Source: Caldicellulosiruptor obsidiansis OB47
GTDB taxonomy: Bacteria > Bacillota > Thermoanaerobacteria > Caldicellulosiruptorales > Caldicellulosiruptoraceae
Length of the DNA stretch: 64,000 nt
Assembly: GCF_000145215.1 (NCBI RefSeq)
Contig: NC_014392.1
Location: forward strand, 1,806,001-1,870,000
Reading direction: 5' to 3'
In this document: one piece after another, positions 1-64,000 of the stretch
Layout of the letters: every line of letters begins with the position of its first letter
Numbering within the stretch: the first letter of the stretch is position 1
Position numbers and translations under genes: made by a program
Notes under the pieces: model-generated
What the model was told of the DNA's origin: nothing
Database searches by the model: none
What the model saw: the letters and a program-made list of their open reading frames with translations, nothing else

Positions 1-185
1 TTGCGTACCCAACTTGGAAGTTTACCAGACATTTGAAATTCGTAGAACATAATAGCTTTTTGTAAAGCTTCCCCATAGTTAAATGAACCAGCCCGAACCT
101 CCTGCCATGGTTTAACCCCATATACCACTCCTAAAATAAATATGAAGGTTACAACCATTGCAATAATTCTTCTGTAACGCTGCAT
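1..185 (-). CDS. celA: CelA, multidomain GH9/GH48 cellulase (N-terminal fragment)
   Basis: Only the first 61 codons lie in the window; the gene continues past base 1. The translation starts [12 protein letters not shown], has a hydrophobic signal segment (about residues 8-22) and enters the GH9 domain at [20 protein letters not shown], which I recognise as the start of Caldicellulosiruptor CelA. In that family the enzyme is secreted and carries GH9 endoglucanase, CBM3 modules and GH48 exoglucanase; those later domains are outside the window. The start is the ATG at 185, with Shine-Dalgarno AGGAGG eight or more bases upstream. It has its own sigma-A promoter (230-258). The start region is complementary to RNA encoded at 608-648. 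Confidence 0.95.
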
Positions 186-229
186 GAAATTCTAACCTCC
201 TTATTCAGTTTACTATAATTTTTGATTTT

Positions 230-258
230 ATTATATACCAAAAATACTTGCATGCCAA
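230..258 (-). promoter_or_regulatory. celA promoter (sigma-A type)
   Basis: On the minus strand: TTGGCA at 258-253, a 17-base spacer, TATAAT at 235-230. It would start a short leader of about 40 nt ahead of celA, which means celA need not depend on the riboswitch promoter at 932-961. Confidence 0.8.
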
Positions 259-425
259 TTGATTTTTTTGTCTAATTTGTTTATTTAATTGTCAAAAACG
301 CAATACGCTATTTCTATTTTTCATTCCTTATACACACTTTTATTCTTTATGCTCTTTTTATTACAAAATTATAACACATATGTTTCTAATATTTTGCATT
401 ATTTTGCTCTATGGAGGTCAAAAAA

Positions 426-524
426 ATGCAACAAAATAATTTGGTATTAAACGGAATTCATATGGATATGATCCGGTTAAGAAAAGATAGTTATATTCTT
501 TTGAATAGCTTTATGATGTGGTAG
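426..524 (+). CDS. Possible 32-residue peptide
   Basis: A short ORF (starts MQQNNLVLNG, ends FMMW) has a good GGAGG Shine-Dalgarno 8 bases before its ATG and is followed by a strong stem-loop (554-584). It points against celA, tapirins and riboswitch. I recognise no family. It might be a truncated gene start left by rearrangement, or chance; only the ribosome site argues that it is real. No clear promoter was found. Confidence 0.25.
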   Translation: MQQNNLVLNGIHMDMIRLRKDSYILLNSFMMW

Positions 525-553
525 AAACTTTTTTCAGTAGCTAAACAAAGTTA

Positions 554-584
554 ATATTGGCTGCCTCTGCACGGCAGCCAATAT
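554..584. terminator. Strong stem-loop, possible weak terminator
   Basis: A perfect 12-bp stem (554-565 with 573-584) encloses a 7-base loop. Neither side has a proper U-tract (the plus side is followed by an AT repeat, the minus side by TTAACTTTG), so termination would be weak. It could end either the small plus-strand ORF or the minus-strand leader RNA that carries the celA-complementary segment. Confidence 0.45.
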
Positions 585-607
585 ATATATAAGTATATAT
601 TGTAAAG

Positions 608-648
608 AGGGGGTTAGGGGATAGCTTCTTTCAGCGTTACAGAAGAAT
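608..648 (-). promoter_or_regulatory. Leader segment complementary to the celA translation start
   Basis: RNA read from the minus strand here contains ATTCTTCTGTAACGCTG (648-632), an exact 17-nt complement of celA codons 2-7 (182-166), followed by CTAACCCCCT (617-608), which pairs 9 of 10 with the celA Shine-Dalgarno AGGAGGTTAG (201-192). The segment lies downstream of the GEMM riboswitch and terminator of the same strand. It may be a regulatory antisense element, in cis or in trans, or a degenerate inverted copy of the celA start. Confidence 0.5.
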
Positions 649-728
649 CTATCTAAATTTTAGATTACTATCTTTATTTATACTTTAACATATGCCTATG
701 AACCATTCTTTAATTTCATCCCAAAAAT

Positions 729-756
729 AAAACGGCGTCGCGCCAGACGCCGTTTT
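729..756 (-). terminator. Intrinsic terminator of the celA-side riboswitch
   Basis: A perfect 11-bp GC-rich stem (arms 729-739 and 746-756, 6-base loop) is followed on the minus strand by TTTTATTTTT. It sits about 30 nt after the GEMM aptamer, as expected for the expression platform of a transcriptional riboswitch. Confidence 0.85.
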
Positions 757-785
757 AACCTTTTCTCAACCCTCTATTAAGCCCG

Positions 786-896
786 AGTAGGTTTCGGCAG
801 CCTGGCAACCATAGGAAGTTTTTCTTCCGACAGGCCCATGGCTTTGCGCCCCTGCCTTTCGACAGGTTTGCCCTTTCGACCACTTACTTCATATTT
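786..896 (-). promoter_or_regulatory. Cyclic-di-GMP-I (GEMM) riboswitch, celA side
   Basis: The minus strand has the class I c-di-GMP aptamer core: GGGCAAACC, a GAAA-type loop, GGGCGCAAAGCCA, a variable hairpin closed by GGAAG/CTTCC, and GGTTGCCAGGCTGCC. The core (792-879) differs at only two of 88 positions from the aptamer in front of tapirin 2 (4459-4546). It has a promoter upstream and a terminator downstream. The target is unclear: no long minus-strand ORF lies between the terminator and celA, and celA has its own promoter. It is either a long celA leader, the switch of an antisense RNA, or an orphan of a lost gene. Confidence 0.92.
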
Positions 897-931
897 AATT
901 TTTTAATTTCTTTATTTCACATTTTAATAAT

Positions 932-961
932 ATTGTAATACTAACACCAATGATTTGTCAA
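932..961 (-). promoter_or_regulatory. Promoter of the celA-side riboswitch leader
   Basis: Minus strand: TTGACA at 961-956, an 18-base spacer, TACAAT at 937-932. The predicted start, near 925, is just before the aptamer. The insertion sequence beginning near 981 stops about 20 bp upstream of the -35 box, leaving the promoter intact. Confidence 0.75.
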
Positions 962-964
962 CTA

Positions 965-980
965 CTTTTTCATTTTAGGA
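965..980 (+). repeat. Direct repeat flanking the rve-type IS (left copy)
   Basis: CTTTTTCATTTTAGGA is repeated exactly at 2244-2259 on the other side of the element. It is the likely target-site duplication, although 16 bp is long for many IS families. Confidence 0.65.
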
Positions 981-2243
981 CTCGAATAGGTGTAAAGATA
1001 TTTACCACAGCGAAAGAATGTACGAAAACAATAATGAAAAGCCCATAAAAAGAATTGTGGCTGCCTCCCTCCTGTTTGATATAATAAAAAAGTGTAATAT
1101 TCCATTCAAAAGAAACATCAAAAAACTACCAGGATGGGAGGGCAGCCTACTATGAATATTATACCATATCATGAACTCAGAAAAATATCTCCTGAAAAGG
1201 CCAGAGAATTAATTCGAAAAGTATTTGAGGCAAATAACAAAAACATATCAAAAACTGCTAAAATATTAGGTGTATCAAGACACACTGTAAGAAGAGCAGT
1301 ATATGGTCCTGTTGAGGATAAGTCTAGAAAGCCTAAAACTTGCCCTAAAAAACTTTCTTCTGAGCTTGAAAATCTCATTATCCAAGAGGCTAAAAAAACA
1401 GGATTCAGATACAGACGTCTTTCTCTTTATTTATTCAGAAAATATGGCGTTAAAATAAGTGAAAACACGATAAAATCTATTCTCAAAAGAAATAGTGTGC
1501 CGAGAAAGACAAGAAAGACGAAAAAGGGAGAAAGAAGTCTTTACGATTATGAGTCTCTCATCCCATTTTCTGAATTTCAGCTTGATACGAAACATCTTTT
1601 AGACAAAGAAAGCCTCCCAAAAGAAGTATATGAGCACATGATAAAATACAATCTACCGTGTTATGAGTGGAACATGATAGATGTTGCTACAAGGACAAGA
1701 TTTACAGCTTATTCATATGAGCTTTCATCTACTTTTGGTTTTATGTTCATAACATTAGTAGTTTTATGGCTTAGGACACATAATGTAAGAAACCCAATAA
1801 GGATAAGATTAGATAATGGAGCAGAGTTTTGTGGTGGGAGCGAAAAAAAGCTAAAGGAGTGGAATGAGATGTTGTCATTTTTGGGAGTAGAGCTAAATCC
1901 TATTCCACCAAAAGCAAAACACTTGATGGGTATAATTGAAAATTCACATAGAGCAGATGATGAATATTTTTTGATGATTCATGCTGAAAGATGCATAACA
2001 AAAGACGAATTTATGACAAGAGCTCAAAAATGGCAGGATACGTGGAATTTTTATAGACCTCACAATGGTAAAGGAATGAATGGGAGGACACCTTTCGAAA
2101 AGTTTAGAGATTCAAAAATTCTGGTCTCCTCCCATGTATTTCAATTTCCTACTTTACTTCTTGAAGACTTATTAAAGAAAGTGGGGACTTTTTATTCTCT
2201 GTTCTGTAATAAATTAGGTGGTAAATATGTCTTCACCACGTGC
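981..2243 (+). mobile_element. Insertion sequence with rve-type DDE transposase (IS481/IS1202-like)
   Basis: The element is about 1.26 kb, bounded by 16-bp direct repeats. Near its ends are inverted repeats matching 17 of 20 (989-1008 and 2218-2237, both ending in ATATTTACCAC inward). It carries one transposase gene. It lies between the tapirin 2 terminator and the promoter of the celA-side riboswitch. The exact ends are uncertain because the outermost 6-8 bases inside the direct repeats do not match each other. Confidence 0.75.
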
Positions 2244-2294
2244 CTTTTTCATTTTAGGATAGTAGAAAAAACCTTTACATATCCGTGTTACTAA
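1152..2294 (+). CDS. DDE transposase, rve integrase-core type
   Basis: A protein of about 380 residues with an N-terminal helix-turn-helix (NISKTAKILGVSRHTVRRAVYG) and an integrase core. Acidic residues fit a D-D-E triad: FQLDTKHL, IRLDNGAEF and GIIENSHRADDEYF. It would cut and join IS ends during transposition. I chose the ATG at 1152, which has GGGAGGG upstream; an in-frame ATG at 1134 lies before that site. The 3' end reads through the right inverted repeat and the direct repeat, and the stop codon lies inside the tapirin 2 terminator, so the last dozen or so residues come from the host. The IS481/IS1202-like family placement is by general resemblance only. Confidence 0.85.
   Translation: MNIIPYHELRKISPEKARELIRKVFEANNKNISKTAKILGVSRHTVRRAVYGPVEDKSRKPKTCPKKLSSELENLIIQEAKKTGFRYRRLSLYLFRKYGVKISENTIKSILKRNSVPRKTRKTKKGERSLYDYESLIPFSEFQLDTKHLLDKESLPKEVYEHMIKYNLPCYEWNMIDVATRTRFTAYSYELSSTFGFMFITLVVLWLRTHNVRNPIRIRLDNGAEFCGGSEKKLKEWNEMLSFLGVELNPIPPKAKHLMGIIENSHRADDEYFLMIHAERCITKDEFMTRAQKWQDTWNFYRPHNGKGMNGRTPFEKFRDSKILVSSHVFQFPTLLLEDLLKKVGTFYSLFCNKLGGKYVFTTCLFHFRIVEKTFTYPCY
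2244..2259 (+). repeat. Direct repeat flanking the rve-type IS (right copy)
   Basis: Exact 16-bp match of 965-980. It supports a clean insertion between the tapirin 2 terminator and the celA-side leader promoter; before insertion those features would have been about 60 bp apart. Confidence 0.65.
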
Positions 2295-2301
2295 GGTTTT
2301 T
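2266..2301 (-). terminator. Terminator of tapirin 2
   Basis: Minus strand: AAAAACCTT, a 17-base loop, then AAGGTTTTTT, starting 8 bases after the tapirin 2 stop codon. The stem is AT-rich, and the U-run is the second arm itself. Confidence 0.6.
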
Positions 2302-2309
2302 CATAAATA

Positions 2310-4259
2310 TTATCTTACAATAATATTTCTTCTTCTTACACTATATAAAGTATCATTTTGAATTGCATTTGTTTGGTTATATATTGTTGCCGGTGGAACA
2401 TACCCAGTAGTATTTGTTACCTGATTCTGAATGAGTGAACTCGGCGAACCATATATTAATGTTACACCATCAAATGGACTCCCGCCTGAACTATTTATAT
2501 TAAGAGTATTACCTAACGCAATCAATTGACCATTTAATATTCTCGTTCCCACTGAAATAGTAATGTTGTTCCTTGCAAAAACATGCAATTGGAGTGGACT
2601 TGGAACTGGCGAAACGCCCATGCTTGCTAACCTGTTTTGAATCTCAACTTCAATTTCACCTGCATTACAATTTTCTCCAATAACAACAACTTGCGGAGGT
2701 GATTTAGAAATATCTGCAGCACTGTCAATTGAGGCTGGTGGAACTGGATCATGGGGTGTTATCGATGGTATACTTGTACTATTAGGAAAACTAAAATTTC
2801 TTATCTCATTTAAAATTTGTGGCAAGGGCGGATACGGAACTGAAGACACTACATTTATAACCCCACCTGAATTAACAATCCGACTATAGTCAGGCGGCAT
2901 CCTCGTCACAATGGTTGCGCCATTTTCTATTACTAACGTAGTTGGATTGTTCAAAAACTGAATCGAATCGCAATATACTACCGCACCAGATTTTATTGTA
3001 ACTGTCCCTTGATCCTGTATTCTTAACGCACCCCTGATTACTCCTATTTTCTTTATTACAACATCTACCGCATTTGCTGTACTACCTTTAACTATGACAT
3101 TCCCATCGCAGTATAACTCATCAAACTCATATCTCCCTCTACCATATAATTCCGCATTTCCCCCCACGTACGTTATACCCATCTGCAAGCTAATATTTCT
3201 ATCTCCAACACCCGTTCTTCTCAAATTTGACCTAATATAAGTTACATTGTTCACTTTTACATTGTCTTCGCGAACTTGTGGATTACCGTTCACACCCAGT
3301 GATAACTCACCCATTACCACCAAATTATTAATGTCAGTTTGCAAACCGCCGTGTGATTGTATGTCACCGCCTGTATGTATATTCCCGCCTATTATGGTAA
3401 AGTTAACATTTGCCACGAAGCTTCCATTTGTGTATAATGCATAATCAAACAAGTTAAATACTGAGGATGCAGCAGTAGTAGTTGCACTCGATACGCTACT
3501 TTCCAGCCCATTAGGCTTGGTTGCAAGTATTTCAACATCTAACCGCAATGTTCTCTTTATCTCTTTATCTGACGAAGTTCCTGCTCTCTTTTTAGATACA
3601 TCAATGTAAATTGTATATCCATCAGGAAGAGACCCACTTGTCGTACCTGACCATGCATTAACTGTAATATCATCAAGTTCATACCCAGTCAGGCTCTCAT
3701 AATGTGGCTTTATATACAACTCTACTAAGTCAGATAACTTCTTAAACTCCGGCAGCGACAGAGATTCAACCTTTATGGAAGCATCACTACCCACGTCATT
3801 CATAAACCGGCTTACCTCATCCCTTATAATCGCTTTCATACCCTCATACACTTTATCTTCAGCTACATCTCGACTTATCCTCCCATGTCGCAAATCATCC
3901 AATATCTTCCCCGGCTCATAGCTCTCATCTCCCAATAACCATCTCACTCGACCAGGACATATATCTTTTAGTGTCCCATCTCCCTTGTAATAATAACCAT
4001 ACGCTATATTCTTTGCATCCTCTAACAGTTGATTAAAATAATACAAAAACTCCTCTGCTGCACTTTCAGCTCCATAGCCTGTTGCAGATTTCTGATATAT
4101 AGATGTGCTCTGGTTCAGCGATGCTAACACAGCCGACATCGCTCCCAGTAAGACTGTGCTTAAAATAGCAATTATTATTATCACAATAATTAAAGCACTT
4201 CCACTCAAATTTATTTTGAATACTTTTTTACTAAAGGTCTTCCAATTTGTTCTCAACAT
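2310..4259 (-). CDS. Tapirin 2, cellulose-binding surface protein
   Basis: About 649 residues. A short basic N-terminus is followed by one membrane helix (about residues 20-45, GSALIIVIIIIAIL), a globular region to about residue 260, and a C-terminal half rich in short beta turns, Asn, Gly and Val as in the beta-helix of tapirins. Tapirins are Caldicellulosiruptor cell-surface proteins that bind crystalline cellulose and lie just downstream of the pilus operon, which fits the context. I chose the ATG at 4259 (AAGGAAG 8 bases upstream) over the GTG at 4268 that abuts the ribosome site. The gene has its own promoter, c-di-GMP riboswitch and terminator. Codons for about 194 residues are nearly identical to tapirin 1, while the C-terminal half differs. 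Confidence 0.88.
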   Translation of the reverse strand: MLRTNWKTFSKKVFKINLSGSALIIVIIIIAILSTVLLGAMSAVLASLNQSTSIYQKSATGYGAESAAEEFLYYFNQLLEDAKNIAYGYYYKGDGTLKDICPGRVRWLLGDESYEPGKILDDLRHGRISRDVAEDKVYEGMKAIIRDEVSRFMNDVGSDASIKVESLSLPEFKKLSDLVELYIKPHYESLTGYELDDITVNAWSGTTSGSLPDGYTIYIDVSKKRAGTSSDKEIKRTLRLDVEILATKPNGLESSVSSATTTAASSVFNLFDYALYTNGSFVANVNFTIIGGNIHTGGDIQSHGGLQTDINNLVVMGELSLGVNGNPQVREDNVKVNNVTYIRSNLRRTGVGDRNISLQMGITYVGGNAELYGRGRYEFDELYCDGNVIVKGSTANAVDVVIKKIGVIRGALRIQDQGTVTIKSGAVVYCDSIQFLNNPTTLVIENGATIVTRMPPDYSRIVNSGGVINVVSSVPYPPLPQILNEIRNFSFPNSTSIPSITPHDPVPPASIDSAADISKSPPQVVVIGENCNAGEIEVEIQNRLASMGVSPVPSPLQLHVFARNNITISVGTRILNGQLIALGNTLNINSSGGSPFDGVTLIYGSPSSLIQNQVTNTTGYVPPATIYNQTNAIQNDTLYSVRRRNIIVR

Positions 4260-4394
4260 TTCACACACTTCCTTAAACTCTTAACTATAGTTAAATACAA
4301 CGCTAACAATAATTTTCCCTCTTAACTCTCTCCGTACTTCCCACTTGTTCATTAATTCTTTGCTACTAAAACAACAATGGATATAAAAATAAAA

Positions 4395-4416
4395 GCATCT
4401 GGCTGTCGCCAGATGC
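4395..4416 (-). terminator. Intrinsic terminator of the tapirin 2 riboswitch
   Basis: A perfect 9-bp stem GCATCTGGC/GCCAGATGC with a 4-base loop is followed on the minus strand by TTTTATTTTTATA. On that strand the 5' arm is preceded by TGG, so TGGCAT there could instead pair with ATGCCA at the 3' end of aptamer stem P1, a plausible antiterminator. That would make ligand binding favour termination, but this is inference. Confidence 0.85.
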
Positions 4417-4451
4417 CATTTGCCAATGATTAAATATATCACTCATCTCTT

Positions 4452-4554
4452 GGCATATTTTCGGCAGCCTGGCAACCATAGGAAGTTTTACTTCCGACAA
4501 GCCCATGGCTTTGCGCCCCTGCCTTTCGACAGGTTTGCCCTTTCGATATATGCC
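4452..4554 (-). promoter_or_regulatory. Cyclic-di-GMP-I (GEMM) riboswitch of tapirin 2
   Basis: Minus strand: P1 stem GGCATAT (4554-4548) pairs with ATATGCC (4458-4452). Inside are GGGCAAACC, GGGCGCAAAGCCATGGGC, the GGAAG/CTTCC hairpin and GGTTGCCAGGCTGCC, the conserved class I c-di-GMP aptamer. A promoter lies just upstream and a terminator just downstream, then the tapirin 2 ribosome site. The cellulose adhesin should therefore respond to c-di-GMP at the level of transcription. Confidence 0.95.
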
Positions 4555-4587
4555 TTTACTCTTTTGACAATCACAATCCTCTGTATA

Positions 4588-4635
4588 TTATTATCTCACA
4601 AAACTTAGAGTTTTTCAAGCACATTTTTCAGCTCC
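4588..4635 (-). repeat. Target duplication of the IS1634-type element, left copy, part 1
   Basis: The first 48 bases match 8281-8328 exactly. This copy is split at 4636 by the IS4-type element and resumes at 6211. It contains the working promoter of tapirin 2. The last seven bases (4629-4635, CAGCTCC) are repeated at 6211-6217 as the IS4-type target duplication. Confidence 0.9.
4590..4618 (-). promoter_or_regulatory. tapirin 2 promoter
   Basis: Minus strand: TTGAAA at 4618-4613, a 17-base spacer, GATAAT at 4595-4590. The predicted start is about 25 nt before the aptamer. The IS4-type element begins only 18 bp upstream of the -35 box, so any upstream control site has been displaced. An identical copy is at 8283-8311. 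Confidence 0.85.
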
Positions 4636-6210
4636 AACTGCAATTCGGAATTTGAACAACAACTCCTTTTTCATGTTATACTTTACCCAGAATCGAATCT
4701 AAGCGCTGCTTCACTTCTGCGTTGCATGACGCATACAACTGAATAAACTCCAGAAATCCAAAGATACCAAAGTACTGTCCAGCATATACAATAACCGATT
4801 TTGGCCCCTCTTCCACATACTTCTTTGCTGCTACAGGCAAACTTTTTCCCTCACATCTCTTCCCTTCTTCCATATCTCTGTATAGCTGGAAGAACAAATA
4901 TCCTATCAGTACCATCACAATATGAAATGCTATAAAATTGTACTTCGTGCTCTTAAAATCTTCAATCTTCCAAAAATCCTTGATCTGTCGGTAATCTTCC
5001 TCAATCTCAGGCCTTAATTCATATGTCTTGATTATTTGTTTTGCTGTCTTCCCAAGATCTGTAGTCACAATTACAAAATATTCATCCGTCTTTGTGTCAT
5101 GTACTACACACCCATTTATCTGTACGTCATCTTCAGGCTTGGCACTCCTCCAATAACTACCCAGTGATTCTACAAAAGCAATCTCCTGCCTCTTCCTTTT
5201 TTTGTTCGGGTGAGCTTCCCACTTGTTTTCTTCTTTTGCTATCATTACTGCCTGCTCATATGCCTCCATATTGCTTTTCAAAGGAATGTACGTATCCACT
5301 CCTCTCTTTTGTTTTAACTGGTTCATAAGCTCCCTCGAAATAAATCCACGGTCATTAATTAAAATGTCCCCAAATTTTAACATTTTGCTTTTTAGTACCA
5401 TCTCTCGGCTTAATTCAAGGTCATGTACGTTAATACTACCTATTTTGATTTCTTCCAGTATACCATTATCACCTGTAATACCTCGTAGTGTAGACATCTT
5501 ATATCCTCTACGCATTCCATCTTTATCTCTTACCACTTCTGAACCTTCATAATTGCTATTCTCCAGTAATACTTCAAGCTCAGTACAATCAAGAATATGA
5601 ATATCAGGTACTATCTCCTTCTTCGGAAATACATACTCTTGAACATATGTATTATATCCTTGTATTAACTCTTCCACCGTGTATTTCTTTACTATGTTAC
5701 GAAGGGTACCTTCGTCCATCAGCCCTTCTTTCAACCCTCTCTTATTGTCCCATATGTTCCAGCCAATTTCTGATAATGTCTCCGCATTGCTTATAGCAAA
5801 GGGTATATCTGTCAAACTGGTCTTTAGCTTCATCTTCGCTGTAATGGCTAATGTCAGCAATATGTGAAAAGGTATATTCTTATTTGCTGATCGTTTGTCC
5901 AAAAACGCATGCTCTAATAGCTCTATTATCCCTTCTCGTTTCATTTTAAGAATTATTGCATCTATCAAATTAGGAAAGCTTAAATCCGCTGCATCTATTG
6001 CACCTTTTCTAATAGCTTCTAATACTCTTTCTTTGTCTTTTTTACTTATTACCATATAATGAAACCTCGAAATATTATTCTTAAGAATTATCTTAATACT
6101 ATATTCCTATATTGTCCAGTTATGCTATCCCTAATTACTTCTAATATGCTTAAAATAGCAGCTTTAAGCTCTCATTTCCTTTATTTAACTCCAAATTCCG
6201 AATTGAAGTT
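4636..6210 (-). mobile_element. IS4-family insertion sequence
   Basis: A 1575-bp element with terminal inverted repeats matching 18 of 19 (AACTGCAATTCGGAATTTG at 4636, AACTTCAATTCGGAATTTG read inward from 6210) and a 7-bp target duplication CAGCTCC (4629-4635 and 6211-6217). It lies inside one copy of the 134-bp duplication made by the neighbouring IS1634-type element, so it arrived later. Confidence 0.92.
4676..6055 (-). CDS. IS4-family transposase
   Basis: 459 residues. DDE catalytic segments are visible: HILDCTELE (first Asp), ILINDRGFISREL (second Asp) and YELRPEIEEDYRQIK, which fits the IS4 signature Y-x2-R-x3-E-x6-K exactly. The frame is intact, so the element may be active. It is the only gene of the element and fills most of it, ending 40 bp from the left inverted repeat. 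Confidence 0.9.
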   Translation of the reverse strand: MVISKKDKERVLEAIRKGAIDAADLSFPNLIDAIILKMKREGIIELLEHAFLDKRSANKNIPFHILLTLAITAKMKLKTSLTDIPFAISNAETLSEIGWNIWDNKRGLKEGLMDEGTLRNIVKKYTVEELIQGYNTYVQEYVFPKKEIVPDIHILDCTELEVLLENSNYEGSEVVRDKDGMRRGYKMSTLRGITGDNGILEEIKIGSINVHDLELSREMVLKSKMLKFGDILINDRGFISRELMNQLKQKRGVDTYIPLKSNMEAYEQAVMIAKEENKWEAHPNKKRKRQEIAFVESLGSYWRSAKPEDDVQINGCVVHDTKTDEYFVIVTTDLGKTAKQIIKTYELRPEIEEDYRQIKDFWKIEDFKSTKYNFIAFHIVMVLIGYLFFQLYRDMEEGKRCEGKSLPVAAKKYVEEGPKSVIVYAGQYFGIFGFLEFIQLYASCNAEVKQRLDSILGKV

Positions 6211-6303
6211 CAGCTCCTGTATTCAAGTGTAATTAAATTTATTAATTTAAAGCTGCAAAGACTACCTCCACAACCATCTAACTGAGCATTATAATTAACC
6301 ACA
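6211..6303 (-). repeat. Target duplication of the IS1634-type element, left copy, part 2
   Basis: These 93 bases match 8322-8414 exactly, the first 7 of them being the CAGCTCC doubled by the IS4-type insertion. They directly abut the left end of the IS1634-type element. Confidence 0.9.
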
Positions 6304-6464
6304 TTCCCGAGTTTTGCAGCAAAAAATTATTATCAAATTTTAAACAACTTGATTTTACTGAGATAGAAGGTCAAAAAATTTTTAAAATTTTAGCAAATTT
6401 TTATGGCGTTTTCTGGCGAAATGTGGTATAATACTCTTAAAATATTAATTACGAGGTTGCTAAA

Positions 6465-8180
6465 TTGTATCTTAAAAAAAGTACAAACCGTAAAACTGGT
6501 AGAACTTATCTGTCAATCGTAAACAGCTACTATGACAAAGAAACTAAACAATCTCGAACAGCTACCGTCCGCTCCTTAGGTTATCTTGACGAACTTCAAA
6601 AACAATATGATGACCCTATCGCATTTTTCACCGAAGAAGTTCGTAAAATGAACGAAGAATTGAATAAAGAAAATTCTGAGCTCAATCTCAAAATTTCATT
6701 AAATGAAACTATGCCTTTAAATTATAGTGCTCGAAAAAATTTTGGTTATGCAGCTTTAAGTAAAATCTATCATGAGCTTGAAATAGACAAGTTCATAAAA
6801 AATAAACAGCGCTACTCACAAGAAGAATACGATGCTAATAGTATTTTAAAACTTTTGGTATACTCTCGCTTGCTTTTCCCCGCATCAAAAAAGAAAACTT
6901 TTGAAAATAAAGATATTTTCTTTGAAAAATTTGATTTTTCATTAGACGACGTATATCGAAGTTTATCTTTTTTCAATAGACATTGCGAGCAACTTTTACT
7001 TTGGATTCATGAACATATAAAAAAGCTTTATAACCGTAATACAGAGCTTGTTTACTATGATGTCACAAACTATTATTTTGAGATTGACAAACAAGATGAA
7101 CTAAGGAGAAAAGGCGTATCAAAAGAACATCGTCCAGATCCTATTGTACAGATGGGATTGTTTATGGATACAAATGGCATACCTATTACATACAAACTTT
7201 TTCCTGGAAATGCGCCTGATAAAACAACTTTAATTCCTGCCTTGCGAACAATTCAAAAAGAATATTCCTTAGGCAGAATAATTGTAGTAGCAGATAGAGG
7301 ACTAACAACCGGAGATAATATTTGGTATATTTTATCTGCCAAAAATGGATATATACTAAGTTATTCTATCAGAGGTGCTGACAGAGATTTTCAGAAGTAT
7401 GTACTTGATGAAAAAGGATATGTTGAAAAATCCAATGGATTTAAAATAAAGTCAAGACTTTATCCAAGAGAGATTCAAATAACAACGGCAAGTGGGAAGA
7501 AGATGAAAAAAGTAGTAGATGAACTTCAAATAGTCTTTTACAGTCCGGAATATGCAGCAAAAGAAAAACAAGAGAGAGAAGCAGCTTTGATAAAAGCGAT
7601 GGATTTGATTAAAAATCCAGGGAAATACAACAAAGCCACAGCTTATGGTGCAGCCAAGTATGTAAAGAATCTTGCATTTGACCCTAATACAGGTGAGATA
7701 TTGGCAAGTGCTCAGAGGAAGCTATCTTTGGATGAAGAGAAATTAAAAGAAGAAGAAAAATTTGATGGATACTATGCTATTGTTACAAGCGAGTACAAAG
7801 AATCACCGGAGAAGATAATAAACATATATAAAGGACTTTGGAAGATAGAAGAAGCATTCAAGATAACAAAGAACGAGATAGAAAGTAGACCTGTTTATTT
7901 ATCCTTAGAAGAACACATAAATGCTCATTTTTTGACCTGTTTTATATCATTAGTAATTGCAAAAATATTGGAATACAGGTTACAATGGAAATACTGTGTT
8001 ACAGAGATTTTGGAGAGTTTGAGGAAAGCATCATGTAGCCATATTAAAGAAAACTATTATGTATTTGATTTTTTTGATGAAGTACTTGAGGAAATTGGAA
8101 AAGATTTAAACATAGATTTTAGTAAAAAATTTATGAGATTGAAGGAAATAAAAAAAGTTTTAGGTGAGACAAAAAAGTGA
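6465..8180 (+). CDS. IS1634-family transposase
   Basis: 571 residues, start TTG at 6465 with GAGG upstream and a TATAAT at 6426-6431. The DDE segments are YYDVTNYYFEI, IIVVADRGLTTGDN, and the C-terminal YKGLWKIEEAFKITK with the catalytic Glu, typical of IS1634-type proteins. The reading frame is intact. A terminator follows. It runs opposite to the tapirins, and transcription from the duplicated promoter at 8283-8311 would run antisense to it. Confidence 0.9.
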   Translation: MYLKKSTNRKTGRTYLSIVNSYYDKETKQSRTATVRSLGYLDELQKQYDDPIAFFTEEVRKMNEELNKENSELNLKISLNETMPLNYSARKNFGYAALSKIYHELEIDKFIKNKQRYSQEEYDANSILKLLVYSRLLFPASKKKTFENKDIFFEKFDFSLDDVYRSLSFFNRHCEQLLLWIHEHIKKLYNRNTELVYYDVTNYYFEIDKQDELRRKGVSKEHRPDPIVQMGLFMDTNGIPITYKLFPGNAPDKTTLIPALRTIQKEYSLGRIIVVADRGLTTGDNIWYILSAKNGYILSYSIRGADRDFQKYVLDEKGYVEKSNGFKIKSRLYPREIQITTASGKKMKKVVDELQIVFYSPEYAAKEKQEREAALIKAMDLIKNPGKYNKATAYGAAKYVKNLAFDPNTGEILASAQRKLSLDEEKLKEEEKFDGYYAIVTSEYKESPEKIINIYKGLWKIEEAFKITKNEIESRPVYLSLEEHINAHFLTCFISLVIAKILEYRLQWKYCVTEILESLRKASCSHIKENYYVFDFFDEVLEEIGKDLNIDFSKKFMRLKEIKKVLGETKK

Positions 8181-8210
8181 TTTTTCACTATAACTTTTTG
8201 ATAAAACTTA

Positions 8211-8252
8211 AATAGCCTACAATCCTTTATTCCCAATGGATTGCAGGCTATT
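8211..8252. terminator. Terminator after the IS1634-type transposase
   Basis: A 15-bp stem (8211-8225 with 8238-8252, one mismatch that becomes G-U on the minus strand) is followed by a T-run on the plus strand. It could also stop transcription entering the element from the right. Confidence 0.75.
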
Positions 8253-8280
8253 TTTATTCCAATCATCTGCAAAAGTCAGG

Positions 8281-8414
8281 TTATTATCTCACAAAACTTA
8301 GAGTTTTTCAAGCACATTTTTCAGCTCCTGTATTCAAGTGTAATTAAATTTATTAATTTAAAGCTGCAAAGACTACCTCCACAACCATCTAACTGAGCAT
8401 TATAATTAACCACA
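8281..8414 (-). repeat. Target duplication of the IS1634-type element, intact right copy
   Basis: 134 bp, identical over its whole length to the split left copy. It shows the empty site of the later IS4-type insertion (CAGCTCCTG uninterrupted). It contains a second copy of the tapirin 2 promoter (TTGAAA at 8311-8306, GATAAT at 8288-8283, minus strand), now pointing into the transposon. Confidence 0.92.
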
Positions 8415-8454
8415 CTCGTCATTGTTTTAAATAAACTTATTATCCTCACATTTA

Positions 8455-10383
8455 CTACTTTATGACAATGTTTCGTCTTAAAATGTTATATAAAGTTTTT
8501 CTTCCAACTGCATCAGCCTCCGTATATATTATTTGAGATGGTTGAATACCTGTATTATTCTCAATGTCTTGTTGTATGGAAGGACTTGGCGTTTGATACT
8601 TTAGCGTAAGCCCAGCATATGGATTCTCCAAGCAGTTTACATCTAATGCATTACCAAGCGAGATTATCGAACCATTTAAAATAGTCATACCACCACCCAC
8701 GAATGTAATGTTGCCCCGTGAAATTAAATGCAGCTGGAGTGTTGAGAAATCAACAGTGGGTAAACTTAATCTACCCAATATTTCTAACCTTGCTTCATTA
8801 TCGTTAATAAAGGATTCACCATATATTACTATCTGCGGGGGTGTTTGAGTTATGTCTGCAGTGCTGCCAAGCTGAGGACTACCAACACTATCAGCTGGCA
8901 ATGGTGTTATTAGCAAACCACTGGTATAATCCCGATTTCTTATTTCATCTATCTCAGCTGGCGTAGGTGGATATGAAAAAGAAGAAGAATACGAAATTGT
9001 CCCACCATTATTTTGTATGGATATTATCGTGGATGCATCGGGAGTTGTTGCTACATATAATTTTGCTCCATTTTCAAGAATCAAGCGGGAACCATTGCGT
9101 ACTACCAATGAATTGCAGTAAACCGCACTGTTGCTTTTTAACGTTACTGTTGCTCCATCAATAACCTCAAGTGTCCCTCTTATACTTGCTAACGCTGAAA
9201 CTTCCATGTTCACACCCGGTCCAGCTAGCTTTACATTGCTATCAGAAAACAATTGTACAAACTTATAGCTACCGGCCCCATATAATTGCATTTCCTGACC
9301 AACATAAATTGTTTTTGCATCAATATTAGTTGAGCGTGGGGATATCCTATTTGCTTTCAAACTTTTTTCTACATAAATTATATTCCTTACAACTATATTG
9401 TTGTCACGACATCGCGAGTCACTATCTTGATTTATCATCATCTCACCTTTTGATATCAAATTGTCAATATTAAACACCGCACCACCGTGTATCGTTAGGT
9501 CACCACCTGAATACACACTTCCATTTTCGACAGTAAGGTTTTTGTTAGTATTAAGAGCACCCTTTGAAAATATTGCATAATCAAGCGGTGATGAAGGAAC
9601 AGGCGTTGGTGATGGATTCAAAATTAAGTTCACTGAACTTCCACTGTCATCAGCTATTCTAACATCTAATCGCAATGCTCTCTTTACCTCTTTATCTGAC
9701 GAAGTTCCTGCTCTCTTTTTAGATACATCAATGTAAATTGTATATCCATCAGGAAGAGACCCACTTGTCGTACCTGACCATGCATTAACTGTGATATCAT
9801 CAAGTTCATACCCAGTCAGGCTCTCATAATGTGGCTTTATATACAACTCTACTAAGTCAGATAACTTCTTAAACTCCGGCAGCGACAGAGATTCAACCTT
9901 TATGGAAGCATCACTACCCACGTCATTCATAAACCGGCTTACCTCATCCCTTATAATCGCTTTCATACCCTCATACACTTTGTCTTCAGCTACATCTCGA
10001 CTTATCCTCCCATGTCGCAAATCATCCAATATCTTCCCCGGCTCATAGCTCTCATCTCCCAATAACCATCTCACTCGACCAGGACATATATCTTTTAGTG
10101 TCCCATCTCCCTTGTAATAATAACCATACGCTATATTCTTTGCATCCTCTAACAGTTGATTAAAATAATACAAAAACTCCTCTGCTGCACTTTCAGCTCC
10201 ATAGCCTGTTGCAGATTTCTGATATATAGATGTGCTCTGGTTCAGCGATGCTAACACAGCCGACATCGTCCCCAGCAATATTGTGCTCAGAACAGCAATA
10301 ACTATTATCACAACAATCAAAACAGATCCGTCAACCTTTTTAATAAACATCCTGTCTTTTAAACAACTAATTTTTTCCAGCAT
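8455..10383 (-). CDS. Tapirin 1, cellulose-binding surface protein
   Basis: 642 residues with the tapirin layout: short basic N-terminus, a membrane helix at about residues 19-42 (GSVLIVVIIVIAVL), an alpha-rich region, and a C-terminal half of repetitive short strands suggesting a beta-helix. It binds cellulose by family knowledge. It starts 7 bases after the stop of the last minor pilin and looks like the final gene of the pilus operon, whereas tapirin 2 has its own riboswitch. A 581-bp segment (9688-10268) differs from tapirin 2 (3561-4141) at only two bases, while the rest of the two genes diverges strongly. No clear terminator follows. Confidence 0.88.
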   Translation of the reverse strand: MLEKISCLKDRMFIKKVDGSVLIVVIIVIAVLSTILLGTMSAVLASLNQSTSIYQKSATGYGAESAAEEFLYYFNQLLEDAKNIAYGYYYKGDGTLKDICPGRVRWLLGDESYEPGKILDDLRHGRISRDVAEDKVYEGMKAIIRDEVSRFMNDVGSDASIKVESLSLPEFKKLSDLVELYIKPHYESLTGYELDDITVNAWSGTTSGSLPDGYTIYIDVSKKRAGTSSDKEVKRALRLDVRIADDSGSSVNLILNPSPTPVPSSPLDYAIFSKGALNTNKNLTVENGSVYSGGDLTIHGGAVFNIDNLISKGEMMINQDSDSRCRDNNIVVRNIIYVEKSLKANRISPRSTNIDAKTIYVGQEMQLYGAGSYKFVQLFSDSNVKLAGPGVNMEVSALASIRGTLEVIDGATVTLKSNSAVYCNSLVVRNGSRLILENGAKLYVATTPDASTIISIQNNGGTISYSSSFSYPPTPAEIDEIRNRDYTSGLLITPLPADSVGSPQLGSTADITQTPPQIVIYGESFINDNEARLEILGRLSLPTVDFSTLQLHLISRGNITFVGGGMTILNGSIISLGNALDVNCLENPYAGLTLKYQTPSPSIQQDIENNTGIQPSQIIYTEADAVGRKTLYNILRRNIVIK

Positions 10384-10390
10384 CCCCTTT

Positions 10391-11239
10391 TTACCCCCTC
10401 ATAAAAAATTTGTACTCCCTCACTTTTCTATTCTTTTGTTCGTTCCAAATTTCCATGGTTACCTCAAAAAGCTGATGGTAAAATTTTGAATTGGTGTACG
10501 AAATAAATTTCACTGTGGACCTTTGTGTGGTAAAATTACCAGCCGGACTTGCTGTCGGACTTGGTGTAGGAGATGCCGCAGAACCTACTGTAAAGCTTTT
10601 AGACCATACTTCTAACAGTTGAGTGGTGTAATTTGATGTACGAATTCCCCCGTTCATTTCAAAGACACCATCAATATTACAATTTACAGTAGAAGTATTG
10701 TCAATAAAGTAAATTTTAAAATTGGGATTAGTAACTATTAATGGTATATTGTTGAATCTGTACTCAGCCCGGTCTATTCCGCTTATTTCCTTATAAACTT
10801 CTATATTTACCACTCCACTTAAACTCGGAGGAATAGATAAACTAAGGTCATATTTCACACCACCATAAGTTGCATCGTACACTTTTTGGTATACTGACAC
10901 TGTATTTGAAGCATTAGCTACAAGTATTAAATCGAAATCACAATCAATCCTTTTTACAGTATATTTTACTTTATATTTGTCATTGCCAAATTCCAGTTCA
11001 CTACCACTATAGTCTGGTAATGAATATACTACATCCGCAAAATGACTATCATCATTTCCCATATCAGCGTACATTTTTTCCATTGCTTTGTTCAAAACCT
11101 GAGCAATATCCATATTCTCTTTTGACTTTGAGGTTACCCTCATCGATTGGTTAAACGCAATTCCAATTGGAATCAAAATTATAGCAAATATAGCAACAGC
11201 AACTATAACCTCTACCAACGAAAAACCTTTTAACTTCAT
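10391..11239 (-). CDS. Type IV prepilin-like minor pilin (PilV-like)
   Basis: 282 residues beginning MKLKGFSLVEVIVAVAIF: a class III/IV prepilin signal with the G/F cleavage point after residue 5 and Glu at position +5, then a hydrophobic helix. PilD would cleave and methylate it. The rest is a beta-rich head with a Pro/Ser/Thr stretch near residue 230. Large minor pilins of this kind prime or cap the pilus. It sits between pilO and tapirin 1, with 11- and 7-base gaps. Confidence 0.8.
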   Translation of the reverse strand: MKLKGFSLVEVIVAVAIFAIILIPIGIAFNQSMRVTSKSKENMDIAQVLNKAMEKMYADMGNDDSHFADVVYSLPDYSGSELEFGNDKYKVKYTVKRIDCDFDLILVANASNTVSVYQKVYDATYGGVKYDLSLSIPPSLSGVVNIEVYKEISGIDRAEYRFNNIPLIVTNPNFKIYFIDNTSTVNCNIDGVFEMNGGIRTSNYTTQLLEVWSKSFTVGSAASPTPSPTASPAGNFTTQRSTVKFISYTNSKFYHQLFEVTMEIWNEQKNRKVREYKFFMRG

Positions 11240-11250
11240 TTCAACTCACC

Positions 11251-11895
11251 TTATTTAAACAAATTACTTTTTCCAGTCGGACTAATTTTAATTGTCTTAT
11301 TCAAAACAAACTCACGCGCTGGACTTTGCGGGTCGTTAAATCCATAAAATTTTATCACTGCATTTACCGTTAACTTGTTTTCTGCCTTTGTCATGTTCAG
11401 CGAATCAATTGTAAATAAAGGTGCAAAATTCGGTTGTGTATCAAGAATTGTGTGTATTTTTTCATATTCACAATTCCAGGTTTGGCGTGATAATAGATAA
11501 TATGGATAAAACTGGTCGCCCATATCTTTTGTATTTCCAAGCTCAATTTTCTGTGAAGGCTCAAACATATATGAAGAAGTACTAATCTTCACTGTTTCTA
11601 AGAGTCTTTTTAAATCTACAACACAAAACAAAGCATTCTGATTTGGCGGAATAATATCTTTTAATTTAGCATACTCTTTTTTCACATTTTCTATTTCTGC
11701 CTTGTGTGCGTTATAATTGCTTATTATCATATTCAACCTTGAAAGCTCTGCAGTAAGGGTTTCATACTGTGTTTTTAAATTCTCTAATCTTTGAGACAAG
11801 TTACTATATATAAATGAATAAAAAACCACTCCAATTATCACTATTAACCCAATAATCAGTAAATTTTTTTCTCTACTGCTCAGTTTATAACCCAT
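11251..11895 (-). CDS. pilO: PilO, inner-membrane pilus alignment protein
   Basis: 214 residues: a membrane helix at about 13-33, then a long coiled coil (about 35-85) and a ferredoxin-like domain. This fits PilO, which pairs with PilN to link the cytoplasmic PilM ring to the pilus. Position after pilM and pilN supports the call; the sequence itself is weakly conserved. Confidence 0.75.
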   Translation of the reverse strand: MGYKLSSREKNLLIIGLIVIIGVVFYSFIYSNLSQRLENLKTQYETLTAELSRLNMIISNYNAHKAEIENVKKEYAKLKDIIPPNQNALFCVVDLKRLLETVKISTSSYMFEPSQKIELGNTKDMGDQFYPYYLLSRQTWNCEYEKIHTILDTQPNFAPLFTIDSLNMTKAENKLTVNAVIKFYGFNDPQSPAREFVLNKTIKISPTGKSNLFK

Positions 11896-11946
11896 TGCTA
11901 CCTTTCCCCACCTTCATTAAACTGATCTTAAAATTCTTAAAACTTC

Positions 11947-12480
11947 TTATCTTATATCAGCACTCACATCAGCTTTTTTGATACCTTCCACATCATTTGC
12001 ACCATTAAATACTACATTTGCAAAGTGTGGATCATTAGATAGACTGTAAACAAACTGAACTACACTCTCAACATTCTTGCTTGCCACTCTGCAATTAAGT
12101 TTATTATTTTCTATCTGCAGCATCTCAAATGTCAGATTTTGGGGAGTTAGTTTCTCAAGAGTAGTAAGCAATTCCTTTAACTTTCGGTTTTCATTTTTCT
12201 TTTGATTAACAAACCCAATTTTTATATCATATGCCTCTTTTATCTTTAAATCTCTCTGTATCTTGTTCACAATTGTCCTCTTCGAGTTTATTTCTGTCGT
12301 AGTACTGCTGATTTTCATGGAATAGGAAATTATCTGAACAAACATAAGTACAGATACCAATATACACACACCAATTACTGATATTAGAGCAATTATTAAT
12401 GCACCGCTTGCCTTCTCTTCGCTCACTTTATATTGCTTACTGTATGCCTCTAACAAATTTATATCCTTTAAAACTGGCAC
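11947..12480 (-). CDS. pilN: PilN, pilus assembly protein
   Basis: 177 residues starting MPVLKDINLLEAY. The INLL motif near the N-terminus is the segment by which PilN binds PilM. A membrane helix follows at about 25-52, then a coiled coil and a small alpha/beta domain. Gene order pilM-pilN-pilO is the classic one. Confidence 0.82.
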   Translation of the reverse strand: MPVLKDINLLEAYSKQYKVSEEKASGALIIALISVIGVCILVSVLMFVQIISYSMKISSTTTEINSKRTIVNKIQRDLKIKEAYDIKIGFVNQKKNENRKLKELLTTLEKLTPQNLTFEMLQIENNKLNCRVASKNVESVVQFVYSLSNDPHFANVVFNGANDVEGIKKADVSADIR

Positions 12481-12520
12481 TACCTCCTGCCTCCTTTGCC
12501 CTCCAATATCACTGTGTCTT

Positions 12521-13483
12521 CTAAATCAACCCACTGAAAGCTGTTGCATATGCAAACATCACACTTTTTTCCTGTGATTCAATCTTTCTGACAGACTTAA
12601 AATCGCTCACAAGTTCTACATCCATATTCAGTCTTCTTCTCAAAAGACTACTAATATCAATATGTTGACATACCTCTCCTGTTAAGTATATTTTCTTTAT
12701 GTTTGTTATAGGTTCTTCCCTTGTTCGTACAAAGTCATAAAACTTAATTACGCTTTCAGAAATAAGATCTTCAATTAAGCTAAATTCATAATCATAAGAT
12801 TGCTCAGAATTTTCTTTAAACATCTCTTCAAGCTGAACAAGCGAAAATAGCTTTGTGGCACAAAGTTCATTGTTCGCAACAACAGAAGTAGAAACTCCAT
12901 TTCGGGTGATATTCACTATCATGTATGAGTTATCATCTTCTTGTTTGTTCAGCTTTCTTTCGTTTTTGAATAGTTTAACAATTGAATTTGGCTCAATATC
13001 AATCTTAGATATTTTTATTCCTGCATTTTTAAAGGCATTTATTACACCTTCTATTAAAAATCTATGTACACCAACAATAAGTATCTTTTGCTTTTTAATC
13101 TTCCCTTCGTCAAATATTTTAAGTTGCTTATAATCAAGTATATAACTATCTATGTTTATTGGGAAATATTGTCTTGCCTCATGGCGTATCATGTTGTATA
13201 TTTTATCATCGGCAACGTAAGGCATTTCTAATTCTCTTATCAAAATGTTTGAAATCCCTGAAAATATAACATTAACATTTTTCTTGCCAACCTTATTTTG
13301 ATTGAAAAGGCTTCTAAGTTCTATCTGCAAAAGAACATCGTCAACCTTAATATCCTCTTTGATTATGTTATCATCGAGATTTTTTTCAAAAAATCTATTG
13401 ATTTCTATGCTGCTATTTTGAAACTTACCTTCGGCCACTCTTATGTAGTTTTTTCCTATTTCCACAACTACTTTTTCACTCAT
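12521..13483 (-). CDS. pilM: PilM, actin-like pilus assembly ATPase homologue
   Basis: About 320 residues with an FtsA/PilM-like fold pattern: VVVEIGKNYIRVAEG at the start (phosphate-1 strand), IRELEMPYV and HEARQYFPINID as in PilM. It forms the cytoplasmic part of the alignment complex and binds PilN. I chose the ATG at 13483 with GAGGTG upstream over an overlapping GTG at 13492. Confidence 0.85.
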   Translation of the reverse strand: MSEKVVVEIGKNYIRVAEGKFQNSSIEINRFFEKNLDDNIIKEDIKVDDVLLQIELRSLFNQNKVGKKNVNVIFSGISNILIRELEMPYVADDKIYNMIRHEARQYFPINIDSYILDYKQLKIFDEGKIKKQKILIVGVHRFLIEGVINAFKNAGIKISKIDIEPNSIVKLFKNERKLNKQEDDNSYMIVNITRNGVSTSVVANNELCATKLFSLVQLEEMFKENSEQSYDYEFSLIEDLISESVIKFYDFVRTREEPITNIKKIYLTGEVCQHIDISSLLRRRLNMDVELVSDFKSVRKIESQEKSVMFAYATAFSGLI

Positions 13484-13539
13484 CAGATTCACCTCGAATA
13501 AATTTCAAAAAATTTCTGCCTGTATATTCTTTCGTTACA

Positions 13540-14112
13540 TCAAAAGGTGCGAAAAACATGTTCTATTTTGTATACTCTTGTTATTAGGTTAGAACCACGC
13601 TTGTTTATAACAACCTCATATTCAATTACTATCTTTGAACCCGAAACAAAAATACAATCAAATCTGGTAACCAGCCCATCTAAAAAGGTGAAGGCTATAG
13701 GTGATGGGACAGTGGGACTACTTGAAGATGCCAGAAATATCTTCTCAATACTAATTTTTTTAGAACCACTATCATACACAAGCTTTATTCTAAAATCAGG
13801 TCGGGCAGTTGGTGCTGGCAAGTCGCTTTGATATACATCCATTGTTATTACTTTTGTTGTGCCAACAACCGAATACTGAATACTGGCCTGGTCAGACATA
13901 GACAGCCACTGCTTTACCTGATCGTTTAATCTTTTTGCTTCACCCTCAATCCTGGCTATGTTAATGTTCTCCTGTGCAACTTTGAAGTTCTGAATAAAAA
14001 AGGAATAAATTGCGCCAAGGATTATTGCAACAATTGCAACAACTACTATCAGCTCAACAAGCGTCAAACCTTTTAATTTAAAATCACTTTTTATTTTCAA
14101 ATTACATCTCAT
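13540..14112 (-). CDS. Type IV prepilin-like minor pilin (PilW/GspJ-like)
   Basis: 190 residues with a prepilin signal after a basic leader: KLKGLTLVELIVVVAIVAIIL, with Leu rather than Phe after the cleavage Gly and Glu at +5. The head domain is beta-rich. The ATG overlaps the stop of the upstream pilin by four bases, so the two are translationally coupled. Confidence 0.8.
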   Translation of the reverse strand: MRCNLKIKSDFKLKGLTLVELIVVVAIVAIILGAIYSFFIQNFKVAQENINIARIEGEAKRLNDQVKQWLSMSDQASIQYSVVGTTKVITMDVYQSDLPAPTARPDFRIKLVYDSGSKKISIEKIFLASSSSPTVPSPIAFTFLDGLVTRFDCIFVSGSKIVIEYEVVINKRGSNLITRVYKIEHVFRTF

Positions 14113-14663
14113 TTAACTTCAACACTCCCTGGTGGCATTACCCTGACAATAACCTTTTTTTGATAACCGCCTGTTATCCCTCTTATTCTTACAACAAACA
14201 CCTTATTTGCATTTGGAAAATAACTTTCATTGCTCCTCCCACCCGGTGAACCTGAAAAACGCCACAATATTCCTTTATTGTCATAATATAGATAGGTTGC
14301 AATTGGTCCAGCTCCTGTAACTATCACGTCAGAGTCTAACTCAGCGCTCTTGCTTTTTAGTTCCTTTAATACCTTTTCCGTTCCACTTTCATATTTTACA
14401 AGCTGGATCTGTAAATACGTCTCACCTGTTACCGGATCTGGCACAATATGGTTATTGATTTTGACAAAGTATTTATCAAATACTACTTCTTTGTCTTCAT
14501 ACTCGTAGAGCATTGACAGCATATCAGCAAGCCCATTGGCAACGTTTTTGACTTCTGCCCGGCGAACAGATGCCAGATAAGCCGGTATCCCAATTGCTAA
14601 CAATATTGCAATTATCGCAATGACAATTATCATTTCGCTTAGGGAAAATCCCTTACATTTCAT
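14109..14663 (-). CDS. Type IV prepilin-like minor pilin (GspH/FimT-like)
   Basis: About 184 residues. Prepilin signal KCKGFSLSEMIIVIAIIAIL with Glu at +5, then a pilin helix. I chose the internal ATG at 14663, which has AAAGGG upstream; the ATG at 14684 has only a weak site. It overlaps the end of the comFB gene by about 11 bases. Confidence 0.8.
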   Translation of the reverse strand: MKCKGFSLSEMIIVIAIIAILLAIGIPAYLASVRRAEVKNVANGLADMLSMLYEYEDKEVVFDKYFVKINNHIVPDPVTGETYLQIQLVKYESGTEKVLKELKSKSAELDSDVIVTGAGPIATYLYYDNKGILWRFSGSPGGRSNESYFPNANKVFVVRIRGITGGYQKKVIVRVMPPGSVEVK

Positions 14664-14943
14664 TCTTACAATCCCTTTCTTCATGCCTTATATTATTTTT
14701 AACTATATACGCCGCTGCTGCCAGCGCAGCAATTATGTCAACCTCAAACTGAATTTCTAACTCTTTTAATTTAACATACATCTTACCTTCTTCTGTCACG
14801 CAATATCGAGGTGGAAGTCTATTCAGTGCCAACGCCATAACGTCAGCTTTGCACTTTTCGCACCTGCAAACATCCAATTCATCAATTATTTTCTCATAGT
14901 ATTTTTGAACAACCTCTTCCATCAGATTTTTTACAACATACAT
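14653..14943 (-). CDS. ComFB-family protein, probable cyclic-dinucleotide receptor
   Basis: About 96 residues: VVKNLMEEVVQKYYEKI, then Cys-rich VCRCEKCKADVMALALNRLPPRYCVT, and an amphipathic C-terminal helix. This matches the late competence protein ComFB family, small dimeric alpha-helical proteins of which several members are reported to bind c-di-GMP and to affect pili, motility or competence. Four Cys (about 26, 28, 31, 48) could hold zinc. Lying inside the pilus operon right after pilD, it is a good candidate c-di-GMP sensor for the pilus. I chose the ATG at 14943 (AGGTAGG upstream) over a TTG at 14946. Confidence 0.82.
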   Translation of the reverse strand: MYVVKNLMEEVVQKYYEKIIDELDVCRCEKCKADVMALALNRLPPRYCVTEEGKMYVKLKELEIQFEVDIIAALAAAAYIVKNNIRHEERDCKNEM

Positions 14944-14950
14944 CAAATAC

Positions 14951-15727
14951 CTACCTCACTATTATTAGCTGATAGTAAAGATCAGCAATCCTTTCACCTG
15001 CCACTGTTGACACAAATATGCCAATTGATATGAACGGACCAAACGGAATCTCCCTCTTTTTCTCGTTTCCCTTTAAAATGCTTTGAACAAGCTTCAAACC
15101 TAAAACATATAAAAATGCTACCAAAAATGCCACGAAATTGCACACAATTGCCTGTCTTACTGTAAATCCTACACCTCCTGCCATCAAAAGCAAAACATCC
15201 CCTAACCCCATTGCATTGCCCCGGGTAATTAAGTATATAAGCCCTACCAGAAGAGCATTTAAAATTGGTCCAAGCACCACAAACGTCATTGAGGTTTTTA
15301 AAACCCCTTTTAAACTCACCTCAAACCCAAACTTTAAAATGGCAAGCAAAAGAATACTTGTTACGCTCATCTCGTAAGTTTTGAAATCTACAACTGAAAT
15401 GTATATCAGGATACAGCCAATCAAAAATAATAAAAAAGCTGATACACTCAAACCATACACTCTTGTGCTTGCTATTGCAAGCAAACAACACACAGCTTCA
15501 ACAGCCGGGTATAAAGGTGAAATTGGGCTTTTGCAATATCTGCACTTTCCTTTCAAGATAATAAAGCTTAAGATGGGAATTAAATCAAACCATCTTATCT
15601 TTCTTCCACAATTTGGACAATGACTCGAGGGGAATATAATTGATTCCCCTCGAGGTATTCTATATATGCATACATTCAGGAAGCTACCAAACACCAATCC
15701 CAACGCTCCTACTATTGTCTCTAACAT
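14951..15727 (-). CDS. pilD: PilD, prepilin peptidase and N-methyltransferase
   Basis: 258 residues, polytopic. The N-terminal cytoplasmic loop has two CxxC pairs (Cys37/40 and 62/65: CPNC, CRYC) of the bifunctional type that both cleaves and methylates prepilins. The aspartyl protease residues appear as Asp114 (VVDFKTYEM) and Asp177 in the GxGD motif (GLGDVLL). It processes the five prepilin-like proteins of this operon. Confidence 0.92.
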   Translation of the reverse strand: MLETIVGALGLVFGSFLNVCIYRIPRGESIIFPSSHCPNCGRKIRWFDLIPILSFIILKGKCRYCKSPISPLYPAVEAVCCLLAIASTRVYGLSVSAFLLFLIGCILIYISVVDFKTYEMSVTSILLLAILKFGFEVSLKGVLKTSMTFVVLGPILNALLVGLIYLITRGNAMGLGDVLLLMAGGVGFTVRQAIVCNFVAFLVAFLYVLGLKLVQSILKGNEKKREIPFGPFISIGIFVSTVAGERIADLYYQLIIVR

Positions 15728-15779
15728 CTTTGGTATACTCCTTCAAAATGAAATAAGAATACCAACTAATTCACATACA

Positions 15780-16217
15780 TTACTTGTAGTTTGGATCTGG
15801 AGACGGATAGAGCTCCACAATATTACCAGCAGAATTTTCAGCACCTATTTTCAATACTTGATTATTCGCATCATATGTGTAATAAAAATCCCCATTTTTT
15901 AACTTCGTCTTTGGAAGTCCACTACCCAAGTAATCTACTATACCGTTACCAGTGTTAACAGGAACGTTATTTTCTATTTTCACCCAGCTAGCTGTATTAT
16001 TCAACACATTTCCCTCTGAAACCCACTGCTGAATAGCTGTTGCAATATTCTTTGCATTTGCCTTATCAGCCTCAATTTTTGACTTGTTTATCTGTTTTAA
16101 TACTTGAGGTACCGCAATTGCAATCAAGATTGCAATTATTGCAACAACTATAACCATCTCAATTAATGTAAAACCTTTGTGCTTTCTGTTAACCTGCTTT
16201 ACAAGCCAAGCCATCAT
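15780..16217 (-). CDS. pilA: Type IV pilin, candidate major subunit
   Basis: 145 residues (a second ATG at codon 2 is equally possible). Leader NRKHKG then FTLIEMVIVVAIIAILIAIAVP: cleavage after Gly, Glu at +5, Pro22 kink as in pilins and GspG. It is a compact protein with a short head ending in SPDPNYK, much like the neighbour at 16253. One of the pair is probably the main pilus subunit. The ribosome site AGAGGGGG is strong. Confidence 0.85.
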   Translation of the reverse strand: MMAWLVKQVNRKHKGFTLIEMVIVVAIIAILIAIAVPQVLKQINKSKIEADKANAKNIATAIQQWVSEGNVLNNTASWVKIENNVPVNTGNGIVDYLGSGLPKTKLKNGDFYYTYDANNQVLKIGAENSAGNIVELYPSPDPNYK

Positions 16218-16252
16218 CTTTCAAATCGCCCCCTCTTAGTTTTCTAAAATTT

Positions 16253-16696
16253 TTAGTAACCTGGATCTACATTTGGAAAAAGTTCGTAAAAGTTAGTTCC
16301 ATCTCCACTATAAACCTTCAAAACACTATCAAGTTTATAGTAGAAGTAGTAGGAACGTCGGTAAACTGGCTTTGGCACGCTTCCTGAAATATAATCGCTG
16401 AGCTTAAAACTATATTGAGGACTTAAACTTACAACATCTGAGTCAATTTTGTGAAAATTGTTATCAGGTATCAGCACATTTAAACTTTTCCCGCTATCTT
16501 CCTCGAAAAGGTAAAACGCATATGCAATATGCCTTGCATTTTGTATATCAGCTGACTTTCTTGCCTTATTTATATTCTTTAAAACCTGGGGAACGGCTAT
16601 AGCAATAATCACACCCAGGATAGCAACCACTACCACCAGCTCAATCAAGGTAAATCCTTTTCTTTTCAATTTAATTTTCCCCGCCTTTTTATACAT
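16253..16696 (-). CDS. Type IV pilin, second major-type subunit
   Basis: 147 residues: leader KLKRKG then FTLIELVVVVAILGVIIAIAVPQVLKNINKARKSAD, a canonical class A prepilin with Glu at +5. Its C-terminus (FPNVDPGY) resembles the sister pilin downstream, so the two probably arose by duplication. It lies 11 bp after pilC with a poor ribosome site, suggesting coupling to pilC. Confidence 0.85.
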   Translation of the reverse strand: MYKKAGKIKLKRKGFTLIELVVVVAILGVIIAIAVPQVLKNINKARKSADIQNARHIAYAFYLFEEDSGKSLNVLIPDNNFHKIDSDVVSLSPQYSFKLSDYISGSVPKPVYRRSYYFYYKLDSVLKVYSGDGTNFYELFPNVDPGY

Positions 16697-16707
16697 CTTT
16701 GAGTTTT

Positions 16708-17919
16708 TTACGCACCAACACTTCCATACAATTTGAATATCGGCAAGATTATTGACGCCAGCAAGAAACCAACCATGATAGCAAGCAACACAATCATTAT
16801 CGGCTCAAATACCGATGTGAGCCTTGTCACCTGATTTTCAACCTCATTCTCATAGTAATCTGCTGCTTTGTTGAGCATATATTCCAAATTACCACTTTCT
16901 TCACCGGTTCTTATCATAATTTCAACAAGCCTTGGGAAAATCCCCACATCAGCAATAGGATAGCTCAAACCCTCTCCCTTCTGCACCCTTTCAATAACCT
17001 CTTCAAACTTCTTCTCCACAAATACATTTGTCATGACATTTTTTGTGGTCTCAAGAGCTATCACTATACTAACACCTGCCGCTGTCATCGTGCCAAGCGT
17101 TCTTGTAAACCTTGTTACAATTTGTCCAAGGGTAATCTTACCTATGACTGGAATTTGAAGTTTGAACTTATCTATATAAAATCCACCTTTGTCTGTTTTT
17201 CTAATTACCTTGTAAGCTACCACTAATAAAATGCATACTATAATTATTAAAATAAAATTGTTTCTCATAAAATTGGAGCTAGAGATTATGAACCTTGTGG
17301 TTGCAGGCAGCTCAACATTAAGCTCGCTAAAAATCCCTACAAAAGTCGGTACAACAAATGTGAGCATTATTATTAATACACCTATTGCAACAAGAATAAC
17401 AATTGCCGGGTATATCAAGGCATTTATAATTTTCTGGCGTAATTTTAACTCCTTTTCAAAGTGGGTAGCCATCCTATCAAGTGCCTGATCAACAGAACCT
17501 GACATCTCACCAGCTTCAATCATATTTATCAATATTGTTGGAAAACACTCAGCCTTTTCTGCTAAAGCTCTCGACAACATCGACCCACTTTGCACTTTCT
17601 TATGTATATCCTCTAATACCTTTCCGAAATATCTGCCTTTGAACTGCTCAGCAATGACATCTAACGCACTTACCATTGGTATACCCGCCATAAGCATTGT
17701 TGCAAACTGGCGACAAAACACTGCTAAGTCTTTTATAGGTATCTTTTTTCGCAACTGAACTGAAATATCTTTCTGCCATACTCCTTTTTCCCGCAAGTCT
17801 ATTATATACAACTGACGCCTCTTCAGGCTTTCTGCTGCAAGCTCAATTGTATCTGCCAATATTGTCCCCTCAACATTTTTCCCACTGCTATCTACCGCTT
17901 TGTAAACAAACTCCGGCAT
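16708..17919 (-). CDS. pilC: PilC, inner-membrane platform protein
   Basis: 403 residues with two GspF/PilC domains (about 70-195 and 270-395), each with CRQFATMLMAG- or FTRTLGTMTAAG-type starts, and three or four membrane helices, including a C-terminal one. It links the PilB and PilT motors to the growing pilus. Confidence 0.93.
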   Translation of the reverse strand: MPEFVYKAVDSSGKNVEGTILADTIELAAESLKRRQLYIIDLREKGVWQKDISVQLRKKIPIKDLAVFCRQFATMLMAGIPMVSALDVIAEQFKGRYFGKVLEDIHKKVQSGSMLSRALAEKAECFPTILINMIEAGEMSGSVDQALDRMATHFEKELKLRQKIINALIYPAIVILVAIGVLIIMLTFVVPTFVGIFSELNVELPATTRFIISSSNFMRNNFILIIIVCILLVVAYKVIRKTDKGGFYIDKFKLQIPVIGKITLGQIVTRFTRTLGTMTAAGVSIVIALETTKNVMTNVFVEKKFEEVIERVQKGEGLSYPIADVGIFPRLVEIMIRTGEESGNLEYMLNKAADYYENEVENQVTRLTSVFEPIMIVLLAIMVGFLLASIILPIFKLYGSVGA

Positions 17920-17989
17920 ACCCCACTACTCTCCTTAACATCCCAAATTTATTCGTCACACCACCAAACCCAAAAAGCATTTGAAAAGC

Positions 17990-19045
17990 TTATGCACTGA
18001 GCAGTCTTTGCATAAAATCAAAGTCAGTAGCATAGTTGAACGCATCTTCACGACTGATAAGTCCTCTTTTGTACAAGTCTATGAGTGACTGTTCCATTGT
18101 TATCATGCCCTGTCGCTGATGCGTCTGAATAATTGATTGAATCTGATACGTTTTAGCCTCCCTAATGAGGTTTCTTATGGCCGGATTTACTATCATTACC
18201 TCTGTTGCAACAACCCTGCCTTTACCATCACGACGGGTCAAAAGCTGCTGAGACACAACTCCCTGCAAAACTGTTGATAGCTGAATTCTTATCTGCTGCT
18301 GTTGATGCGGTGGAAAAACGTCAATGATACGGTCTATTGTCTTTGCCGCTCCAATTGTGTGAAGTGTGGAAAACACCAGGTGTCCTGTTTCAGCAGCCGT
18401 TAAAGCTATCGCAATTGTCTCCAAATCCCTCATCTCACCAACCAGGATTACATCAGGATCTTCTCTCAAAGCCGCCCTCAGCGCGTCTGCAAAGCTGAGT
18501 GTGTCACTACCTATCTCTCTTTGATTGATAATACTCTTGTTGTGCCTGTGCAAATACTCTATGGGGTCCTCTAATGTGATTATATGTACATCTCTTTCTT
18601 TGTTGATTATGTCAATCAGCGATGCCAGTGTTGTTGACTTACCCGAACCAGTTGGACCTGTAACTAAAACAAGCCCTTTATTCAATTTTGTAAATTCTTT
18701 CAAAACTGGTGGAAGGCCAAGTGTTTCAAACGGTGGTATATTTACAGGAATTATTCTAAAAGCTATAGAATACGAACCTCTTTGTCTGTAAACATTTACC
18801 CTGAATCTACTTACTCCCTTTATACTGTACGAAAAGTCTATCTCTCCTTTCTGCTCAAGAATTTTAAACTGGTTTTCGTTTGTGATCTGTCGCACAAACT
18901 CCTCCACCATCTCAGGTGTCAGAATTGAATCATCTGTCCGTACTAATCTGCCGTGTATTCGATAAATTGGAGGAACACCTGGCGTAATATGTATATCTGA
19001 AGCCTCCTTGAGAAATGCTTCTTTGAGAATTGAATTAATATCCAT
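17990..19045 (-). CDS. pilT: PilT, pilus retraction ATPase
   Basis: 351 residues. Walker A GPTGSGKST at 130-138, Asp box ITLEDPIEY, Walker B DPDVILVGEMRD, His box TGHLVFSTLHT, and the AIRNLIRE signature (PAIRNLIREAKTYQ) that marks retraction ATPases as against PilB. Retraction should allow twitching or pulling along cellulose. Confidence 0.95.
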   Translation of the reverse strand: MDINSILKEAFLKEASDIHITPGVPPIYRIHGRLVRTDDSILTPEMVEEFVRQITNENQFKILEQKGEIDFSYSIKGVSRFRVNVYRQRGSYSIAFRIIPVNIPPFETLGLPPVLKEFTKLNKGLVLVTGPTGSGKSTTLASLIDIINKERDVHIITLEDPIEYLHRHNKSIINQREIGSDTLSFADALRAALREDPDVILVGEMRDLETIAIALTAAETGHLVFSTLHTIGAAKTIDRIIDVFPPHQQQQIRIQLSTVLQGVVSQQLLTRRDGKGRVVATEVMIVNPAIRNLIREAKTYQIQSIIQTHQRQGMITMEQSLIDLYKRGLISREDAFNYATDFDFMQRLLSA

Positions 19046-19098
19046 GAGTATTTGCTTCCTCCTTCCCCTAATCTCCCCTCTTGTACTTACTCATAATA

Positions 19099-20811
19099 CT
19101 ATTCAAGTGCATAAGTAATCTTCAGATATTCTTCAACTGATGTAATTCCATTCAAAACTCTCTCTTTGCAAGCTTGTCGCAGTGTCTTCATCCCCTGTTT
19201 GACAGCAAGTTCCTTTATCTCCTCACTGCTGACATCTTTTTTGTTTATAAGTTTTCTCAACTCTTTTGTCACAATCAGAATTTCATATACACCTGTTCTA
19301 CCATAGTAACCTTTTTTATCACATATATGACATCCTCTCTTTCTGTATAATTTTACATTCTCATCTTGCTTTATGTCAAGAAGAATTTTTTCTTCCTCTG
19401 ATGGCTCATAAGGCTCTTTACAGTGTGGACATAGTTTTCTTATCAATCTCTGTGATATTACTCCTACCAACGACGAGCTTATCAAAAAGTTTTCTATCCC
19501 CATGTCAACCAACCTTGTAATTGCACTTGCTGCATCATTTGTATGAATGGTTGACAACACTAAATGCCCTGTAATAGCAGCCCTGATTGCCATGTCAGCT
19601 GTCTCTCTGTCTCGGATCTCACCAATCATTATTATGTCTGGGTCCTGTCGCAAGATTGATCTCAGCGCCGCTGCAAATGTTAACCCTGCTTTGGTATTGA
19701 CCTCAACTTGATTAATACCTTCTATAGTACTTTCAACAGGATCCTCAACGGTTATTATGTTGCGCGTTCCAGTGTTAAGTTCGTTTAAAATAGTATAAAG
19801 CGTAGTAGACTTACCACTACCGGTAGGACCACAGACCAAGATTATCCCATGTGGCGCAGCAATCAGCTTGTTATATTTCTCTTCGTCTTCTTCAGTCAAG
19901 CCAAGCTCAGTTTTAGAACGCACAAATGCACTTTTGTCTATCACACGCACAACAATCTTTTCGCCATACACACAAGGCAAAGATGAGATTCTCATGTCAT
20001 AAATCTTATCCGAAAAAATGTAAGTTGTTCGTCCATCCTGTGGTATCCTCTTTTCTGCAATGTCCATATTACCTACAATCTTAATTCTGGCCACCAGTGA
20101 TGGCAATATCCCAATATCTAACTTCAAGACATTATACAATACACCATCAATTCTGTATCTAACTTTTATCTCGTTTTCAAACGGTTCAATGTGAATATCA
20201 CTCGCACGTGATGTAATAGCTTGTTCAAAAATGGAATTGACAAGTCTTACAATAGGTCCTTCTGTTCCATCTTCCAAACCAAGCTGGAATCGAGGCGTAA
20301 CAGTAGCTCTTTTGGCTTGGTTGTCCTTTTCGCTACTTTCTTTTTGCAACTCTTCAACTGCTTTTAAAGCTTCTTGCTTACCATAGAATCTTTCAATCGC
20401 ACGTTTAATATCGGATGCCTTGGCAATTCGTGGCCGCACTCTTCTGCCTGAATAAATCTCAATATCCTCCATTGCAAATATATTAAGCGGGTCCGCCATT
20501 GCCACAATCAGGCTTCCATCTTCAGCAAAACTTACCGGCAAAACGGTATGCCTTCGTGCAATCGACTCAGAAATCGTTTCAACTGCCTTAGGATCAATCG
20601 GATATACATCTAATTTTATGTGCGGTATCCCTAACTGAAACTCTAAAATCTCTATTAACTCATCTTCTGTTATATAACCTTTCTCAACCAGTATCTCTCC
20701 CAATTTTTTATTGGTCTGCTTTTGAATTTTAAGTGCTTCTTCTAGTTGCTGAGGTGTAATTATCTTTGCCTCTACTAAAACATCTCCAATTCTCTTTCTT
20801 TCTCTAGGCAA
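19099..20811 (-). CDS. pilB: PilB, pilus extension ATPase with MshEN-type N-terminus
   Basis: 570 residues. Residues 1-145 form a GspE_N/MshEN region with two tandem motifs, RIGDVLVEAKIITPQQLEEAL and KLGEILVEKGYITEDEL; MshEN domains bind c-di-GMP in several bacteria. The second motif is canonical; the first has Lys in place of the usual Gly. The ATPase core has Walker A at 328-336, GEIRDRETADMAIRAA, and a zinc site CPHC...CHIC (Cys461, 464, 494, 497) as in GspE/PilB. It drives pilus assembly and lies directly upstream of pilT. Confidence 0.94.
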   Translation of the reverse strand: MPRERKRIGDVLVEAKIITPQQLEEALKIQKQTNKKLGEILVEKGYITEDELIEILEFQLGIPHIKLDVYPIDPKAVETISESIARRHTVLPVSFAEDGSLIVAMADPLNIFAMEDIEIYSGRRVRPRIAKASDIKRAIERFYGKQEALKAVEELQKESSEKDNQAKRATVTPRFQLGLEDGTEGPIVRLVNSIFEQAITSRASDIHIEPFENEIKVRYRIDGVLYNVLKLDIGILPSLVARIKIVGNMDIAEKRIPQDGRTTYIFSDKIYDMRISSLPCVYGEKIVVRVIDKSAFVRSKTELGLTEEDEEKYNKLIAAPHGIILVCGPTGSGKSTTLYTILNELNTGTRNIITVEDPVESTIEGINQVEVNTKAGLTFAAALRSILRQDPDIIMIGEIRDRETADMAIRAAITGHLVLSTIHTNDAASAITRLVDMGIENFLISSSLVGVISQRLIRKLCPHCKEPYEPSEEEKILLDIKQDENVKLYRKRGCHICDKKGYYGRTGVYEILIVTKELRKLINKKDVSSEEIKELAVKQGMKTLRQACKERVLNGITSVEEYLKITYALE

Positions 20812-20838
20812 AACAATCTCCCCTCTTTTCCCTTATTT

Positions 20839-23800
20839 CTATGTTCCTAATTCACTCTCAGCAAAATTGTTTTTTTTCGCGGTTATTTTTATCATTACGT
20901 CATTATTGTCAATTTCTGACTCAAACATCATGTTTGGTTTATATAATACGTAAACTTTCCATTCTGTTTGATTTATATCTTGCTCAATTGCAGAATACAA
21001 AACATTATTTGAAGCTAGTTTGAGAGAATTAGAAGTTACAAAAGCTGCGCTTTGTGGAATTATAGTAATTAGCAAACCATTATCTTCAAATTTCAAGATT
21101 TGCACTTTATTGCTTTCAACATTTTGTATTTTGATATATTCATCCTCAACCAAGATTTCACAATGTTTCACTTCAAAAATAAGTTTTATAACATTGTTCT
21201 CTACTACTACTTGCCAAAATGCATAACCATGCTCTATGGACAAAATAAGTACTTTTTCGCTGCTTATATAATCTATACTTTTAACAACTTTCCTTGATTT
21301 GGTATTCCACACAATATCTTTTTCTTTAGTTAATACCTCTCCTAACAAGATGTTAAGCTTTCCATCTTCTTTTTCAACCTTCTGTGGTTTAATTTCACCT
21401 CTGTTGAAATGCAACTCAACATGCACCAGCTCTTCGTTAACTTCTTTAACTTCAACCTTTTCAAGAACAGGGCATTTTTCAACTGTCAAAAATATTTTAC
21501 CTTCTTTCTTTTCTACAGAGTATCTGACTTCGTCAGCAGTATCAATCAACAGTTTATAACCATTTTCCTGAGCTACCTGATATCTTTTGACAACCTTGCT
21601 TTGCAAATATTTGATTCCTTTTTCAATGTATATATCCCTTCTTCTTATTTTTACGATTAACATATTATTTTCATCGTCTTTTATAACTTCTACATCATCG
21701 TAATCTATCCGGGACAGTTCAAATACCACCATATCGTCTTCAATAACTGGATTAACTGTTACAACTTGTGCTTCAAACTCAACAATTATGTTTGAATTCT
21801 CTAATCTTACATTAAAGTCTTCCACTTTGCTATAAATGTTTATTATCACATCTTCCTCTTGCTCATAGAACTCTACCCGTTCAATACAGCCTTCTCTGAA
21901 TTCAACTATTGGTTGCTCGATATTACATAAAGAAGCAGTTAAAACTTTAATAGTAACAGCACCCTTTTCTTTGTCTCTTTCTGCTAAATACTTTATTTCT
22001 CCCTCACCCTTGAGAGTTAAAGATGCTTTTGGACCATTTTCTTCATATTCAAATGCTTTGATTTTATTCAACTTTCTATATGGTATTATAAATAGGTTTG
22101 TCGACGTCCTATCTTTTGACAGCGCAACCTCGATTTTGCTTTTATTTTTAAGAACAATTGTTCCGCTGTATCCCTTTCCCACTCTTTCTATCTCAATAGA
22201 ACTGAATGCTTCAAATTGCTCACTGTTTAAAATAGGGTCTTTCAACAAATTTACATATTTGTTATTTATATGAAACTCAATTGTGTTTTGAATTTGGTTA
22301 TGGTTAATTTCAATCTCTTCAGGAAGTATATTTTGAAATACAATGCATTCCTGGAATAAATTGTAGAGCACAAAAGCTTTGTTAGGTTTTATTGAAATAA
22401 ACGTTCTGCCTTTTTCTTTTACAACCGAAATCCTTTTTACTGGTGAGCAGATAACAAGATACGACTGACCTTTTTCCCTAACTTCAACTATTTTAAGACT
22501 TTCAAGATACTCCTCTTCGAATTCAAAGCTTCTCTCAAGCAACGTTTTTGCCACAATATAACCATGCAAATAGGCGTATGCAACCCCGTTCTCGGTATCA
22601 TGCTCCAATACTACAGGCACAGAACTTGAGTTTGTTACAAGTTCTATTAGTGTTTCCTCGTCAGAATGATGTATTAAGACATCTTTCAAAATATTTACTT
22701 CCACAAATTTTATTCCAACCGATGTTCTTCCTTCAATAATTTCATATCTTGCTTCCTTGTATAAAATAACTTTTACATCATATCCCTTTTCACTCTTTTC
22801 TACTATATATCTGTCTACTATTAAATCCTCTATTTTAGTTTCTCCCTCATTAAATACTATGTCATTGGTAAAAATCCTGATGATATATTCTTTCTCGGAG
22901 ATAGCATCAACTTGAATACTGGAAGGCACCACATTATCTATCATTATGAATTTATTATTTTTATTGTAGGAAATAACTCCCTTGCTTTTTCTGAGAACTA
23001 TTGATATTTTCCCTTCTCTTTCACGAATATCAAACTTTTTAGCTTTTGTTAGAACCATAATATATACATTTCCATTTATTTCTTTTACTTCTACTTTCTC
23101 AACAAGACTATTCTCAAATGTATACTCATGTTTGACACTTGATGCTACAAAGCACTCCTCGATAGTAACTATTACTCCATTCCCTAATTTCATTCTCCCC
23201 ACATTGTAAGCTATTTCTTTGTTTGTACAAATTGAAAGGATATCTTCTCCACCTTTCTGCTCAAATTCAATATTAGTCACAATACCAACGTCTATCTCCT
23301 CACCTTTGTCTTCGTCGTAAAAAACACTTGTAGTACTTCCTTCTTTTTCTTTTTCATCCTCAAGAAACTCATCTGACACACCCATCTTTGTCTCTATCAA
23401 ATCTGAAACTTTTTCGCTGATTTCTTGCTGATTATTTGTTTCATTTCTTTTTTCTGAGAGATCTTGGGTCAATTCTGGAGCATCTGAAATTTCAGTTGTA
23501 TCAACTTTACTTTTACCTTCCTCACCTTCAACTTTTACGAATTCATCAATTTTAGCAACTTCCTCGTTTTTGCTTTCATTCTCCACACTAGGTGTTTCAA
23601 TTGTCGCTTGACTTAATTCTTTCTGACATATACTTTCCTCGTTTGTTATATTTCTTTCAATCTGAGACAATGCTTGAATATTTTTCTCTACTTTTTTCAG
23701 AACCTCTTCAACTTTTTCTCGGGAAAACGGTTTGGTGATATAATTTGTGGCTCCAACTTTCATCGCCTCTTTTACAACCTCATGATTGCTAATTGCTGTA

Positions 23801-24036
23801 ATCATTACAACCTGCGTAGAGGATGAAATTTCTTTTATTTTTCTTAAAAGCTCTAAGCCGCTCATATCTGGCAAAGTAATGTCTAAAGTCACTACATCAG
23901 GTCTGTATTCCTTAACCATTCTTAAAGCTTCGTTTCCACTTGAAGCTTCTCCCACTACTTCTTCTCCTAATTCTTGTAATATTCCCTTTAAAACCTTTCG
24001 TATAAAAACAGCATCATCTACAATTAAGATTTTCAC
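20839..24036 (-). CDS. CheY receiver fused to a long beta-repeat region
   Basis: 1065 residues. Residues 1-120 are a complete receiver domain: acidic Asp7/Asp8, phospho-acceptor Asp52 (TLDITLPDMSG), Thr80 and Lys102 (ITKPFS). Residues about 125-235 are acidic and low in complexity. The remaining 830 residues look like many copies of a beta-strand unit of the pattern V..I....VYI.V...KKFDI.....ISI, reminiscent of AMIN domains, though I cannot assign the family. No signal peptide or membrane helix is seen, so it should be cytoplasmic. It stands directly upstream of pilB and could be a phospho-regulated scaffold for the pilus base. I know no described protein with this architecture. Confidence 0.75.
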   Translation of the reverse strand: MKILIVDDAVFIRKVLKGILQELGEEVVGEASSGNEALRMVKEYRPDVVTLDITLPDMSGLELLRKIKEISSSTQVVMITAISNHEVVKEAMKVGATNYITKPFSREKVEEVLKKVEKNIQALSQIERNITNEESICQKELSQATIETPSVENESKNEEVAKIDEFVKVEGEEGKSKVDTTEISDAPELTQDLSEKRNETNNQQEISEKVSDLIETKMGVSDEFLEDEKEKEGSTTSVFYDEDKGEEIDVGIVTNIEFEQKGGEDILSICTNKEIAYNVGRMKLGNGVIVTIEECFVASSVKHEYTFENSLVEKVEVKEINGNVYIMVLTKAKKFDIREREGKISIVLRKSKGVISYNKNNKFIMIDNVVPSSIQVDAISEKEYIIRIFTNDIVFNEGETKIEDLIVDRYIVEKSEKGYDVKVILYKEARYEIIEGRTSVGIKFVEVNILKDVLIHHSDEETLIELVTNSSSVPVVLEHDTENGVAYAYLHGYIVAKTLLERSFEFEEEYLESLKIVEVREKGQSYLVICSPVKRISVVKEKGRTFISIKPNKAFVLYNLFQECIVFQNILPEEIEINHNQIQNTIEFHINNKYVNLLKDPILNSEQFEAFSSIEIERVGKGYSGTIVLKNKSKIEVALSKDRTSTNLFIIPYRKLNKIKAFEYEENGPKASLTLKGEGEIKYLAERDKEKGAVTIKVLTASLCNIEQPIVEFREGCIERVEFYEQEEDVIINIYSKVEDFNVRLENSNIIVEFEAQVVTVNPVIEDDMVVFELSRIDYDDVEVIKDDENNMLIVKIRRRDIYIEKGIKYLQSKVVKRYQVAQENGYKLLIDTADEVRYSVEKKEGKIFLTVEKCPVLEKVEVKEVNEELVHVELHFNRGEIKPQKVEKEDGKLNILLGEVLTKEKDIVWNTKSRKVVKSIDYISSEKVLILSIEHGYAFWQVVVENNVIKLIFEVKHCEILVEDEYIKIQNVESNKVQILKFEDNGLLITIIPQSAAFVTSNSLKLASNNVLYSAIEQDINQTEWKVYVLYKPNMMFESEIDNNDVMIKITAKKNNFAESELGT

Positions 24037-24075
24037 TCTGATACACCTACCCCTCTATTTGAACTTTCGGTTATT

Positions 24076-24279
24076 TTAATTCTTATCTTTCAGAAGTTCT
24101 TTTATTTTATCATACGTTATAAACTTTTTACCTAATATTATTCCAACAATGACAACTACTGTTATCAGGATAGCTTTGACAATTCCAACTTCTAAAATAA
24201 ACAGAATCAAAATAAGAGCTAAAGCTCCGCCTACCAACATTCCCACATTTTCTTTTATGAATTTTTCTAATTTATTCAA
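24076..24279 (-). CDS. Small two-helix membrane protein (DUF2273-like)
   Basis: 67 residues with two hydrophobic helices (about 13-32 and 35-51), a GKKF turn and a charged C-terminus (KELLKDKN). The pattern resembles the small integral membrane proteins of the DUF2273 type. It is the first gene of the pilus operon, with TTG start and GAGGGGGTG upstream; the role is unknown. Confidence 0.55.
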   Translation of the reverse strand: MNKLEKFIKENVGMLVGGALALILILFILEVGIVKAILITVVVIVGIILGKKFITYDKIKELLKDKN

Positions 24280-24358
24280 TCACCCACACCCCCTCGAATA
24301 TTTTTCATATATTTTTGTGAACCTTTTGCAAATAAATTTACACATTTTCTTACTTTTT

Positions 24359-24387
24359 ATTATACTACGCTTAAATTAATTGCGCAA
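24359..24387 (-). promoter_or_regulatory. Promoter of the pilus operon
   Basis: Minus strand: TTGCGC at 24387-24382, a 17-base spacer, TATAAT at 24364-24359, about 80 bp before the first gene. No GEMM aptamer is visible in this leader, unlike for tapirin 2. Confidence 0.65.
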
Positions 24388-24964
24388 TTTAAAAAATTTT
24401 TGGATAGTGCTAAACGTTGTTAGTTACTTTTTTATTGAAAACTGCCTCTATCTAAGAAATTACAACACCATAGAGATTCTAAAGTTTTACAGAAGCTGGC
24501 AATTCTTTCCATTACTTTTTTTATATTATTTGTTTAATTACTTCACTTTTCGTGCTCCCCTCTTTATACGCTGTTCTAAAATCAGGAAGATTAACCATTG
24601 AGCGAATTCCTTGTTATGTTAAAATACATATAAATAGTCCCAGAAAGGAATTAAGTATTATTCGCTCTAACAATGCTGTCAAATCTTTAACCTCTAATTT
24701 GCTTTTTGAAATTTTCTTTTTCATTCTGTTACTAAGAAAGAAAATTTTTTAATGTCTAACATCCGGAAGTGGTATTGATACTTTTAATTACTTGGTTACA
24801 TGGAAGTAGTCTGCTGAGTTTTTATTTTTTTATTACCAAAAAGGTTGAGAAATTCCTGCATTATTCTTACAGAAGATAAAGTATTAATGATTATTCCGAA
24901 TAATTGGTTATTTCTGAAATTTTATATCCATTAAACAGAATAGTTTTCTTTCAATAATTATAAG
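24388..24964. other. Intergenic region without recognised genes
   Basis: About 580 bp of AT-rich DNA between the pilus operon and the GT2 gene. Short ORFs exist on both strands but none has a good ribosome site or recognisable product. I see no riboswitch, IS end or repeat. Confidence 0.5.
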
Positions 24965-24993
24965 TTGAAGTTCTGAAAAAGGTGAGATATAAT
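24965..24993 (+). promoter_or_regulatory. Promoter of the GT2-GtrA genes
   Basis: TTGAAG at 24965-24970, a 17-base spacer, TATAAT at 24988-24993, 33 bp before the GT2 start codon. Confidence 0.7.
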
Positions 24994-25026
24994 TTAATAA
25001 AAATTCACGAAGAAAGGATTTATACC

Positions 25027-25980
25027 ATGCTACCAAAAGTATATTTTGTAATCCCATGCTACAACGAAGAAGAGATGCTTCCTTATACAATTGAGAAGAT
25101 GCTGCAAAAGTTTGACGATCTTTTGAAAAAGGGACTAATATCCGAAAACAGCAGAATTGTCTTTGTGGATGATGGGAGCAAAGACAAAACTTGGCAGCTA
25201 ATAAAAGAGGCAACAAAAGACATAAAGTTTGTTGGTGTAAAACTTTCGAGAAACTGTGGCCATCAAAATGCTTTGATGGCTGGAATGAGCTATGCTCTGA
25301 AGTTTTGTGACTGTGTAATTACATTGGATGCTGATTTGCAGGATGATATAAACGTGATTGACGAGTTTATCAAAAAGTTTGAAGAAGGCTATGATGTTGT
25401 GTATGGTGTTCGAAGCAACAGAAAAACTGATACATTTTTCAAAAGGTTTACAGCACAGAGTTTTTATAAGCTGATGCGGGTATTTGGAGTTGAAATTGTG
25501 TATAACCATGCTGATTACAGGCTTTTGAGTAAAAAAGCCTTGGAGTTTTTGATGCAGTTTGAAGAGAGAAATTTGTTCTTAAGGGGGCTAATCCCACTGA
25601 TTGGGCTCAAATCAACAATTGTGTATTATGAAAGACAAGAAAGAATTGCAGGTAAGACAAAATATCCACTCAAAAAGATGCTTTCTTTTGCCTTTGAAGG
25701 AATAACCTCATTTTCTGTAAAGCCAATAAAATATATAACTTTTGCAGGCTTTTTGATGTTTTTACTCAGCATTGCAATTTTGATATATGCAATAGTTCAG
25801 AAGATAAGAGGACAAGCCATTGCAGGTTGGACCTCTTTAACCATTTCAATTTGGTTTATAGGCGGGCTTCAGCTTGTTGCACTGGGATTGATTGGTGAGT
25901 ATATAGGGAAGATTTATAAAGAGGTAAAGAGACGACCGCTATATTTTATTGAGGAGATAGCAAAAGATGAACATGAGTAA
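25027..25980 (+). CDS. Family 2 glycosyltransferase (GtrB/DPM1-like)
   Basis: About 317 residues. The GT-A domain has VIPCYNEEEM at the start, FVDDGSKDKTW and the metal-binding DADLQDD; two membrane helices follow near the C-terminus (about 228-250 and 265-290), as in GtrB-type enzymes that load a sugar on undecaprenyl phosphate. I chose the ATG at 25027 with AAAGGA upstream; the ORF is open 45 bases further up without a ribosome site. It is paired with a GtrA protein. Confidence 0.88.
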   Translation: MLPKVYFVIPCYNEEEMLPYTIEKMLQKFDDLLKKGLISENSRIVFVDDGSKDKTWQLIKEATKDIKFVGVKLSRNCGHQNALMAGMSYALKFCDCVITLDADLQDDINVIDEFIKKFEEGYDVVYGVRSNRKTDTFFKRFTAQSFYKLMRVFGVEIVYNHADYRLLSKKALEFLMQFEERNLFLRGLIPLIGLKSTIVYYERQERIAGKTKYPLKKMLSFAFEGITSFSVKPIKYITFAGFLMFLLSIAILIYAIVQKIRGQAIAGWTSLTISIWFIGGLQLVALGLIGEYIGKIYKEVKRRPLYFIEEIAKDEHE

Positions 25981-26446
25981 TGTATCCCTCAAAAGAAAGT
26001 TTATTTTAAAAATTCATTCAAAGGTCAATCAATTACTTGAACTTGTCAAATTTTCAATTGTAGGGGTTATAAACACAACAATTGATTTTGCAGTCTTTTT
26101 TGTTTGCTATTCTATTTTGCATTTTAATTCTTCTTTCAGTCAGGTTTTTGGCTACACGGCTGGTATGGTCAACAGTTTTTTGATGAACAAAAAGTGGACA
26201 TTTGAAGATAGCACAAAAGGACGTATAATAATACTAAAAGTAGTAAAGTTTGCCTTTACAAATATTATCTCATTGCTACTCTCAATTGTAATGATAAAAC
26301 TTTCAAGGCTATATCTGTCAAACTCAATTTTAATTGCAAAAATACTTGCAACTTTATGTGCTCAAGGGGTAAACTATATTTTATATAAGTTCTGGGTGTT
26401 TACTAAAATGGAGACAAATAATGAGAGTATTCAAAAAAACATGTAA
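25967..26446 (+). CDS. GtrA-like membrane protein
   Basis: 159 residues with four hydrophobic helices, including FSIVGVINTTIDFAVFFVCY and the C-terminal NYILYKFWVF, typical of the GtrA family, thought to flip polyprenyl-linked sugars. Its start overlaps the end of the GT2 gene by 14 bases. Confidence 0.85.
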   Translation: MNMSNVSLKRKFILKIHSKVNQLLELVKFSIVGVINTTIDFAVFFVCYSILHFNSSFSQVFGYTAGMVNSFLMNKKWTFEDSTKGRIIILKVVKFAFTNIISLLLSIVMIKLSRLYLSNSILIAKILATLCAQGVNYILYKFWVFTKMETNNESIQKNM

Positions 26447-26504
26447 AAAGATTTTTGAGTACATTGTCGCTTTATTGCTGGTATTTCTCTTTTTGTTATC
26501 CTAA
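26421..26504 (+). pseudogene. 27-codon remnant of a membrane protein gene
   Basis: It starts MRVFKKTCKKIFEY and runs into a hydrophobic helix (IVALLLVFLFLLS), then stops. It overlaps the end of the GtrA gene as a third operon member would. GT2-GtrA pairs are often followed by a multi-spanning glycosyltransferase, so this may be the start of one that was lost. The roughly 270 bp after it hold nothing I recognise. Confidence 0.35.
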
Positions 26505-26770
26505 TTACTATAGATTTTTGCTCTAACAAGAAAAAGTTTTAGGATATAGTTCCCGAAAGTGTTAATATTCTGTGTTTTCGAGGGATGTAATAGCTTGTTG
26601 AACAAATGATTTTCCATTAATATAAAGGTTATTGCAAATTGTATTAGCATATTTGGGAGAAATTTGAGACTTATCGTTTTTTGGTACATACCTCTCTTAA
26701 ATGAGCAACCCACCTCCAATCTACATGCCTCTTGTATGTCTTAATACCCTATAACCTTATATTTTCCAAG

Positions 26771-27610
26771 CTATATTTTTTTCTCGCACTCCTTTAGGAT
26801 TTCAAGTAAAAAACTTGGAGAAAGATTTACTATATCAAACCAAATCTTTTCAGCTTCAACTGCCTGGTACACAAGCATCTTAAGACCATTTTCAGTTTTT
26901 GACCCTTTCTTTTCGGCTTTTTCCAAAAAAGTGGTCTTAGGAGGATTGTATATCATATCATATACAAAAACTGGTATGCCAGCCACATAGTTTTCAAAGT
27001 CAAAAGGACTGCTTTCAATATTCGGATACATTCCCACAGATGTTGTGTTAATAATTATATCGTATTTAAACTCATATCTTCTTAGCCATTCTACTGGAAG
27101 GATTTTCAAAATGTCTTGAAAAACCTCTCTTAACCTTTCTGCCTTCTCATATGTCCTGTTTGCAACAAACACCTCTTTTGCACCCATCCTGTAAAGTCCA
27201 TAGATGCAGGCTTTTGCTGCACCACCGCTACCGAGCACCAATATTTTTTTGTCTTTTACGTCAACCCCTATATCCTCCAAGCTTTTTTTAAACCCTATCC
27301 AATCGGTATTGTAAGCCAAAAGCTTCCCTTCCTCTTTCTTCACTGTGTTTGCCGCTTTTATTATTCTGACATCTTCTGAGACTTCATCACAAAACTCCAA
27401 AATATCTTCCTTGTAAGGAATTGTTATGTTAAATCCAATAACATCCTTATCTTTTCTCACCATCTCAACAAATTCTTTTAGTTTTACAAAATCAGAGAGT
27501 TCGACATTTGAATAAACCGCGTCAATGCCCAATTCAGACAAAATTTTGTTATGAACAAAAGGTGAAATTGAGTGTTTTAAGCTCTTACCAATCAAAAAAA
27601 GCTTTTTCAT
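26771..27610 (-). CDS. aroE: Shikimate dehydrogenase
   Basis: 279 residues. It reduces 3-dehydroshikimate with NADPH in aromatic amino acid synthesis. Visible: the substrate motif HSISPFVHNKI, catalytic Lys in NITIPYKEDIL, the nucleotide loop LGSGGAAKACIYGL, NRTYEKAERL, and NTTSVGMYPN. The start overlaps the yqeG-like stop by four bases. Confidence 0.95.
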   Translation of the reverse strand: MKKLFLIGKSLKHSISPFVHNKILSELGIDAVYSNVELSDFVKLKEFVEMVRKDKDVIGFNITIPYKEDILEFCDEVSEDVRIIKAANTVKKEEGKLLAYNTDWIGFKKSLEDIGVDVKDKKILVLGSGGAAKACIYGLYRMGAKEVFVANRTYEKAERLREVFQDILKILPVEWLRRYEFKYDIIINTTSVGMYPNIESSPFDFENYVAGIPVFVYDMIYNPPKTTFLEKAEKKGSKTENGLKMLVYQAVEAEKIWFDIVNLSPSFLLEILKECEKKI

Positions 27611-28116
27611 TCCCTCTCATCCTTTTCGTAGTACTTTAATATTTTCTTTTCAAAAATCCTGTTTATCCTTGTTACAAAAAACTCCTTTTCTTTTAATGGT
27701 CGGACCAATATCACAAAGAGTTTTAACCTTTTTGCGCCTATAACATCTGTGAAGAACTGATCACCTATCACAGCTGTTTGATGATTTTTCTTGCCTTGAT
27801 GAAGCAACTGCGATGCTTTCAAAAATCCAGACTTTAAAGGTTTTTTAGCATTATAGATGGCAGGAATTCCAAGCATGCTTTCTATTTTTTTGACTCTATC
27901 TTTCTGGTTGTTCGAAACAAGGCAAATTTTAAATCCCATCTTTTGAGCCTTTTTAAGCCACTCAATAATCTCGTCTCTTACATCAAACTCTCCCCATGCA
28001 ACTATTGTGTTGTCTATGTCGATAATTAGATAGTTTATTCCTCTTTTTATAAGACTTTCAAGATCAATATTCAATATACTTTGACATATCATATCAGGTT
28101 TGAACTTTTTTAGCAT
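27607..28116 (-). CDS. YqeG-family HAD phosphatase
   Basis: 169 residues with HAD motifs: IIDIDNTIVAW (motif I), LVSNNQ (motif II), GFLKASQL and IGDQFFTDVIGAKRL (motif IV). YqeG-type HAD IIIA phosphatases often lie beside aroE in Firmicutes. Substrate unknown. Confidence 0.88.
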   Translation of the reverse strand: MLKKFKPDMICQSILNIDLESLIKRGINYLIIDIDNTIVAWGEFDVRDEIIEWLKKAQKMGFKICLVSNNQKDRVKKIESMLGIPAIYNAKKPLKSGFLKASQLLHQGKKNHQTAVIGDQFFTDVIGAKRLKLFVILVRPLKEKEFFVTRINRIFEKKILKYYEKDERE

Positions 28117-28197
28117 CTCTATACCCTTTCTCTCCCTTTTGCCATCTAAAAATTGTCAAACAAAAAATGAATCTACACAACTTTTTTGTTTTTTGAT

Positions 28198-28227
28198 TTG
28201 TGAAAATACAACCTGATAAGGTATAAT
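28198..28227 (+). promoter_or_regulatory. Promoter of the mutarotase-like gene
   Basis: TTGTGA at 28198-28203, an 18-base spacer, TATAAT at 28222-28227. Confidence 0.6.
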
Positions 28228-28289
28228 TTAATTATATTCTAAGCCTTTATATTTTTCAAAATAAATTGAAAAGGGGGAAGAGATTAAAA

Positions 28290-29189
28290 ATGGTTGAGGT
28301 AAAGAAAGTTGAGTATATGGGCTGGGAAAACTGCTACAAAATTTCTAATGGAAAAATCGAAGCAGTTGTCACAACAGACGTGGGACCAAGAATAATTCAT
28401 TTTGGATTTGAAGGTGGCAAGAACGTATTCTGCGTGGTGGAAGACCAGGCAGGAAAAGTTGGTGGCGATGAGTGGAGAATATATGGTGGAACAAGACTGT
28501 GGCACAGTCCCGAAGCTATGCCACGCTCTTATTTTCCTGACAATCATAAAATAGACTTTGAAATTGTGGAAAATGGCATTGTACTGAAACAGCCCACCGA
28601 AACTACAACTTTTTTGCAAAAGACAATTGAACTGAAGTTTCACCCAACAGAAGCGGAGGCTTATGTAACATACAAAATCAAGAACAAAGGTCTTTTTGAA
28701 GTCAAGTTCGCAATCTGGGCACTTTCTGTAATGGCACCTGGTGGAGTTGAAGTTATGCCAATTCCAAAGATTGATACAGGACTTTTACCAAGCTATCCTT
28801 TGGTCATGTGGCCATATACAAAACTTAACGACCATAGAGTCTTGTGGGGTGAAGATTTTATTATCCTAAGACAGGATAAAAACTGCAAGCCACCGTTTAA
28901 GATTGGATATCCAAATTTAGACGGCTGGGCTTGCTATTTAAACGATGGAAACTTATTTATAAAACAATACAAACATATAGATGGTGCAGAGTACCCTGAC
29001 TTTGGATGTTCTTACGAAACATATACAACCGATTTCATGCTTGAGATGGAAACTCTAAGTCCACTTTACACTGTCGCTCCGGGCAAAGAGATTTCTCATC
29101 TTGAGGTTTGGCAGCTCAAGAAAGTTGATGCTACTATTGAAAATGAAGAAGATGTCAAAAACCTGATTTTGCCTTTGATAAAAAAGTAA
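28290..29189 (+). CDS. Mutarotase-fold protein (DUF4380-like)
   Basis: 299 residues. Features such as GPRIIHFGFEGGKNVF near the start and the all-beta pattern point to a galactose-mutarotase-like fold (DUF4380 type). It is monocistronic, bounded by a promoter and a bidirectional terminator. No signal peptide. Substrate is not predictable. The ATG at 28290 follows AGGGGGAAGAG; an upstream TTG in frame at 28266 lies before that site. Confidence 0.65.
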   Translation: MVEVKKVEYMGWENCYKISNGKIEAVVTTDVGPRIIHFGFEGGKNVFCVVEDQAGKVGGDEWRIYGGTRLWHSPEAMPRSYFPDNHKIDFEIVENGIVLKQPTETTTFLQKTIELKFHPTEAEAYVTYKIKNKGLFEVKFAIWALSVMAPGGVEVMPIPKIDTGLLPSYPLVMWPYTKLNDHRVLWGEDFIILRQDKNCKPPFKIGYPNLDGWACYLNDGNLFIKQYKHIDGAEYPDFGCSYETYTTDFMLEMETLSPLYTVAPGKEISHLEVWQLKKVDATIENEEDVKNLILPLIKK

Positions 29190-29207
29190 AAAGCATTTTT
29201 AAACTTG

Positions 29208-29249
29208 AAAGGGGCTTTTTCCTCTATTTTTCAGGAAAAAGCCCCCTTT
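29208..29249. terminator. Bidirectional terminator
   Basis: A 13-bp stem (29211-29223 with 29233-29245) has A-tracts before and T-tracts after it on both strands. It lies between the convergent mutarotase-like and NlpC/P60 genes. Confidence 0.9.
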
Positions 29250-29254
29250 TACTT

Positions 29255-30211
29255 TCATCTTATGACCCTTTTTGCCATCATAAAAAATCTTCCATAATAT
29301 GAATTCAGGTCAGTCTCTGTTACACATCCCCTTGCACTCGATGCATGAATGAACTTGCCACCGCCTAAATATATGCCAACATGATTTATATAATTTTTCC
29401 CGCCATCTGTGTCAAAGAAAAGCAAATCTCCCGGTTCAATTTCACTATACGAAATTCTCACACCATTTGTCCTTGCCATGTCAGCTGCTGTTCTTTCCAA
29501 ATGTATTCCAAAGTTCTTAAACACAAACTGAACAAATCCTGAACAGTCAAAACCTGTTGATGGCGATGTTCCACCATATGAGTATCTTATACCACGAAAT
29601 CTTTGAGCAAACTCTAAAATTCTCTGTGCCAGGCTAAGATTAAAAGTTTCTGCTTGAGTTCTTTCAAAACCACCACGTGACACTGTTTTTGATGCAAGCT
29701 CAAATGGCATCTTCAAAAGATAATAAGCCATATATCCTACTGTCCCATCAAGCGTCTTTACCTTTACCCAGCCATTTTGCTCTCTTGACAGGACATAGAC
29801 TTTGCTGCCACTTTTTAATGTCTTTAATACCTTTGATGAGGTTGACATATCACTTCTCAAACGCGCATTGTCTTTTAAAACTGTAGCTTGCGCAGCTTTA
29901 GCAGTCGTTTTTTCTGTACTTGCCCTTGAAGTATTTGAAACTGTGCTCTTTTTTTCATTTGTAATAGTTATGTAATCAGACTTTACATACCCAACAATTC
30001 CATCATACGAAATCTTTACCCACCCGCCTGCATTTGACAAAACTTGAGCTTCAAACCCTTTGGGGAAAACCCCTAAAATCTTACTATTTGTTGAAGGTGC
30101 ACTTCTTATATTTATTGTGGAATTCGCCTGGGCTGACTGGGCAAAAGCTTTTGCAGAAAAAAACATCAGAAAAATTCCAAGAATTATAGCTATTAAACAT
30201 CTAAAATTCAT
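29255..30211 (-). CDS. Secreted NlpC/P60 cell-wall hydrolase with two SH3 domains
   Basis: 318 residues: signal peptide (about 1-25, cut near AFA/QS), two bacterial SH3 domains (about 26-85 and 105-165) that bind cell wall, and a C-terminal NlpC/P60 domain with catalytic Cys in TGFDCSGFVQF and His in INHVGIYLGGG. It should cleave peptidoglycan stem peptides (D-Glu to diamino acid). It is preceded by a c-di-AMP riboswitch, as is common for such hydrolases. Confidence 0.93.
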   Translation of the reverse strand: MNFRCLIAIILGIFLMFFSAKAFAQSAQANSTINIRSAPSTNSKILGVFPKGFEAQVLSNAGGWVKISYDGIVGYVKSDYITITNEKKSTVSNTSRASTEKTTAKAAQATVLKDNARLRSDMSTSSKVLKTLKSGSKVYVLSREQNGWVKVKTLDGTVGYMAYYLLKMPFELASKTVSRGGFERTQAETFNLSLAQRILEFAQRFRGIRYSYGGTSPSTGFDCSGFVQFVFKNFGIHLERTAADMARTNGVRISYSEIEPGDLLFFDTDGGKNYINHVGIYLGGGKFIHASSARGCVTETDLNSYYGRFFMMAKRVIR

Positions 30212-30229
30212 ACAAAAACTCCCTTCTTG

Positions 30230-30369
30230 AGGCTTACGGGATTAGCTGACGGGTTCGGGACAAGAAGGCTATCCCTACGGCAAGTTCTTTCTTGCCGATT
30301 CACCCCAATGGCTACTGTGGGTCTCCCGCTGTCTGAGCAATTTTTACAATTTGCTCAGACATTCAGCCT
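30230..30369 (-). promoter_or_regulatory. Cyclic-di-AMP (ydaO-yuaA) riboswitch
   Basis: Minus strand: P1 AGGCT (30369-30365) pairs with AGCCT (30234-30230). Inside are the conserved stretches AGCGGGAGACCCA, TTGGGGTGAATC, GTAGGGATAGCC and CCGAACCCGTCAGCTAA, which match the ydaO element. A variable hairpin sits near the 5' end. It lies directly before the NlpC/P60 gene, a typical target tied to osmotic and wall homeostasis. No separate terminator was found, so the control mechanism is not clear. Confidence 0.93.
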
Positions 30370-30395
30370 ATTAAGTTTATCATTTTGATGTTATT

Positions 30396-30425
30396 ATTTT
30401 ATTACAAGTCACTTTATTCTGTCAA
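30396..30425 (-). promoter_or_regulatory. Promoter of the c-di-AMP riboswitch leader
   Basis: Minus strand: TTGACA at 30425-30420, an 18-base spacer, TAAAAT at 30401-30396. Confidence 0.7.
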
Positions 30426-30479
30426 CCCTTTTTTACAGAATTGTTACGCCAATATTTCTAAAATATTACAACCCCTTCT

Positions 30480-31121
30480 TTAAAAGCCCAAGTCTTCTTT
30501 GACCAGCACAACCTTAATCCTGCCCTTTGCTGGAGACCTTCTTGTTACAACAATATGGCTGCAGATGCTATCGCTACTTAAACAATCATGGCATTTTCCG
30601 TCCTGGGTGCAAGGCGTATTTTTTGAAAGTCTTTTTGAGTTCATGGGAGATGCAATATTTCTTACCCTCAGCAAACCTTGCTCCTCGTTTAAAACAAGCT
30701 TGTTCTTGCCGGCAATCACTATTACATTTTTAGGACCAAAAAGAAGCGCTGCAAGCCTGTTGCCGTTTCCATCTATGTTTATGAGCTTTCCGTCAAGTGT
30801 TATTGCGTTTGTTGACATAAGATAGTAGTCAGCCCAGAAAGATTTTCTGTAAATCTCACCAAGCTCCTCAGGCGTTATTCCTTCTTTGTATCTGTCCAAA
30901 AAGCTGTAATTGCCATTTCTCAGAAAATCTATCACACCACACTCAAAAAGTGTCATTGACCCACCGCATGATACCACACTGCCTTTTGAAATGAGCTTTT
31001 CTAAAAGAGGCACAACATCTTCTTTTTTCTCGACAACAAAACATTCAAAGTTTCTTGCTTCCAAGTTTTTCTTTACAGTTTCAAAGTTTGTATCTATCCA
31101 CCATGCCTTGTTTGGATTCAT
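30480..31121 (-). CDS. LUD-domain protein (LutC/YkgG-like)
   Basis: 213 residues of the LUD fold (DUF162): VSCGGSMTLFECGVIDFL, YLMSTNAITLDGKLINIDGNGNR and GPKNVIVIAGKNKL. A Cys-rich tail (CTQDGKCHDCLSSDSIC) might bind metal. Classical LutC acts in lactate oxidation with LutA/LutB, which are absent. Its start overlaps the ABC ATPase stop by four bases, so it belongs to the transporter operon; its role there is unknown. Confidence 0.8.
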   Translation of the reverse strand: MNPNKAWWIDTNFETVKKNLEARNFECFVVEKKEDVVPLLEKLISKGSVVSCGGSMTLFECGVIDFLRNGNYSFLDRYKEGITPEELGEIYRKSFWADYYLMSTNAITLDGKLINIDGNGNRLAALLFGPKNVIVIAGKNKLVLNEEQGLLRVRNIASPMNSKRLSKNTPCTQDGKCHDCLSSDSICSHIVVTRRSPAKGRIKVVLVKEDLGF

Positions 31122-32368
31122 TTTAAATCACCCCTTGACATTTTATCGTTTGTCTCTTTTAAGATATAATCTTTCAAGCTCTCAATGTTTGAAACAACTA
31201 ACGCTTTTTCTTTCAACTCATTGTAAAGATTTGTTGCCAAACCGCCTGTAAAATCGCGCTTTGAAATATCCTCCTCTTCAATTATGCAAAGCTTATTAGC
31301 ATATCTCAGCGCCTCCAAGTTTTTCAGGTTCTGAACACCAAACGGGATGTTGCACAGCACACACAGGTCTGCTTTCCTTATAAGTTGGACATTTTCAATG
31401 TACTCTTTTTCTCCAATTGGCATAAAAGGTTTTGTAAAAACTGTATAGATGGAAAAAAGCTGAGCTGTTTCAAAGTCTGTGTCATTTGTAGAAAGAACAC
31501 CTGTTGTCACCATGCATCCCATTTCAACCAGCATCCTGTAAAGAAGTTGTGCGCTCCCACCTCCTGCAACAACATGAATGTGCAAAGCTTTTGGGTCTTC
31601 TCTCTGGATAAGTTCTATATCAAATATTCCGAAAGGATTTTTGTAAACTATTGCATCAACACCATACACCCTCTTTATGTTTTCCCTATTTAGAACTTCA
31701 TCTGGTCTTCCAATATCTACTATCTTGCCGTCTTTCATTATAACAATACTGTCGCATACTTTTGTTGCAATTTTTAGATTGTGAATTGCCATTATGACAA
31801 CCTTGCCATCCAACGCTTCTTGTTTTGCAATCCTTAAAATCTTTTCCTGGTGAGAAATATCAAGATTTGAATTTGGCTCATCCAAAAGCAAAACTTTGCT
31901 ACTTTGAGCAAGCACACGTGCAAAGGAAGTCCTTTGTCTTTCACCACCTGAAATCTTCAATATATTCGAAAGTTTTTTGCTGGAAAGTTCAACTTGCTCT
32001 ATTTTCTCCTCTGCAATTTTTTTGCTCTCGTAGGTAGCAAAGAACCTGCTCTTTTCATAGGGAAATCTTCCCATCATCACAACATCAAGAACTGTAAACG
32101 GAAAGCTTGAAAAGATGTGCTGTGGCATGTACGAAATAAGCTTTGCTCTTTCTATGTCAGAAAACTTGCTTATCTGCACATCACCAAAACAAATCTTGCC
32201 TTCAAAAATTTTGACAAGCCCTGCTAAAGCCTTTATAAGTGTACTTTTACCACTTCCATTTGGCCCAACAAATCCATAGACTTTTCCTTCTTCGAACTTA
32301 AGCCTTCCATCTATCTCAACAATGGGATAAGAGTAACCGCATTTAAGGTTTTCAACAAAAAGAGGCAT
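31118..32368 (-). CDS. ABC transporter ATPase (FecE/BtuD type) with extra C-terminal domain
   Basis: About 416 residues. Residues 1-235 are an ABC ATPase: Walker A GPNGSGKST, Q-loop MPQH, signature SGGERQRTSFARVLAQ, Walker B LLLDEPNSNLD. An extra domain of about 165 residues (HIHVVAGGGSAQLLYRML, ADLCVLCNIPFG) follows, Rossmann-like and without known function to me. It powers uptake of a siderophore or corrinoid with the permease and binding protein upstream. The ATG at 32368 or an in-frame GTG at 32380 could be the start; the ribosome site GAGGTGAG lies between optimal distances for either. Confidence 0.85.
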   Translation of the reverse strand: MPLFVENLKCGYSYPIVEIDGRLKFEEGKVYGFVGPNGSGKSTLIKALAGLVKIFEGKICFGDVQISKFSDIERAKLISYMPQHIFSSFPFTVLDVVMMGRFPYEKSRFFATYESKKIAEEKIEQVELSSKKLSNILKISGGERQRTSFARVLAQSSKVLLLDEPNSNLDISHQEKILRIAKQEALDGKVVIMAIHNLKIATKVCDSIVIMKDGKIVDIGRPDEVLNRENIKRVYGVDAIVYKNPFGIFDIELIQREDPKALHIHVVAGGGSAQLLYRMLVEMGCMVTTGVLSTNDTDFETAQLFSIYTVFTKPFMPIGEKEYIENVQLIRKADLCVLCNIPFGVQNLKNLEALRYANKLCIIEEEDISKRDFTGGLATNLYNELKEKALVVSNIESLKDYILKETNDKMSRGDLK

Positions 32369-32372
32369 TATT

Positions 32373-33395
32373 CTATACACTCACCTCATTTTCACGCTTT
32401 TTCAGAAGGTACAAAAAGTATGGTACCCCTACTAAAGAGGTTATAATCCCAACCTTTACTTCAACCGGTGAAAACAATGCTCTTGCAATTGTATCACACA
32501 CAATTAAAAATATTCCACCACTTAAGATTGAAGCAGGTATTAGCCTTCTATAATCGCTTCCAACAATGAATCTTAGCATGTGGGGGACAATTAGCCCAAC
32601 AAAACTAATCGGTCCTGAGACCGAAACTGATATCCCTGTTATAAGCGAAACAAGAAAAAGCAAACTTCTTTTTAACTTTTCTGGATTTACCCCAATTGTA
32701 AAGCTTTCTTCTTCTCCAAGTATCAAAATGTTTATCCTCTTTGCAAAAAGCAAAGAATACAGTATTAATATACAAAGAGGAACAAAGCTAATCTTCACAT
32801 GTACCCAGCTTCGACCGTCTAAACTACCGAGCATCCAAAATATATATTCGCTTACCTGATACTGATTTATGTTTGAAAGAATCAAAGAGTTTATGGAAGA
32901 CACAAAAGTTGAAACTGCAATACCAATTAAAATGAGGTTTGTAATGGGCGTTTTGTTGTTCTTGGTTGAAAGCCTATACACTAAAAACGAAATCAAAAGC
33001 GCACCTGCAAAAGCAAACAATGGTAAATAAAATATATTTATGGTGTTGAGCGAAAAGGCTATACATAATATGGCACCTAAACTTGCCCCGCTTGACGTTC
33101 CAATAATTCCTGGGTCTGCCATAGGATTTCTGTAAAGTCCTTGAACAAGCGCACCTGCTAAGGCCAAGCTCATCCCAACAATCATAGCAATTATTATTCT
33201 TGGAAGTCTTATTTGCCCGACAATTGTCAAATCCGTATCATTCACCCAACCTAAATTGATACCTATGAGCGATAAAAGTGCCTTTAAAACACGAAGGGGA
33301 GGGATAAAAACACTTCCCACCCCTATGGATATTATAAACACTGTCAAAAGCAGAAAGAATAAAATAATCAAAACCTTTTTCAACTGCACCACCAC
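32373..33395 (-). CDS. FecCD/BtuC-type ABC permease
   Basis: 340 residues with about ten hydrophobic helices and family motifs RLPRIIIAMIVGMSLALAGALVQGLYRNPMADPGIIGTSSGA-type (seen from residue 47) and GPISFVGLIVPHM near the C-terminus. It transports a siderophore- or B12-like chelate. Confidence 0.92.
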   Translation of the reverse strand: MVVQLKKVLIILFFLLLTVFIISIGVGSVFIPPLRVLKALLSLIGINLGWVNDTDLTIVGQIRLPRIIIAMIVGMSLALAGALVQGLYRNPMADPGIIGTSSGASLGAILCIAFSLNTINIFYLPLFAFAGALLISFLVYRLSTKNNKTPITNLILIGIAVSTFVSSINSLILSNINQYQVSEYIFWMLGSLDGRSWVHVKISFVPLCILILYSLLFAKRINILILGEEESFTIGVNPEKLKRSLLFLVSLITGISVSVSGPISFVGLIVPHMLRFIVGSDYRRLIPASILSGGIFLIVCDTIARALFSPVEVKVGIITSLVGVPYFLYLLKKRENEVSV

Positions 33396-33406
33396 TTATA
33401 AAAGCC

Positions 33407-34357
33407 TTATTTGAAAAGATATGGATACGCAGCTTTTGCCAAGTCATAAATACCTTCAACAATATAGTGCGAAACTGTTTGAACATGCCTATCATCAAGA
33501 ATAATTACACTGTTGTTCTTCACAGCTTTCAGGTTTTTGAAAGCAGGGTCTTTTTTGAACTCCTCTACGTACTGCTGAGAAGTCTTTTTTGGATTGTACG
33601 ACGCAGATGGAATAACAATGATGTCAGGGTCCCACTCCAAAATTTGTTCTTTTGAGATAGTTGGCCAGCCTTTCAATCCCGCAACAGCTGCTATATTTAT
33701 AACTCCTGCATACTTTGCTATCTCATGCTGGGTTGTATTTTTGCCATATGTTGAGTTGAAATAGTATGTGTAAAAGAGCACATACTTCTTTTTTCTCAAG
33801 TATTTTACCTTTTTTTGCACAAAGTTAATTTTATCGTCCATGTACTTTATAAGAACCTGGCCTTTCTGGATTTCACCAGTTAGCTTTGAAAGATTTATTA
33901 TCTCTTGTTTGATATTTGCAATCGAATTTGGATTTAAGCTGACATATATAGGACACTTAAGACCTTTCTTCAAAAGGTCGTACTTTGACTTGTCAATGTA
34001 ATAAGGCACTATCACAAGGTCAGGGTTTGCCGCAATTATCTTTTCAATGTCGTTGCTCGAATATCTGCCTTTTACATTCTTAGCAAGATTTACGACATTC
34101 GAATTGTTCTTGTCATCAGCAAATATAGAAAGCCCAACGATTCTGTTAGCAGACACCATATTGAGCAAAATCTCATCTGTCTGAAGCGCAAGCGACAAAA
34201 TCCTTTGAGGTTTCTGTTTTACAGTTATGCTATACCCCTTTCCATCCTTGACTGTGACAGGAAAGTCAGCAGCATGAGAATAAAATGGAATTAAAGCTAC
34301 CGCAAATGCAATTAAAACAACTATTGCAACTAACTTTTTAGAAAACTTCATCAGCAT
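33407..34357 (-). CDS. FecB/BtuF-type substrate-binding protein
   Basis: About 316 residues: signal peptide ending near YSHAAD, then a periplasmic-binding TroA/BtuF-like domain (KPQRILSLALQTDEILLNM, IIAANPDLVIVPYY, EWDPDIIVIPSASYNP). It lacks the lipobox Cys expected of a Gram-positive binding protein. ATG at 34357 with AAAGGGG upstream was chosen over TTG at 34363. It is the first gene of the transporter operon. Confidence 0.88.
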   Translation of the reverse strand: MLMKFSKKLVAIVVLIAFAVALIPFYSHAADFPVTVKDGKGYSITVKQKPQRILSLALQTDEILLNMVSANRIVGLSIFADDKNNSNVVNLAKNVKGRYSSNDIEKIIAANPDLVIVPYYIDKSKYDLLKKGLKCPIYVSLNPNSIANIKQEIINLSKLTGEIQKGQVLIKYMDDKINFVQKKVKYLRKKKYVLFYTYYFNSTYGKNTTQHEIAKYAGVINIAAVAGLKGWPTISKEQILEWDPDIIVIPSASYNPKKTSQQYVEEFKKDPAFKNLKAVKNNSVIILDDRHVQTVSHYIVEGIYDLAKAAYPYLFK

Positions 34358-34393
34358 ATTCAACCCCTTTGTATGTAATAATTTGCTTGCATT

Positions 34394-34422
34394 ATTATAT
34401 CACACAAGTTGCTGGATGTCTA
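34394..34422 (-). promoter_or_regulatory. Promoter of the chelate transporter operon
   Basis: Minus strand: TAGACA at 34422-34417, a 17-base spacer, TATAAT at 34399-34394. It overlaps the 3' end of the GcvH-like gene. Confidence 0.65.
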
Positions 34423-34720
34423 TACTAATTATTTCTGTTTCTTCTGGTAATAAATTTAATAAAGTAGGATCAAAAGGTAATTCGCGATTTACCCACCTTA
34501 TATAACCACTGACAGGAGACTTTAAAGTGTATGTCTTATAGATTGACTCAATTCTTGCAAACTCCTCTCCTTCTTGGATATATCCTGATGTCTTGAAGAA
34601 TTCAAATATAACAATGTCACCAAGTTCCATCTCCAAATTCTTAGTTATACCTACCGAAGCAACCGAACCATTAACTTCAACCCATATGTCTCCAAAAAGA
34701 AGCCTCTCTCCATACAGCAT
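34400..34720 (-). CDS. GcvH-like protein without the usual lipoyl lysine
   Basis: About 106 residues with the fold pattern of glycine cleavage H protein: WVEVNGSVASVGITKNLEMELGDIVIF, EEFARIES, SPVSGYIRWVN and LLNLLPEE. In GcvH the lipoylated Lys is third after the Glu of ESVK; here the segment reads ESIYKTYTLKSPVSG, with Tyr at that place and a Lys one position later. No gcvT/P genes are nearby; the neighbours are TlpA and CcdA, suggesting a thiol-redox link. I chose the ATG at 34720, behind AGGAAGAGG. Confidence 0.7.
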   Translation of the reverse strand: MLYGERLLFGDIWVEVNGSVASVGITKNLEMELGDIVIFEFFKTSGYIQEGEEFARIESIYKTYTLKSPVSGYIRWVNRELPFDPTLLNLLPEETEIISIDIQQLV

Positions 34721-34749
34721 CTTTTTTCTTCCTCTTCCTTGAAGTATTT

Positions 34750-35247
34750 TCATTTACCAGCAAATTTTTTAAGCTGCTCATAAGTCATCATACCAACGTT
34801 TTTGGCAACTATCTTGCCATTTTTGTCAATCAAAAATGTTGTGGGTATTCCTTCAATCCCAAATTGTGCAGAAACCTTCCCATCCCTGTCAAGAAGTACT
34901 GGGTACGTAACTCCCATTGAACTTAAGAATTCCTCAACTGTTGCTTTATCCTCTTGAATGTTAATGCCAATCAAAACAACATCTTTGTTTTCGCGATGGA
35001 ATCTTTCAAAATCGGGTATCTCAGCCCTGCAGGGTGGACACCATGTTGCAAAAAAATTGAGCAAAACCTTTTTGCCCCTAAAATCTAATAATGAATACTC
35101 TTTACCATCTACTGCTAAAAGCCTAAAATCAACTCCATCTGTAGCAGCTTTCTCTTTTGAGTGCGACATAATCTGGTATACTAAAAGCCCAATCAAAATG
35201 GCGCTTATCAATATAAAGATAACACTTTTGCTTCTATTATTCAACAT
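34750..35247 (-). CDS. TlpA/ResA-like thioredoxin, membrane-anchored
   Basis: 165 residues: N-terminal membrane anchor (about 10-25) and a thioredoxin-like domain with active site FFATWCPPCRAE and cis-Pro in GIPTTFLID. It would reduce extracytoplasmic disulfides with electrons from CcdA, whose gene is adjacent. Confidence 0.93.
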   Translation of the reverse strand: MLNNRSKSVIFILISAILIGLLVYQIMSHSKEKAATDGVDFRLLAVDGKEYSLLDFRGKKVLLNFFATWCPPCRAEIPDFERFHRENKDVVLIGINIQEDKATVEEFLSSMGVTYPVLLDRDGKVSAQFGIEGIPTTFLIDKNGKIVAKNVGMMTYEQLKKFAGK

Positions 35248-35281
35248 AAAATATTCACCTCTTCTTGAATTTTTTTATCTT

Positions 35282-35929
35282 TCATCTGAAGAAATTTATC
35301 TTGTCAAAAAACGCAAGCATGCCAAATGCAATCAAAAGGGTTCCTGTAAAATACTCTACTGCCCTGCTATACCTATTCAACATACCAAAAAAAGCTTTTA
35401 GCCTGTCTATTAAAAAGCTTGAGATCAAAAACGGCACGGCAAAACCCATCGAATAGATAAAAAGCAGCATCGCTCCTTTTAAAAACGTCTCAGATAGTGC
35501 CGCCATGCTCAAAATAGACGTCAAAACTGGTCCTATACAGGGTGTCCAGCTTATACTCAAAACCATTCCTAAAATTAGCGGTGAAACATTAATATCTAAA
35601 TTACCTTTACCTTGTATTGGTATAAAAAACTTTTTTAAAAAATCTGGTGACAAGTCAAGCATCACCAGACCCATCAAAACAATAATCATTGCTGCTATCT
35701 TCTTCAATAGAAAACTGTACCCAGAAAATACGCTACCTACCGCAGCCGCAACCACTCCAAGTACAACAAAGACAATTGAAAATCCCAAAACAAACAAAAG
35801 GCTACTTTTCAACTTGCTACCCTTTTGAGAAAAAAGATATAAGATATACACAGGAATAAGTGGCAAAATACAGGGTGAGAAAAAAGACAAAAAACCGGCT
35901 ATCGCCGCCGCTAAAATATCTATTTTCAT
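35282..35929 (-). CDS. ccdA: CcdA, thiol-disulfide transmembrane electron carrier
   Basis: About 215 residues with six membrane helices and the two conserved Cys, in FFSPCILPLIPVY and SWTPCIGPVL. It moves electrons from cytoplasmic thioredoxin to the outside. ATG at 35929 has AAAGGGG upstream; the ORF is open 54 bases further, overlapping the neighbour. Confidence 0.93.
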   Translation of the reverse strand: MKIDILAAAIAGFLSFFSPCILPLIPVYILYLFSQKGSKLKSSLLFVLGFSIVFVVLGVVAAAVGSVFSGYSFLLKKIAAMIIVLMGLVMLDLSPDFLKKFFIPIQGKGNLDINVSPLILGMVLSISWTPCIGPVLTSILSMAALSETFLKGAMLLFIYSMGFAVPFLISSFLIDRLKAFFGMLNRYSRAVEYFTGTLLIAFGMLAFFDKINFFR

Positions 35930-35946
35930 TATTTTCTGCCCCTTTG

Positions 35947-36597
35947 CTATTTGATTTTGTACCCTCCATTTACAATTACCCACACGTCATCAACTGCTTT
36001 GAATCCTCTGCCATCGCTTCTTGCTACTAAATAAAAATGGTTAAATAAAAGTTGCTGGTTTGCCCCCACATCTTTTGCGCTTGTCAAATCAATAATTGTT
36101 GCCCCTTTTGGCACAACAGAAATAGCTTTTCCAACCCGCACAACAAACTCTGTTGACGCATCAAACAAAATGGTCTTGCTTTTGGGAACTTTAATAACCT
36201 CATAACCTTTGGTGTATATAAAATCACCTTTTTTTACTCCTGAAGAACTTGATATATCTTTTAATTTGGCATCAAGCTGTGCAGTTTGCAATTTTAACTT
36301 TTCAATCTCAGAAGACAAATTTGCAACTTGGCTCTGCAGCTTTGAAATATCCTGTGCTTGCCCTGCAGAAACATTTGCATCTTTTATCTTCTTATCCAGC
36401 TCATTTATTTTATTGTCTATGTACATCTTTAACTGGTCAACCTGCTTTTTAAAAAAACCATATGTGACAAGTGCGCTACTGTCAATCGATGTAGAAGAGG
36501 CAAATATAACCCCTATGCTCAGTACTCCTGCGGCCAGAACAACAAGTATCAAAAAATTTACGCCTTTTTTAAACCTGCGCCTTCTTTCTTTTTCCAA
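35947..36597 (-). CDS. Membrane-anchored coiled-coil protein of unknown function
   Basis: 216 residues: basic N-terminus (KERRRRFKK), one membrane helix (about 12-33), a coiled coil (about 50-115) and a C-terminal beta domain of about 90 residues ([18 protein letters not shown]). It resembles an extracellular protein with an SLH-like or sensor role only in outline; I recognise no family. The TTG start at 36597 overlaps mazF by 40 bases with a strong GGAGGG site, so the genes are coupled. Next downstream is ccdA. Confidence 0.6.
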
Positions 36598-37001
36598 TCA
36601 TATCCCTCCGCTGTCCATTCTATTAGCCCAAGGCTTATCAGAATTGCCTGGTTTACTTTTTCCATGACCTCATCAGAAAGCTTGCCAACTTTATTTTTGA
36701 GACGCACTTTATCAATTGTTCTTATTTGCTCAAGTAAAATGACAGAATCACGCGAAAGACCAAACTCACCTGCACGAATCTCAACATGCGTTGGAAATTT
36801 AGCTTTGCCAATCTGTGAAGTTATCGCAGCCACAATCACAGTTGGGCTGTATTTGTTCCCTATATCATTTTGAATTACCAGAACTGGTCTTATGCCGCCC
36901 TGCTCAGAACCAACATGTGGAGCAAGGTCAGCATAAAATATGTCTCCCCTTTTGATTTCAAGTGGTGGTTGATTTTGATTTTGCTGTATCACTTTCTCCA
37001 C
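36558..37001 (-). CDS. MazF/PemK-family endoribonuclease toxin (NdoA-like)
   Basis: 147 residues with the MazF core: [30 protein letters not shown] and [22 protein letters not shown]. It would cut mRNA at short specific sequences. There is an N-terminal extension of about 17 residues and a Lys-rich tail. GTG start, overlapping the preceding gene by 44 bases. The order alr-antitoxin-toxin matches Bacillus ndoAI-ndoA. Confidence 0.93.
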
Positions 37002-37272
37002 TCTCCGCTATCCTACTTTCTTCTATTCTATAAAAATCATACCCAAAATCATCGTAAATTATATTCTCATATTTTAAAAGTCCTTCAAAGTCAAGTGCAA
37101 GCCATTCGTTTGCAATGTTTCTATTTAGCTCTGCATACTTTTTATAACAACTTTCGAGATCTCTTTCAATCTTTTTCAGCCTTCTTTTTTCAATAACTGT
37201 CCTCATAAAACCGTCATCATAAGAATTACTTTTATACTGCAAAAGGAATTTCACAAATCGTATTTGCGGCAT
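36958..37272 (-). CDS. Putative antitoxin, MazE/NdoAI position
   Basis: About 104 residues. The middle ([36 protein letters not shown]) resembles the toxin-binding tail of NdoAI-type antitoxins, but the N-terminus ([16 protein letters not shown]) is not an obvious ribbon-helix-helix. The call rests mostly on position between alr and mazF. ATG at 37272 has AAGGGGG upstream. Confidence 0.6.
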
Positions 37273-37387
37273 CTCATTTCCCCCTTGCAAAACAAAATAT
37301 AAAAAATAAAATTTAAAGCGTAGGAATGAGCGGATGAGCTTATTATCATTATACGGTCTTTGAAAAGAATAAATCAATGTAAATTTT

Positions 37388-38560
37388 TCATAAGATATAG
37401 TTTAATATTTTGACAACTCGCCCATCCTTGATAAAAACCCGTGGAATTCGCTTGCTAAACGAACACACAACCTCATAGTTTATAGTGCCAATCTGCTCAG
37501 CCAAATGATCAGCCAAAATCTCATTTTTCCCTTGTTTCCCTATAATGACAACCTCATCACCAATCTTCACATCCTCGATATCGGTCACATCTACCATGCA
37601 CTGGTCCATACATATACTCCCAACAACTTTGGCAAACTCACCTTTTATGAGAACATGCCTTTGACTACTTCCAACACGCGTAAAACCGTCTGCATAACCG
37701 ATAGGTATTGTAGCGATTTTACTTTTGCGTGTGGTTATATATCTTCTGTTGTAACTTATTGGGAAGCCTTCTGGCACCTCCTTTACATTGATAACTCTTG
37801 CTTTGACAGACATTACAGGTTTTAAGTTTATATGTTCTTTCAAACTGCTGTTTGGATAAAGCCCGTATAGAATAAGACCAAGTCTTACAACATCAAGTTG
37901 ATACTGGGGGAAACGGATTGCCGCACTGCTATTTGCAATGTGCTTATATTTAAAGTATACCCCATTTTTATTGAGTTCTTTCACAAAGTTTTCAAATTTT
38001 ATAAACTGCTCATGCGTAAAATCATCCGAATCTGGGTCGTCTGCAGATGAAAAATGAGAGAATATCCCCTCAAGTTCGATGTTTGGCAGCTTAGCAATAT
38101 TTAATATGGTGTTTACGCTCTGTTCACAGCATAAAAATCCTATTCTTCCCATTCCAGTATCAACTTTGATATGTATCTTGGCTTTTTTACCTATTTTTTG
38201 GGCTGCCTTGCTAAGATAATATGCCTGCTCATACGTATAAACTGTTTGGCTTATCTCGTTTTCAACAACCTGTTCGGACAGTTCAAAAGGAGTAAAACCC
38301 AAAATTAAAATTGGAACATCAAAATTGAAATGTCTCAGCTGCAATGCCTCGTCAATTATTGCCACAGCGAGCATACTAACACCATTTTTTACAAGTACTC
38401 TTGAAATTTCAACCGCTCCGTGTCCATATGCATCAGCCTTCACAACGGCCATTATTTTTGTTTGTGGTAAAATCTTTTTCTTGATATTTTCAAGGTTGTA
38501 CAGTAAATTGTCAAGATTTATTTCTGCCCATACCCTGTTGTAGAGCGACAATTTGGTCAT
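37388..38560 (-). CDS. alr: Alanine racemase
   Basis: 390 residues. It converts L- to D-alanine for peptidoglycan. PLP lysine in MAVVKADAYGHG (Lys41), RIGFLCCE, HFSSADDPD and the C-terminal GSICMDQCMVDVTD, SYNRRY. The start overlaps the lipoprotein stop by four bases. Confidence 0.96.
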   Translation of the reverse strand: MTKLSLYNRVWAEINLDNLLYNLENIKKKILPQTKIMAVVKADAYGHGAVEISRVLVKNGVSMLAVAIIDEALQLRHFNFDVPILILGFTPFELSEQVVENEISQTVYTYEQAYYLSKAAQKIGKKAKIHIKVDTGMGRIGFLCCEQSVNTILNIAKLPNIELEGIFSHFSSADDPDSDDFTHEQFIKFENFVKELNKNGVYFKYKHIANSSAAIRFPQYQLDVVRLGLILYGLYPNSSLKEHINLKPVMSVKARVINVKEVPEGFPISYNRRYITTRKSKIATIPIGYADGFTRVGSSQRHVLIKGEFAKVVGSICMDQCMVDVTDIEDVKIGDEVVIIGKQGKNEILADHLAEQIGTINYEVVCSFSKRIPRVFIKDGRVVKILNYIL

Positions 38561-39078
38561 CCCTTTCTATACTTTTTATATTCAGTCAAGTAAATGGTTT
38601 TCATAAATCTTTTATCTTGGTATATTACTCCTATCTTTTTCAGCTCTCCATTTGCAAAGTAGAAGTGAAGGTACCTTATATCACCTTTCAGCTCCAATGT
38701 GACAATTGTTTGATTCTGCTGAGCTACAATTGAGTACTTTTCGGCATTTATCAGCTTATCTATATAGTAGTCCAAAAATATGTCCTGGGCAATACTTTTT
38801 ATGTTTTTGCCATCCATCAAAACATTTCCGTCCTCTTTTGTCAATCTTATTTTTCTTGTGCCTTTTACAAACTCCGCCTCAACCCTCCCATTAATTCTCT
38901 TTTCTAAAAATGAGTACTTTGAAACACCATCTCTTGAAGAGATTTCTACATAGCCTTTTGCAATATAGTTGGTAAAAACCTTCAAAGAAGGACTTTGGAC
39001 CATCCTTTTACAACCAGAAAGTTCAAAAAGCAGCATAACTACTATACACAGCCAGAGTTTTTTGGACAAAAACTTCAT
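38557..39078 (-). CDS. Lipoprotein, LolA/YdcC-like by position
   Basis: 173 residues with a lipoprotein signal (lipobox LSGC, Cys at about 23) and a beta-rich domain (GYVEISSRDGVSKYSFLEKR). In Bacillus, YdcC, a LolA-like lipoprotein, occupies the same place between acpS and alr. Similarity is by fold pattern and synteny rather than strong motifs. Confidence 0.6.
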   Translation of the reverse strand: MKFLSKKLWLCIVVMLLFELSGCKRMVQSPSLKVFTNYIAKGYVEISSRDGVSKYSFLEKRINGRVEAEFVKGTRKIRLTKEDGNVLMDGKNIKSIAQDIFLDYYIDKLINAEKYSIVAQQNQTIVTLELKGDIRYLHFYFANGELKKIGVIYQDKRFMKTIYLTEYKKYRKG

Positions 39079-39087
39079 CCTTTATAT

Positions 39088-40623
39088 TTAACCTTCAATT
39101 AGTCTCCTAATAGCACTGTCCAACCCCTCTATAACATCTGAGGGCAAAATTGTCTGCATTGTCTTTTTTTCAAGCAAGATATCTGCTGAAAGAGAATGAA
39201 GATATACCGAAATTTTTGCCGCCTCAAAAGCAGAATACCCTTGAGCAATCATAGACAAAATAATACCTGTGAGAACATCTCCGCTTCCGCCTTTTGCCAT
39301 GCCAGGATTGCCAAGAACATTTATAAAAACCTCATCTCCGTCTGTTATTATTGTTCTTGAACCTTTTAGTACGCATATAGACTTAAATTCTCTTGCAATC
39401 TTTTTGGCAGCATCAATTGGATTTTTAGCAACATCTTTTACATCAACGCCAAGAAGCCTTGCAGCTTCCATATAATGCGGAGTTAAAACTTTTTGAGATT
39501 TATAGATTGCCAAGAGATTTTTTGCTTTTTGGCTTGATGCCAAAACATTTAGTCCATCTGCATCTATTACAATAGGTATTTGGAAATTCTCCAAAATATG
39601 AATCAATATCTTTTCAACTTCTTCATTCTTCGTAAGCCCACAGCCAAATCCTAAAACGTCAAGCTTAGCAAAGTATTCCTTAAATTTCACAAAACCATCA
39701 AAAGATATAACACCTTCTTTACTTTCAACTGGCAAAACTATTATCTCCGGTTTTCTTAAACTCTGAAAATAAAGTGTTTCTTGGGGAGTTATCAAGTAGC
39801 AAAGTCCACAGCCGCTTTTAATAGCAGCATTGCTGCACAGAACCGCCGCACCAGGATAATACTTTGACCCGGCAACTATTCCCACCTTGCCATAATCGCC
39901 CTTGTGAGAGTCAGGATATCTGTAAAATTTGGATACTTCTAAATCCTCAGCCGTTAAAATCTTTACCTTGATATCTTTGATAATCTTCTCAGGAATACCT
40001 ATGTCTTTCACAATGACTTTACCACAATAATAGCTACCAGGATACAAGATATGACCTACTTTGGGGTAAACAAAGGTTACTGTCTTGGAAGCACGTACAG
40101 CACAGCCTTTAACCTGAGCTGTATCAGAACAAACACCACTTGGAATGTCAACTGAATATACATCAGCGTCGCTACTATTTATATACTCAATTGCCTTTTT
40201 GTAAAGTCCGTCAATGTCTTTTGAAAGACCTATTCCAAAAATTGCGTCAACTATTATGTCAAATCTCTGGGTTTGGAGGGATAATAATAGTTCTTCTGAC
40301 AAAATGCTAACATCGACTTCCAGCCTTTTCAATATATCAAGGAAAACTTTGGATGTCAAAGTCACATTTTCATCGAATAAAAATACCTTTACATTTGGAC
40401 AAACCTGGGCAAGATACCTTGCAACAACAAAGCCATCGCCGCCATTGTTGCCTTTTCCGCAAAAAACTGCAATGTTTTTATCTTTTAGCACCCTAAAATC
40501 CTTCTTTATCTCTTCAAAAACACAAAAACCAGCATTCTCCATCAACACAACTTCAGGTATCCCTATTTCCTGCGAAGCTTTCCTGTCAATTTCCCTCATC
40601 TGGGATGAAGTCAAAACAAACAT
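39088..40623 (-). CDS. Bifunctional NAD(P)H-hydrate epimerase/dehydratase
   Basis: 511 residues. The N-terminal YjeF domain (1-210: GKGNNGGDGFVVARYL) epimerises damaged NAD(P)H hydrate; the C-terminal ribokinase-like domain (230-505: GSKYYPGAAVL, GMAKGGSGDVLTGII) dehydrates it with ADP. This is the usual fused Nnr enzyme. It lies just downstream of acpS. Confidence 0.95.
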   Translation of the reverse strand: MFVLTSSQMREIDRKASQEIGIPEVVLMENAGFCVFEEIKKDFRVLKDKNIAVFCGKGNNGGDGFVVARYLAQVCPNVKVFLFDENVTLTSKVFLDILKRLEVDVSILSEELLLSLQTQRFDIIVDAIFGIGLSKDIDGLYKKAIEYINSSDADVYSVDIPSGVCSDTAQVKGCAVRASKTVTFVYPKVGHILYPGSYYCGKVIVKDIGIPEKIIKDIKVKILTAEDLEVSKFYRYPDSHKGDYGKVGIVAGSKYYPGAAVLCSNAAIKSGCGLCYLITPQETLYFQSLRKPEIIVLPVESKEGVISFDGFVKFKEYFAKLDVLGFGCGLTKNEEVEKILIHILENFQIPIVIDADGLNVLASSQKAKNLLAIYKSQKVLTPHYMEAARLLGVDVKDVAKNPIDAAKKIAREFKSICVLKGSRTIITDGDEVFINVLGNPGMAKGGSGDVLTGIILSMIAQGYSAFEAAKISVYLHSLSADILLEKKTMQTILPSDVIEGLDSAIRRLIEG

Positions 40624-40641
40624 TTATCATCCCTTCTTTTT

Positions 40642-41007
40642 TTATTTTTCAGCAATGGCAACTGCAACTGCAACCGATTTTTGGTGAGATATACTCACCA
40701 CAATATTTTTAATTCCAAGCTCAAAACAAAGAGTCTCAGCCCTGTTATAAAGCTTTACCATTGGACAGCCAGTTTTCCCTTTTTGTATTTCTATGTCTTT
40801 GAAGCAAAAAACAATTCCTGTTGAAAGTGCTTTGGCAACTGCTTCTTTTGCAGCAAAATACCCCGCTATTGTCTCTGGGTTATATCGCCTTTCTTTTATA
40901 TATTCAAGCTCATTGAAAGTAAATATTCTTTTTAAAAACTGGTCGAATCTTTTCATATTTTTGAACCTATCAACTTCAACAATATCAATTCCAATATTAA
41001 ATATCAT
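40642..41007 (-). CDS. acpS: Holo-[acyl-carrier-protein] synthase
   Basis: 121 residues: GIDIVEVDRFKNM with the Mg-binding Asp, YFAAKEAVAKAL, SISHQKSVAVAVAI. It transfers phosphopantetheine from CoA to ACP. It is the first gene of the acpS-nnr-lipoprotein-alr-mazEF cluster. Confidence 0.95.
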   Translation of the reverse strand: MIFNIGIDIVEVDRFKNMKRFDQFLKRIFTFNELEYIKERRYNPETIAGYFAAKEAVAKALSTGIVFCFKDIEIQKGKTGCPMVKLYNRAETLCFELGIKNIVVSISHQKSVAVAVAIAEK

Positions 41008-41092
41008 AAATTATTTTCCCCTTCTGAGTTAAATATTACATAATTTTTGCTTGAAAAACAGCAAAAAATATAAATGAAAGGAGGGACTAAAC

Positions 41093-41257
41093 ATGAGTTT
41101 TATAAGCTGCTGGTATCCCTGCAAATATCAAAAAGATGGATACTGTTTAAAAACCCACGTTTGTCCACCCTCAAAATACTGTACTGAATTTTGCCTATTC
41201 TTTGAACCGGGAAAAAATGTCAAGGGAAAAAAAGAGAAAGAAAAAGAAAACCTTTAG
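41093..41257 (+). CDS. Small Cys-rich protein
   Basis: 54 residues, eight Cys mostly in the first 40 (ISCWYPCKYQKDGYC, HVCPPSKYCTEFC), then a Lys/Glu tail. A strong ribosome site (AAAGGAGGG) precedes the ATG. Similar short Cys-rich proteins that may bind a metal are common in Clostridia; function unknown. It points towards pdxT and away from acpS. Confidence 0.6.
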   Translation: MSFISCWYPCKYQKDGYCLKTHVCPPSKYCTEFCLFFEPGKNVKGKKEKEKENL

Positions 41258-41259
41258 AA

Positions 41260-41826
41260 TTATTTTACCACATTCTCCACAAAGAAAGAATGCCAATAAT
41301 TTTGAGATGTAAGCTCAGGATGAAATGTTGTAGCTAAGATATTTTTCTGCAAAACTGCAATTGGAGTTTCAAGCTCTGCTAAAACCTCAACAGTTTCTGC
41401 TACCTCAACAATTTTCGGTGCTCTTATAAAAACACACTCTGTAGTTATGTTGAACCTCGGAACAAAAACTTCTTTTTTAAAACTGTCAAGCTGGCTTCCA
41501 TAGGCATTTCTTTCTATCATTATGCTAAGTAGAGGAAGCACACCACTTCCCTGGTTTTTGATATTTTTAGAAAGCAAAATTGCACCGGCACATGTTCCCC
41601 AAACTGGCATACCTTCATATATCAAGTTTAAAATATGGTCTTTTAAGTCTGTTTCAATCAAAAATTTTCCAATTGTAGTGCTTTCTCCCCCAGGCAAAAT
41701 CAAACCATCAAGTCCTTTCAAGTCCTCTTCTTTTTTGACAAGCTGAGGCTTTGCCCCAAGTTCTTCTATCTTTTTCACATGTTCTATAACTCCGCCTTGA
41801 AACGCCAAAACTCCTATTGTCTTCAA
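41260..41826 (-). CDS. pdxT: PdxT, glutaminase subunit of PLP synthase
   Basis: 188 residues: GVLAFQGGVIEHV, nucleophile Cys in VWGTCAGAILLS, and the His-Glu pair in TTFHPELT. It supplies ammonia to PdxS. It follows pdxS after three bases. Confidence 0.96.
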   Translation of the reverse strand: MKTIGVLAFQGGVIEHVKKIEELGAKPQLVKKEEDLKGLDGLILPGGESTTIGKFLIETDLKDHILNLIYEGMPVWGTCAGAILLSKNIKNQGSGVLPLLSIMIERNAYGSQLDSFKKEVFVPRFNITTECVFIRAPKIVEVAETVEVLAELETPIAVLQKNILATTFHPELTSQNYWHSFFVENVVK

Positions 41827-41829
41827 TTT

Positions 41830-42720
41830 TTAATTCCCCCTAAACTGCAAAAGTTCATGCTCAGAAAGATTTCTCAAATCTATACCTTCCATCTCTTCGC
41901 CAAGGTCATATGATATTTCTGCCAGTATTTTGGGATCATTGTAATATGTGGTTGCCATCACAATTGCCCTTGCTCTTTTCTCAGGATTTTTGCTCTTGAA
42001 AATAGCAGAACCGACAAACACACCATCTGCTCCAAGCTGCATCATTAATGCTGCATCAGCCGGTGTTGCAATTCCGCCTGCTGCAAAGTTGACAACAGGA
42101 AGACGTTTGAGCTCGGCTGTTTTTTTCAAAAGTTCATATGATACTCCAAGTTCCTTTGCATATGCATAAAGCTCATCGTCACTTAATGATGCAGCATAAC
42201 TAATTTGCTTGTTTATTCTGCGAAGGTGTCTTACCGCTTCAACAACATTTCCTGTCCCAGCCTCACCTTTTGTTCTTATCATGGAAGCACCTTCTTGAAT
42301 TCTTCTCAAAGCCTCACCCAAATCTCTTACGCCACACACGAACGCAGCTTTGAACTTCCACTTATCAATGTGATGCTCCTCATCAGCAGGTGTCAAGACC
42401 TCGCTTTCATCAATATAGTCTATGCCAAGTGCTTCTAAAATTTGAGCTTCAACAAAATGTCCGATTCTTACCTTTGCCATAACAGGTATTGAAACAGCAC
42501 TTTTAATTTCCAATATTATTTTCGGGTCAGCCATCCTCGCAACCTTGCCTTCTTTTCTAAGGTCTGCCGGAACTTTTTGAAGAGCCATAACAGCAACAGC
42601 ACCTGCTTTTTCAGCAATCTCAGCCTCTTTTGGAGATGTCACATCCATGATGACACCGCCTTTTAACATCTGTGCAAGGCTTTTGTTAAGTTCATATCTT
42701 TCATTTACAATCTCGCTCAT
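41830..42720 (-). CDS. pdxS: PdxS, pyridoxal 5'-phosphate synthase
   Basis: 296 residues, (beta/alpha)8 barrel: [16 protein letters not shown] with the catalytic Lys, [17 protein letters not shown], and [32 protein letters not shown] for phosphate binding. It makes PLP from ribose 5-phosphate, glyceraldehyde 3-phosphate and ammonia. Confidence 0.97.
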
Positions 42721-42750
42721 AATTTAGCACCTCCGTATCGATATAATTTG

Positions 42751-42779
42751 TTGAAGTCTTTTGTCGACTTTATTATAAT
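42751..42779 (+). promoter_or_regulatory. pdxR promoter
   Basis: TTGAAG at 42751-42756, a 17-base spacer, TATAAT at 42774-42779. Its -10 box overlaps the -10 box of the opposing pdxST promoter. The spacer holds the dyad AAGTC-N7-GACTT (42754-42770), a candidate operator. Confidence 0.65.
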
Positions 42780-42799
42780 TAAAATAAACTGTGTGTAAA
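42772..42799 (-). promoter_or_regulatory. pdxST promoter
   Basis: Minus strand: TTTACA at 42799-42794, a 16-base spacer, TATAAT at 42777-42772, sharing bases 42774-42777 with the pdxR -10 box. Confidence 0.6.
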
Positions 42800-42812
42800 G
42801 ACGGGATGAACG

Positions 42813-44201
42813 ATGAGTGCATCGATACAGATTGACAAGGGCTCAAAAAAGCCTCTTTACCTTCAGCTTTATGAAGACATAAAGCAAAAGATTTTGTCAG
42901 GTGAGATTAATTATATGCAGAAGCTTCCATCTGTGAGAAATCTTTGCAAGATGTTAAATGTGAATCTTTCCACTGTGACAAAGGCTCTGAGCAAGCTTGA
43001 AAATGAAGGCTATATTAAAGCAACCCCTGGAAGCGGCTATTACGTTGTATACAGTGAGTATCAGGATAAAATCATTTTTGAGGAAGAAAACCTTATAGAT
43101 GCTGAGGGGTACATTAATTTGGCTTCATCAAAGCTTCCATATAGCCTATACCCCATCGAATGGTTCAAAGATTCTTTAAACTGTGCAATTGAAGAGTATT
43201 CACCGCAGATTTTTGATTATATCGAACATTTTAAAAATCCTCTAAAGGAGTACTTGGTAGAGACATATCTTAAAAAGCTTGGGATTGTTACAAGCCCTCA
43301 AGATCTCACAGTCGTATCAGGTGCTCAGCAGGGAATTGAGATTACAACAAAAAGTTTTTTAAAGCCCGGCGATACAATATTTTTAGAAAATCCTTCGTAC
43401 CTTGGTGCATATCATATCTTTAGCAATATGCACCTGAACATTGTCGGAATTGATATTGACCAGATGCAAAACATAGAAGATTACATTAAAAAATTTTCAC
43501 CAAAGGCCATATACATTATTCCTTTTTCGCAAAATCCAACCGGGGTTTCGTACAGCAAAGAGTACAAGGAGTATCTGTGTGAAATTTCACAAAAATACGA
43601 TTTTTACATCATTGAAGATGATTTTTTAAGTGATATAGTTGTGGATGAAGGAATTTTACCAATCAAGGCATATGACAAATACGACAGGGTGTTTTACATA
43701 AAGAGCTTTTCAACTGTTACAATGCCTGCCTTGAGAATTGGATTTGTTTTAGCACCAAGGCACTTTAGCGAAGAGGTGGCATATTATAAGTCAATGGCAG
43801 ATATCTCAACATCGCTTTTGATACAGGTATCTTTTTATTATTTTTTGAAAAACTTCTTTGACAAGCACATAGAAAACTTGAAAACATACATAAACCAAAG
43901 ACAAAAGCTATTTTTAAGATTGGCAAAAGACTTGCAAATAGACAACAGGCTGCTTACTCAAAATGTTCAGGGAATATTTGTTTCTTTCTACCTTCCACCA
44001 AATATATCATCTGCCACTATTTATAACAAACTCAAAACACAAAGGGTTTTAGTTCAGCCCCATACATGTTTTTATCATAAACCTGCCTCTACAAACTTTT
44101 TCAGAATAAGTTTCTTAGATTGTACAGAAGATGAACTTCAAATTGCTATGCAGAAAATTCAAAATGTTTTGAATTCAGCTTACCAAAAAGAGGAGGTATG
44201 A
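42813..44201 (+). CDS. pdxR: PdxR-like MocR/GntR regulator
   Basis: 462 residues: an N-terminal GntR winged helix (10-80: PSVRNLCKMLNVNLSTVTKALSKLENEGYI) fused to an aminotransferase-like PLP domain (about 110-455) with the PLP lysine in VFYIKSFSTV. MocR proteins of this type sense PLP and activate pdxST. The divergent position to pdxS strongly supports that role. Confidence 0.9.
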   Translation: MSASIQIDKGSKKPLYLQLYEDIKQKILSGEINYMQKLPSVRNLCKMLNVNLSTVTKALSKLENEGYIKATPGSGYYVVYSEYQDKIIFEEENLIDAEGYINLASSKLPYSLYPIEWFKDSLNCAIEEYSPQIFDYIEHFKNPLKEYLVETYLKKLGIVTSPQDLTVVSGAQQGIEITTKSFLKPGDTIFLENPSYLGAYHIFSNMHLNIVGIDIDQMQNIEDYIKKFSPKAIYIIPFSQNPTGVSYSKEYKEYLCEISQKYDFYIIEDDFLSDIVVDEGILPIKAYDKYDRVFYIKSFSTVTMPALRIGFVLAPRHFSEEVAYYKSMADISTSLLIQVSFYYFLKNFFDKHIENLKTYINQRQKLFLRLAKDLQIDNRLLTQNVQGIFVSFYLPPNISSATIYNKLKTQRVLVQPHTCFYHKPASTNFFRISFLDCTEDELQIAMQKIQNVLNSAYQKEEV

Positions 44202-44204
44202 AAA

Positions 44205-45341
44205 GTGGAATTTTGTACTGAAAAACTTAAAGATACTATCAGAAAAAATATGGAACTTTTCATTAACATCAGAAGAGATTTAAATAAACTTGCCGAACTT
44301 TCATATGAAGAGTATAAGACACAAAAATATATCACAGAAAGACTTTCAGAGTGGGGCATTGAAAACTTTCCAATAGCAAAAACAGGTGTGATTGGAATTA
44401 TAAATAGGTCTGAGGAATGTATTGGAATAAGAAGCGACATGGACGCAATTTTAGTGGAAGGTCAGCCAAGACACTGCTGCGGTCACGATTTTCACATGGC
44501 AGTGGTACTTGGAACAGCAAAGGTCCTTGTTGACATTGGCTTTGAAGGGTGTGTCAAGTTTATATTTCAGCCTGCTGAGGAAGGTCCGGGAGGGGCAAAA
44601 AGAGTAATTGAAGAAAGCGGACTTGAAAATCCAAAAGTGACAAGGCTTTTGGGATTTCACGTGTGGCCAGGTGTTGATGTTGGAACAATTGAAGTTTCAA
44701 GTGGTGCTATCATGGCAAGTGTAGACGACTTTGAAATTGAGTTTATTGGAAAAGGTGGACATGCTGCAATGCCAGAAGTAACCAAAAATCCAATTTATCC
44801 TGCCACCGATTTTATTCAGAGCGCAAACAACTTTTTTTGCGCGTTCTCAAATAAATTATTGCCTTTTCATCTCTCTTTCTCATCCATCAGCAGTGGACAG
44901 ACTTTCAATGTAATTTCAGAGAGGTGCAAAATAAGAGGAACTGTAAGAACGTTTGATAGCAGTCTTCAAGAATTTATTTATAATAATATAAAAAAACTTA
45001 CAAAACTTTCTGCTCAAAAATATAATTGCCATGTAAATATAAATTATTATTTTCAATATCCACCTTTGATAAATAGTTATCAAGCTACCGAAGAGTTTCT
45101 TGATGTAGCAAAAAAACTTCTTGGTCCTGAAAATGTAAAAAAGGCTATCCCAAGCTTTACAGCAGAAGACTTTGCATTTTACTGCCAAAAGGTTCCCTCA
45201 GTATATTTTAGACTTGGTATAAAAGAAAAAGGCAAAGGAGAAAATCCTTTGCACTCACCATATTTTGATGCATCAGAAAACAGCATATTTTACGGTATAC
45301 TTATCTTAGCAGGATATTTAATTGCTGTTCAAAAGAGCTAA
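44205..45341 (+). CDS. M20-family amidohydrolase
   Basis: 378 residues: IRSDMDAILVEG, CCGHDFHMAVVLG, FQPAEEGPGGAKRVIEESG and FIGKGGHAAMPE are the metal-binding and catalytic segments of M20D amidohydrolases (N-acyl amino acid deacylases). GTG start with GAGGAGG upstream, four bases after pdxR, so it is probably co-transcribed. Exact substrate unknown. The 3' end overlaps the convergent lipoprotein gene by 24 bases. Confidence 0.9.
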   Translation: MEFCTEKLKDTIRKNMELFINIRRDLNKLAELSYEEYKTQKYITERLSEWGIENFPIAKTGVIGIINRSEECIGIRSDMDAILVEGQPRHCCGHDFHMAVVLGTAKVLVDIGFEGCVKFIFQPAEEGPGGAKRVIEESGLENPKVTRLLGFHVWPGVDVGTIEVSSGAIMASVDDFEIEFIGKGGHAAMPEVTKNPIYPATDFIQSANNFFCAFSNKLLPFHLSFSSISSGQTFNVISERCKIRGTVRTFDSSLQEFIYNNIKKLTKLSAQKYNCHVNINYYFQYPPLINSYQATEEFLDVAKKLLGPENVKKAIPSFTAEDFAFYCQKVPSVYFRLGIKEKGKGENPLHSPYFDASENSIFYGILILAGYLIAVQKS

Positions 45342-45911
45342 CAAAACTTTTTGTGCACGGGAGAACTTATTGCTTCTGATATATATTGCAATATATTTAT
45401 TTTCTGTATCAAATCCGTATTTTTTGAGTATAGAGACACTGTCTGCTTTAATGCCATATAAATCTGTTTTCGATTTGTCTTTTTCTTTCACATAACATGT
45501 ATTATCTACAAATTTATCCAGTTTATTTTTGCTCACAAAAGACTTTAAAGAATAAAATGCTCCACTTTGGGCATAGTTTGTAAATAATTTTTTATCAAGT
45601 ATATAAATATCTCCTTCTCCTGCTGCAAGCATTACCATAAGTTTTTGCATAAATGCAAATTCTTGTTCGGATTTTGGTTTATCGCCCGTGTAAAGTATCT
45701 GGTCAACGTAAATTTGGTCACCTGATTTTTTTTCAAGTTCTGAAATCAATTTTTGAGCATTTTCATCACCAATGAAATTGCCAACAAGCACAATCCTTAC
45801 TTTTTTATTTATATCATCTTGACTGCTTGAACACCCTGTTAAAATAAACATTAAAAAACTCGCAAGGCTAAGTACTATTAAAACTTTTTTAAATCTCAAT
45901 GCAAATTTCAT
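45318..45911 (-). CDS. Lipoprotein, short binding-protein-like
   Basis: 197 residues with signal and lipobox LTGC (Cys about 27). The body (KKVRIVLVGNF, LMVMLAAGEGDIYILDKKLF, YSLKSF) resembles part of an extracellular solute-binding fold, but at half length. It could be a truncated or specialised relative. It follows oppA by about 100 bp, after a terminator. Confidence 0.55.
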   Translation of the reverse strand: MKFALRFKKVLIVLSLASFLMFILTGCSSSQDDINKKVRIVLVGNFIGDENAQKLISELEKKSGDQIYVDQILYTGDKPKSEQEFAFMQKLMVMLAAGEGDIYILDKKLFTNYAQSGAFYSLKSFVSKNKLDKFVDNTCYVKEKDKSKTDLYGIKADSVSILKKYGFDTENKYIAIYIRSNKFSRAQKVLLALLNSN

Positions 45912-45954
45912 TGCTCATCTCACCTGCCCGAAATTCTTAATTTTTAAAATCAAA

Positions 45955-45998
45955 AAAGGGAAGAGCAAAAAAATCAATTTCTGCCCTTCCCTTATTAT
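45955..45998 (-). terminator. Terminator of the opp operon
   Basis: Minus strand: AAGGGAAGGGC, a loop, GCTCTTCCCTT with one mismatch or wobble, followed by TTTTGATTTT. It lies directly after oppA. Confidence 0.75.
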
Positions 45999-46014
45999 TT
46001 TACTCCATTCTAAT

Positions 46015-47622
46015 TTACTTTACAATCTTAGCATACATGAAGTAATTAAATCCAAGCGGAGAAATGTAATAGTTCTTTACGTAATCTTTCAAAAGATATA
46101 CTTTTGTATAGAAATAAATTGGAATTATTGCATAATCCTGCATCAATATTTTCTCTGCTTGTATCATATATTGCATTCTCTTCTTAGTATCAACTTCTTT
46201 TTTGGCTTTTTCTATCAAAGAGTCATATTGCTTGTTACTCCAATTTGTGTTGTTATTACCACTATATGAAGTAAATAAATCCAAGAAAGTCATAGGATCA
46301 TTGTAATCGCCAACCCATCCATCTCTTGCTACCATATAGTCTTTTTTCTGTCTTCTTTCAAGCAATACTTTCCATTCCATATTAGAAAGCTTTACATTTA
46401 TACCGAGCTGTTTCCACATATTTTGAATTGCTTCAGCAACCTTTTTATGACCTTCGTCAGTGTTATAAATAATTTCTATCTCTGGCATACCTTTACCGTT
46501 TGGATATCCTGCTTCAGCCAACAATTTCTTTGCTTTTGCCAAATCAGCAGTAACTGGCAAGAAGTTGCCCGACTCTTCTCTGAAATCCTTAGAAATTCCC
46601 TTAATACCATACGGAACAAAACCTGTTGCAGGTTTTTGCTCAGCTTTTAAAAGATTAACAATACGTGTTCTATCAATAGCAAGAGACAAAGCTTCTCTTA
46701 CTCTCTTGTCAGTAAAAGGTGGTTTTTTGCAATTAACAAGATAATAATATGTCCCTATTAAAGGTGCTATCTTAATCTTTCCTTCTCTTTTTAGCCTTGG
46801 AATTTCTTCAGTAGGTATACCTTCAGCACCATCAACTTGCCCAGCAGTAAAAGCCATCAAGTTGGCATTGTTGTCATTAGATAACTTTAAGATCATCTTT
46901 TGTAAAGTTATAGATTTCGCATCCCAGTAATTATTGTTCTTTTCGAGTTCGATATATGAGTTATGAACCCACTTTGTCATTTTAAACGGACCATTACCAA
47001 TATATGTCTTTGGATCTGTTGCCCATTTATCCCCATATTTTTGCACAATATCTTTTCTTACCGGGAAGTATGTCGGGAAGTTTGTAAGATCAATAAAATA
47101 TGGAGTTGGTGCTTCCAATGTAACCTGTAAAGTTGTACTATTTAAAGCCTTGACACCAACATCAGATGCTTTTGCTTTACCTTCGTAAAATTTTTGACCA
47201 TTCTTGATATAGAAAAGCTGATAAGCATATTCTGAACCTGTGTTTGGATCTAATGCTCTTTTCCAAGCATATTCAAAATCATATGCAGTAACAGGTTTAC
47301 CATCTGACCACTTCGCATTTTTTCTTATATAAAAGGTATAAGTAAGTCCATCTTTTGATACAGTCCATTTTTCTGCCATTCCAGGCACAGTTCTACCTTT
47401 AGCGTCAACTCTTGTTAAACCTTCAAAAACATTGATAATTATGTTTGCAGCATCAAGAGCAGTATTTAGACCGGGGTCAAGATATCTTGGTTCAGAGCCA
47501 TTGATATAAGTAAATACTTGCCTTGATGATGCAACCGCTGCATTTTTAAAATTAACGCCTAAAAATAACCCCGTCACAAGAAAAGCAACCAGAATAAAAG
47601 TAGCTACAATACGCTTTTTCAT
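46015..47622 (-). CDS. oppA: OppA-like oligopeptide-binding protein
   Basis: 535 residues: signal peptide, then family 5 binding domain (SEPRYLDPGLNTALDAANIIINVFEGL, KWSDGKPVTAYDFEYAWKRALDP). It captures peptides outside the cell for OppBCDF. The signal region has no lipobox Cys (LGVNFKNAAVASS), unusual for a Gram-positive binding protein. Last gene of the operon. Confidence 0.93.
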   Translation of the reverse strand: MKKRIVATFILVAFLVTGLFLGVNFKNAAVASSRQVFTYINGSEPRYLDPGLNTALDAANIIINVFEGLTRVDAKGRTVPGMAEKWTVSKDGLTYTFYIRKNAKWSDGKPVTAYDFEYAWKRALDPNTGSEYAYQLFYIKNGQKFYEGKAKASDVGVKALNSTTLQVTLEAPTPYFIDLTNFPTYFPVRKDIVQKYGDKWATDPKTYIGNGPFKMTKWVHNSYIELEKNNNYWDAKSITLQKMILKLSNDNNANLMAFTAGQVDGAEGIPTEEIPRLKREGKIKIAPLIGTYYYLVNCKKPPFTDKRVREALSLAIDRTRIVNLLKAEQKPATGFVPYGIKGISKDFREESGNFLPVTADLAKAKKLLAEAGYPNGKGMPEIEIIYNTDEGHKKVAEAIQNMWKQLGINVKLSNMEWKVLLERRQKKDYMVARDGWVGDYNDPMTFLDLFTSYSGNNNTNWSNKQYDSLIEKAKKEVDTKKRMQYMIQAEKILMQDYAIIPIYFYTKVYLLKDYVKNYYISPLGFNYFMYAKIVK

Positions 47623-47678
47623 AAATAAATCTCCTCCTCACATAAAAATTTTTATTTTTTATCTTTACGTGACCTGCC

Positions 47679-48653
47679 TTATTTTTTATCCATCAAGTGG
47701 CAGGCCACGTAATGACCACTACCAACATCCCTAAACTTGGGCTCCTCTTCCTTACACCTGTCAAACGCATACTTGCATCTTGTTCTAAACCTGCAACCGG
47801 TTGGCGGATTGAGAGGGCTTGGAACGTCTCCTTCCAATATAATTCTTGTCCTTTCTTTAGAGATTTTCGGGTCAGGTATTGGTATTGCAGAAAGCAGTGC
47901 CTGTGTGTACGGATGCAAAGGATTGCTGTAAAGCTCGTTACTTTCTGCAAGTTCCACAAGCTTTCCTAAATACATTACACCTACCCTGCTGCTTATATGC
48001 TTTACCATTGACAGGTCATGAGCAATAAAAAGGTAGGTAAGGGAAAACTTTTGCTGCAAATCTTCCAGCATATTCACAATCTGAGCCTGTATCGACACAT
48101 CAAGCGCTGATATTGGCTCATCGCATATGATAAATTCAGGCTCAACTGCTAAAGCCCTTGCAATACCAATTCGCTGTCTCTGACCACCAGAAAACTCGTG
48201 CGGGTACCTGTTTGCATGCTCGCTGCTGAGTCCCACAAGTCTTAAAAGTTCTTGAACTCTTTCTTTTTTTTCATTGCCCTTTGCAATGTTGTGTATCTCA
48301 AGCGGCTCACCTATAATATCACCAACTGTCATCCTGGGATTAAGTGAGGCATACGGATCCTGGAAAATCATCTGCATGGATTTTCTATAAGGAAGCATGT
48401 CTCTTTTTGTTATATCTTCTCCTTTGAATATAATCTGCCCGCTTGTTGGCTCATAAAGCCTTATGATGGTTCTTCCTGTTGTAGATTTTCCACAGCCGCT
48501 TTCACCAACAAGTCCCAATGTTTCTCCTTTTTTTATGAAAAAGCTCACATCATCCACCGCTTTTATATATGCTTTTTTCCCCAGTCCCATCTTTACTGGA
48601 AAATACTTTTTTAGATTTTTTACTTCAATCAAAACCTCATTCAACTTCTCCAC
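47679..48653 (-). CDS. oppF: OppF, peptide ABC transporter ATPase
   Basis: 324 residues: Walker [10 protein letters not shown], signature [15 protein letters not shown], Walker [14 protein letters not shown], and a C-terminal oligopeptide-ATPase extension with four Cys ([14 protein letters not shown]). GTG start; the exact start is uncertain because the ribosome site overlaps it. Confidence 0.94.
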
Positions 48654-48674
48654 CTGCCTCTGTTTACTACTTAC

Positions 48675-49691
48675 TTATTCGTTTGCAGTTTTCACCTTTT
48701 CTAATAAACTCTGTGGAGCATACTGGTGATTCAGCCAGCACCTTGACCTGTGCCCGTCTCCAACTTCGAAAAGTGGTGGTCTTACTTGTAAGCAAACTCT
48801 CATTGCATATTCGCACCTTGGCGCAAACGGACACCCTTTTGGCGGCTTTAGAAGATCTGGCGGCTGACCTTCTATTGGCACAAGCCTTTTCTTAAGACCT
48901 AAATGCATCTTTGGCACAGACCTCAAAAGCCCCCATGTATAAGGATGCTTGGGGTTGTAAAATATATCATCAACAGTGCCTTCCTCAACAATGATTCCAC
49001 CATACATTACAATTACTTTTTGACATATATCTGCCACAACACCAAGGTCATGAGTAATAAGTATAATTGACATCTTAAGCTGCTGTTGAAGTTTTTTCAA
49101 AAGGTCTAATATCTGAGCCTGGATGGTAACGTCAAGTGCAGTTGTTGGCTCATCTGCAATTAAAAGCTTGGGGTTGCACGAAAGAGCCATAGCTATCATA
49201 ACTCTCTGACGCATACCACCCGAAAACTCGTGAGGGTACTGCGAAAGTCTTCGCTCAGGGCTTGGAATGCCAACAAGCTTTAACATTTCAATAGCTCTTT
49301 TTTTAGCCTGAGCTTTCGAAACTTTATTGTGAATTTTTATAGCTTCAATTAGTTGATTTCCAATTGTAAAAACAGGATTTAAAGATGTCATTGGGTCCTG
49401 AAATATCATACTGATTTTGTTTCCTCTAATATCTCTCATTTCTTTCTCAGAAAGCTTTAGTATATCCTTACCTTCAAATATAATCTGACCGTCAACTATT
49501 TTTCCAGGCGGTGCAATAAGTCTCATGATGGACATTGAGGTCACACTTTTACCGCTTCCAGATTCACCTACAATACCCACAGTCTGTCCTTCATATACGT
49601 CAAACGAAACATCATTTACTGCCTTTACTTCTCCAACATGTGTAAAAAATGATGTTTTCAGATTCTTTACTTCTAACAATTTTTCAGCCAA
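48675..49691 (-). CDS. oppD: OppD, peptide ABC transporter ATPase
   Basis: 338 residues: Walker A GESGSGKS, signature FSGGMRQRVMIAMAL, Walker B LIADEPTTALDVT, Cys-rich C-terminus (CPFAPRCEYAMRVC). TTG start with GAGGTG upstream. Forms the ATPase heterodimer with OppF. Confidence 0.95.
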   Translation of the reverse strand: MAEKLLEVKNLKTSFFTHVGEVKAVNDVSFDVYEGQTVGIVGESGSGKSVTSMSIMRLIAPPGKIVDGQIIFEGKDILKLSEKEMRDIRGNKISMIFQDPMTSLNPVFTIGNQLIEAIKIHNKVSKAQAKKRAIEMLKLVGIPSPERRLSQYPHEFSGGMRQRVMIAMALSCNPKLLIADEPTTALDVTIQAQILDLLKKLQQQLKMSIILITHDLGVVADICQKVIVMYGGIIVEEGTVDDIFYNPKHPYTWGLLRSVPKMHLGLKKRLVPIEGQPPDLLKPPKGCPFAPRCEYAMRVCLQVRPPLFEVGDGHRSRCWLNHQYAPQSLLEKVKTANE

Positions 49692-49734
49692 TTCTTTTCA
49701 CCTCAAATTCTGGAAAAATTATGTTTGAAAAAAT

Positions 49735-50712
49735 TTATTTTCTCATTCTCGGATCAAGTGCATCTCTGAGTCCATCTCCAAACAGGTTAAATGTAAGTAT
49801 TATTAAACATAATAAAAGCGATGGGAAAAATAGCCTATAAGGGTATGATATAAATCCATTCAAAGCATCTGAAGCTAAAGAACCCAGTGACGGAACCGGT
49901 GCATCAACCCCAAGACCAATAAAACTCAAGAAAGACTCAGTAAAAATAGCACTTGGAATCTGCAGTGTAGCAGTGACTATAATTGACCCCATGCTGTTTG
50001 GAATCAGGTGCCTGAGCAAAATTCTAAAGCCACTTGCACCAATTGTCTTTGCCGCTGTGACATACTCTTGCTGTTTTAAGCTCAATATCTCGCCACGTAC
50101 AATCCTTGCCATTGAAATCCAGTAAGTAAGTCCCAGTGCAATGTATATGCAAACAAGTGGTGCACCCACTGTCTTAAGCCCGTTCAAAAACGAATATTTG
50201 TCAAAAAGTTCCTTCAAATAAGGTTTTAGTGACACTGAAAGAAGAATAACATATATCATTAACGGAATGCTGTACAGAATATCAACTACTCTCATCATAA
50301 TATTGTCAACTTTGCCGCCCACATAACCCGAAATACCACCATATAAAACACCAATCACAATATTTATAATTGTTGCAATAATACCTATAGAAAGAGAAAT
50401 ACGCATACCATATAAACATCTGACAAAGAGGTCTCTGCCAAGATCATCTGTCCCAAACAAATGAGATAGTGAAGGTGGTAAGCCTTCTTGTCCAACTATT
50501 TGCTGATCATACTTATATGGCATAATAATTGGACCAACTACAGCAAGCAATACAAAAAACACTATTGTCCACATTGATACCATTGCTACTTTATTAGATT
50601 TGAGTCTTCGCCATGCATCCTGCCAGTAACTCACACTTGGTCTGACAATTGTCTCTTGCTGCCTTTCTTCTTTTGGAACTGGTACAAAAAGTTCTTTTGA
50701 TATATTCTCCAT
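49735..50712 (-). CDS. oppC: OppC, peptide ABC permease
   Basis: About 325 residues, six membrane helices, N-terminal OppC_N segment (WQDAWRRLKSNKVAMVSM), FGTDDLGRDLFVRCLYG and the EAA loop (YVTAAKTIGASGFRILLRHLIPN). I chose the ATG at 50712 behind AAGGGGG over a start at 50745 inside oppB. Confidence 0.95.
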   Translation of the reverse strand: MENISKELFVPVPKEERQQETIVRPSVSYWQDAWRRLKSNKVAMVSMWTIVFFVLLAVVGPIIMPYKYDQQIVGQEGLPPSLSHLFGTDDLGRDLFVRCLYGMRISLSIGIIATIINIVIGVLYGGISGYVGGKVDNIMMRVVDILYSIPLMIYVILLSVSLKPYLKELFDKYSFLNGLKTVGAPLVCIYIALGLTYWISMARIVRGEILSLKQQEYVTAAKTIGASGFRILLRHLIPNSMGSIIVTATLQIPSAIFTESFLSFIGLGVDAPVPSLGSLASDALNGFISYPYRLFFPSLLLCLIILTFNLFGDGLRDALDPRMRK

Positions 50713-50734
50713 TATCTTCTTTTCCCCCTTAAAA

Positions 50735-51655
50735 TCAGTCCTCAAGTTTTATACGCGGGTCTATAAATACATAGATAATGTCTACAATAAGATTCATAAA
50801 TATCAAAAACGCTGCATAAAATATTGTGGTTCCCATTACAAGCGAATAGTCTCTATTTGTTATGCTCTCTACATAAAATCTACCCATTCCTGGAATTGCA
50901 AAAATCTTTTCAACCACAAAACTACCAGTGAGTATTCCTGCAATTAAAGGTCCCAAGTAAGTAACAACAGGAATCAGAGAATTCTTCAGCGCATGTTTAT
51001 AAACAACTATGAAATCTGAAAGTCCTTTCGCCCGTGCAGTTCTTATATAGTCCTGTGATAAACTTTCAAGCATACTGCTTCGAATAAGCCTTGCAATAAA
51101 GGATATTGGATAAGCTGCCAGCGTCACAACCGGAAGAATATAACTTCTTGGCTCATCTAACCCCATAATAGGAACAAGCTGAAGCTTTACACCAAAGATA
51201 TACATCAAAATTACCGCAAGCACAAATCCAGGTATTGTAATGAAAATTGTAGCTATCACCATCGACAAATTGTCTTGCCACTTTCCTTGATGCACGGCTG
51301 ACCAAATACCAAGAGGTATCCCTATCAAAAGGCTTAGGATTATAGCTAAAATACCTACCTTGGCAGAAACAGGAAATGTCTCTGCAATAATTTCATTGAC
51401 AGTTCTACCCTGATTTCTCATTGAAATTCCCAAATCGCCGTGCAAAAGGCTATTTAAATACTTAAAGTACTGGATTGCAAGCGGTTTGTTGAGTCCATAT
51501 TTTTCGTTCAGGTTTCGTAAAATCTCCTCAGGCAAAGTCTTTTCACCAGTGAACGGACCACCTGGTATCATTCTCATGAGAAAAAACGTAACAGTAATTA
51601 TCACGAATAATGATACAATGGACCACACTATCCTTTTAAGTATGTATCTTGCCAC
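50735..51655 (-). CDS. oppB: OppB, peptide ABC permease
   Basis: About 306 residues, six helices, RYILKRIVWSIVSLFVIITVTFFLMRMIPGGPF at the start (split here from family memory), EAA loop RTARAKGLSDFIVVYKHALKNSL. The GTG at 51655 has AAAGGAGAG 8 bases upstream and gives the usual OppB N-terminus; the ORF is open further but without a site. First gene of the operon. Confidence 0.93.
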   Translation of the reverse strand: MARYILKRIVWSIVSLFVIITVTFFLMRMIPGGPFTGEKTLPEEILRNLNEKYGLNKPLAIQYFKYLNSLLHGDLGISMRNQGRTVNEIIAETFPVSAKVGILAIILSLLIGIPLGIWSAVHQGKWQDNLSMVIATIFITIPGFVLAVILMYIFGVKLQLVPIMGLDEPRSYILPVVTLAAYPISFIARLIRSSMLESLSQDYIRTARAKGLSDFIVVYKHALKNSLIPVVTYLGPLIAGILTGSFVVEKIFAIPGMGRFYVESITNRDYSLVMGTTIFYAAFLIFMNLIVDIIYVFIDPRIKLED

Positions 51656-51758
51656 GCATAATCTCTCCTTTGGTAATAAATTTATCAGACAACTAATGCA
51701 CATTTATGCAATTGTTTGAATATTTATAAAATTGTTTATCTCAAAATTCACGTTGATA

Positions 51759-51787
51759 ATTATAGCACTATATACTTGCATAATCAA
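51759..51787 (-). promoter_or_regulatory. Promoter of the opp operon
   Basis: Minus strand: TTGATT at 51787-51782, a 17-base spacer, TATAAT at 51764-51759. The roughly 410-bp gap between oppB and ldh (51656-52066) otherwise shows no gene; an ldh promoter must lie near 51990-52050 but I cannot fix it. Confidence 0.65.
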
Positions 51788-52066
51788 TACATATATGTGC
51801 GTTTAATTTTCTGAAAATATCAATTTTTCGTCAATCGTTTGAATTGTATACATGTATTTGTTTATACTTATTAAAGTCTTTCTCCATTTTTAGGTTTACG
51901 AATTGCTCAAAATGAAGGTTAATATCTTAAAGTTTTCATTTTAGTACTTTTTAGTTCATTAATATTTATACTCTTAAATTAGGATAAAAACTTTTGTGTG
52001 TTTTGAACCATCTTTTTGAGGGTAAAATTATAGAAGAAAACAAATGAACTTGGGAGGAAAAATTTT

Positions 52067-53011
52067 ATGAGAAAACTGGGTAAAATTGTAATAATTGGAA
52101 CAGGATTTGTTGGCGCATCCACTGCTTTTGCTCTTGTAGATGCTGGGCTTGCAACAGAACTTGTTCTGATTGACGTAAACCGTGCAAAAGCTGAAGGTGA
52201 AGCGATGGATTTAAATCACGGAATATCCTTTGTAAAACCCGTCAAGATATGGGCAGGTGATTATGAGGATTGCAAAGATGCTGATATAATAATAATTACT
52301 GCTGGTGCCAATCAAAAGCCTGGTGAAACAAGGCTCGACCTTACTCATAAAAATGCACAGATTACAAAGTCGATAGTGGAAAATATTATCAAATACACGC
52401 AGGATGCAATACTTTTAATGGTCACCAATCCTGTTGATGTTCTCACTTACGTAATGTATAAAGTTTCAGGTCTGCCAAAAAATCAGATTATAGGATCTGG
52501 GACAGTCTTAGACTCATCGCGATTCAGATACCTCTTGGCACAGCACTGTCAGGTCGACGTGAGAAATGTCCATGCATATATCTTGGGCGAACATGGAGAT
52601 AGTGAGATTGCTGCATGGTCGCTTACAAACATAGGTGGCGTGAATTTTATGCAAGAGTGTCTTTTGTGCGGGAAAAACTGCTCACCCGAAGTAAAAGAAC
52701 AAATTTTCAACAAAGTAAAAAACGCTGCATATGAAATAATTGAAAGAAAAGGAGCAACATATTACGCCATTGCATTGGCTGTTAGAAGAATTGTTGAAGC
52801 TATAATCAGAGATGAAAATTCTATACTTCCTGTCTCATCAATAGTTGATGACGTATATGGTGTAAAAGACGTTGCAATTTCTCTTCCTGCAATTGTCAAC
52901 AAAAGCGGAGTTGTAAAGGTATTTGATATACCGCTGACAGATGAGGAAAAAGAAAAGCTCAAAAACTCTGCTCAGGTAATAAAAAGTGTGATAGAGTCTT
53001 TAAAATTATAA
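52067..53011 (+). CDS. ldh: L-lactate dehydrogenase
   Basis: 314 residues: NAD-binding [29 protein letters not shown] with the catalytic Arg, [11 protein letters not shown], and active-site His in [13 protein letters not shown]. It reduces pyruvate to lactate in fermentation. Own terminator. Confidence 0.96.
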
Positions 53012-53014
53012 TGA

Positions 53015-53038
53015 GGCAAGGTAAAAACCTTGCCTTTT
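53015..53038 (+). terminator. Terminator of ldh
   Basis: Stem GGCAAGG/CCTTGCC (53015-53021 with 53028-53034) followed by TTTT. Confidence 0.8.
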
Positions 53039-53066
53039 GCTTTATTTCATTTGCCACTTTGAGCTG

Positions 53067-53095
53067 TTGCAATTTTGCTTTTGTCGTGATAAAAT
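53067..53095 (+). promoter_or_regulatory. rpsT promoter
   Basis: TTGCAA at 53067-53072, a 17-base spacer, TAAAAT at 53090-53095, about 40 bp before rpsT. Confidence 0.7.
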
Positions 53096-53133
53096 AGCAA
53101 TTAGTCTTAAATTTTGAGTGGAGGTGAAAAGTT

Positions 53134-53433
53134 TTGGCAAACACAAAGTCTGCTAAAAAGAAGATAAAAGTTATAAGACGTAGAACTATTGAAAATAAGA
53201 TTCAAAAGTTTAAAATGAAAAAAGCTATAAAAGAGGTCAAAAAAGCACTGCTTAGCGGTGACATCGAAAAGGCAAAAGAACTTTACTCAAAAGCTGCAAA
53301 GCTCATTGACCAGACAGCTGCAAAAGGTGTTATACACAAGAACAATGCTTCAAGAAAGAAATCAAGACTTATGAAGCTCATCAACAAGTACGCTGCTCTG
53401 TCTTCGCCACAGCCAGAATCAAAAGCTCAATAA
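53134..53433 (+). CDS. rpsT: Ribosomal protein S20
   Basis: 99 residues, Lys-rich, with ANTKSAKKKIKVIRRRT at the start and GVIHKNNASRKKSRL near the end. It binds 16S rRNA in the small subunit. TTG start, the common unusual start of rpsT, with GGAGGTG upstream. Confidence 0.96.
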   Translation: MANTKSAKKKIKVIRRRTIENKIQKFKMKKAIKEVKKALLSGDIEKAKELYSKAAKLIDQTAAKGVIHKNNASRKKSRLMKLINKYAALSSPQPESKAQ

Positions 53434-53440
53434 TAAAAAA

Positions 53441-53478
53441 GGGCTGTCCAGTCTCTTTTCAATGGATAGCCTTTTTGT
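53441..53478 (+). terminator. Terminator of rpsT
   Basis: Stem GGCTGTCCA/TGGATAGCC with one G-U pair, preceded by A-run and followed by TTTTTG. It also lies at the 3' end of the convergent holA gene. Confidence 0.75.
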
Positions 53479-53481
53479 ATT

Positions 53482-54489
53482 TTATTTTACAATCTGGTAC
53501 AAAAGCATTTCAAGTGCTGTCTCATCATCAATTTGCCCTTTTTTTATCATGTACTCATATTCTATGGTTTTTTGGATTATAGATTTTATCTTGTCAAGGG
53601 TTAAGCTTTCTGCTTGTTTTTTGTACTTGTCAACAAAGAACTCAAGAATACCAAGCTGTTTTGCAATCTGTTTCTTATTTGTCTCCTGCATCTCTTTTAA
53701 CATTCCAAGTATCTTAAAATGACGCAAAATCAAAGCCAAAATCTTGCTGACACTCGTCCTGAGCTGATACAGCTCTCTCAGATATTTATAACCACCTTCT
53801 GTGTCCTTTGTGGCAAAAGCATCAAGCATCTGGAATATATGGTCTTGTGGATTGTCGGTCAAGGTCTTTAATATATCATCATGCGTAACCTTGCTCCTTT
53901 TGCCAAGATATGAAATGAGAACTTGTAAATGGTTGTAGATAAGCATCATATCCTTGTTGTAATGAAGAATAATCTCTTGTGCCATATTTTCAGAGATTGC
54001 TTTCCCTTCTTTTGACATTACATTTTGAACCCACTTTACCAAATCGGGCATGGAAGGCTGCACAAACTCTGCAGAATAAGCTATTTGTTTCAGGGCAGAA
54101 AAAAACTTGTTTTCTTTCGCTTCGTATTCTTTAAAGATTATATAAGTACTGTCACTTTTAAAATTTTTGAGATTATCTATGATAGCAGAAAGATTTAAGC
54201 TGGAGTTTGTAGATGCATACTTGAAAAAGTTTTTGAAGATTAGCACTTTTGGCTCTAAATCAAAAGATATTGAAAACATTTCGTTTATTATATCATTATA
54301 ATTTGCAGTCTCACCGTCAAACTTTACTATGTTGTTCAAATTCCCACCAACGATGGCATAGCTAAAGCGCCTCGTATATTCGTCAATCAAAAATATTTCT
54401 TGTCCATAAAAAAGGTAAATCTTCTTGAAATCCTTTTTCAAGAGCTGCGAATTTAATTCTTTTATAATCTCTTTTGATTTTTCAGCCAA
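53482..54489 (-). CDS. holA: DNA polymerase III delta subunit
   Basis: 335 residues: IYLFYGQEIFLIDEY at the start, MVSISFDLEPKVLIFKNF-like strand, DNPQDHIFQMLDAFATKD and a C-terminal helical collar. It opens the sliding clamp in the clamp loader. Often next to comEC and rpsT in Firmicutes, as here. Confidence 0.92.
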   Translation of the reverse strand: MAEKSKEIIKELNSQLLKKDFKKIYLFYGQEIFLIDEYTRRFSYAIVGGNLNNIVKFDGETANYNDIINEMFSISFDLEPKVLIFKNFFKYASTNSSLNLSAIIDNLKNFKSDSTYIIFKEYEAKENKFFSALKQIAYSAEFVQPSMPDLVKWVQNVMSKEGKAISENMAQEIILHYNKDMMLIYNHLQVLISYLGKRSKVTHDDILKTLTDNPQDHIFQMLDAFATKDTEGGYKYLRELYQLRTSVSKILALILRHFKILGMLKEMQETNKKQIAKQLGILEFFVDKYKKQAESLTLDKIKSIIQKTIEYEYMIKKGQIDDETALEMLLYQIVK

Positions 54490-54496
54490 CTCATAT

Positions 54497-56755
54497 TCAC
54501 CTCACAATATAGGGATTTATTATCACTTTATTTCTGTCAACCAATATATCTACGGTTCCATTTGAATCTGTCCTGTAAACCTTTATATTTTTGCTCTTGA
54601 GCCTTTGCAAGACCTCATTTGAAGGATGTCCAAATATGTTGCCTTTTCCTACTGAAATCACAGCAACCTTCGGCTTCACACTTTCCAAAAATTCTTCAGA
54701 TGTTGCGGTGCTGCTTCCATGGTGCCCCACTTTTAAAATGGTCGCTTGTAAATTAAACCTTTTCATGTATTCCATCTCAGACTCATATGAAGCATCACCT
54801 GTAAAAAGCATGCTAAAATTGCCAAAGGTCAGCTTCACAACAACAGAACTATTTTCATCTTGTTCTACCGGTGGGATAAAATAGGCTTTTAAATTCTTGT
54901 AGCGATAAACTTTAAAGCTATCTACTAACACAACCTTTTGCCCTTTGAACTTTTGAGCATTTTCAAGATAGACCTCTTTTGACGTTACAATCCTGTCAAC
55001 CTCCATCTCATCAAGCAGATAATCAAAGTCTCCAATGTGGTCCCTGTGCTTATGTGTCAACACCAAAACATCAAGTTTTGACACTCCTCTTTTGAGTATA
55101 TACGGAAGAACAACTCTTTTCAAGCTGCTGAAATCTTCATACTCAGGTCCTGTATCAATCAGCATTGAAAATCCCTTGTATGTAATAAGGCTACTGTCTC
55201 CCTGTCCTACATCTATTACGTTTATGATGAGCCTGTTGTAATTCACGAGCATCTGGAAAATGAATGCCACAAGCAGCCCACCAATGCTCAAATAAATCAC
55301 ATATTTTAGTTGCCTGCTCATAAAGCTTTTAAAAATCAAATAAGCTACAACAGAATAGTAACAAAATATTAGCTTCTCATCCCATAAAATGACCTTCACA
55401 TGCGAAAACCCTACATGAGATAATCTTGAAAGGAACATTAGCACGTTTACACAGACTTCTAAAAACCATTTAAATGGTAATATATCTATATTGAAGATCA
55501 AAAATATAAAATACATCAGCCCACTTGGCACAACAGCACTTGCAACTGGCACAGCAACTATGTTTGTAAAGAATGAAATAACTGAGACCTCAGAAAAATA
55601 ATAAGCCAACAATGGCAATATTAAAATCTGAGCAGAAATTGAAACTGCAATAAGTGAAGATACACCGCTTGGTATCTTTAACTTTGCAATATACTCATAT
55701 ATCCCTTTATAAAACAGAATTATCGAAAGAACACTCAAAAAAGACAGCTGAAACCCAACATCAAAAAGAAAAAGTGGATTTACAAGTAGCATCAAAACGC
55801 TTGATACTGCCAAGCTGTTGAGCGTATCAGAATTTCTGTAAATAATTCTTCCAGCATAGAAGATTGCCGCCATAATTGAGGCTCTAACAACAGATGCTGA
55901 CATACCTGTGACAATAGCAAAAACAATTATAACACCTATTATTAAAGAGTTTACTCCCTTACCATAAACCTTTAATATTCTTCTGAACAAAATCTCAACA
56001 AAAGCGCATAGCACACCTACATTTCCACCAGAGACCGCAAGAAGGTGAGCAAGCCCGCTTCGCTGAAAGTCTTTGTACATATCATCCGGAATTGTGGATT
56101 TGTTGCCAAGAATTAGACCTTTCAAAAGTGAAGATATATCATTTTTAAAAGACCTATCTATGAGATTATTTAGCATTGTAGAAAATCTATTGAGAAGACT
56201 GAGAACATTTTTGCCTTGAGAGATAACCTCTATGTCTTTTGAGAAAAGTGTATAAATAGCACCTTTGCCTTTCAAATATTCCTTGTAGTCAAATCCAAAT
56301 CTATTTGTCTTTCCTTTTGGAATTTTAAGTTTTCCAGAAACTTTTACAGTATCTCCATAAAAAATACTTTTTTTAGACTCTGTTGTAACTCTAAGAGTAA
56401 CAGCCTTTGCGTTTAGATTTGTTTTCAGATAAAAGGAAGTCTTTTTTTCACTTGTCTCGGGAAATGAGCACACACTACCAACAATAGAAACATGTCTCCC
56501 ATCCAGATTTTTTTGTGGTTCGCAGACATAGAAAATGTAGTGTGTCCTGAAAAGCTGCAGTGTAAGAAAAAGAAAACATAAAATAAACAAAAACTTTTCC
56601 TTTTTAAAGTACTGAGGAAAAAAATAGTAGGCAGCACACAGCGCTCCTAAAATTAGCAAAAGGCAAAATACAAGTGTCTCAATTTCTTTTATATTTCTGC
56701 CCAGAACAATTCCTATCATCATAAAACCGGCAACAAATATCGCCTTTCTTGTCAT
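54497..56755 (-). CDS. comEC: ComEC, DNA uptake channel
   Basis: 752 residues: N-terminal OB-like DUF4131 region, a central Competence domain with many helices (FQRSGLAHLLAVSGGNVGVL), and a C-terminal metallo-beta-lactamase-like nuclease domain (LTHKHRDHIGDFDYL, KVGHHGSSTATSEEFL). It imports single-stranded DNA. With the type IV pilus and ComFB in the same window, natural competence is plausible, though comEA is not seen here. Confidence 0.94.
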   Translation of the reverse strand: MTRKAIFVAGFMMIGIVLGRNIKEIETLVFCLLLILGALCAAYYFFPQYFKKEKFLFILCFLFLTLQLFRTHYIFYVCEPQKNLDGRHVSIVGSVCSFPETSEKKTSFYLKTNLNAKAVTLRVTTESKKSIFYGDTVKVSGKLKIPKGKTNRFGFDYKEYLKGKGAIYTLFSKDIEVISQGKNVLSLLNRFSTMLNNLIDRSFKNDISSLLKGLILGNKSTIPDDMYKDFQRSGLAHLLAVSGGNVGVLCAFVEILFRRILKVYGKGVNSLIIGVIIVFAIVTGMSASVVRASIMAAIFYAGRIIYRNSDTLNSLAVSSVLMLLVNPLFLFDVGFQLSFLSVLSIILFYKGIYEYIAKLKIPSGVSSLIAVSISAQILILPLLAYYFSEVSVISFFTNIVAVPVASAVVPSGLMYFIFLIFNIDILPFKWFLEVCVNVLMFLSRLSHVGFSHVKVILWDEKLIFCYYSVVAYLIFKSFMSRQLKYVIYLSIGGLLVAFIFQMLVNYNRLIINVIDVGQGDSSLITYKGFSMLIDTGPEYEDFSSLKRVVLPYILKRGVSKLDVLVLTHKHRDHIGDFDYLLDEMEVDRIVTSKEVYLENAQKFKGQKVVLVDSFKVYRYKNLKAYFIPPVEQDENSSVVVKLTFGNFSMLFTGDASYESEMEYMKRFNLQATILKVGHHGSSTATSEEFLESVKPKVAVISVGKGNIFGHPSNEVLQRLKSKNIKVYRTDSNGTVDILVDRNKVIINPYIVR

Positions 56756-57591
56756 CGTTTTAGTACCCTGCTTTCCAACATATAAAAAATTTCATCATCT
56801 ATTTTTAAATTTCCCTTACCAACACCTATACAAATTTCCGGTTTGTTTTCTCCATGAAAGTCGCTTCCACCGCTGATAGCAAGGTCAAGTTTTTTAGCAA
56901 TTTCAAGTAGCATACTTGTCTCTATTTGATTGTGGTCTGAGTGGAAAACCTCAATGCCGTCAAGCCCATATTCTTTTAGTTCCAAAAATACGTTTTCGCT
57001 TCCCTCTTCCAGATATAAATACTTGTGAGGATGTGCCAAAATAGCAAGTCCGCCTGCCTTTTTTATTGCCTCAATAGCTTCCTGAGGCTTTAATTTTTCC
57101 TTCTTTACATAAGCAGGCTTTCCAAAACCTAAAAGCTTTTCAAATACCTCTTTTGTAGTAGAAAAGTACCCTTTTTGAACAAGTACCTTAGCAATATGAG
57201 GTCTTCCTATCATCTCACCTAAAGCAAGTTTTTCTACCTCTTCCATTGAGATGTTGTAACCCATTTGTCTGAGCTTTTTAATTATTTGAGGATTTCTTTC
57301 TTTTCTGAATTTTTCTAACATTTTAAGTTTTTGCTGTAAGAATTTATTATCAATATCTATAAAAAGCCCTAAAATGTGCATCTCTATCTCAAAATCAGCA
57401 CTTATCTCAACACCACTGACTACCTTAAGTCCAAGTCTTTCTCCCTCTTCAATAGCATCCTTAACTCCATCTGTTGTATCATGGTCAGTTATTGCAATAG
57501 CAAAAAGTCCTTTTTCTTTAGCAAATCTAACAACTTCTTGAGGAGTAAATGTCCCATCAGAAAATGTTGTATGAACATGAAGGTCAATCAT
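56752..57591 (-). CDS. PHP-domain phosphoesterase
   Basis: 279 residues: DLHVHTTFSDGTFTPQEVV, AITDHDTTDGV, ILAHPHKYLYL and GGSDFHGENKP are the four metal-binding PHP motifs. It resembles the YciV/RNase AM type that acts on 3',5'-nucleotide bisphosphates or RNA 5' ends. The stop overlaps the comEC start by four bases. Confidence 0.88.
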   Translation of the reverse strand: MIDLHVHTTFSDGTFTPQEVVRFAKEKGLFAIAITDHDTTDGVKDAIEEGERLGLKVVSGVEISADFEIEMHILGLFIDIDNKFLQQKLKMLEKFRKERNPQIIKKLRQMGYNISMEEVEKLALGEMIGRPHIAKVLVQKGYFSTTKEVFEKLLGFGKPAYVKKEKLKPQEAIEAIKKAGGLAILAHPHKYLYLEEGSENVFLELKEYGLDGIEVFHSDHNQIETSMLLEIAKKLDLAISGGSDFHGENKPEICIGVGKGNLKIDDEIFYMLESRVLKR

Positions 57592-57702
57592 CCTTAAAAA
57601 GCACTTCCTTTCTTTAATTTATTATATCTTAAACTTAGCAAAACAAAAAGGTGGCCTTTTCTCTCTTTATTAAGACCACCTCAAAAGCTTAAACGAATGA
57701 AC

Positions 57703-59091
57703 TTATAATTTATTTGCAATCTCGCGAGCAATCAAAACTCCATTCACGCTCGCCTGCATAAGTCCTCTTGTAATTCCTGCTCCATCGCCACCAAAATAAA
57801 GGTTCTGAATTGTTAAACACTCAAAATTGTTCTTGACTTTTACCTCGTTTGAATAAAACTTAACCTCAACACCATAAAGCAGCGTGTCAAACGATGCAAC
57901 TCCCTGCACTACATAGTCCAAAGCTTCAATCATCTCTTTTATATCAAGCATTATCCTGTATGGCAAAACAAGGCTCAAATCCCCTGCTACTGCATCTTGC
58001 AATGTAGGAACCACAGAGTTTCTCCTTATTCTCTCCTCGTTAGACCTTCTTCCTCTAATAAAGTCCCCATAACGTTGCACAAGTACCTTCCCACCCGATA
58101 GCATATTGGCAAGTTCTGCAATGTACTTTCCATATTTTATACTGTCTTTGAACGGATCAGTAAAATGTTTTGAGACAAGCAGCGCAAAGTTTGTGTTATC
58201 ACTTTTGATATTTTTATAACTGTGTCCATTTACAACTGCCAAGTTGTCATAGTGTTCAACCGCAACATATCCGCCAGGGTTCATGCAAAATGTTCTTACT
58301 TTGTCGTCAAAGGTTTTTGTATAGTAAATAAATTTACTCTCATATAGATGTTCGGTAATCCCTTTCCAAATGTGATTTGGTGTCTCAACCCTAACACCTA
58401 TGTCAACTCTATTGTTGTCGCACGGAATATTGTATTTTTCTATAATTTTAGAAAGCCAACTTGCACCCTCACGACCAACACATATAACTACATTTTTTGC
58501 ACGGTATATACTGCCATCCTCAGCAACAACCCCTGCTGCCTTCCCGTCTTCTACAATCAAGTCTTTTACAGGGGTTTTGAACTTTATCTCAATGTTATTT
58601 GCCAAAAGAAAATCCTGGAATCTTTTGTATATCTTTTTTGCCTCTTCGGTGCCAAGATGTCTTATTGGACTTTCAACAAGCATGAGGTTTGCAACAGTTG
58701 CCTTCCTTTTTATTTCCTCAATCACCTGGCTATTTGTACCATATACTTTAGTGTCTGCTCCATTTTCAAGGTATATGCTATCTACGTACCTTATTAGCTC
58801 TACTGCCTTGCTTTGCCCAACAAATTCTTGAATTCTGCCACCAACGTTTGGTGATAGTGACAACTTCCCATCTGAAAATGCACCTGCACCCGAAAATCCA
58901 GTTGTTATATTGCAGGGTTTGCAGCCGCTGCAAACATTTGTAACTCTCTTTGGACACTCTCTTGACTCGATGTCTCTTCCTTTCTCGAATATCACAACGT
59001 TTGCCGCAGAAGAAGTTTTTACAAGCTCATACGCCGTGAATATTCCACATGGTCCTGCCCCTACAATAATGACATCATACATTGTGCTCAT
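57703..59091 (-). CDS. FAD-dependent oxidoreductase (NAD(P)/FAD-like dehydrogenase)
   Basis: About 462 residues: dinucleotide motif VIIVGAGPCGIFTAYEL, GFSGAGAFSDGKLSL, NVVICVGREGASWL and C-terminal NLYFGGDGAGITRGLMQAS. It belongs to a broadly conserved family of predicted dehydrogenases; substrate unknown. Cys-rich segment CPKRVTNVCSGCKPC near residue 50 may be redox-active. ATG at 59091 with AAAAGG upstream chosen. Confidence 0.82.
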   Translation of the reverse strand: MSTMYDVIIVGAGPCGIFTAYELVKTSSAANVVIFEKGRDIESRECPKRVTNVCSGCKPCNITTGFSGAGAFSDGKLSLSPNVGGRIQEFVGQSKAVELIRYVDSIYLENGADTKVYGTNSQVIEEIKRKATVANLMLVESPIRHLGTEEAKKIYKRFQDFLLANNIEIKFKTPVKDLIVEDGKAAGVVAEDGSIYRAKNVVICVGREGASWLSKIIEKYNIPCDNNRVDIGVRVETPNHIWKGITEHLYESKFIYYTKTFDDKVRTFCMNPGGYVAVEHYDNLAVVNGHSYKNIKSDNTNFALLVSKHFTDPFKDSIKYGKYIAELANMLSGGKVLVQRYGDFIRGRRSNEERIRRNSVVPTLQDAVAGDLSLVLPYRIMLDIKEMIEALDYVVQGVASFDTLLYGVEVKFYSNEVKVKNNFECLTIQNLYFGGDGAGITRGLMQASVNGVLIAREIANKL

Positions 59092-59268
59092 ATTTCTCAC
59101 CCTTTTACTTTTTGCAAAATTAAATTTCCCTCTGAAATGTTACACCAAATTATAAAATTTGTCTATTGAAAAATTACACACTTTTTTAATAATTGAGAAA
59201 CAAAAAACCTAAATAAATGAGGTATTATAAAGAGTAGAAGAAAAAATTTACAAGGAGGTAAGTAAAAA

Positions 59269-60315
59269 ATGAAAAGAAAATTGATAAGCTTAATTTTAGT
59301 TTTCATCTTTACTTTTCTCTTATTAGTACCGGTATATGCTGACCAAGATGCATCAACTACTTCATCTTCTCAAACTGTGACAAGCTCAACTTACGACACA
59401 ACCCAGGCACAAACTTATCAAACAACACAAAATACAACCTACTCTCAGACCTACAACACTCAAAATTCGACAACCACAACCACAACATATTCTTCGACAT
59501 ATAGTACAAATTCAACCACCGAAGTGATTCCACCTATTTCAAATGACAGTGTTAATATTCAACAGCCGCAGAAGCTTACAAAAGAGCAGAAAAAGACTAT
59601 TAACAACCTCTTTTTGCAAATAAATCAGCTAAAGGCAAAGTTTAACAAGATTAATGCTGAGGTAAATCATCTTAGGGCAAAGATAAATGCTTACATCCAA
59701 GCTGCAAAAAGATATGATAAGAATTTCTTCACTCAGGAAATGAACAAAATAATTAACGAGGTGAACAAGACTATATCCCAACTTCAAAAGGAACTTCACA
59801 AAAAGAACTACTCATCTTCAAAGGTGGCAGAGCTCAACAATCAACTAAACCAAAAACTCAACGAACTAAAAGTATATGAAGAAGTCTATAAAAACCAGCA
59901 GCAACAAGCAGTTGACCAAGCTGTATACCAAATAAAACAGTATATGGACCAGATACAACCAACAGTAAGTCAAAAGGTGTATCAGATAAATACTATCGAG
60001 AAGCAGATAAAAATCAAACTCTATGAATATCATCAAACAATTAAAACTGGCGATTATAACAAAATGGTAAGCATATTGAATGAAGTTGTAAGTTTGTATC
60101 AAGCAAAAGTCAATATTATCTCTGAAATAAAAAATCTGTACACGGATATTCTTTCTAAGATAGAAAATATTGTAAAAAACTCTCTCAACATGCACAAAAA
60201 GTATATTCAGCCAACACCAGAAAAGAAAATCACAATCCCTGGCAAAGGTAACTCTAAAATAGAAATAGAAAGAAAAAAGATTCCTCAGCAGCCTCACAAA
60301 GGAAAGAAGAAATAA
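59269..60315 (+). CDS. Secreted Thr/Ser/Gln-rich coiled-coil protein
   Basis: 348 residues: signal peptide (1-24, cut near VYA/DQ), a low-complexity region (about 25-85) of Thr, Ser, Gln and Tyr, a long coiled coil (about 100-310), and a basic Pro/Lys tail. It has no Cys lipobox or anchor. The low-complexity part may be glycosylated. Strong ribosome site (AAGGAGG). I recognise no family. Confidence 0.75.
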   Translation: MKRKLISLILVFIFTFLLLVPVYADQDASTTSSSQTVTSSTYDTTQAQTYQTTQNTTYSQTYNTQNSTTTTTTYSSTYSTNSTTEVIPPISNDSVNIQQPQKLTKEQKKTINNLFLQINQLKAKFNKINAEVNHLRAKINAYIQAAKRYDKNFFTQEMNKIINEVNKTISQLQKELHKKNYSSSKVAELNNQLNQKLNELKVYEEVYKNQQQQAVDQAVYQIKQYMDQIQPTVSQKVYQINTIEKQIKIKLYEYHQTIKTGDYNKMVSILNEVVSLYQAKVNIISEIKNLYTDILSKIENIVKNSLNMHKKYIQPTPEKKITIPGKGNSKIEIERKKIPQQPHKGKKK

Positions 60316-60342
60316 AATTTTAAACTTATGCTCAAAACAAAA

Positions 60343-60375
60343 AGGTGTACATCCGAAAAAGAAGGATGTACACCT
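60343..60375. terminator. Bidirectional terminator
   Basis: Perfect 12-bp stem AGGTGTACATCC/GGATGTACACCT with A- and T-tracts on both sides, between the convergent secreted protein and repair genes. Confidence 0.9.
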
Positions 60376-61117
60376 AATTTTTTTCTACAAGATACTTCCA
60401 GTATTTTTTAGGCATGTTTTGTTGCTGAAGTTTCAAATTTTTCCGTTCTTCAATTGCCACTGCTTTAAAATAATTCTTCCACAGCATCTGAAACATCTCA
60501 TCTTGATGAGTCACTTTCAATTTTAGGTTGTCACAAGTTAAAAACTGAACTTTTTTTCTATCGTAAATAGCAACTTTGTTTCGCTTCACATCATGGATAG
60601 CCCAGTAAAATTCATTCAGTCTATTTTTAAAAAAATATGCAATTGGTTTTATAATGTCGTTTTTGGGTTCAAACTTGGCGTAAAGAAACCCTTTATCTGT
60701 CTCACAAAACCTCATAAGCCCCATGTACTTTCCTATTTCCCTGCTAACGTTTTTTGCCATCTTTTCAACTGCATTTACTAAATCATCACTGTAAAGATAC
60801 TTTATCCTTTTGCCATGCTCGAATACAAAAAATAGATATCTCAAAATATAACCCTCTTTGTCCTTAGTATCTGATAAAAATGCATAGTAAATCTTTTTGA
60901 AAACACTGCTATCAGCTTTTTCAATTATGCCCTTCCTCATTGCCAAAAACGTTTTTAAATCATTTTGAACCTCTCTTATACTATCTACGAACATTGGTTG
61001 GTACTCATTTTTTGAAACAATTATAGCCCTATCTTTATCTATACCTTCAGAAATTATGTGAAATGCCACACACATAAAACCTTCGAATGTTCCGTCATAC
61101 AAAAATATTTTGTCCAC
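60374..61117 (-). CDS. Putative DNA-repair partner protein (TIGR03915-like)
   Basis: 247 residues: FLYDGTFEGFMCVAFHI at the start and a middle RYLFFVFEHGKRIKYLYSDDLVNAVEKMAKNVSREIGKYMGLMRF, ending NMPKKYWKYLVEKN. It matches the family found beside a radical-SAM protein in many bacteria and annotated as putative DNA repair. Starts three bases before the end of that gene's spacer (GTG, GGGGAG upstream). Biochemistry unknown. Confidence 0.82.
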   Translation of the reverse strand: MDKIFLYDGTFEGFMCVAFHIISEGIDKDRAIIVSKNEYQPMFVDSIREVQNDLKTFLAMRKGIIEKADSSVFKKIYYAFLSDTKDKEGYILRYLFFVFEHGKRIKYLYSDDLVNAVEKMAKNVSREIGKYMGLMRFCETDKGFLYAKFEPKNDIIKPIAYFFKNRLNEFYWAIHDVKRNKVAIYDRKKVQFLTCDNLKLKVTHQDEMFQMLWKNYFKAVAIEERKNLKLQQQNMPKKYWKYLVEKN

Positions 61118-61120
61118 CTT

Positions 61121-62368
61121 TTAAATCTCCCCTGTTATCACAGATGTAAATACTTCCCTATCAAAAAAGGAAAGCTGCTGAGGTCTTTGTAAAGAATTTT
61201 TATCTGTGAGTTTTTGCTTTATTTTCTCAGGTTCTAAATCAATCAAAAACCTTTCAAATGTCTTGCCGTTGCATGTTATAAAATATTTTGCTCTTTTTAG
61301 AACAACACCCATCTTTTTTAAATCCTCAAACTCCAGAGAATGAAATACCCTGTTTTTTATTATCCTCCTTGCACTTTTTATACCGATTCCCGGCACTCTT
61401 ATGAGTTCTTCATAGCTTGCTCTGTTCACCTCTACAGGAAACCTATCAAGATTTCTGAGCGCCCACATCACTTTCGGGTCAACTTCAAGGTCCAGGTTTT
61501 CATCCTTGCTTTTAAAAAGCTCATCAGCAGAAAAGTTATAAACCCTTATCAGCCAGTCTGCCTGATAGAGTCTGTGTTCACGCAAAAGCGGTGGACTCTC
61601 CACTTTCAATATTCTTGGGTCGTGATTTACAGGCGTGTATGCAGAATAGTATACCCTTTTGAGCTTAAACTTCTTGTAAAGGTGCTGGCTTAAGTTGATT
61701 ATTTTATAATCACTGTCATCTGTTGCACCAATGATCATCTGAGTGCTCTGACCGGCCGATACAAAATTTTTCTCTTCTTCAGCTACTTTTGTTATAAACT
61801 CCATGGGCTTTAATATACTCTCTTTTGTTTTATTGGGACAGAGAAGCCTTAAGCTTTTTTCAGATGGAAGTTCAATATTGACGCTCATTCTGTCAGCCAA
61901 AAATCCGGTTTTTTTTATTAAATCAAGCGATGCATAGGGAATAGCTTTAACATGAATATATCCATTGAACTGGTATTTATATCTCAAAAGCCAGACTGTT
62001 CGAAAAAGCATCTCCATTGTCCAGTCAGGAGAATTTTTGATGGCAGAGCTCAAAAAAAGACCCTCTATATAGTTTCGCTTATAAAAGTTTATGGTCAGCT
62101 CAGCAATTTCCTGAGGCGTAAATGTTGCCCTTTTTATATCATTGCTTCTTCTGTTAATACAGTAAGCACAGTCAAAAATACATTCATTTGTAAATAGAAC
62201 TTTCAAAAGGGAGATACAACGCCCATCATCTGTCCAGCTGTGGCAAATACCTGCAGAAAATGTTGAGCCAAATCCAAAATGCTTTTCCCTTTTGCTTCCA
62301 CTTGACGCGCACGAAACATCATACTTTGCAGCAGCACCAAGCACCTCAAGTTTTTCAAGTATATCCAT
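61121..62368 (-). CDS. Putative DNA modification/repair radical SAM protein (TIGR03916-like)
   Basis: About 415 residues: radical-SAM cluster CIFDCAYC (CxxxCxxC) near residue 70, GICHSWTDDGRCISLLKVL before it, and a C-terminal helix-hairpin-helix (VPGIGIKSARRIIKNR) that binds DNA. Paired with the preceding family in a conserved two-gene unit; substrate lesion unknown. ATG at 62368 chosen over an in-frame GTG at 62377. Confidence 0.88.
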   Translation of the reverse strand: MDILEKLEVLGAAAKYDVSCASSGSKREKHFGFGSTFSAGICHSWTDDGRCISLLKVLFTNECIFDCAYCINRRSNDIKRATFTPQEIAELTINFYKRNYIEGLFLSSAIKNSPDWTMEMLFRTVWLLRYKYQFNGYIHVKAIPYASLDLIKKTGFLADRMSVNIELPSEKSLRLLCPNKTKESILKPMEFITKVAEEEKNFVSAGQSTQMIIGATDDSDYKIINLSQHLYKKFKLKRVYYSAYTPVNHDPRILKVESPPLLREHRLYQADWLIRVYNFSADELFKSKDENLDLEVDPKVMWALRNLDRFPVEVNRASYEELIRVPGIGIKSARRIIKNRVFHSLEFEDLKKMGVVLKRAKYFITCNGKTFERFLIDLEPEKIKQKLTDKNSLQRPQQLSFFDREVFTSVITGEI

Positions 62369-62417
62369 ACAAATCACTTCTTTTTTTAAAGACTATTTGT
62401 AGTTAATTTATACCTAT

Positions 62418-62446
62418 ATAATAACCGAATATATATTCTATTTCAA
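62418..62446 (-). promoter_or_regulatory. Promoter of the radical-SAM repair pair
   Basis: Minus strand: TTGAAA at 62446-62441, a 17-base spacer, TATTAT at 62423-62418. Confidence 0.65.
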
Positions 62447-62454
62447 GAGAAAAT

Positions 62455-62499
62455 TAAGAGACCCCTTTCTACAGGTATGAAGAGAAAAGGGCCTCTTAC
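62455..62499 (-). terminator. Terminator of the GH42 gene
   Basis: Minus strand: AAGAGGCCCTTTTCT and AGAAAGGGGTCTCTT pair with two G-U wobbles, followed by AATTTTCTC. Confidence 0.6.
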
Positions 62500-62591
62500 T
62501 ATTCTTTTGTGGATTCAACACCAGAATACTTTGGCGACATTCTGTACTGCCACCTCTATTGTAGTTATCAGGGGGTAGTATCTGCGGTTTT

Positions 62592-64000
62592 TTAACCTTT
62601 TAATCTTCTTAGTATCATAACCTCTTTGGATGCAAGAGTAGCTTTTCCGCCCAAAACCTTCTGTGTTATCAACTCATAATACTCATCTTTAAGCTCAATA
62701 TTTACATCATAACCATTGAAATTCAAAAGAAACACATATTCATTCCCATTTTTTTCTCTTTTTGTTACTTCAACACCTTCTGGCACAGGTAATATTGGTT
62801 GTACACCAGCCTTTTCAGCGTAGAACTTAACAAGACCTTCTATAAACCTTTGCTCTGGTCTTGTTCCAATATAAATTGCCTTTCCATTTCCATAATCATT
62901 TTCAACAACTGCCGGCATTTTGCTGTAATAATCCTGTTCATAGTGAGCAAGCGCCCTTGCACCTTCAAGGTGAATAACGTCGCAGATAAAATCACATTCG
63001 TATTTTCCGTCAAGCATACCTATAGGTTTTTCAAGTATAATAGCATTTTTCATATCAGGGAAAAGCGCATCAATCTCCTCAACCCAGATACCACAGAGTT
63101 TCCTAAACCAACCCGGATAGCCGCCAAGAATTACTCTGTCATTTTCATCAACAAGTCCTGATAGATATGTTGTAATAAATATTCCGCCGTTTTTTACATA
63201 GTTTTCTATGTTCTTTGCACTTTCTTCGTCAAGAAGATACAAAAGTGGTGCAACAACAAGCTTGTACCTTGTTAAATCTTCTTTCGGGTCAACAACATCC
63301 ACATTTGTTTTCAACTTATATAGAGCTCTGTAGTACGCATCTACATGTTCAAGGTAAGATATATCATTTCTAAATCCCATACTCTCTTCAAGCGCCCACC
63401 AGTTTTCCCAGTCAAATAAAAGTGCAACCTCGCTCTTAGTTGTTGACTCCAAAATCTCATCAAGAAGCAAAAGTTCGTCGCCAATCTTTTTAAGCTCCTT
63501 GCTCACCCTCGTCTCAAGATGCCCAACATGCGGAACCATTGCAGAGTGAAACTTTTCACACGAAGCAACCGACTGTCTCCACTGGAAATACAGCACAGAA
63601 TCAGCTCCGTGTGCAATTGCATGATAGCTCAAAAGCCTTATCATACCAGGTCTTTTTGCGGAGTTGTACCACTGCCAGTTTGTCTGGCTTGGTGTTTGTT
63701 CCATTAATATAAAAGACTGGTCTCTTTTGAGCCCCCTCATAAGGTCATGTTTGAATGCAACAGAGCTTGGTGCATCTTTTATCGAAGGGTAATTGTCCCA
63801 TGATACAATGTCCATATGTTTTGCCCATTTGTGATAGTCAAGAGGTTTGAACGGTCCCATCAAGTTTGTTGTAACAGGGACATCTGGCATGTATTTTTTG
63901 ATAATCTCAACTTCCATTTTATAAAGATTTAGAAGGCTGTCTGACATAAACCTCTTGTAATCAAGCGAAAGTCCCTGGAATGAGCTTTTCTGTCTTCCAG
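62592..64000 (-). CDS. GH42 beta-galactosidase (C-terminal part)
   Basis: The frame is open to base 64000, so the N-terminus is missing. What is present: the end of the catalytic barrel with the nucleophile Glu in ILMEQTPSQTNWQWYN, YFQWRQS, then the trimerisation domain (about 190-390: EVALLFDWENWWALE, GGIFITTYLSG) and a C-terminal beta domain. It should be an intracellular enzyme that hydrolyses beta-galactosides from plant polysaccharide side chains. Confidence 0.93.
   Translation of the reverse strand, partial: GRQKSSFQGLSLDYKRFMSDSLLNLYKMEVEIIKKYMPDVPVTTNLMGPFKPLDYHKWAKHMDIVSWDNYPSIKDAPSSVAFKHDLMRGLKRDQSFILMEQTPSQTNWQWYNSAKRPGMIRLLSYHAIAHGADSVLYFQWRQSVASCEKFHSAMVPHVGHLETRVSKELKKIGDELLLLDEILESTTKSEVALLFDWENWWALEESMGFRNDISYLEHVDAYYRALYKLKTNVDVVDPKEDLTRYKLVVAPLLYLLDEESAKNIENYVKNGGIFITTYLSGLVDENDRVILGGYPGWFRKLCGIWVEEIDALFPDMKNAIILEKPIGMLDGKYECDFICDVIHLEGARALAHYEQDYYSKMPAVVENDYGNGKAIYIGTRPEQRFIEGLVKFYAEKAGVQPILPVPEGVEVTKREKNGNEYVFLLNFNGYDVNIELKDEYYELITQKVLGGKATLASKEVMILRRLKG

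Follow-up and report, generated by a model that had tools for sequence, protein, structure and literature searches.

The tapirin 2 locus and its leader

The window analyzed in this work, i.e. the whole stretch of 64,000 nt from Caldicellulosiruptor obsidiansis OB47, carries two tapirin genes on its minus strand. Tapirin 1 (8455-10383) is the last gene of a type IV pilus cluster and has no riboswitch directly upstream. Tapirin 2 (649 aa, ATG at 4259, 4259-2310, minus strand) matches NF051896 with 896.9 bits (equivalog cut-off 600), as well as the structures 6n2b (E-value 1e-88) and 4wa0 (E-value 9e-64) in the PDB, and comparison with these entries identifies both proteins as clear members of the Caldicellulosiruptor tapirins. 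By homology to 6n2b and 4wa0, we infer that tapirin 2 binds crystalline cellulose. The two genes (8455-10383 and 2310-4268, both on the minus strand) have 670 bp in common at 97% DNA identity, whereas the full proteins are only ~58% identical, which suggests that gene conversion has recently affected the N-terminal region.

The initial annotation had claimed that tapirin 2 is preceded, in this order, by a promoter, a class I c-di-GMP aptamer with a perfect P1 helix, a terminator and a ribosome-binding site. All these elements were located, and they follow one another on the minus strand between 4618 and the end of the tapirin ORF at 2310. The promoter (4618-4590) is of the sigma-70 type, with a -35 box TTGAAA (4618-4613), a 17-nt spacer and a -10 box GATAAT (4595-4590) with a TG extension, and it can be aligned in six orthologous leaders. 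No other promoter-like site was found on the minus strand between 4200 and 4700, and in particular none between the terminator and the ATG. The aptamer (4548-4459, minus strand) is enclosed by the P1 helix GGCAUAU/AUAUGCC (4554-4548/4458-4452), which comprises seven perfect pairs. The intrinsic terminator (4417-4394, minus strand) has the form GGCAUCUGGC-GACA-GCCAGAUGCU, with 10 pairs followed by a U run; it is the one terminator found in this leader, compared to 0.2 expected in shuffled sequences. The ribosome-binding site AAGGAAG (4274-4268, minus strand) was assigned from the sequence. This arrangement of promoter, aptamer, terminator and tapirin is real and beyond chance, because it is kept upstream of tapirin 2 in all six genomes that possess an ortholog of this gene.

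Two further elements of the window are related to cyclic dinucleotides. The PilB ATPase of the type IV pilus cluster (19102-20811, minus strand) carries a predicted MshE-type c-di-GMP-binding domain (NF053729, 81 bits vs. a cut-off of 38), and therefore c-di-GMP may act twice at this locus and at different levels, namely on the pilus via PilB and on tapirin 2. Farther away, a c-di-AMP (ydaO) riboswitch (30216-30378, minus strand; 91 bits) lies just upstream of a gene for an SH3-NlpC/P60 cell-wall hydrolase (30211-29255), a usual partner of ydaO.

Classification of the aptamer

The covariance-model search against RF01051 (c-di-GMP-I), named in the initial annotation as a way to check the claim, gave 78.4 bits, well above the cut-off of 35. 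The aptamer also matches RF03167 (c-di-GMP-I-GGC) with 69.6 bits (cut-off 59, E-value 2e-14), which is the top match of the clan when ranked by E-value. If taken at face value, the latter label would place the aptamer in the GGC class, which may sense another cyclic dinucleotide. Yet, where the RF03167 consensus has GCGAA, the alignment reveals GCAAA, so that the G that marks the variant is absent, and, in bits, RF01051 scores higher. The A of GCAAA is the canonical residue, which presumably corresponds to A47 in Vc2 numbering. Moreover, one of the sister switches described below precedes an HD-GYP gene and another fronts a gene that neighbors a GAF-GGDEF gene. We therefore regard the assignment to the GGC class as very improbable, and its label as a sign of altered ligand specificity was dropped. 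The conserved motifs CUGCC, GGGCAAACC and GCAAAGCC, which we take to map to the Vc2 pocket residues G20, A47 and C92, are all present in the tapirin 2 aptamer, and GCAAAGCC, with the pocket A kept, is found in the window aptamer and in the listed relatives. The aptamer is situated in a 5' leader that also contains an expression platform, and promoter, antiterminator, terminator, ribosome-binding site and ORF are properly ordered. Because the variant-marking residue is the canonical one and the RF01051 bit score is the higher of the two, we treat this aptamer as an ordinary member of c-di-GMP-I, predicted to bind c-di-GMP. The "canonical class I" of the initial annotation thus stands with respect to the pocket residue and the score, while the best Rfam label is that of the variant. 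The aptamer itself has very likely been marked already by automatic annotation.

A genus-wide family of switches

Altogether, 30 such aptamers are present in all 12 Caldicellulosiruptor genomes, with one to four copies per genome. Six immediately precede tapirin 2, in the interval that separates the two tapirin genes (G000, G002, G004, G007, G009 and G011), and these are exactly the genomes with a tapirin 2 ortholog (6/6); no such switch was found directly upstream of the tapirin 1 genes. In G009 the ortholog (L056, 4543-6610) is interrupted by an internal transposon-like gene set (an insertion sequence) and broken again farther downstream, and the riboswitch is intact. Another seven are found ~0.6 kb ahead of the cellulase gene celA; eight genomes have a GH48 enzyme, and seven of these carry such an aptamer. 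The largest class (11/30) precedes a gene for a small, secreted protein of no recognized family (FNGSFTVTNEGGKFQVGFVEIDFKK; L051 1998-2471 in G000, and relatives), which is found behind its c-di-GMP-I switch in 11 of the 12 genomes and also in the sister genus. This protein has 139 aa in this genome, its gene is broken by a stop codon in G009, and in the genomes examined it is flanked by genes for a class III cyclase and a GAF-GGDEF protein. It is probably the oldest member of the c-di-GMP regulon. Among the remaining aptamers, one (L054) stands before an HD-GYP gene that is followed by cheA and cheW, one (L005, G006) follows a lone tapirin gene and has no gene behind, and four are degenerate or belong to a class that precedes a secreted protein of 327 aa (L052 3357-4340 in G000, L020 in G010), for which no Pfam match was found. 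In the leader of this last class a hairpin of 16 pairs is possible over the AAGGAGG sequence, and a shorter hairpin GGAACUCC-UUAUAU-GGAGUUCC would take up the 3' strand of P1. Judging from these pairings, the 327 aa class also looks like an OFF switch, which would act by hiding the ribosome-binding site rather than by termination.

The predicted antiterminator and its energetics

The terminator 5' arm of the tapirin 2 leader, GGCAUCUGGC (4417-4408), is complementary to the 3' strand of the aptamer itself, GCCAGGCUGCC (4463-4473, minus strand), with a duplex energy of -17.9 kcal/mol. The latter strand would form the 3' side of P3 when the ligand is bound and the 5' strand of the antiterminator when it is not, in which case the terminator arm doubles as the antiterminator 3' strand. 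Inside this pairing, the linker can form an additional helix (4421-4455, minus strand), in which UGCCAA (4455-4450), overlapping the P1 3' strand, pairs with UUGGCA (4426-4421); the linker fold has an energy of -9.6 kcal/mol and a z-score of -2.7. The ligand-free RNA can thus form, according to the folding calculations, a single long antiterminator hairpin, which is incompatible with the aptamer as well as with the terminator. Pairing between the terminator and P1 had been considered as the main antiterminator and was replaced by this stronger pairing with the P3 3' strand.

The same design recurs throughout the family. In all 26 attenuator-type leaders from the 12 Caldicellulosiruptor genomes, the terminator 5' arm conforms to GGC[A/G][C/U]CUGGC and its partner in the aptamer is GCCAGG[C/U]UGCC, with one bulge. 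For the 25 leaders for which the arm/aptamer duplex was computed (L005, which has the motif terminator, is the 26th), its energy ranges from -17.9 to -21.3 kcal/mol: -17.9 in the tapirin 2 class (6/6), -20.8 to -21.3 in the celA class (7/7), -19.9 to -20.4 in the class of the small secreted protein (11/11) and -20.4 in L013. For comparison, other terminators reach on average -7.6 (n=9) and -10.5 kcal/mol (n=17, the lowest value being -17.4). The terminator 5' arms vary between the classes (GGCAUCUGGC, CGGCGUCUGGC, GGCACCUGGC) and the partner arms of the terminators change to match, while the aptamer strand hardly varies; the outer helix is therefore a case of conserved complementarity with differing arms and not of two-sided covariation. 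A further helix, usually taking in the P1 3' strand, is predicted in 26/26 linkers despite their different class sequences; its z-score lies between -2.4 and -6.1 in 24 of them and is only -0.9 and -1.0 in L006 and L007. The inner helix of tapirin 2 appears elsewhere with altered sequence, as GCCAAG/CUUGGC in L015 and GCCGAG/CUUGGC in L017. In a sister-genus genome, the antiterminator is weaker in two of three leaders (-14.2 and -13.6, vs. -6.2 in the third), and a leader with such a weaker antiterminator precedes the same small secreted protein with the same neighbors.

In RNA that ends just short of the terminator 3' arm, the calculation prefers the antiterminator to the aptamer state, with a margin of 5.3 to 12.0 kcal/mol at 37 C that shrinks to about 0 to 3.7 kcal/mol at 75 C. 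Once the terminator is complete, the difference between both states at 75 C lies within about -2 to +5 kcal/mol (the full-length terminator values of L024 and L025 are not valid, as their exact 3' arm was missed owing to a G-U pair). Tertiary contacts, magnesium and kinetics do not enter into these energies, and the parameters for 75 C are extrapolated, so the values speak for plausibility only. They describe the leader as a poised switch, which ligand binding could tip toward termination.

Direction of control

We propose that the c-di-GMP-I riboswitch is a transcription attenuator that turns tapirin 2 OFF at high c-di-GMP, and we hold this to be likely. Binding of the ligand to the nascent RNA would close P1 and P3, leaving the terminator 5' arm free, so that the terminator would form and transcription would stop. 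In the ligand-free RNA, the P3 3' strand GCCAGGCUGCC would pair with the terminator 5' arm GGCAUCUGGC, together with the inner helix built by the P1 3' strand; this antiterminator would break both the aptamer and the terminator and RNA polymerase would read on into tapirin 2. The tapirin 2 switch would thereby be a member of a small genus-wide c-di-GMP regulon with a common logic. The order of elements and genes, their conservation and their complementarity are read from the sequence, and the ligand-dependent folding steps are what we infer. An OFF switch had been suggested initially, on the grounds of pairing between the terminator arm and the P1 3' strand; the direction is now well supported, by the P3 3' strand duplex of the tapirin 2 leader and by such an arm in every attenuator-type leader, while P1 accounts only for a part of the pairing, as its strand goes into the inner helix.

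The ligand should be present in the cell, since the genome encodes six GGDEF, three EAL and one PilZ domains and there are measurements of c-di-GMP for the genus (PMC4342205, PMC9933333). One study found its lowest c-di-GMP in C. kronotskyensis, a species with tapirins, when grown as a pure culture (PMC9933333; as both uM and nM are printed there for the levels, only the ranking is used here), which fits with a tapirin gene that is left on. Against the proposal stands the Bc1 riboswitch of Bacillus thuringiensis, which binds the ligand but left expression unchanged (PMC11218506). In Clostridioides difficile, the confirmed class I riboswitches are "off" switches (PMC6200980), a logic that the tapirin 2 leader is predicted to share.

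As a rule c-di-GMP promotes attachment, and class II switches precede pili and adhesins in C. difficile, which provides a model for an alternative in which c-di-GMP would lift termination and turn the adhesin on. Such an ON switch would agree with the common pattern, and high c-di-GMP accompanied biofilm in Caldicellulosiruptor (PMC4342205). However, the aptamer and the terminator have no bases in common and are mutually compatible, whereas the one strong alternative pairing abolishes both, and this same design is found in 26 leaders; the ranking of C. kronotskyensis mentioned above also argues against induction. We thus regard an ON switch as very unlikely. It is slightly less improbable, though still very unlikely, that the switch is vestigial or decoupled, with tapirin 2 mostly transcribed from elsewhere and the leader yielding a short abortive RNA. 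IS elements flank the tapirin 2 switch on both sides in this strain, and switches with no downstream gene are known from C. difficile, where they constitute 5/12 of class I (PMC6200980); in this genus, L005 of G006 is such a case. Against decoupling, the IS-derived sequence ends just upstream of the leader promoter, which is intact in this genome, the stretch from the terminator to the ATG has no other promoter-like site on the minus strand, and promoter, aptamer, inner helix and terminator are kept at the same place in six species. Hence we retain the ligand-dependent attenuator that turns tapirin 2 OFF as the preferred reading. Repression of an adhesin by c-di-GMP is opposite to the common rule, with one such case in C. 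difficile (PMC6200980).

A second switch upstream of celA

A second c-di-GMP-I aptamer (881-792, minus strand), which the initial annotation of the tapirin 2 leader leaves unmentioned, lies in the window about 0.6 kb upstream of celA, which encodes a GH9-CBM3-GH48 cellulase (start at 185-1, minus strand, continuing outside the window). It has its own promoter-like site (961-932, minus strand) and a leader terminator (757-728, minus strand), whose arm CGGCGUCUGGC (752-742) pairs with the aptamer 3' strand (806-795) at -21.3 kcal/mol. This aptamer is 97.7% identical to that of tapirin 2 over 88 nt, and tapirin and celA aptamers share on average 95% identity; their near-identity is pointing to an origin by duplication. 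celA probably also stands behind a c-di-GMP switch, which may control it. Against such control, celA has a separate conserved promoter just upstream (TTGGCA-17-TATAAT, 258-230, minus strand), and no 5' UTR longer than 329 nt is found among the mapped starts of C. bescii carbohydrate genes (PMC8579813), which speaks against an abundant RNA running from the riboswitch into celA in the growth conditions of that study. It is conceivable, although we would rather bet against it, that the paired attenuators allow c-di-GMP to repress directly and jointly tapirin 2 and celA, the GH9-GH48 head gene of the glucan degradation locus.

The region between the switch and celA (720-550, minus strand) contains ~40 nt (CTGTAACGCTGAAAAAGCTATCCCCTAACCCCCTCTTT) that are almost unchanged in seven genomes, and likewise a hairpin ATTGGCTGCC...GGCAGCCAAT; neither contains an ORF. 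The pattern GCTATCCCCTAACCCCCTCTTT of the conserved element upstream of celA occurs only once in the genome. GGCAGCC of the hairpin is complementary to GGCUGCC of the aptamer.

Relation to known systems and implications

The tapirin 2 switch resembles RF01051 (GEMM-I) in the sequence and structure of its aptamer, in the use of a terminator platform and in the ligand-OFF logic known from class I switches of C. difficile (PMC6200980). It differs in the target gene, and in the antiterminator, which, in a comparison of platforms in outline, draws here on the P3 3' strand and on an inner helix to which the P1 3' strand contributes. The closest functional parallel is Cdi-1-2, a class I switch that precedes a putative calcium-binding adhesin in C. 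difficile (PMC6200980): in both cases high c-di-GMP lowers the expression of an adhesin gene (a prediction for tapirin 2). However, the adhesins are unrelated, the ligand of the adhesin is cellulose here, and a nearly identical switch resides upstream of a cellulase. The initial annotation knew of no description of such switches for tapirins, and the open-access literature (the key tapirin papers lie outside it) likewise yielded no paper that links a riboswitch with a tapirin or with CelA. What is already known is the class I type of c-di-GMP switch; what appears new, within the literature covered, is the tapirin target.

Caldicellulosiruptor serves as a model for the breakdown of plant biomass at 70-80 C. 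According to a published study of its regulons, the glucan degradation locus has no dedicated transcription factor, and unknown ones are invoked (PMC8579813). The tapirin switch and its twin near celA offer a concrete, ligand-defined candidate for the regulation of this locus, which is open to test with the existing 5' RNA-Seq data (GSE163475) and one reporter experiment. If joint repression of tapirin 2 and celA were true, c-di-GMP would be a missing regulator of cellulose breakdown in the genus, and a low level of it would signal "grip and digest cellulose". If our proposal for tapirin 2 is right, cellulose attachment, and perhaps cellulase expression, would be linked to a second messenger that acts in the direction contrary to the usual rule, and the leader would provide a natural thermostable OFF switch for engineering.

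Follow-up and report, generated by a model that had tools for sequence, protein, structure and literature searches.

Within the window, the 64,000-nucleotide stretch of the Caldicellulosiruptor obsidiansis OB47 genome that we analysed, an IS1634-family element lies between tapirin 1 and tapirin 2 and is flanked by a 136-bp direct repeat, one copy of which is split by a second, IS4-like element (Table 1). The tapirin 2 leader carries a c-di-GMP-I-GGC riboswitch, which is conserved in six genomes and predicted from its Rfam match to bind the ligand, and the gene-side copy of a putative promoter is located upstream of this leader. A first-pass annotation of the same DNA had overlooked three things: that a second IS is nested in the site, that a riboswitch is present and that the promoter targeting described below is general. 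No tapirin 2 relatives were found in a scan of the named genomes.

Table 1. Features at the tapirin 1/tapirin 2 site (positions within the window)
Feature	Position	Strand	Basis and remarks
Tapirin 2	2310..4268	-	NF051896, 896.5 bits, cut-off 600
Intrinsic-terminator-like hairpin, tapirin 2 leader	4386..4416	-	Kept in six-genome alignment
c-di-GMP-I-GGC riboswitch, tapirin 2 leader	4459..4548	-	Rfam RF03167, 69.6 bits, gathering 59
Target duplication, left copy, piece 1	4588..4635		Gene-side, with predicted working promoter; repeat comparison
Tapirin 2 promoter (putative), gene-side copy	4590..4618	-	TTGAAA (4618-4613), 17 bp, GATAAT (4595-4590)
Left short repeat of inner element	4627..4635		TTCAGCTCC; sequence
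Inner IS4-like element	4636..6208	-	Later insertion into left copy; second copy known
Inner transposase gene, 459 aa	4676..6055	-	Co-directional with tapirin 2; best NCBIfam model IS4_1
Right short repeat of inner element	6209..6217		TTCAGCTCC; sequence
Target duplication, left copy, piece 2	6218..6305		Separated from piece 1 by inner element
Outer IS1634-family element, 1975 bp	6306..8280	+	NF033559; tips CCCGAGTTTTGCAG and ...CTGCAAAAGTCAGG
Outer transposase gene, 571 aa	6465..8180	+	ORF; NF033559
Hairpin at right end of outer element	8210..8253		Terminator-like for transposase mRNA
Target duplication, right copy	8281..8416		Repeat comparison; ancestral base kept at mismatch
Spare promoter copy (putative), directed into right end of outer element	8283..8311	-	-35 at 8306-8311, -10 at 8283-8288
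Tapirin 1	8455..10383	-	NF051896, 902.3 bits, cut-off 600

The transposase of the outer element matched NCBIfam NF033559 over residues 31-551 at 401.7 bits against a cut-off of 100, bearing out the first-pass reading of an IS1634-type element, and its tips were fixed by other copies in three genomes (G000, G001 and G010). The sections of PMC2266710 drawn on here give the IS1634 family a size of 1500-2000 bp, ends that start with C and a norm of 5-6 bp for the direct repeats. The element is 1975 bp long with tips CCCGAG and CCTGAC, but its repeat is 136 bp, and 11-589 bp in its clade. Since the same sections allow IS1549 and IS1634 as exceptions to this norm, membership of the family rests on the transposase. 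The inner element has a second copy (G000:C1:1470276-1471846) with 1 difference in 1571. Its transposase scored best with transpos_IS4_1, at 84.8 bits, which is below the curated cut-off of 115, and the element is therefore named IS4-like only.

The flanks of the outer element had been described as exact 134-bp copies. A repeat does lie at 4588 and at 8281-8414, but the left copy is split into two pieces by the second element and is thus not contiguous. Moreover, other copies place the left tip at 6306, so that the full repeat is 136 bp, comprising 134 identical bases, one substitution at position 135 and one more match. Sister genomes share the right-copy base at position 135, indicating that the left copy changed, and the inner element splits just one of the two repeat copies, indicating that it came second. 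At the orthologous place, G011, G009 and G002 carry a single uninterrupted copy, which is the empty site that genome comparison had been proposed to reveal, and G007 and G004 carry single, more diverged spacers. The single copy in sister genomes identifies the 136-bp repeat as a true target duplication made on insertion, as first suggested; two copies without the IS, an arrangement that would have spoken against it, were seen in none of these five genomes. As a chance control, we paired left and right flanks of different element copies and scored abutting repeats of at least 8 bp, which occurred in 2 of 2862 pairings, both from one reciprocal pair of rearranged copies. Recombination between IS copies occurs in these genomes (L112/L114), and a repeat older than the IS, by tandem duplication, or one from later recombination might be imagined, with the IS itself having made a short duplication. 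We consider this highly improbable, given the single copy in five sister genomes and the dozens of unrelated sites at which repeats abut both element tips exactly.

Both repeat copies contain TTGAAA-17-GATAAT, as the first-pass annotation had noted. We take this to be a putative sigmaA promoter of tapirin 2 on the basis of its consensus match and conserved position: in six genomes it holds the same position and lies equally far from the riboswitch, though the hexamers vary. This conservation is consistent with the earlier claim that tapirin 2 expression was preserved, expression itself being a prediction from the DNA. The spare copy had been said to point antisense into the transposase gene; its direction is as stated, but between promoter and gene stands a conserved hairpin, followed by a U-rich tail. 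This hairpin, kept in 12/12 aligned copies with some two-sided changes, is terminator-like for spare-promoter transcripts as well as for the transposase mRNA and, judged by its form, should stop the spare transcript. A different source of tapirin 2 transcripts is suggested by the inner transposase gene, which shares its strand with tapirin 2 and ends at 4676; no obvious terminator was seen by eye before the end of the inner element. Read-through from this gene, on which the riboswitch leader would still act, might now drive tapirin 2 in the main in place of the spared promoter. We regard this as unlikely: the inner element lies 17 bp away from the native promoter, which is intact. The two sources are not mutually exclusive.

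The sequence shows that the site arose in two steps. In the first, the IS1634-family element entered the spacer that separates tapirin 1 from tapirin 2. The right end lies 2 bp past the -10 of the putative tapirin 2 promoter, on its downstream side, and the left end, 136 bp further upstream, would have been joined to the opposite strand. Filling of the gaps would then have duplicated the 136 bp, promoter included, so that tapirin 2 would have kept its promoter, c-di-GMP riboswitch and terminator, and the spare promoter would now fire into the outer element towards the conserved hairpin. In the second step, the gene-side copy received the IS4-like element at a point 17 bp upstream of the -35. 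It is with respect to the right-tip cut that the promoter was spared; had the outer element inserted at the other cut with a short duplication, the promoter would likewise have stayed whole.

We compared duplication lengths across IS1634 elements. Of 88 copies in the clade of the outer element, abutting repeats were present in 64, at lengths of 11-589 bp with a median of 133, and absent from 24; for two of these 24 the absence is accounted for by an exchange of flanks (repeats of 175 and 276 bp). Other IS1634 elements had 4-7 bp in 23 of 25 copies (the tips were doubtful in three of the 23) and none in the remaining 2. On a tree of 33 transposases, the long-duplication elements formed one side of one branch with support of 99/98, several long branches lying among the short-duplication rows. 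By these sequence comparisons, long variable duplications are the rule in one IS1634 transposase clade, while the other clades sampled make 4-7 bp. The earlier statement that they are known for this IS family holds for IS1549 and IS1634 but not for the family norm in the cited sections (PMC2266710). An exponential fit to the repeat lengths gave p 0.11. A further set had repeats of at least 15 bp at 17 of 22 loci and none at L265, L271, L274, L278 and L290, with L271 and L278 being nearest to short-duplication elements. Loci L262, L268, L270, L272, L273, L275 and L291 had repeats and were excluded from the promoter test for displaced tips or as outside the chosen sets. Loci with unrecognisable tips were dropped: L158-L161 and L165 from a set of 59, with L160 kept in the length table at 126 bp, and L234, L235 and L243 from a set of 60, the L234 site being re-extracted as L277 (171 bp). 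The length-table values for L213 (108) and L193 (145) include two mismatches each. The G010 copy L042 had no abutting repeat; its left flank occurs in all 12 genomes, and as several of them have remnants at this place, a clean empty site cannot be read.

We then asked where the right tip falls relative to promoters, scoring it against random points of the same locus (per-locus p<0.05, Fisher combination; L213 was excluded from the final tests due to its wrongly placed repeat). In subclade A, which holds the window element, 14 of 24 insertions reached p<0.05 (Fisher 3.6e-16), as did 3 of 5 in sister subclade C (2.8e-5) and 6 of 14 in sister subclade D (2.7e-9); for the three without the window element the result was 22/42 (7.8e-26). 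The long-duplication clades B, E and FG gave 2/30 (0.18), and left tips gave 0/24, 1/14 and 0/5 in A, D and C, respectively. An early scan with loose windows, before empty sites were rebuilt, had given a weaker signal (8/32 vs 5%). The promoter weights were generic values, not fitted ones; a plain consensus count, independent of them, also exceeded that at intergenic points lying upstream of co-directional genes (5e-10, 4e-6 and 2e-10 for A, C and D), and the -35 alone at spacer 17 was in excess as well (2e-5, 1e-5 and 3e-6). The window junction was one base off in the -35 test and in the intergenic count that follows, and exact in the right-tip test. The right-tip point was intergenic in 36 of 43 A/C/D insertions, 35 of the 36 with a co-directional gene downstream. 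The -35 lay within the repeat in 20/20 promoter-like cases, and for a 35-bp site in G001, two sister genomes in which the site is empty already had TTGACA-17/18-TAxAAT. In the tested copies the second cut always fell at least 30 bp upstream, so that the promoter was copied and not destroyed; as the duplication extends upstream over the -35, the host gene keeps its promoter. We call this predicted behaviour promoter-targeting, promoter-sparing insertion.

Two other readings of the preference were weighed. Promoter-sparing intergenic insertions would be near neutral, and thus selection among insertions made anywhere could leave as survivors those with working genes and promoters. This seems to us quite improbable: clade B has equally long repeats, is not enriched at promoters and has 14 of 20 copies inside predicted genes (6/20 intergenic), and selection would not confine the tip so narrowly, to one or two bases relative to the -10, the commonest offset being -5 or -6 (the window tip, 2 bp past GATAAT, is off this offset). 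Alternatively, the right end may merely prefer AT-rich, TATAAT-like sequence and strike promoters as its carriers, with no promoter apparatus recognised. The -10 signal is far stronger than that of the -35: given an equally good -10, the added -35 signal was modest (p 0.04, 0.05 and 0.12 on 6, 2 and 7 sites), and a good -35 is absent at about half of the sites. The 20/43 A/C/D insertions short of p<0.05 and the subclade A median -35 p of 0.47 likewise suggest that the aim may be a TATAAT-like sequence with real promoters over-represented, and Neisseria CREE elements have a -10-like target without known promoter recognition in the sections cited (PMC9330008). On the other hand, the correctly spaced -35 is in excess, and the promoter excess persists against intergenic points upstream of genes. 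We therefore hold this reading to be a serious possibility, somewhat short of an even chance. With some reserve, we lean to the reading that the clade recognises sigmaA promoters: the right end would go to the -10 and the left end into the other strand, 30-480 bp further upstream, which would give the host a full promoter back. The element would then sit in the promoter without silencing it, its terminator facing the spare copy.

Taken together, the two-step event, the long-duplication clade and the aim of a subclade's right end at the sigmaA -10, with the promoter copied, form a joint explanation that we consider probable with good confidence. Long duplications are a property of one IS1634 branch and sister elements make 4-7 bp, so that one family offers both kinds of transposase for direct comparison. 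It may be through the long duplication that promoters become safe targets for invasion. Gene-loss surveys are predicted to miss such insertions almost entirely, although a spare promoter stays behind. The promoter spared in the window would control a cellulose-adhesion gene behind a c-di-GMP riboswitch.

A promoter-aimed subclade would parallel the retrotransposons whose insertion is directed to safe sites close to transcription starts, harm being avoided here by copying the promoter. Ty1/Ty3 and Tf1, eukaryotic retroelements guided by transcription factors, insert beside transcription starts and spare the host; to our knowledge they make no long duplication of the promoter, unlike the window subclade. 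For Tf1, insertion next to transcription starts is described in the part of PMC5371812 cited here. Among bacterial elements, IS1634 of Mycoplasma mycoides and IS1549 of Mycobacterium smegmatis share with the window element the IS family and long, variable direct repeats (8-514 bp), for which, according to the cited sections of PMC2266710, there was no mechanistic model in 2008; unlike for our subclade, those sections mention no promoter preference. ISPfe2 of Paracoccus (PMC3281130) and ISGka5 of Geobacillus (PMC8024623) belong to the same family, but the cited parts of these sources give both 6-bp direct repeats. The Neisseria CREE miniature elements make duplications of 2-5 bp that, unlike those of the window subclade, do not copy a whole promoter, but according to the cited sections of PMC9330008 their target duplications resemble the -10 hexamer, as in the window subclade.

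In G000, the 2.53-Mb genome of the window (G000:C1:1806001-1870000), two tapirin genes lie on either side of an IS1634-family element (the outer element), whose tips, starting CC(C/A)GAG and ending AGTCAGG, were placed with the help of further copies and fragments in G000 and in two other genomes of the genus, G001 and G010. The presence of tapirins points to Caldicellulosiruptor as the genus. The first-pass annotation had described exact 134-bp copies flanking this element. The direct repeat stands, but it is 136 bp long with one base differing between its copies, and the left copy is split by an inner, IS4-like element. The inner element is bordered on both sides by the 9-bp repeat TTCAGCTCC and has a second, near-identical copy elsewhere in G000 (1 difference in 1571). 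The inner element arrived after the outer one, since it interrupts just one of the two long-repeat copies.

Features of the tapirin locus (window coordinates)
Feature	Position	Strand	Evidence or remark
Tapirin 2	2310-4268	minus	NF051896
c-di-GMP-I-GGC riboswitch, tapirin 2 leader	4548-4459	minus	Rfam 69.6 bits (gathering 59)
136-bp repeat, left copy	4588-4635 joined to 6218-6305		flanks outer element
Inner element	4636-6208		IS4-like transposase, under IS4 cut-off; splits left repeat copy
Outer element, IS1634 family	6306-8280	transposase gene on plus	NF033559, 401.7 bits; between the two tapirins
Hairpin, right end of outer element	8253-8210		-25 kcal/mol; first feature met by spare-promoter transcript
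136-bp repeat, right copy	8281-8416		flanks outer element
Tapirin 1	8455-10383	minus	NF051896

Genome comparison, which the first-pass annotation had suggested for finding the empty site, recovered it in sister genomes. The 174 bases at 8281-8454 were matched in 4 of the 12 genomes of the genus, namely the window's own and G011, G009 and G002, and these last three run unbroken across the insertion point of the outer element. In G007 and G004, each also with two tandem tapirins, the spacer is single and uninterrupted. At the mismatched base of the 136-bp repeat the close relatives share the base of the right copy, indicating that the left copy changed after insertion. As to the tapirins themselves, tapirin 1 and tapirin 2 have a 670-bp stretch in common at 97% DNA identity, and the G002 pair 669 bp at 99.9%, as if the 5′ part were kept alike within each genome by gene conversion. 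Tapirin 2 of G009 (locus L039, G009:C1:884189-888298) looks interrupted, being broken into three pieces of which the first two are some 2 kb apart. The end of an IS481-like transposase gene (1134-2294, plus strand), below the family cut-off, is separated from that of tapirin 2 by 15 bp, and the stretch carrying this gene was found in G011 too.

The minus strand of the 136-bp repeat carries TTGAAA-17-GATAAT, which is identical in G011 and G009 and reads CTGAAA-17-GTTAAT in G002 and G007 and TTGCAA-17-ATTAAT in G004, at an unchanged distance from the c-di-GMP-I-GGC riboswitch in all five. A terminator-like hairpin follows the riboswitch. This anatomy and conservation suggest that a tapirin 2 transcript under riboswitch control naturally starts from the duplicated promoter. 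The outer element has its right tip 2 bp downstream of the -10 of the tapirin 2 promoter, and the inner element starts 17 bp upstream of the -35 of that promoter. In the right repeat copy the spare promoter has its -10 2 bp outside the outer element, and transcription would start within it. The spare promoter does point antisense into the transposase gene, as first annotated, but a hairpin intervenes. This hairpin was kept in all 12 right ends that were aligned for the subclade, a few of its pairs showing changes on both sides, and on the antisense strand it carries a U-rich tail; lying in the path of the spare transcript, it would probably blunt the antisense threat to the transposase. A second c-di-GMP-I-GGC riboswitch (792-881, minus strand, 69.3 bits), followed by a hairpin, was identified upstream of an ORF at 1-185 (minus strand) that extends past the window start. 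The first residues of this ORF resemble CelA and look like those of a secreted GH9 cellulase; if it is one, a single riboswitch class would precede both tapirin 2 and a cellulase. A c-di-AMP riboswitch is found at 30216-30378 (minus strand, 91.1 bits).

IS1634 copies were gathered from the class and from the phylum, where the family was present in 76 of 249 genomes at the threshold used. Once the tips had been defined by pattern, 54 of the 59 loci from the class were readable; 36 of these carried an abutting repeat of 11-589 bp and none carried one of 3-10 bp. In the phylum survey 57 of 60 loci were readable. Among 88 long-type copies (the surveyed loci, the window and L160), 64 had abutting repeats, 11-589 bp in length with a median of 133, and the other 24 had none. 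Two of the repeat-less loci, L112 and L114 of the surveyed genome G032, have exchanged flanks, the left of one and the right of the other giving 175 and 276 bp, a sign of recombination between two IS1634 copies. Other IS1634 elements had repeats of 4-7 bp in 23 of 25 copies and none in two, the short values of L205, L209 and L229 resting on doubtful tips. By a tip-free method, 17 of a further 22 loci had repeats of at least 15 bp, every one closest to long-type elements. In a tree built from 23 long-type and 10 short-type transposases, 33 in all, a single branch separates the long ones from the rest (support 99/98, found in 99% of bootstrap trees); several short-duplication rows have very long branches. 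Long duplications are thus a clade trait within IS1634. In clade B (L138-L166, tips CTTGACTTTGTCA), duplications reach 589 bp, G009 has 37 matches, and a T-run is preferred at both ends, each side having T as its last base in 22 of 24 cases.

Many right flanks in subclade A, to which the window element belongs, read TTGACA...TATAA right up to the tip. The idea of promoter targeting came from this subclade and was then tested on its sisters C and D: empty sites were rebuilt, and the promoter scoring highest among those with a -10 close to the right tip was compared with random points of the same locus. Right tips were promoter-like at p<0.05 in 14/24 (A), 3/5 (C) and 6/14 (D), or 22/42 without the window (Fisher 7.8e-26); the figure was 2/30 in clades B, E and FG (Fisher 0.18) and 1/43 at the left tips of A, C and D. 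A plain consensus count at fixed offset, with intergenic points upstream of co-directional genes as background, gave Fisher values of 5e-10 for A (23, without the window), 4e-6 for C (5) and 2e-10 for D (14). The cut commonly falls before the final T of TATAAT (TATAA|T) in A and C, and after it (TATAAT|) in D. The right-tip point was intergenic in 36 of 43 A, C and D sites, 35 of these 36 having a co-directional gene start downstream, and in 6 of 20 clade B sites. Every A, C and D repeat is at least 30 bp long, and the -35 lay within the repeat in all 20 promoter-like cases. At a second site in G001, the 35-bp repeat corresponds to an uninterrupted TTGACA-17/18-TAxAAT in the sisters G011 and G003. 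Nearly half of the A, C and D sites score as not promoter-like. It is possible that the right end recognises a TATAAT-like sequence alone: the -35 signal is in excess, yet weaker than that of the -10.

For the chemistry of insertion, we suggest that each end of the element cuts a different strand, at points well separated and in a single polarity. An IS1634 transposase binds the replication clamp, according to PMC5371812, and this could supply the gap filling. In the open-licence literature, as far as its text was available, we found no report of promoter targeting by IS1634 or insertion sequences, and likewise none in that on long repeats. PMC2266710 bears out the earlier statement that long target duplications are known in this family, giving 8-514 bp for IS1549 and IS1634, without a model, although its figure for the family is 5-6 bp. 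The long repeats of the window element's clade differ from the 6-bp repeats given for ISGka5 and ISPfe2.
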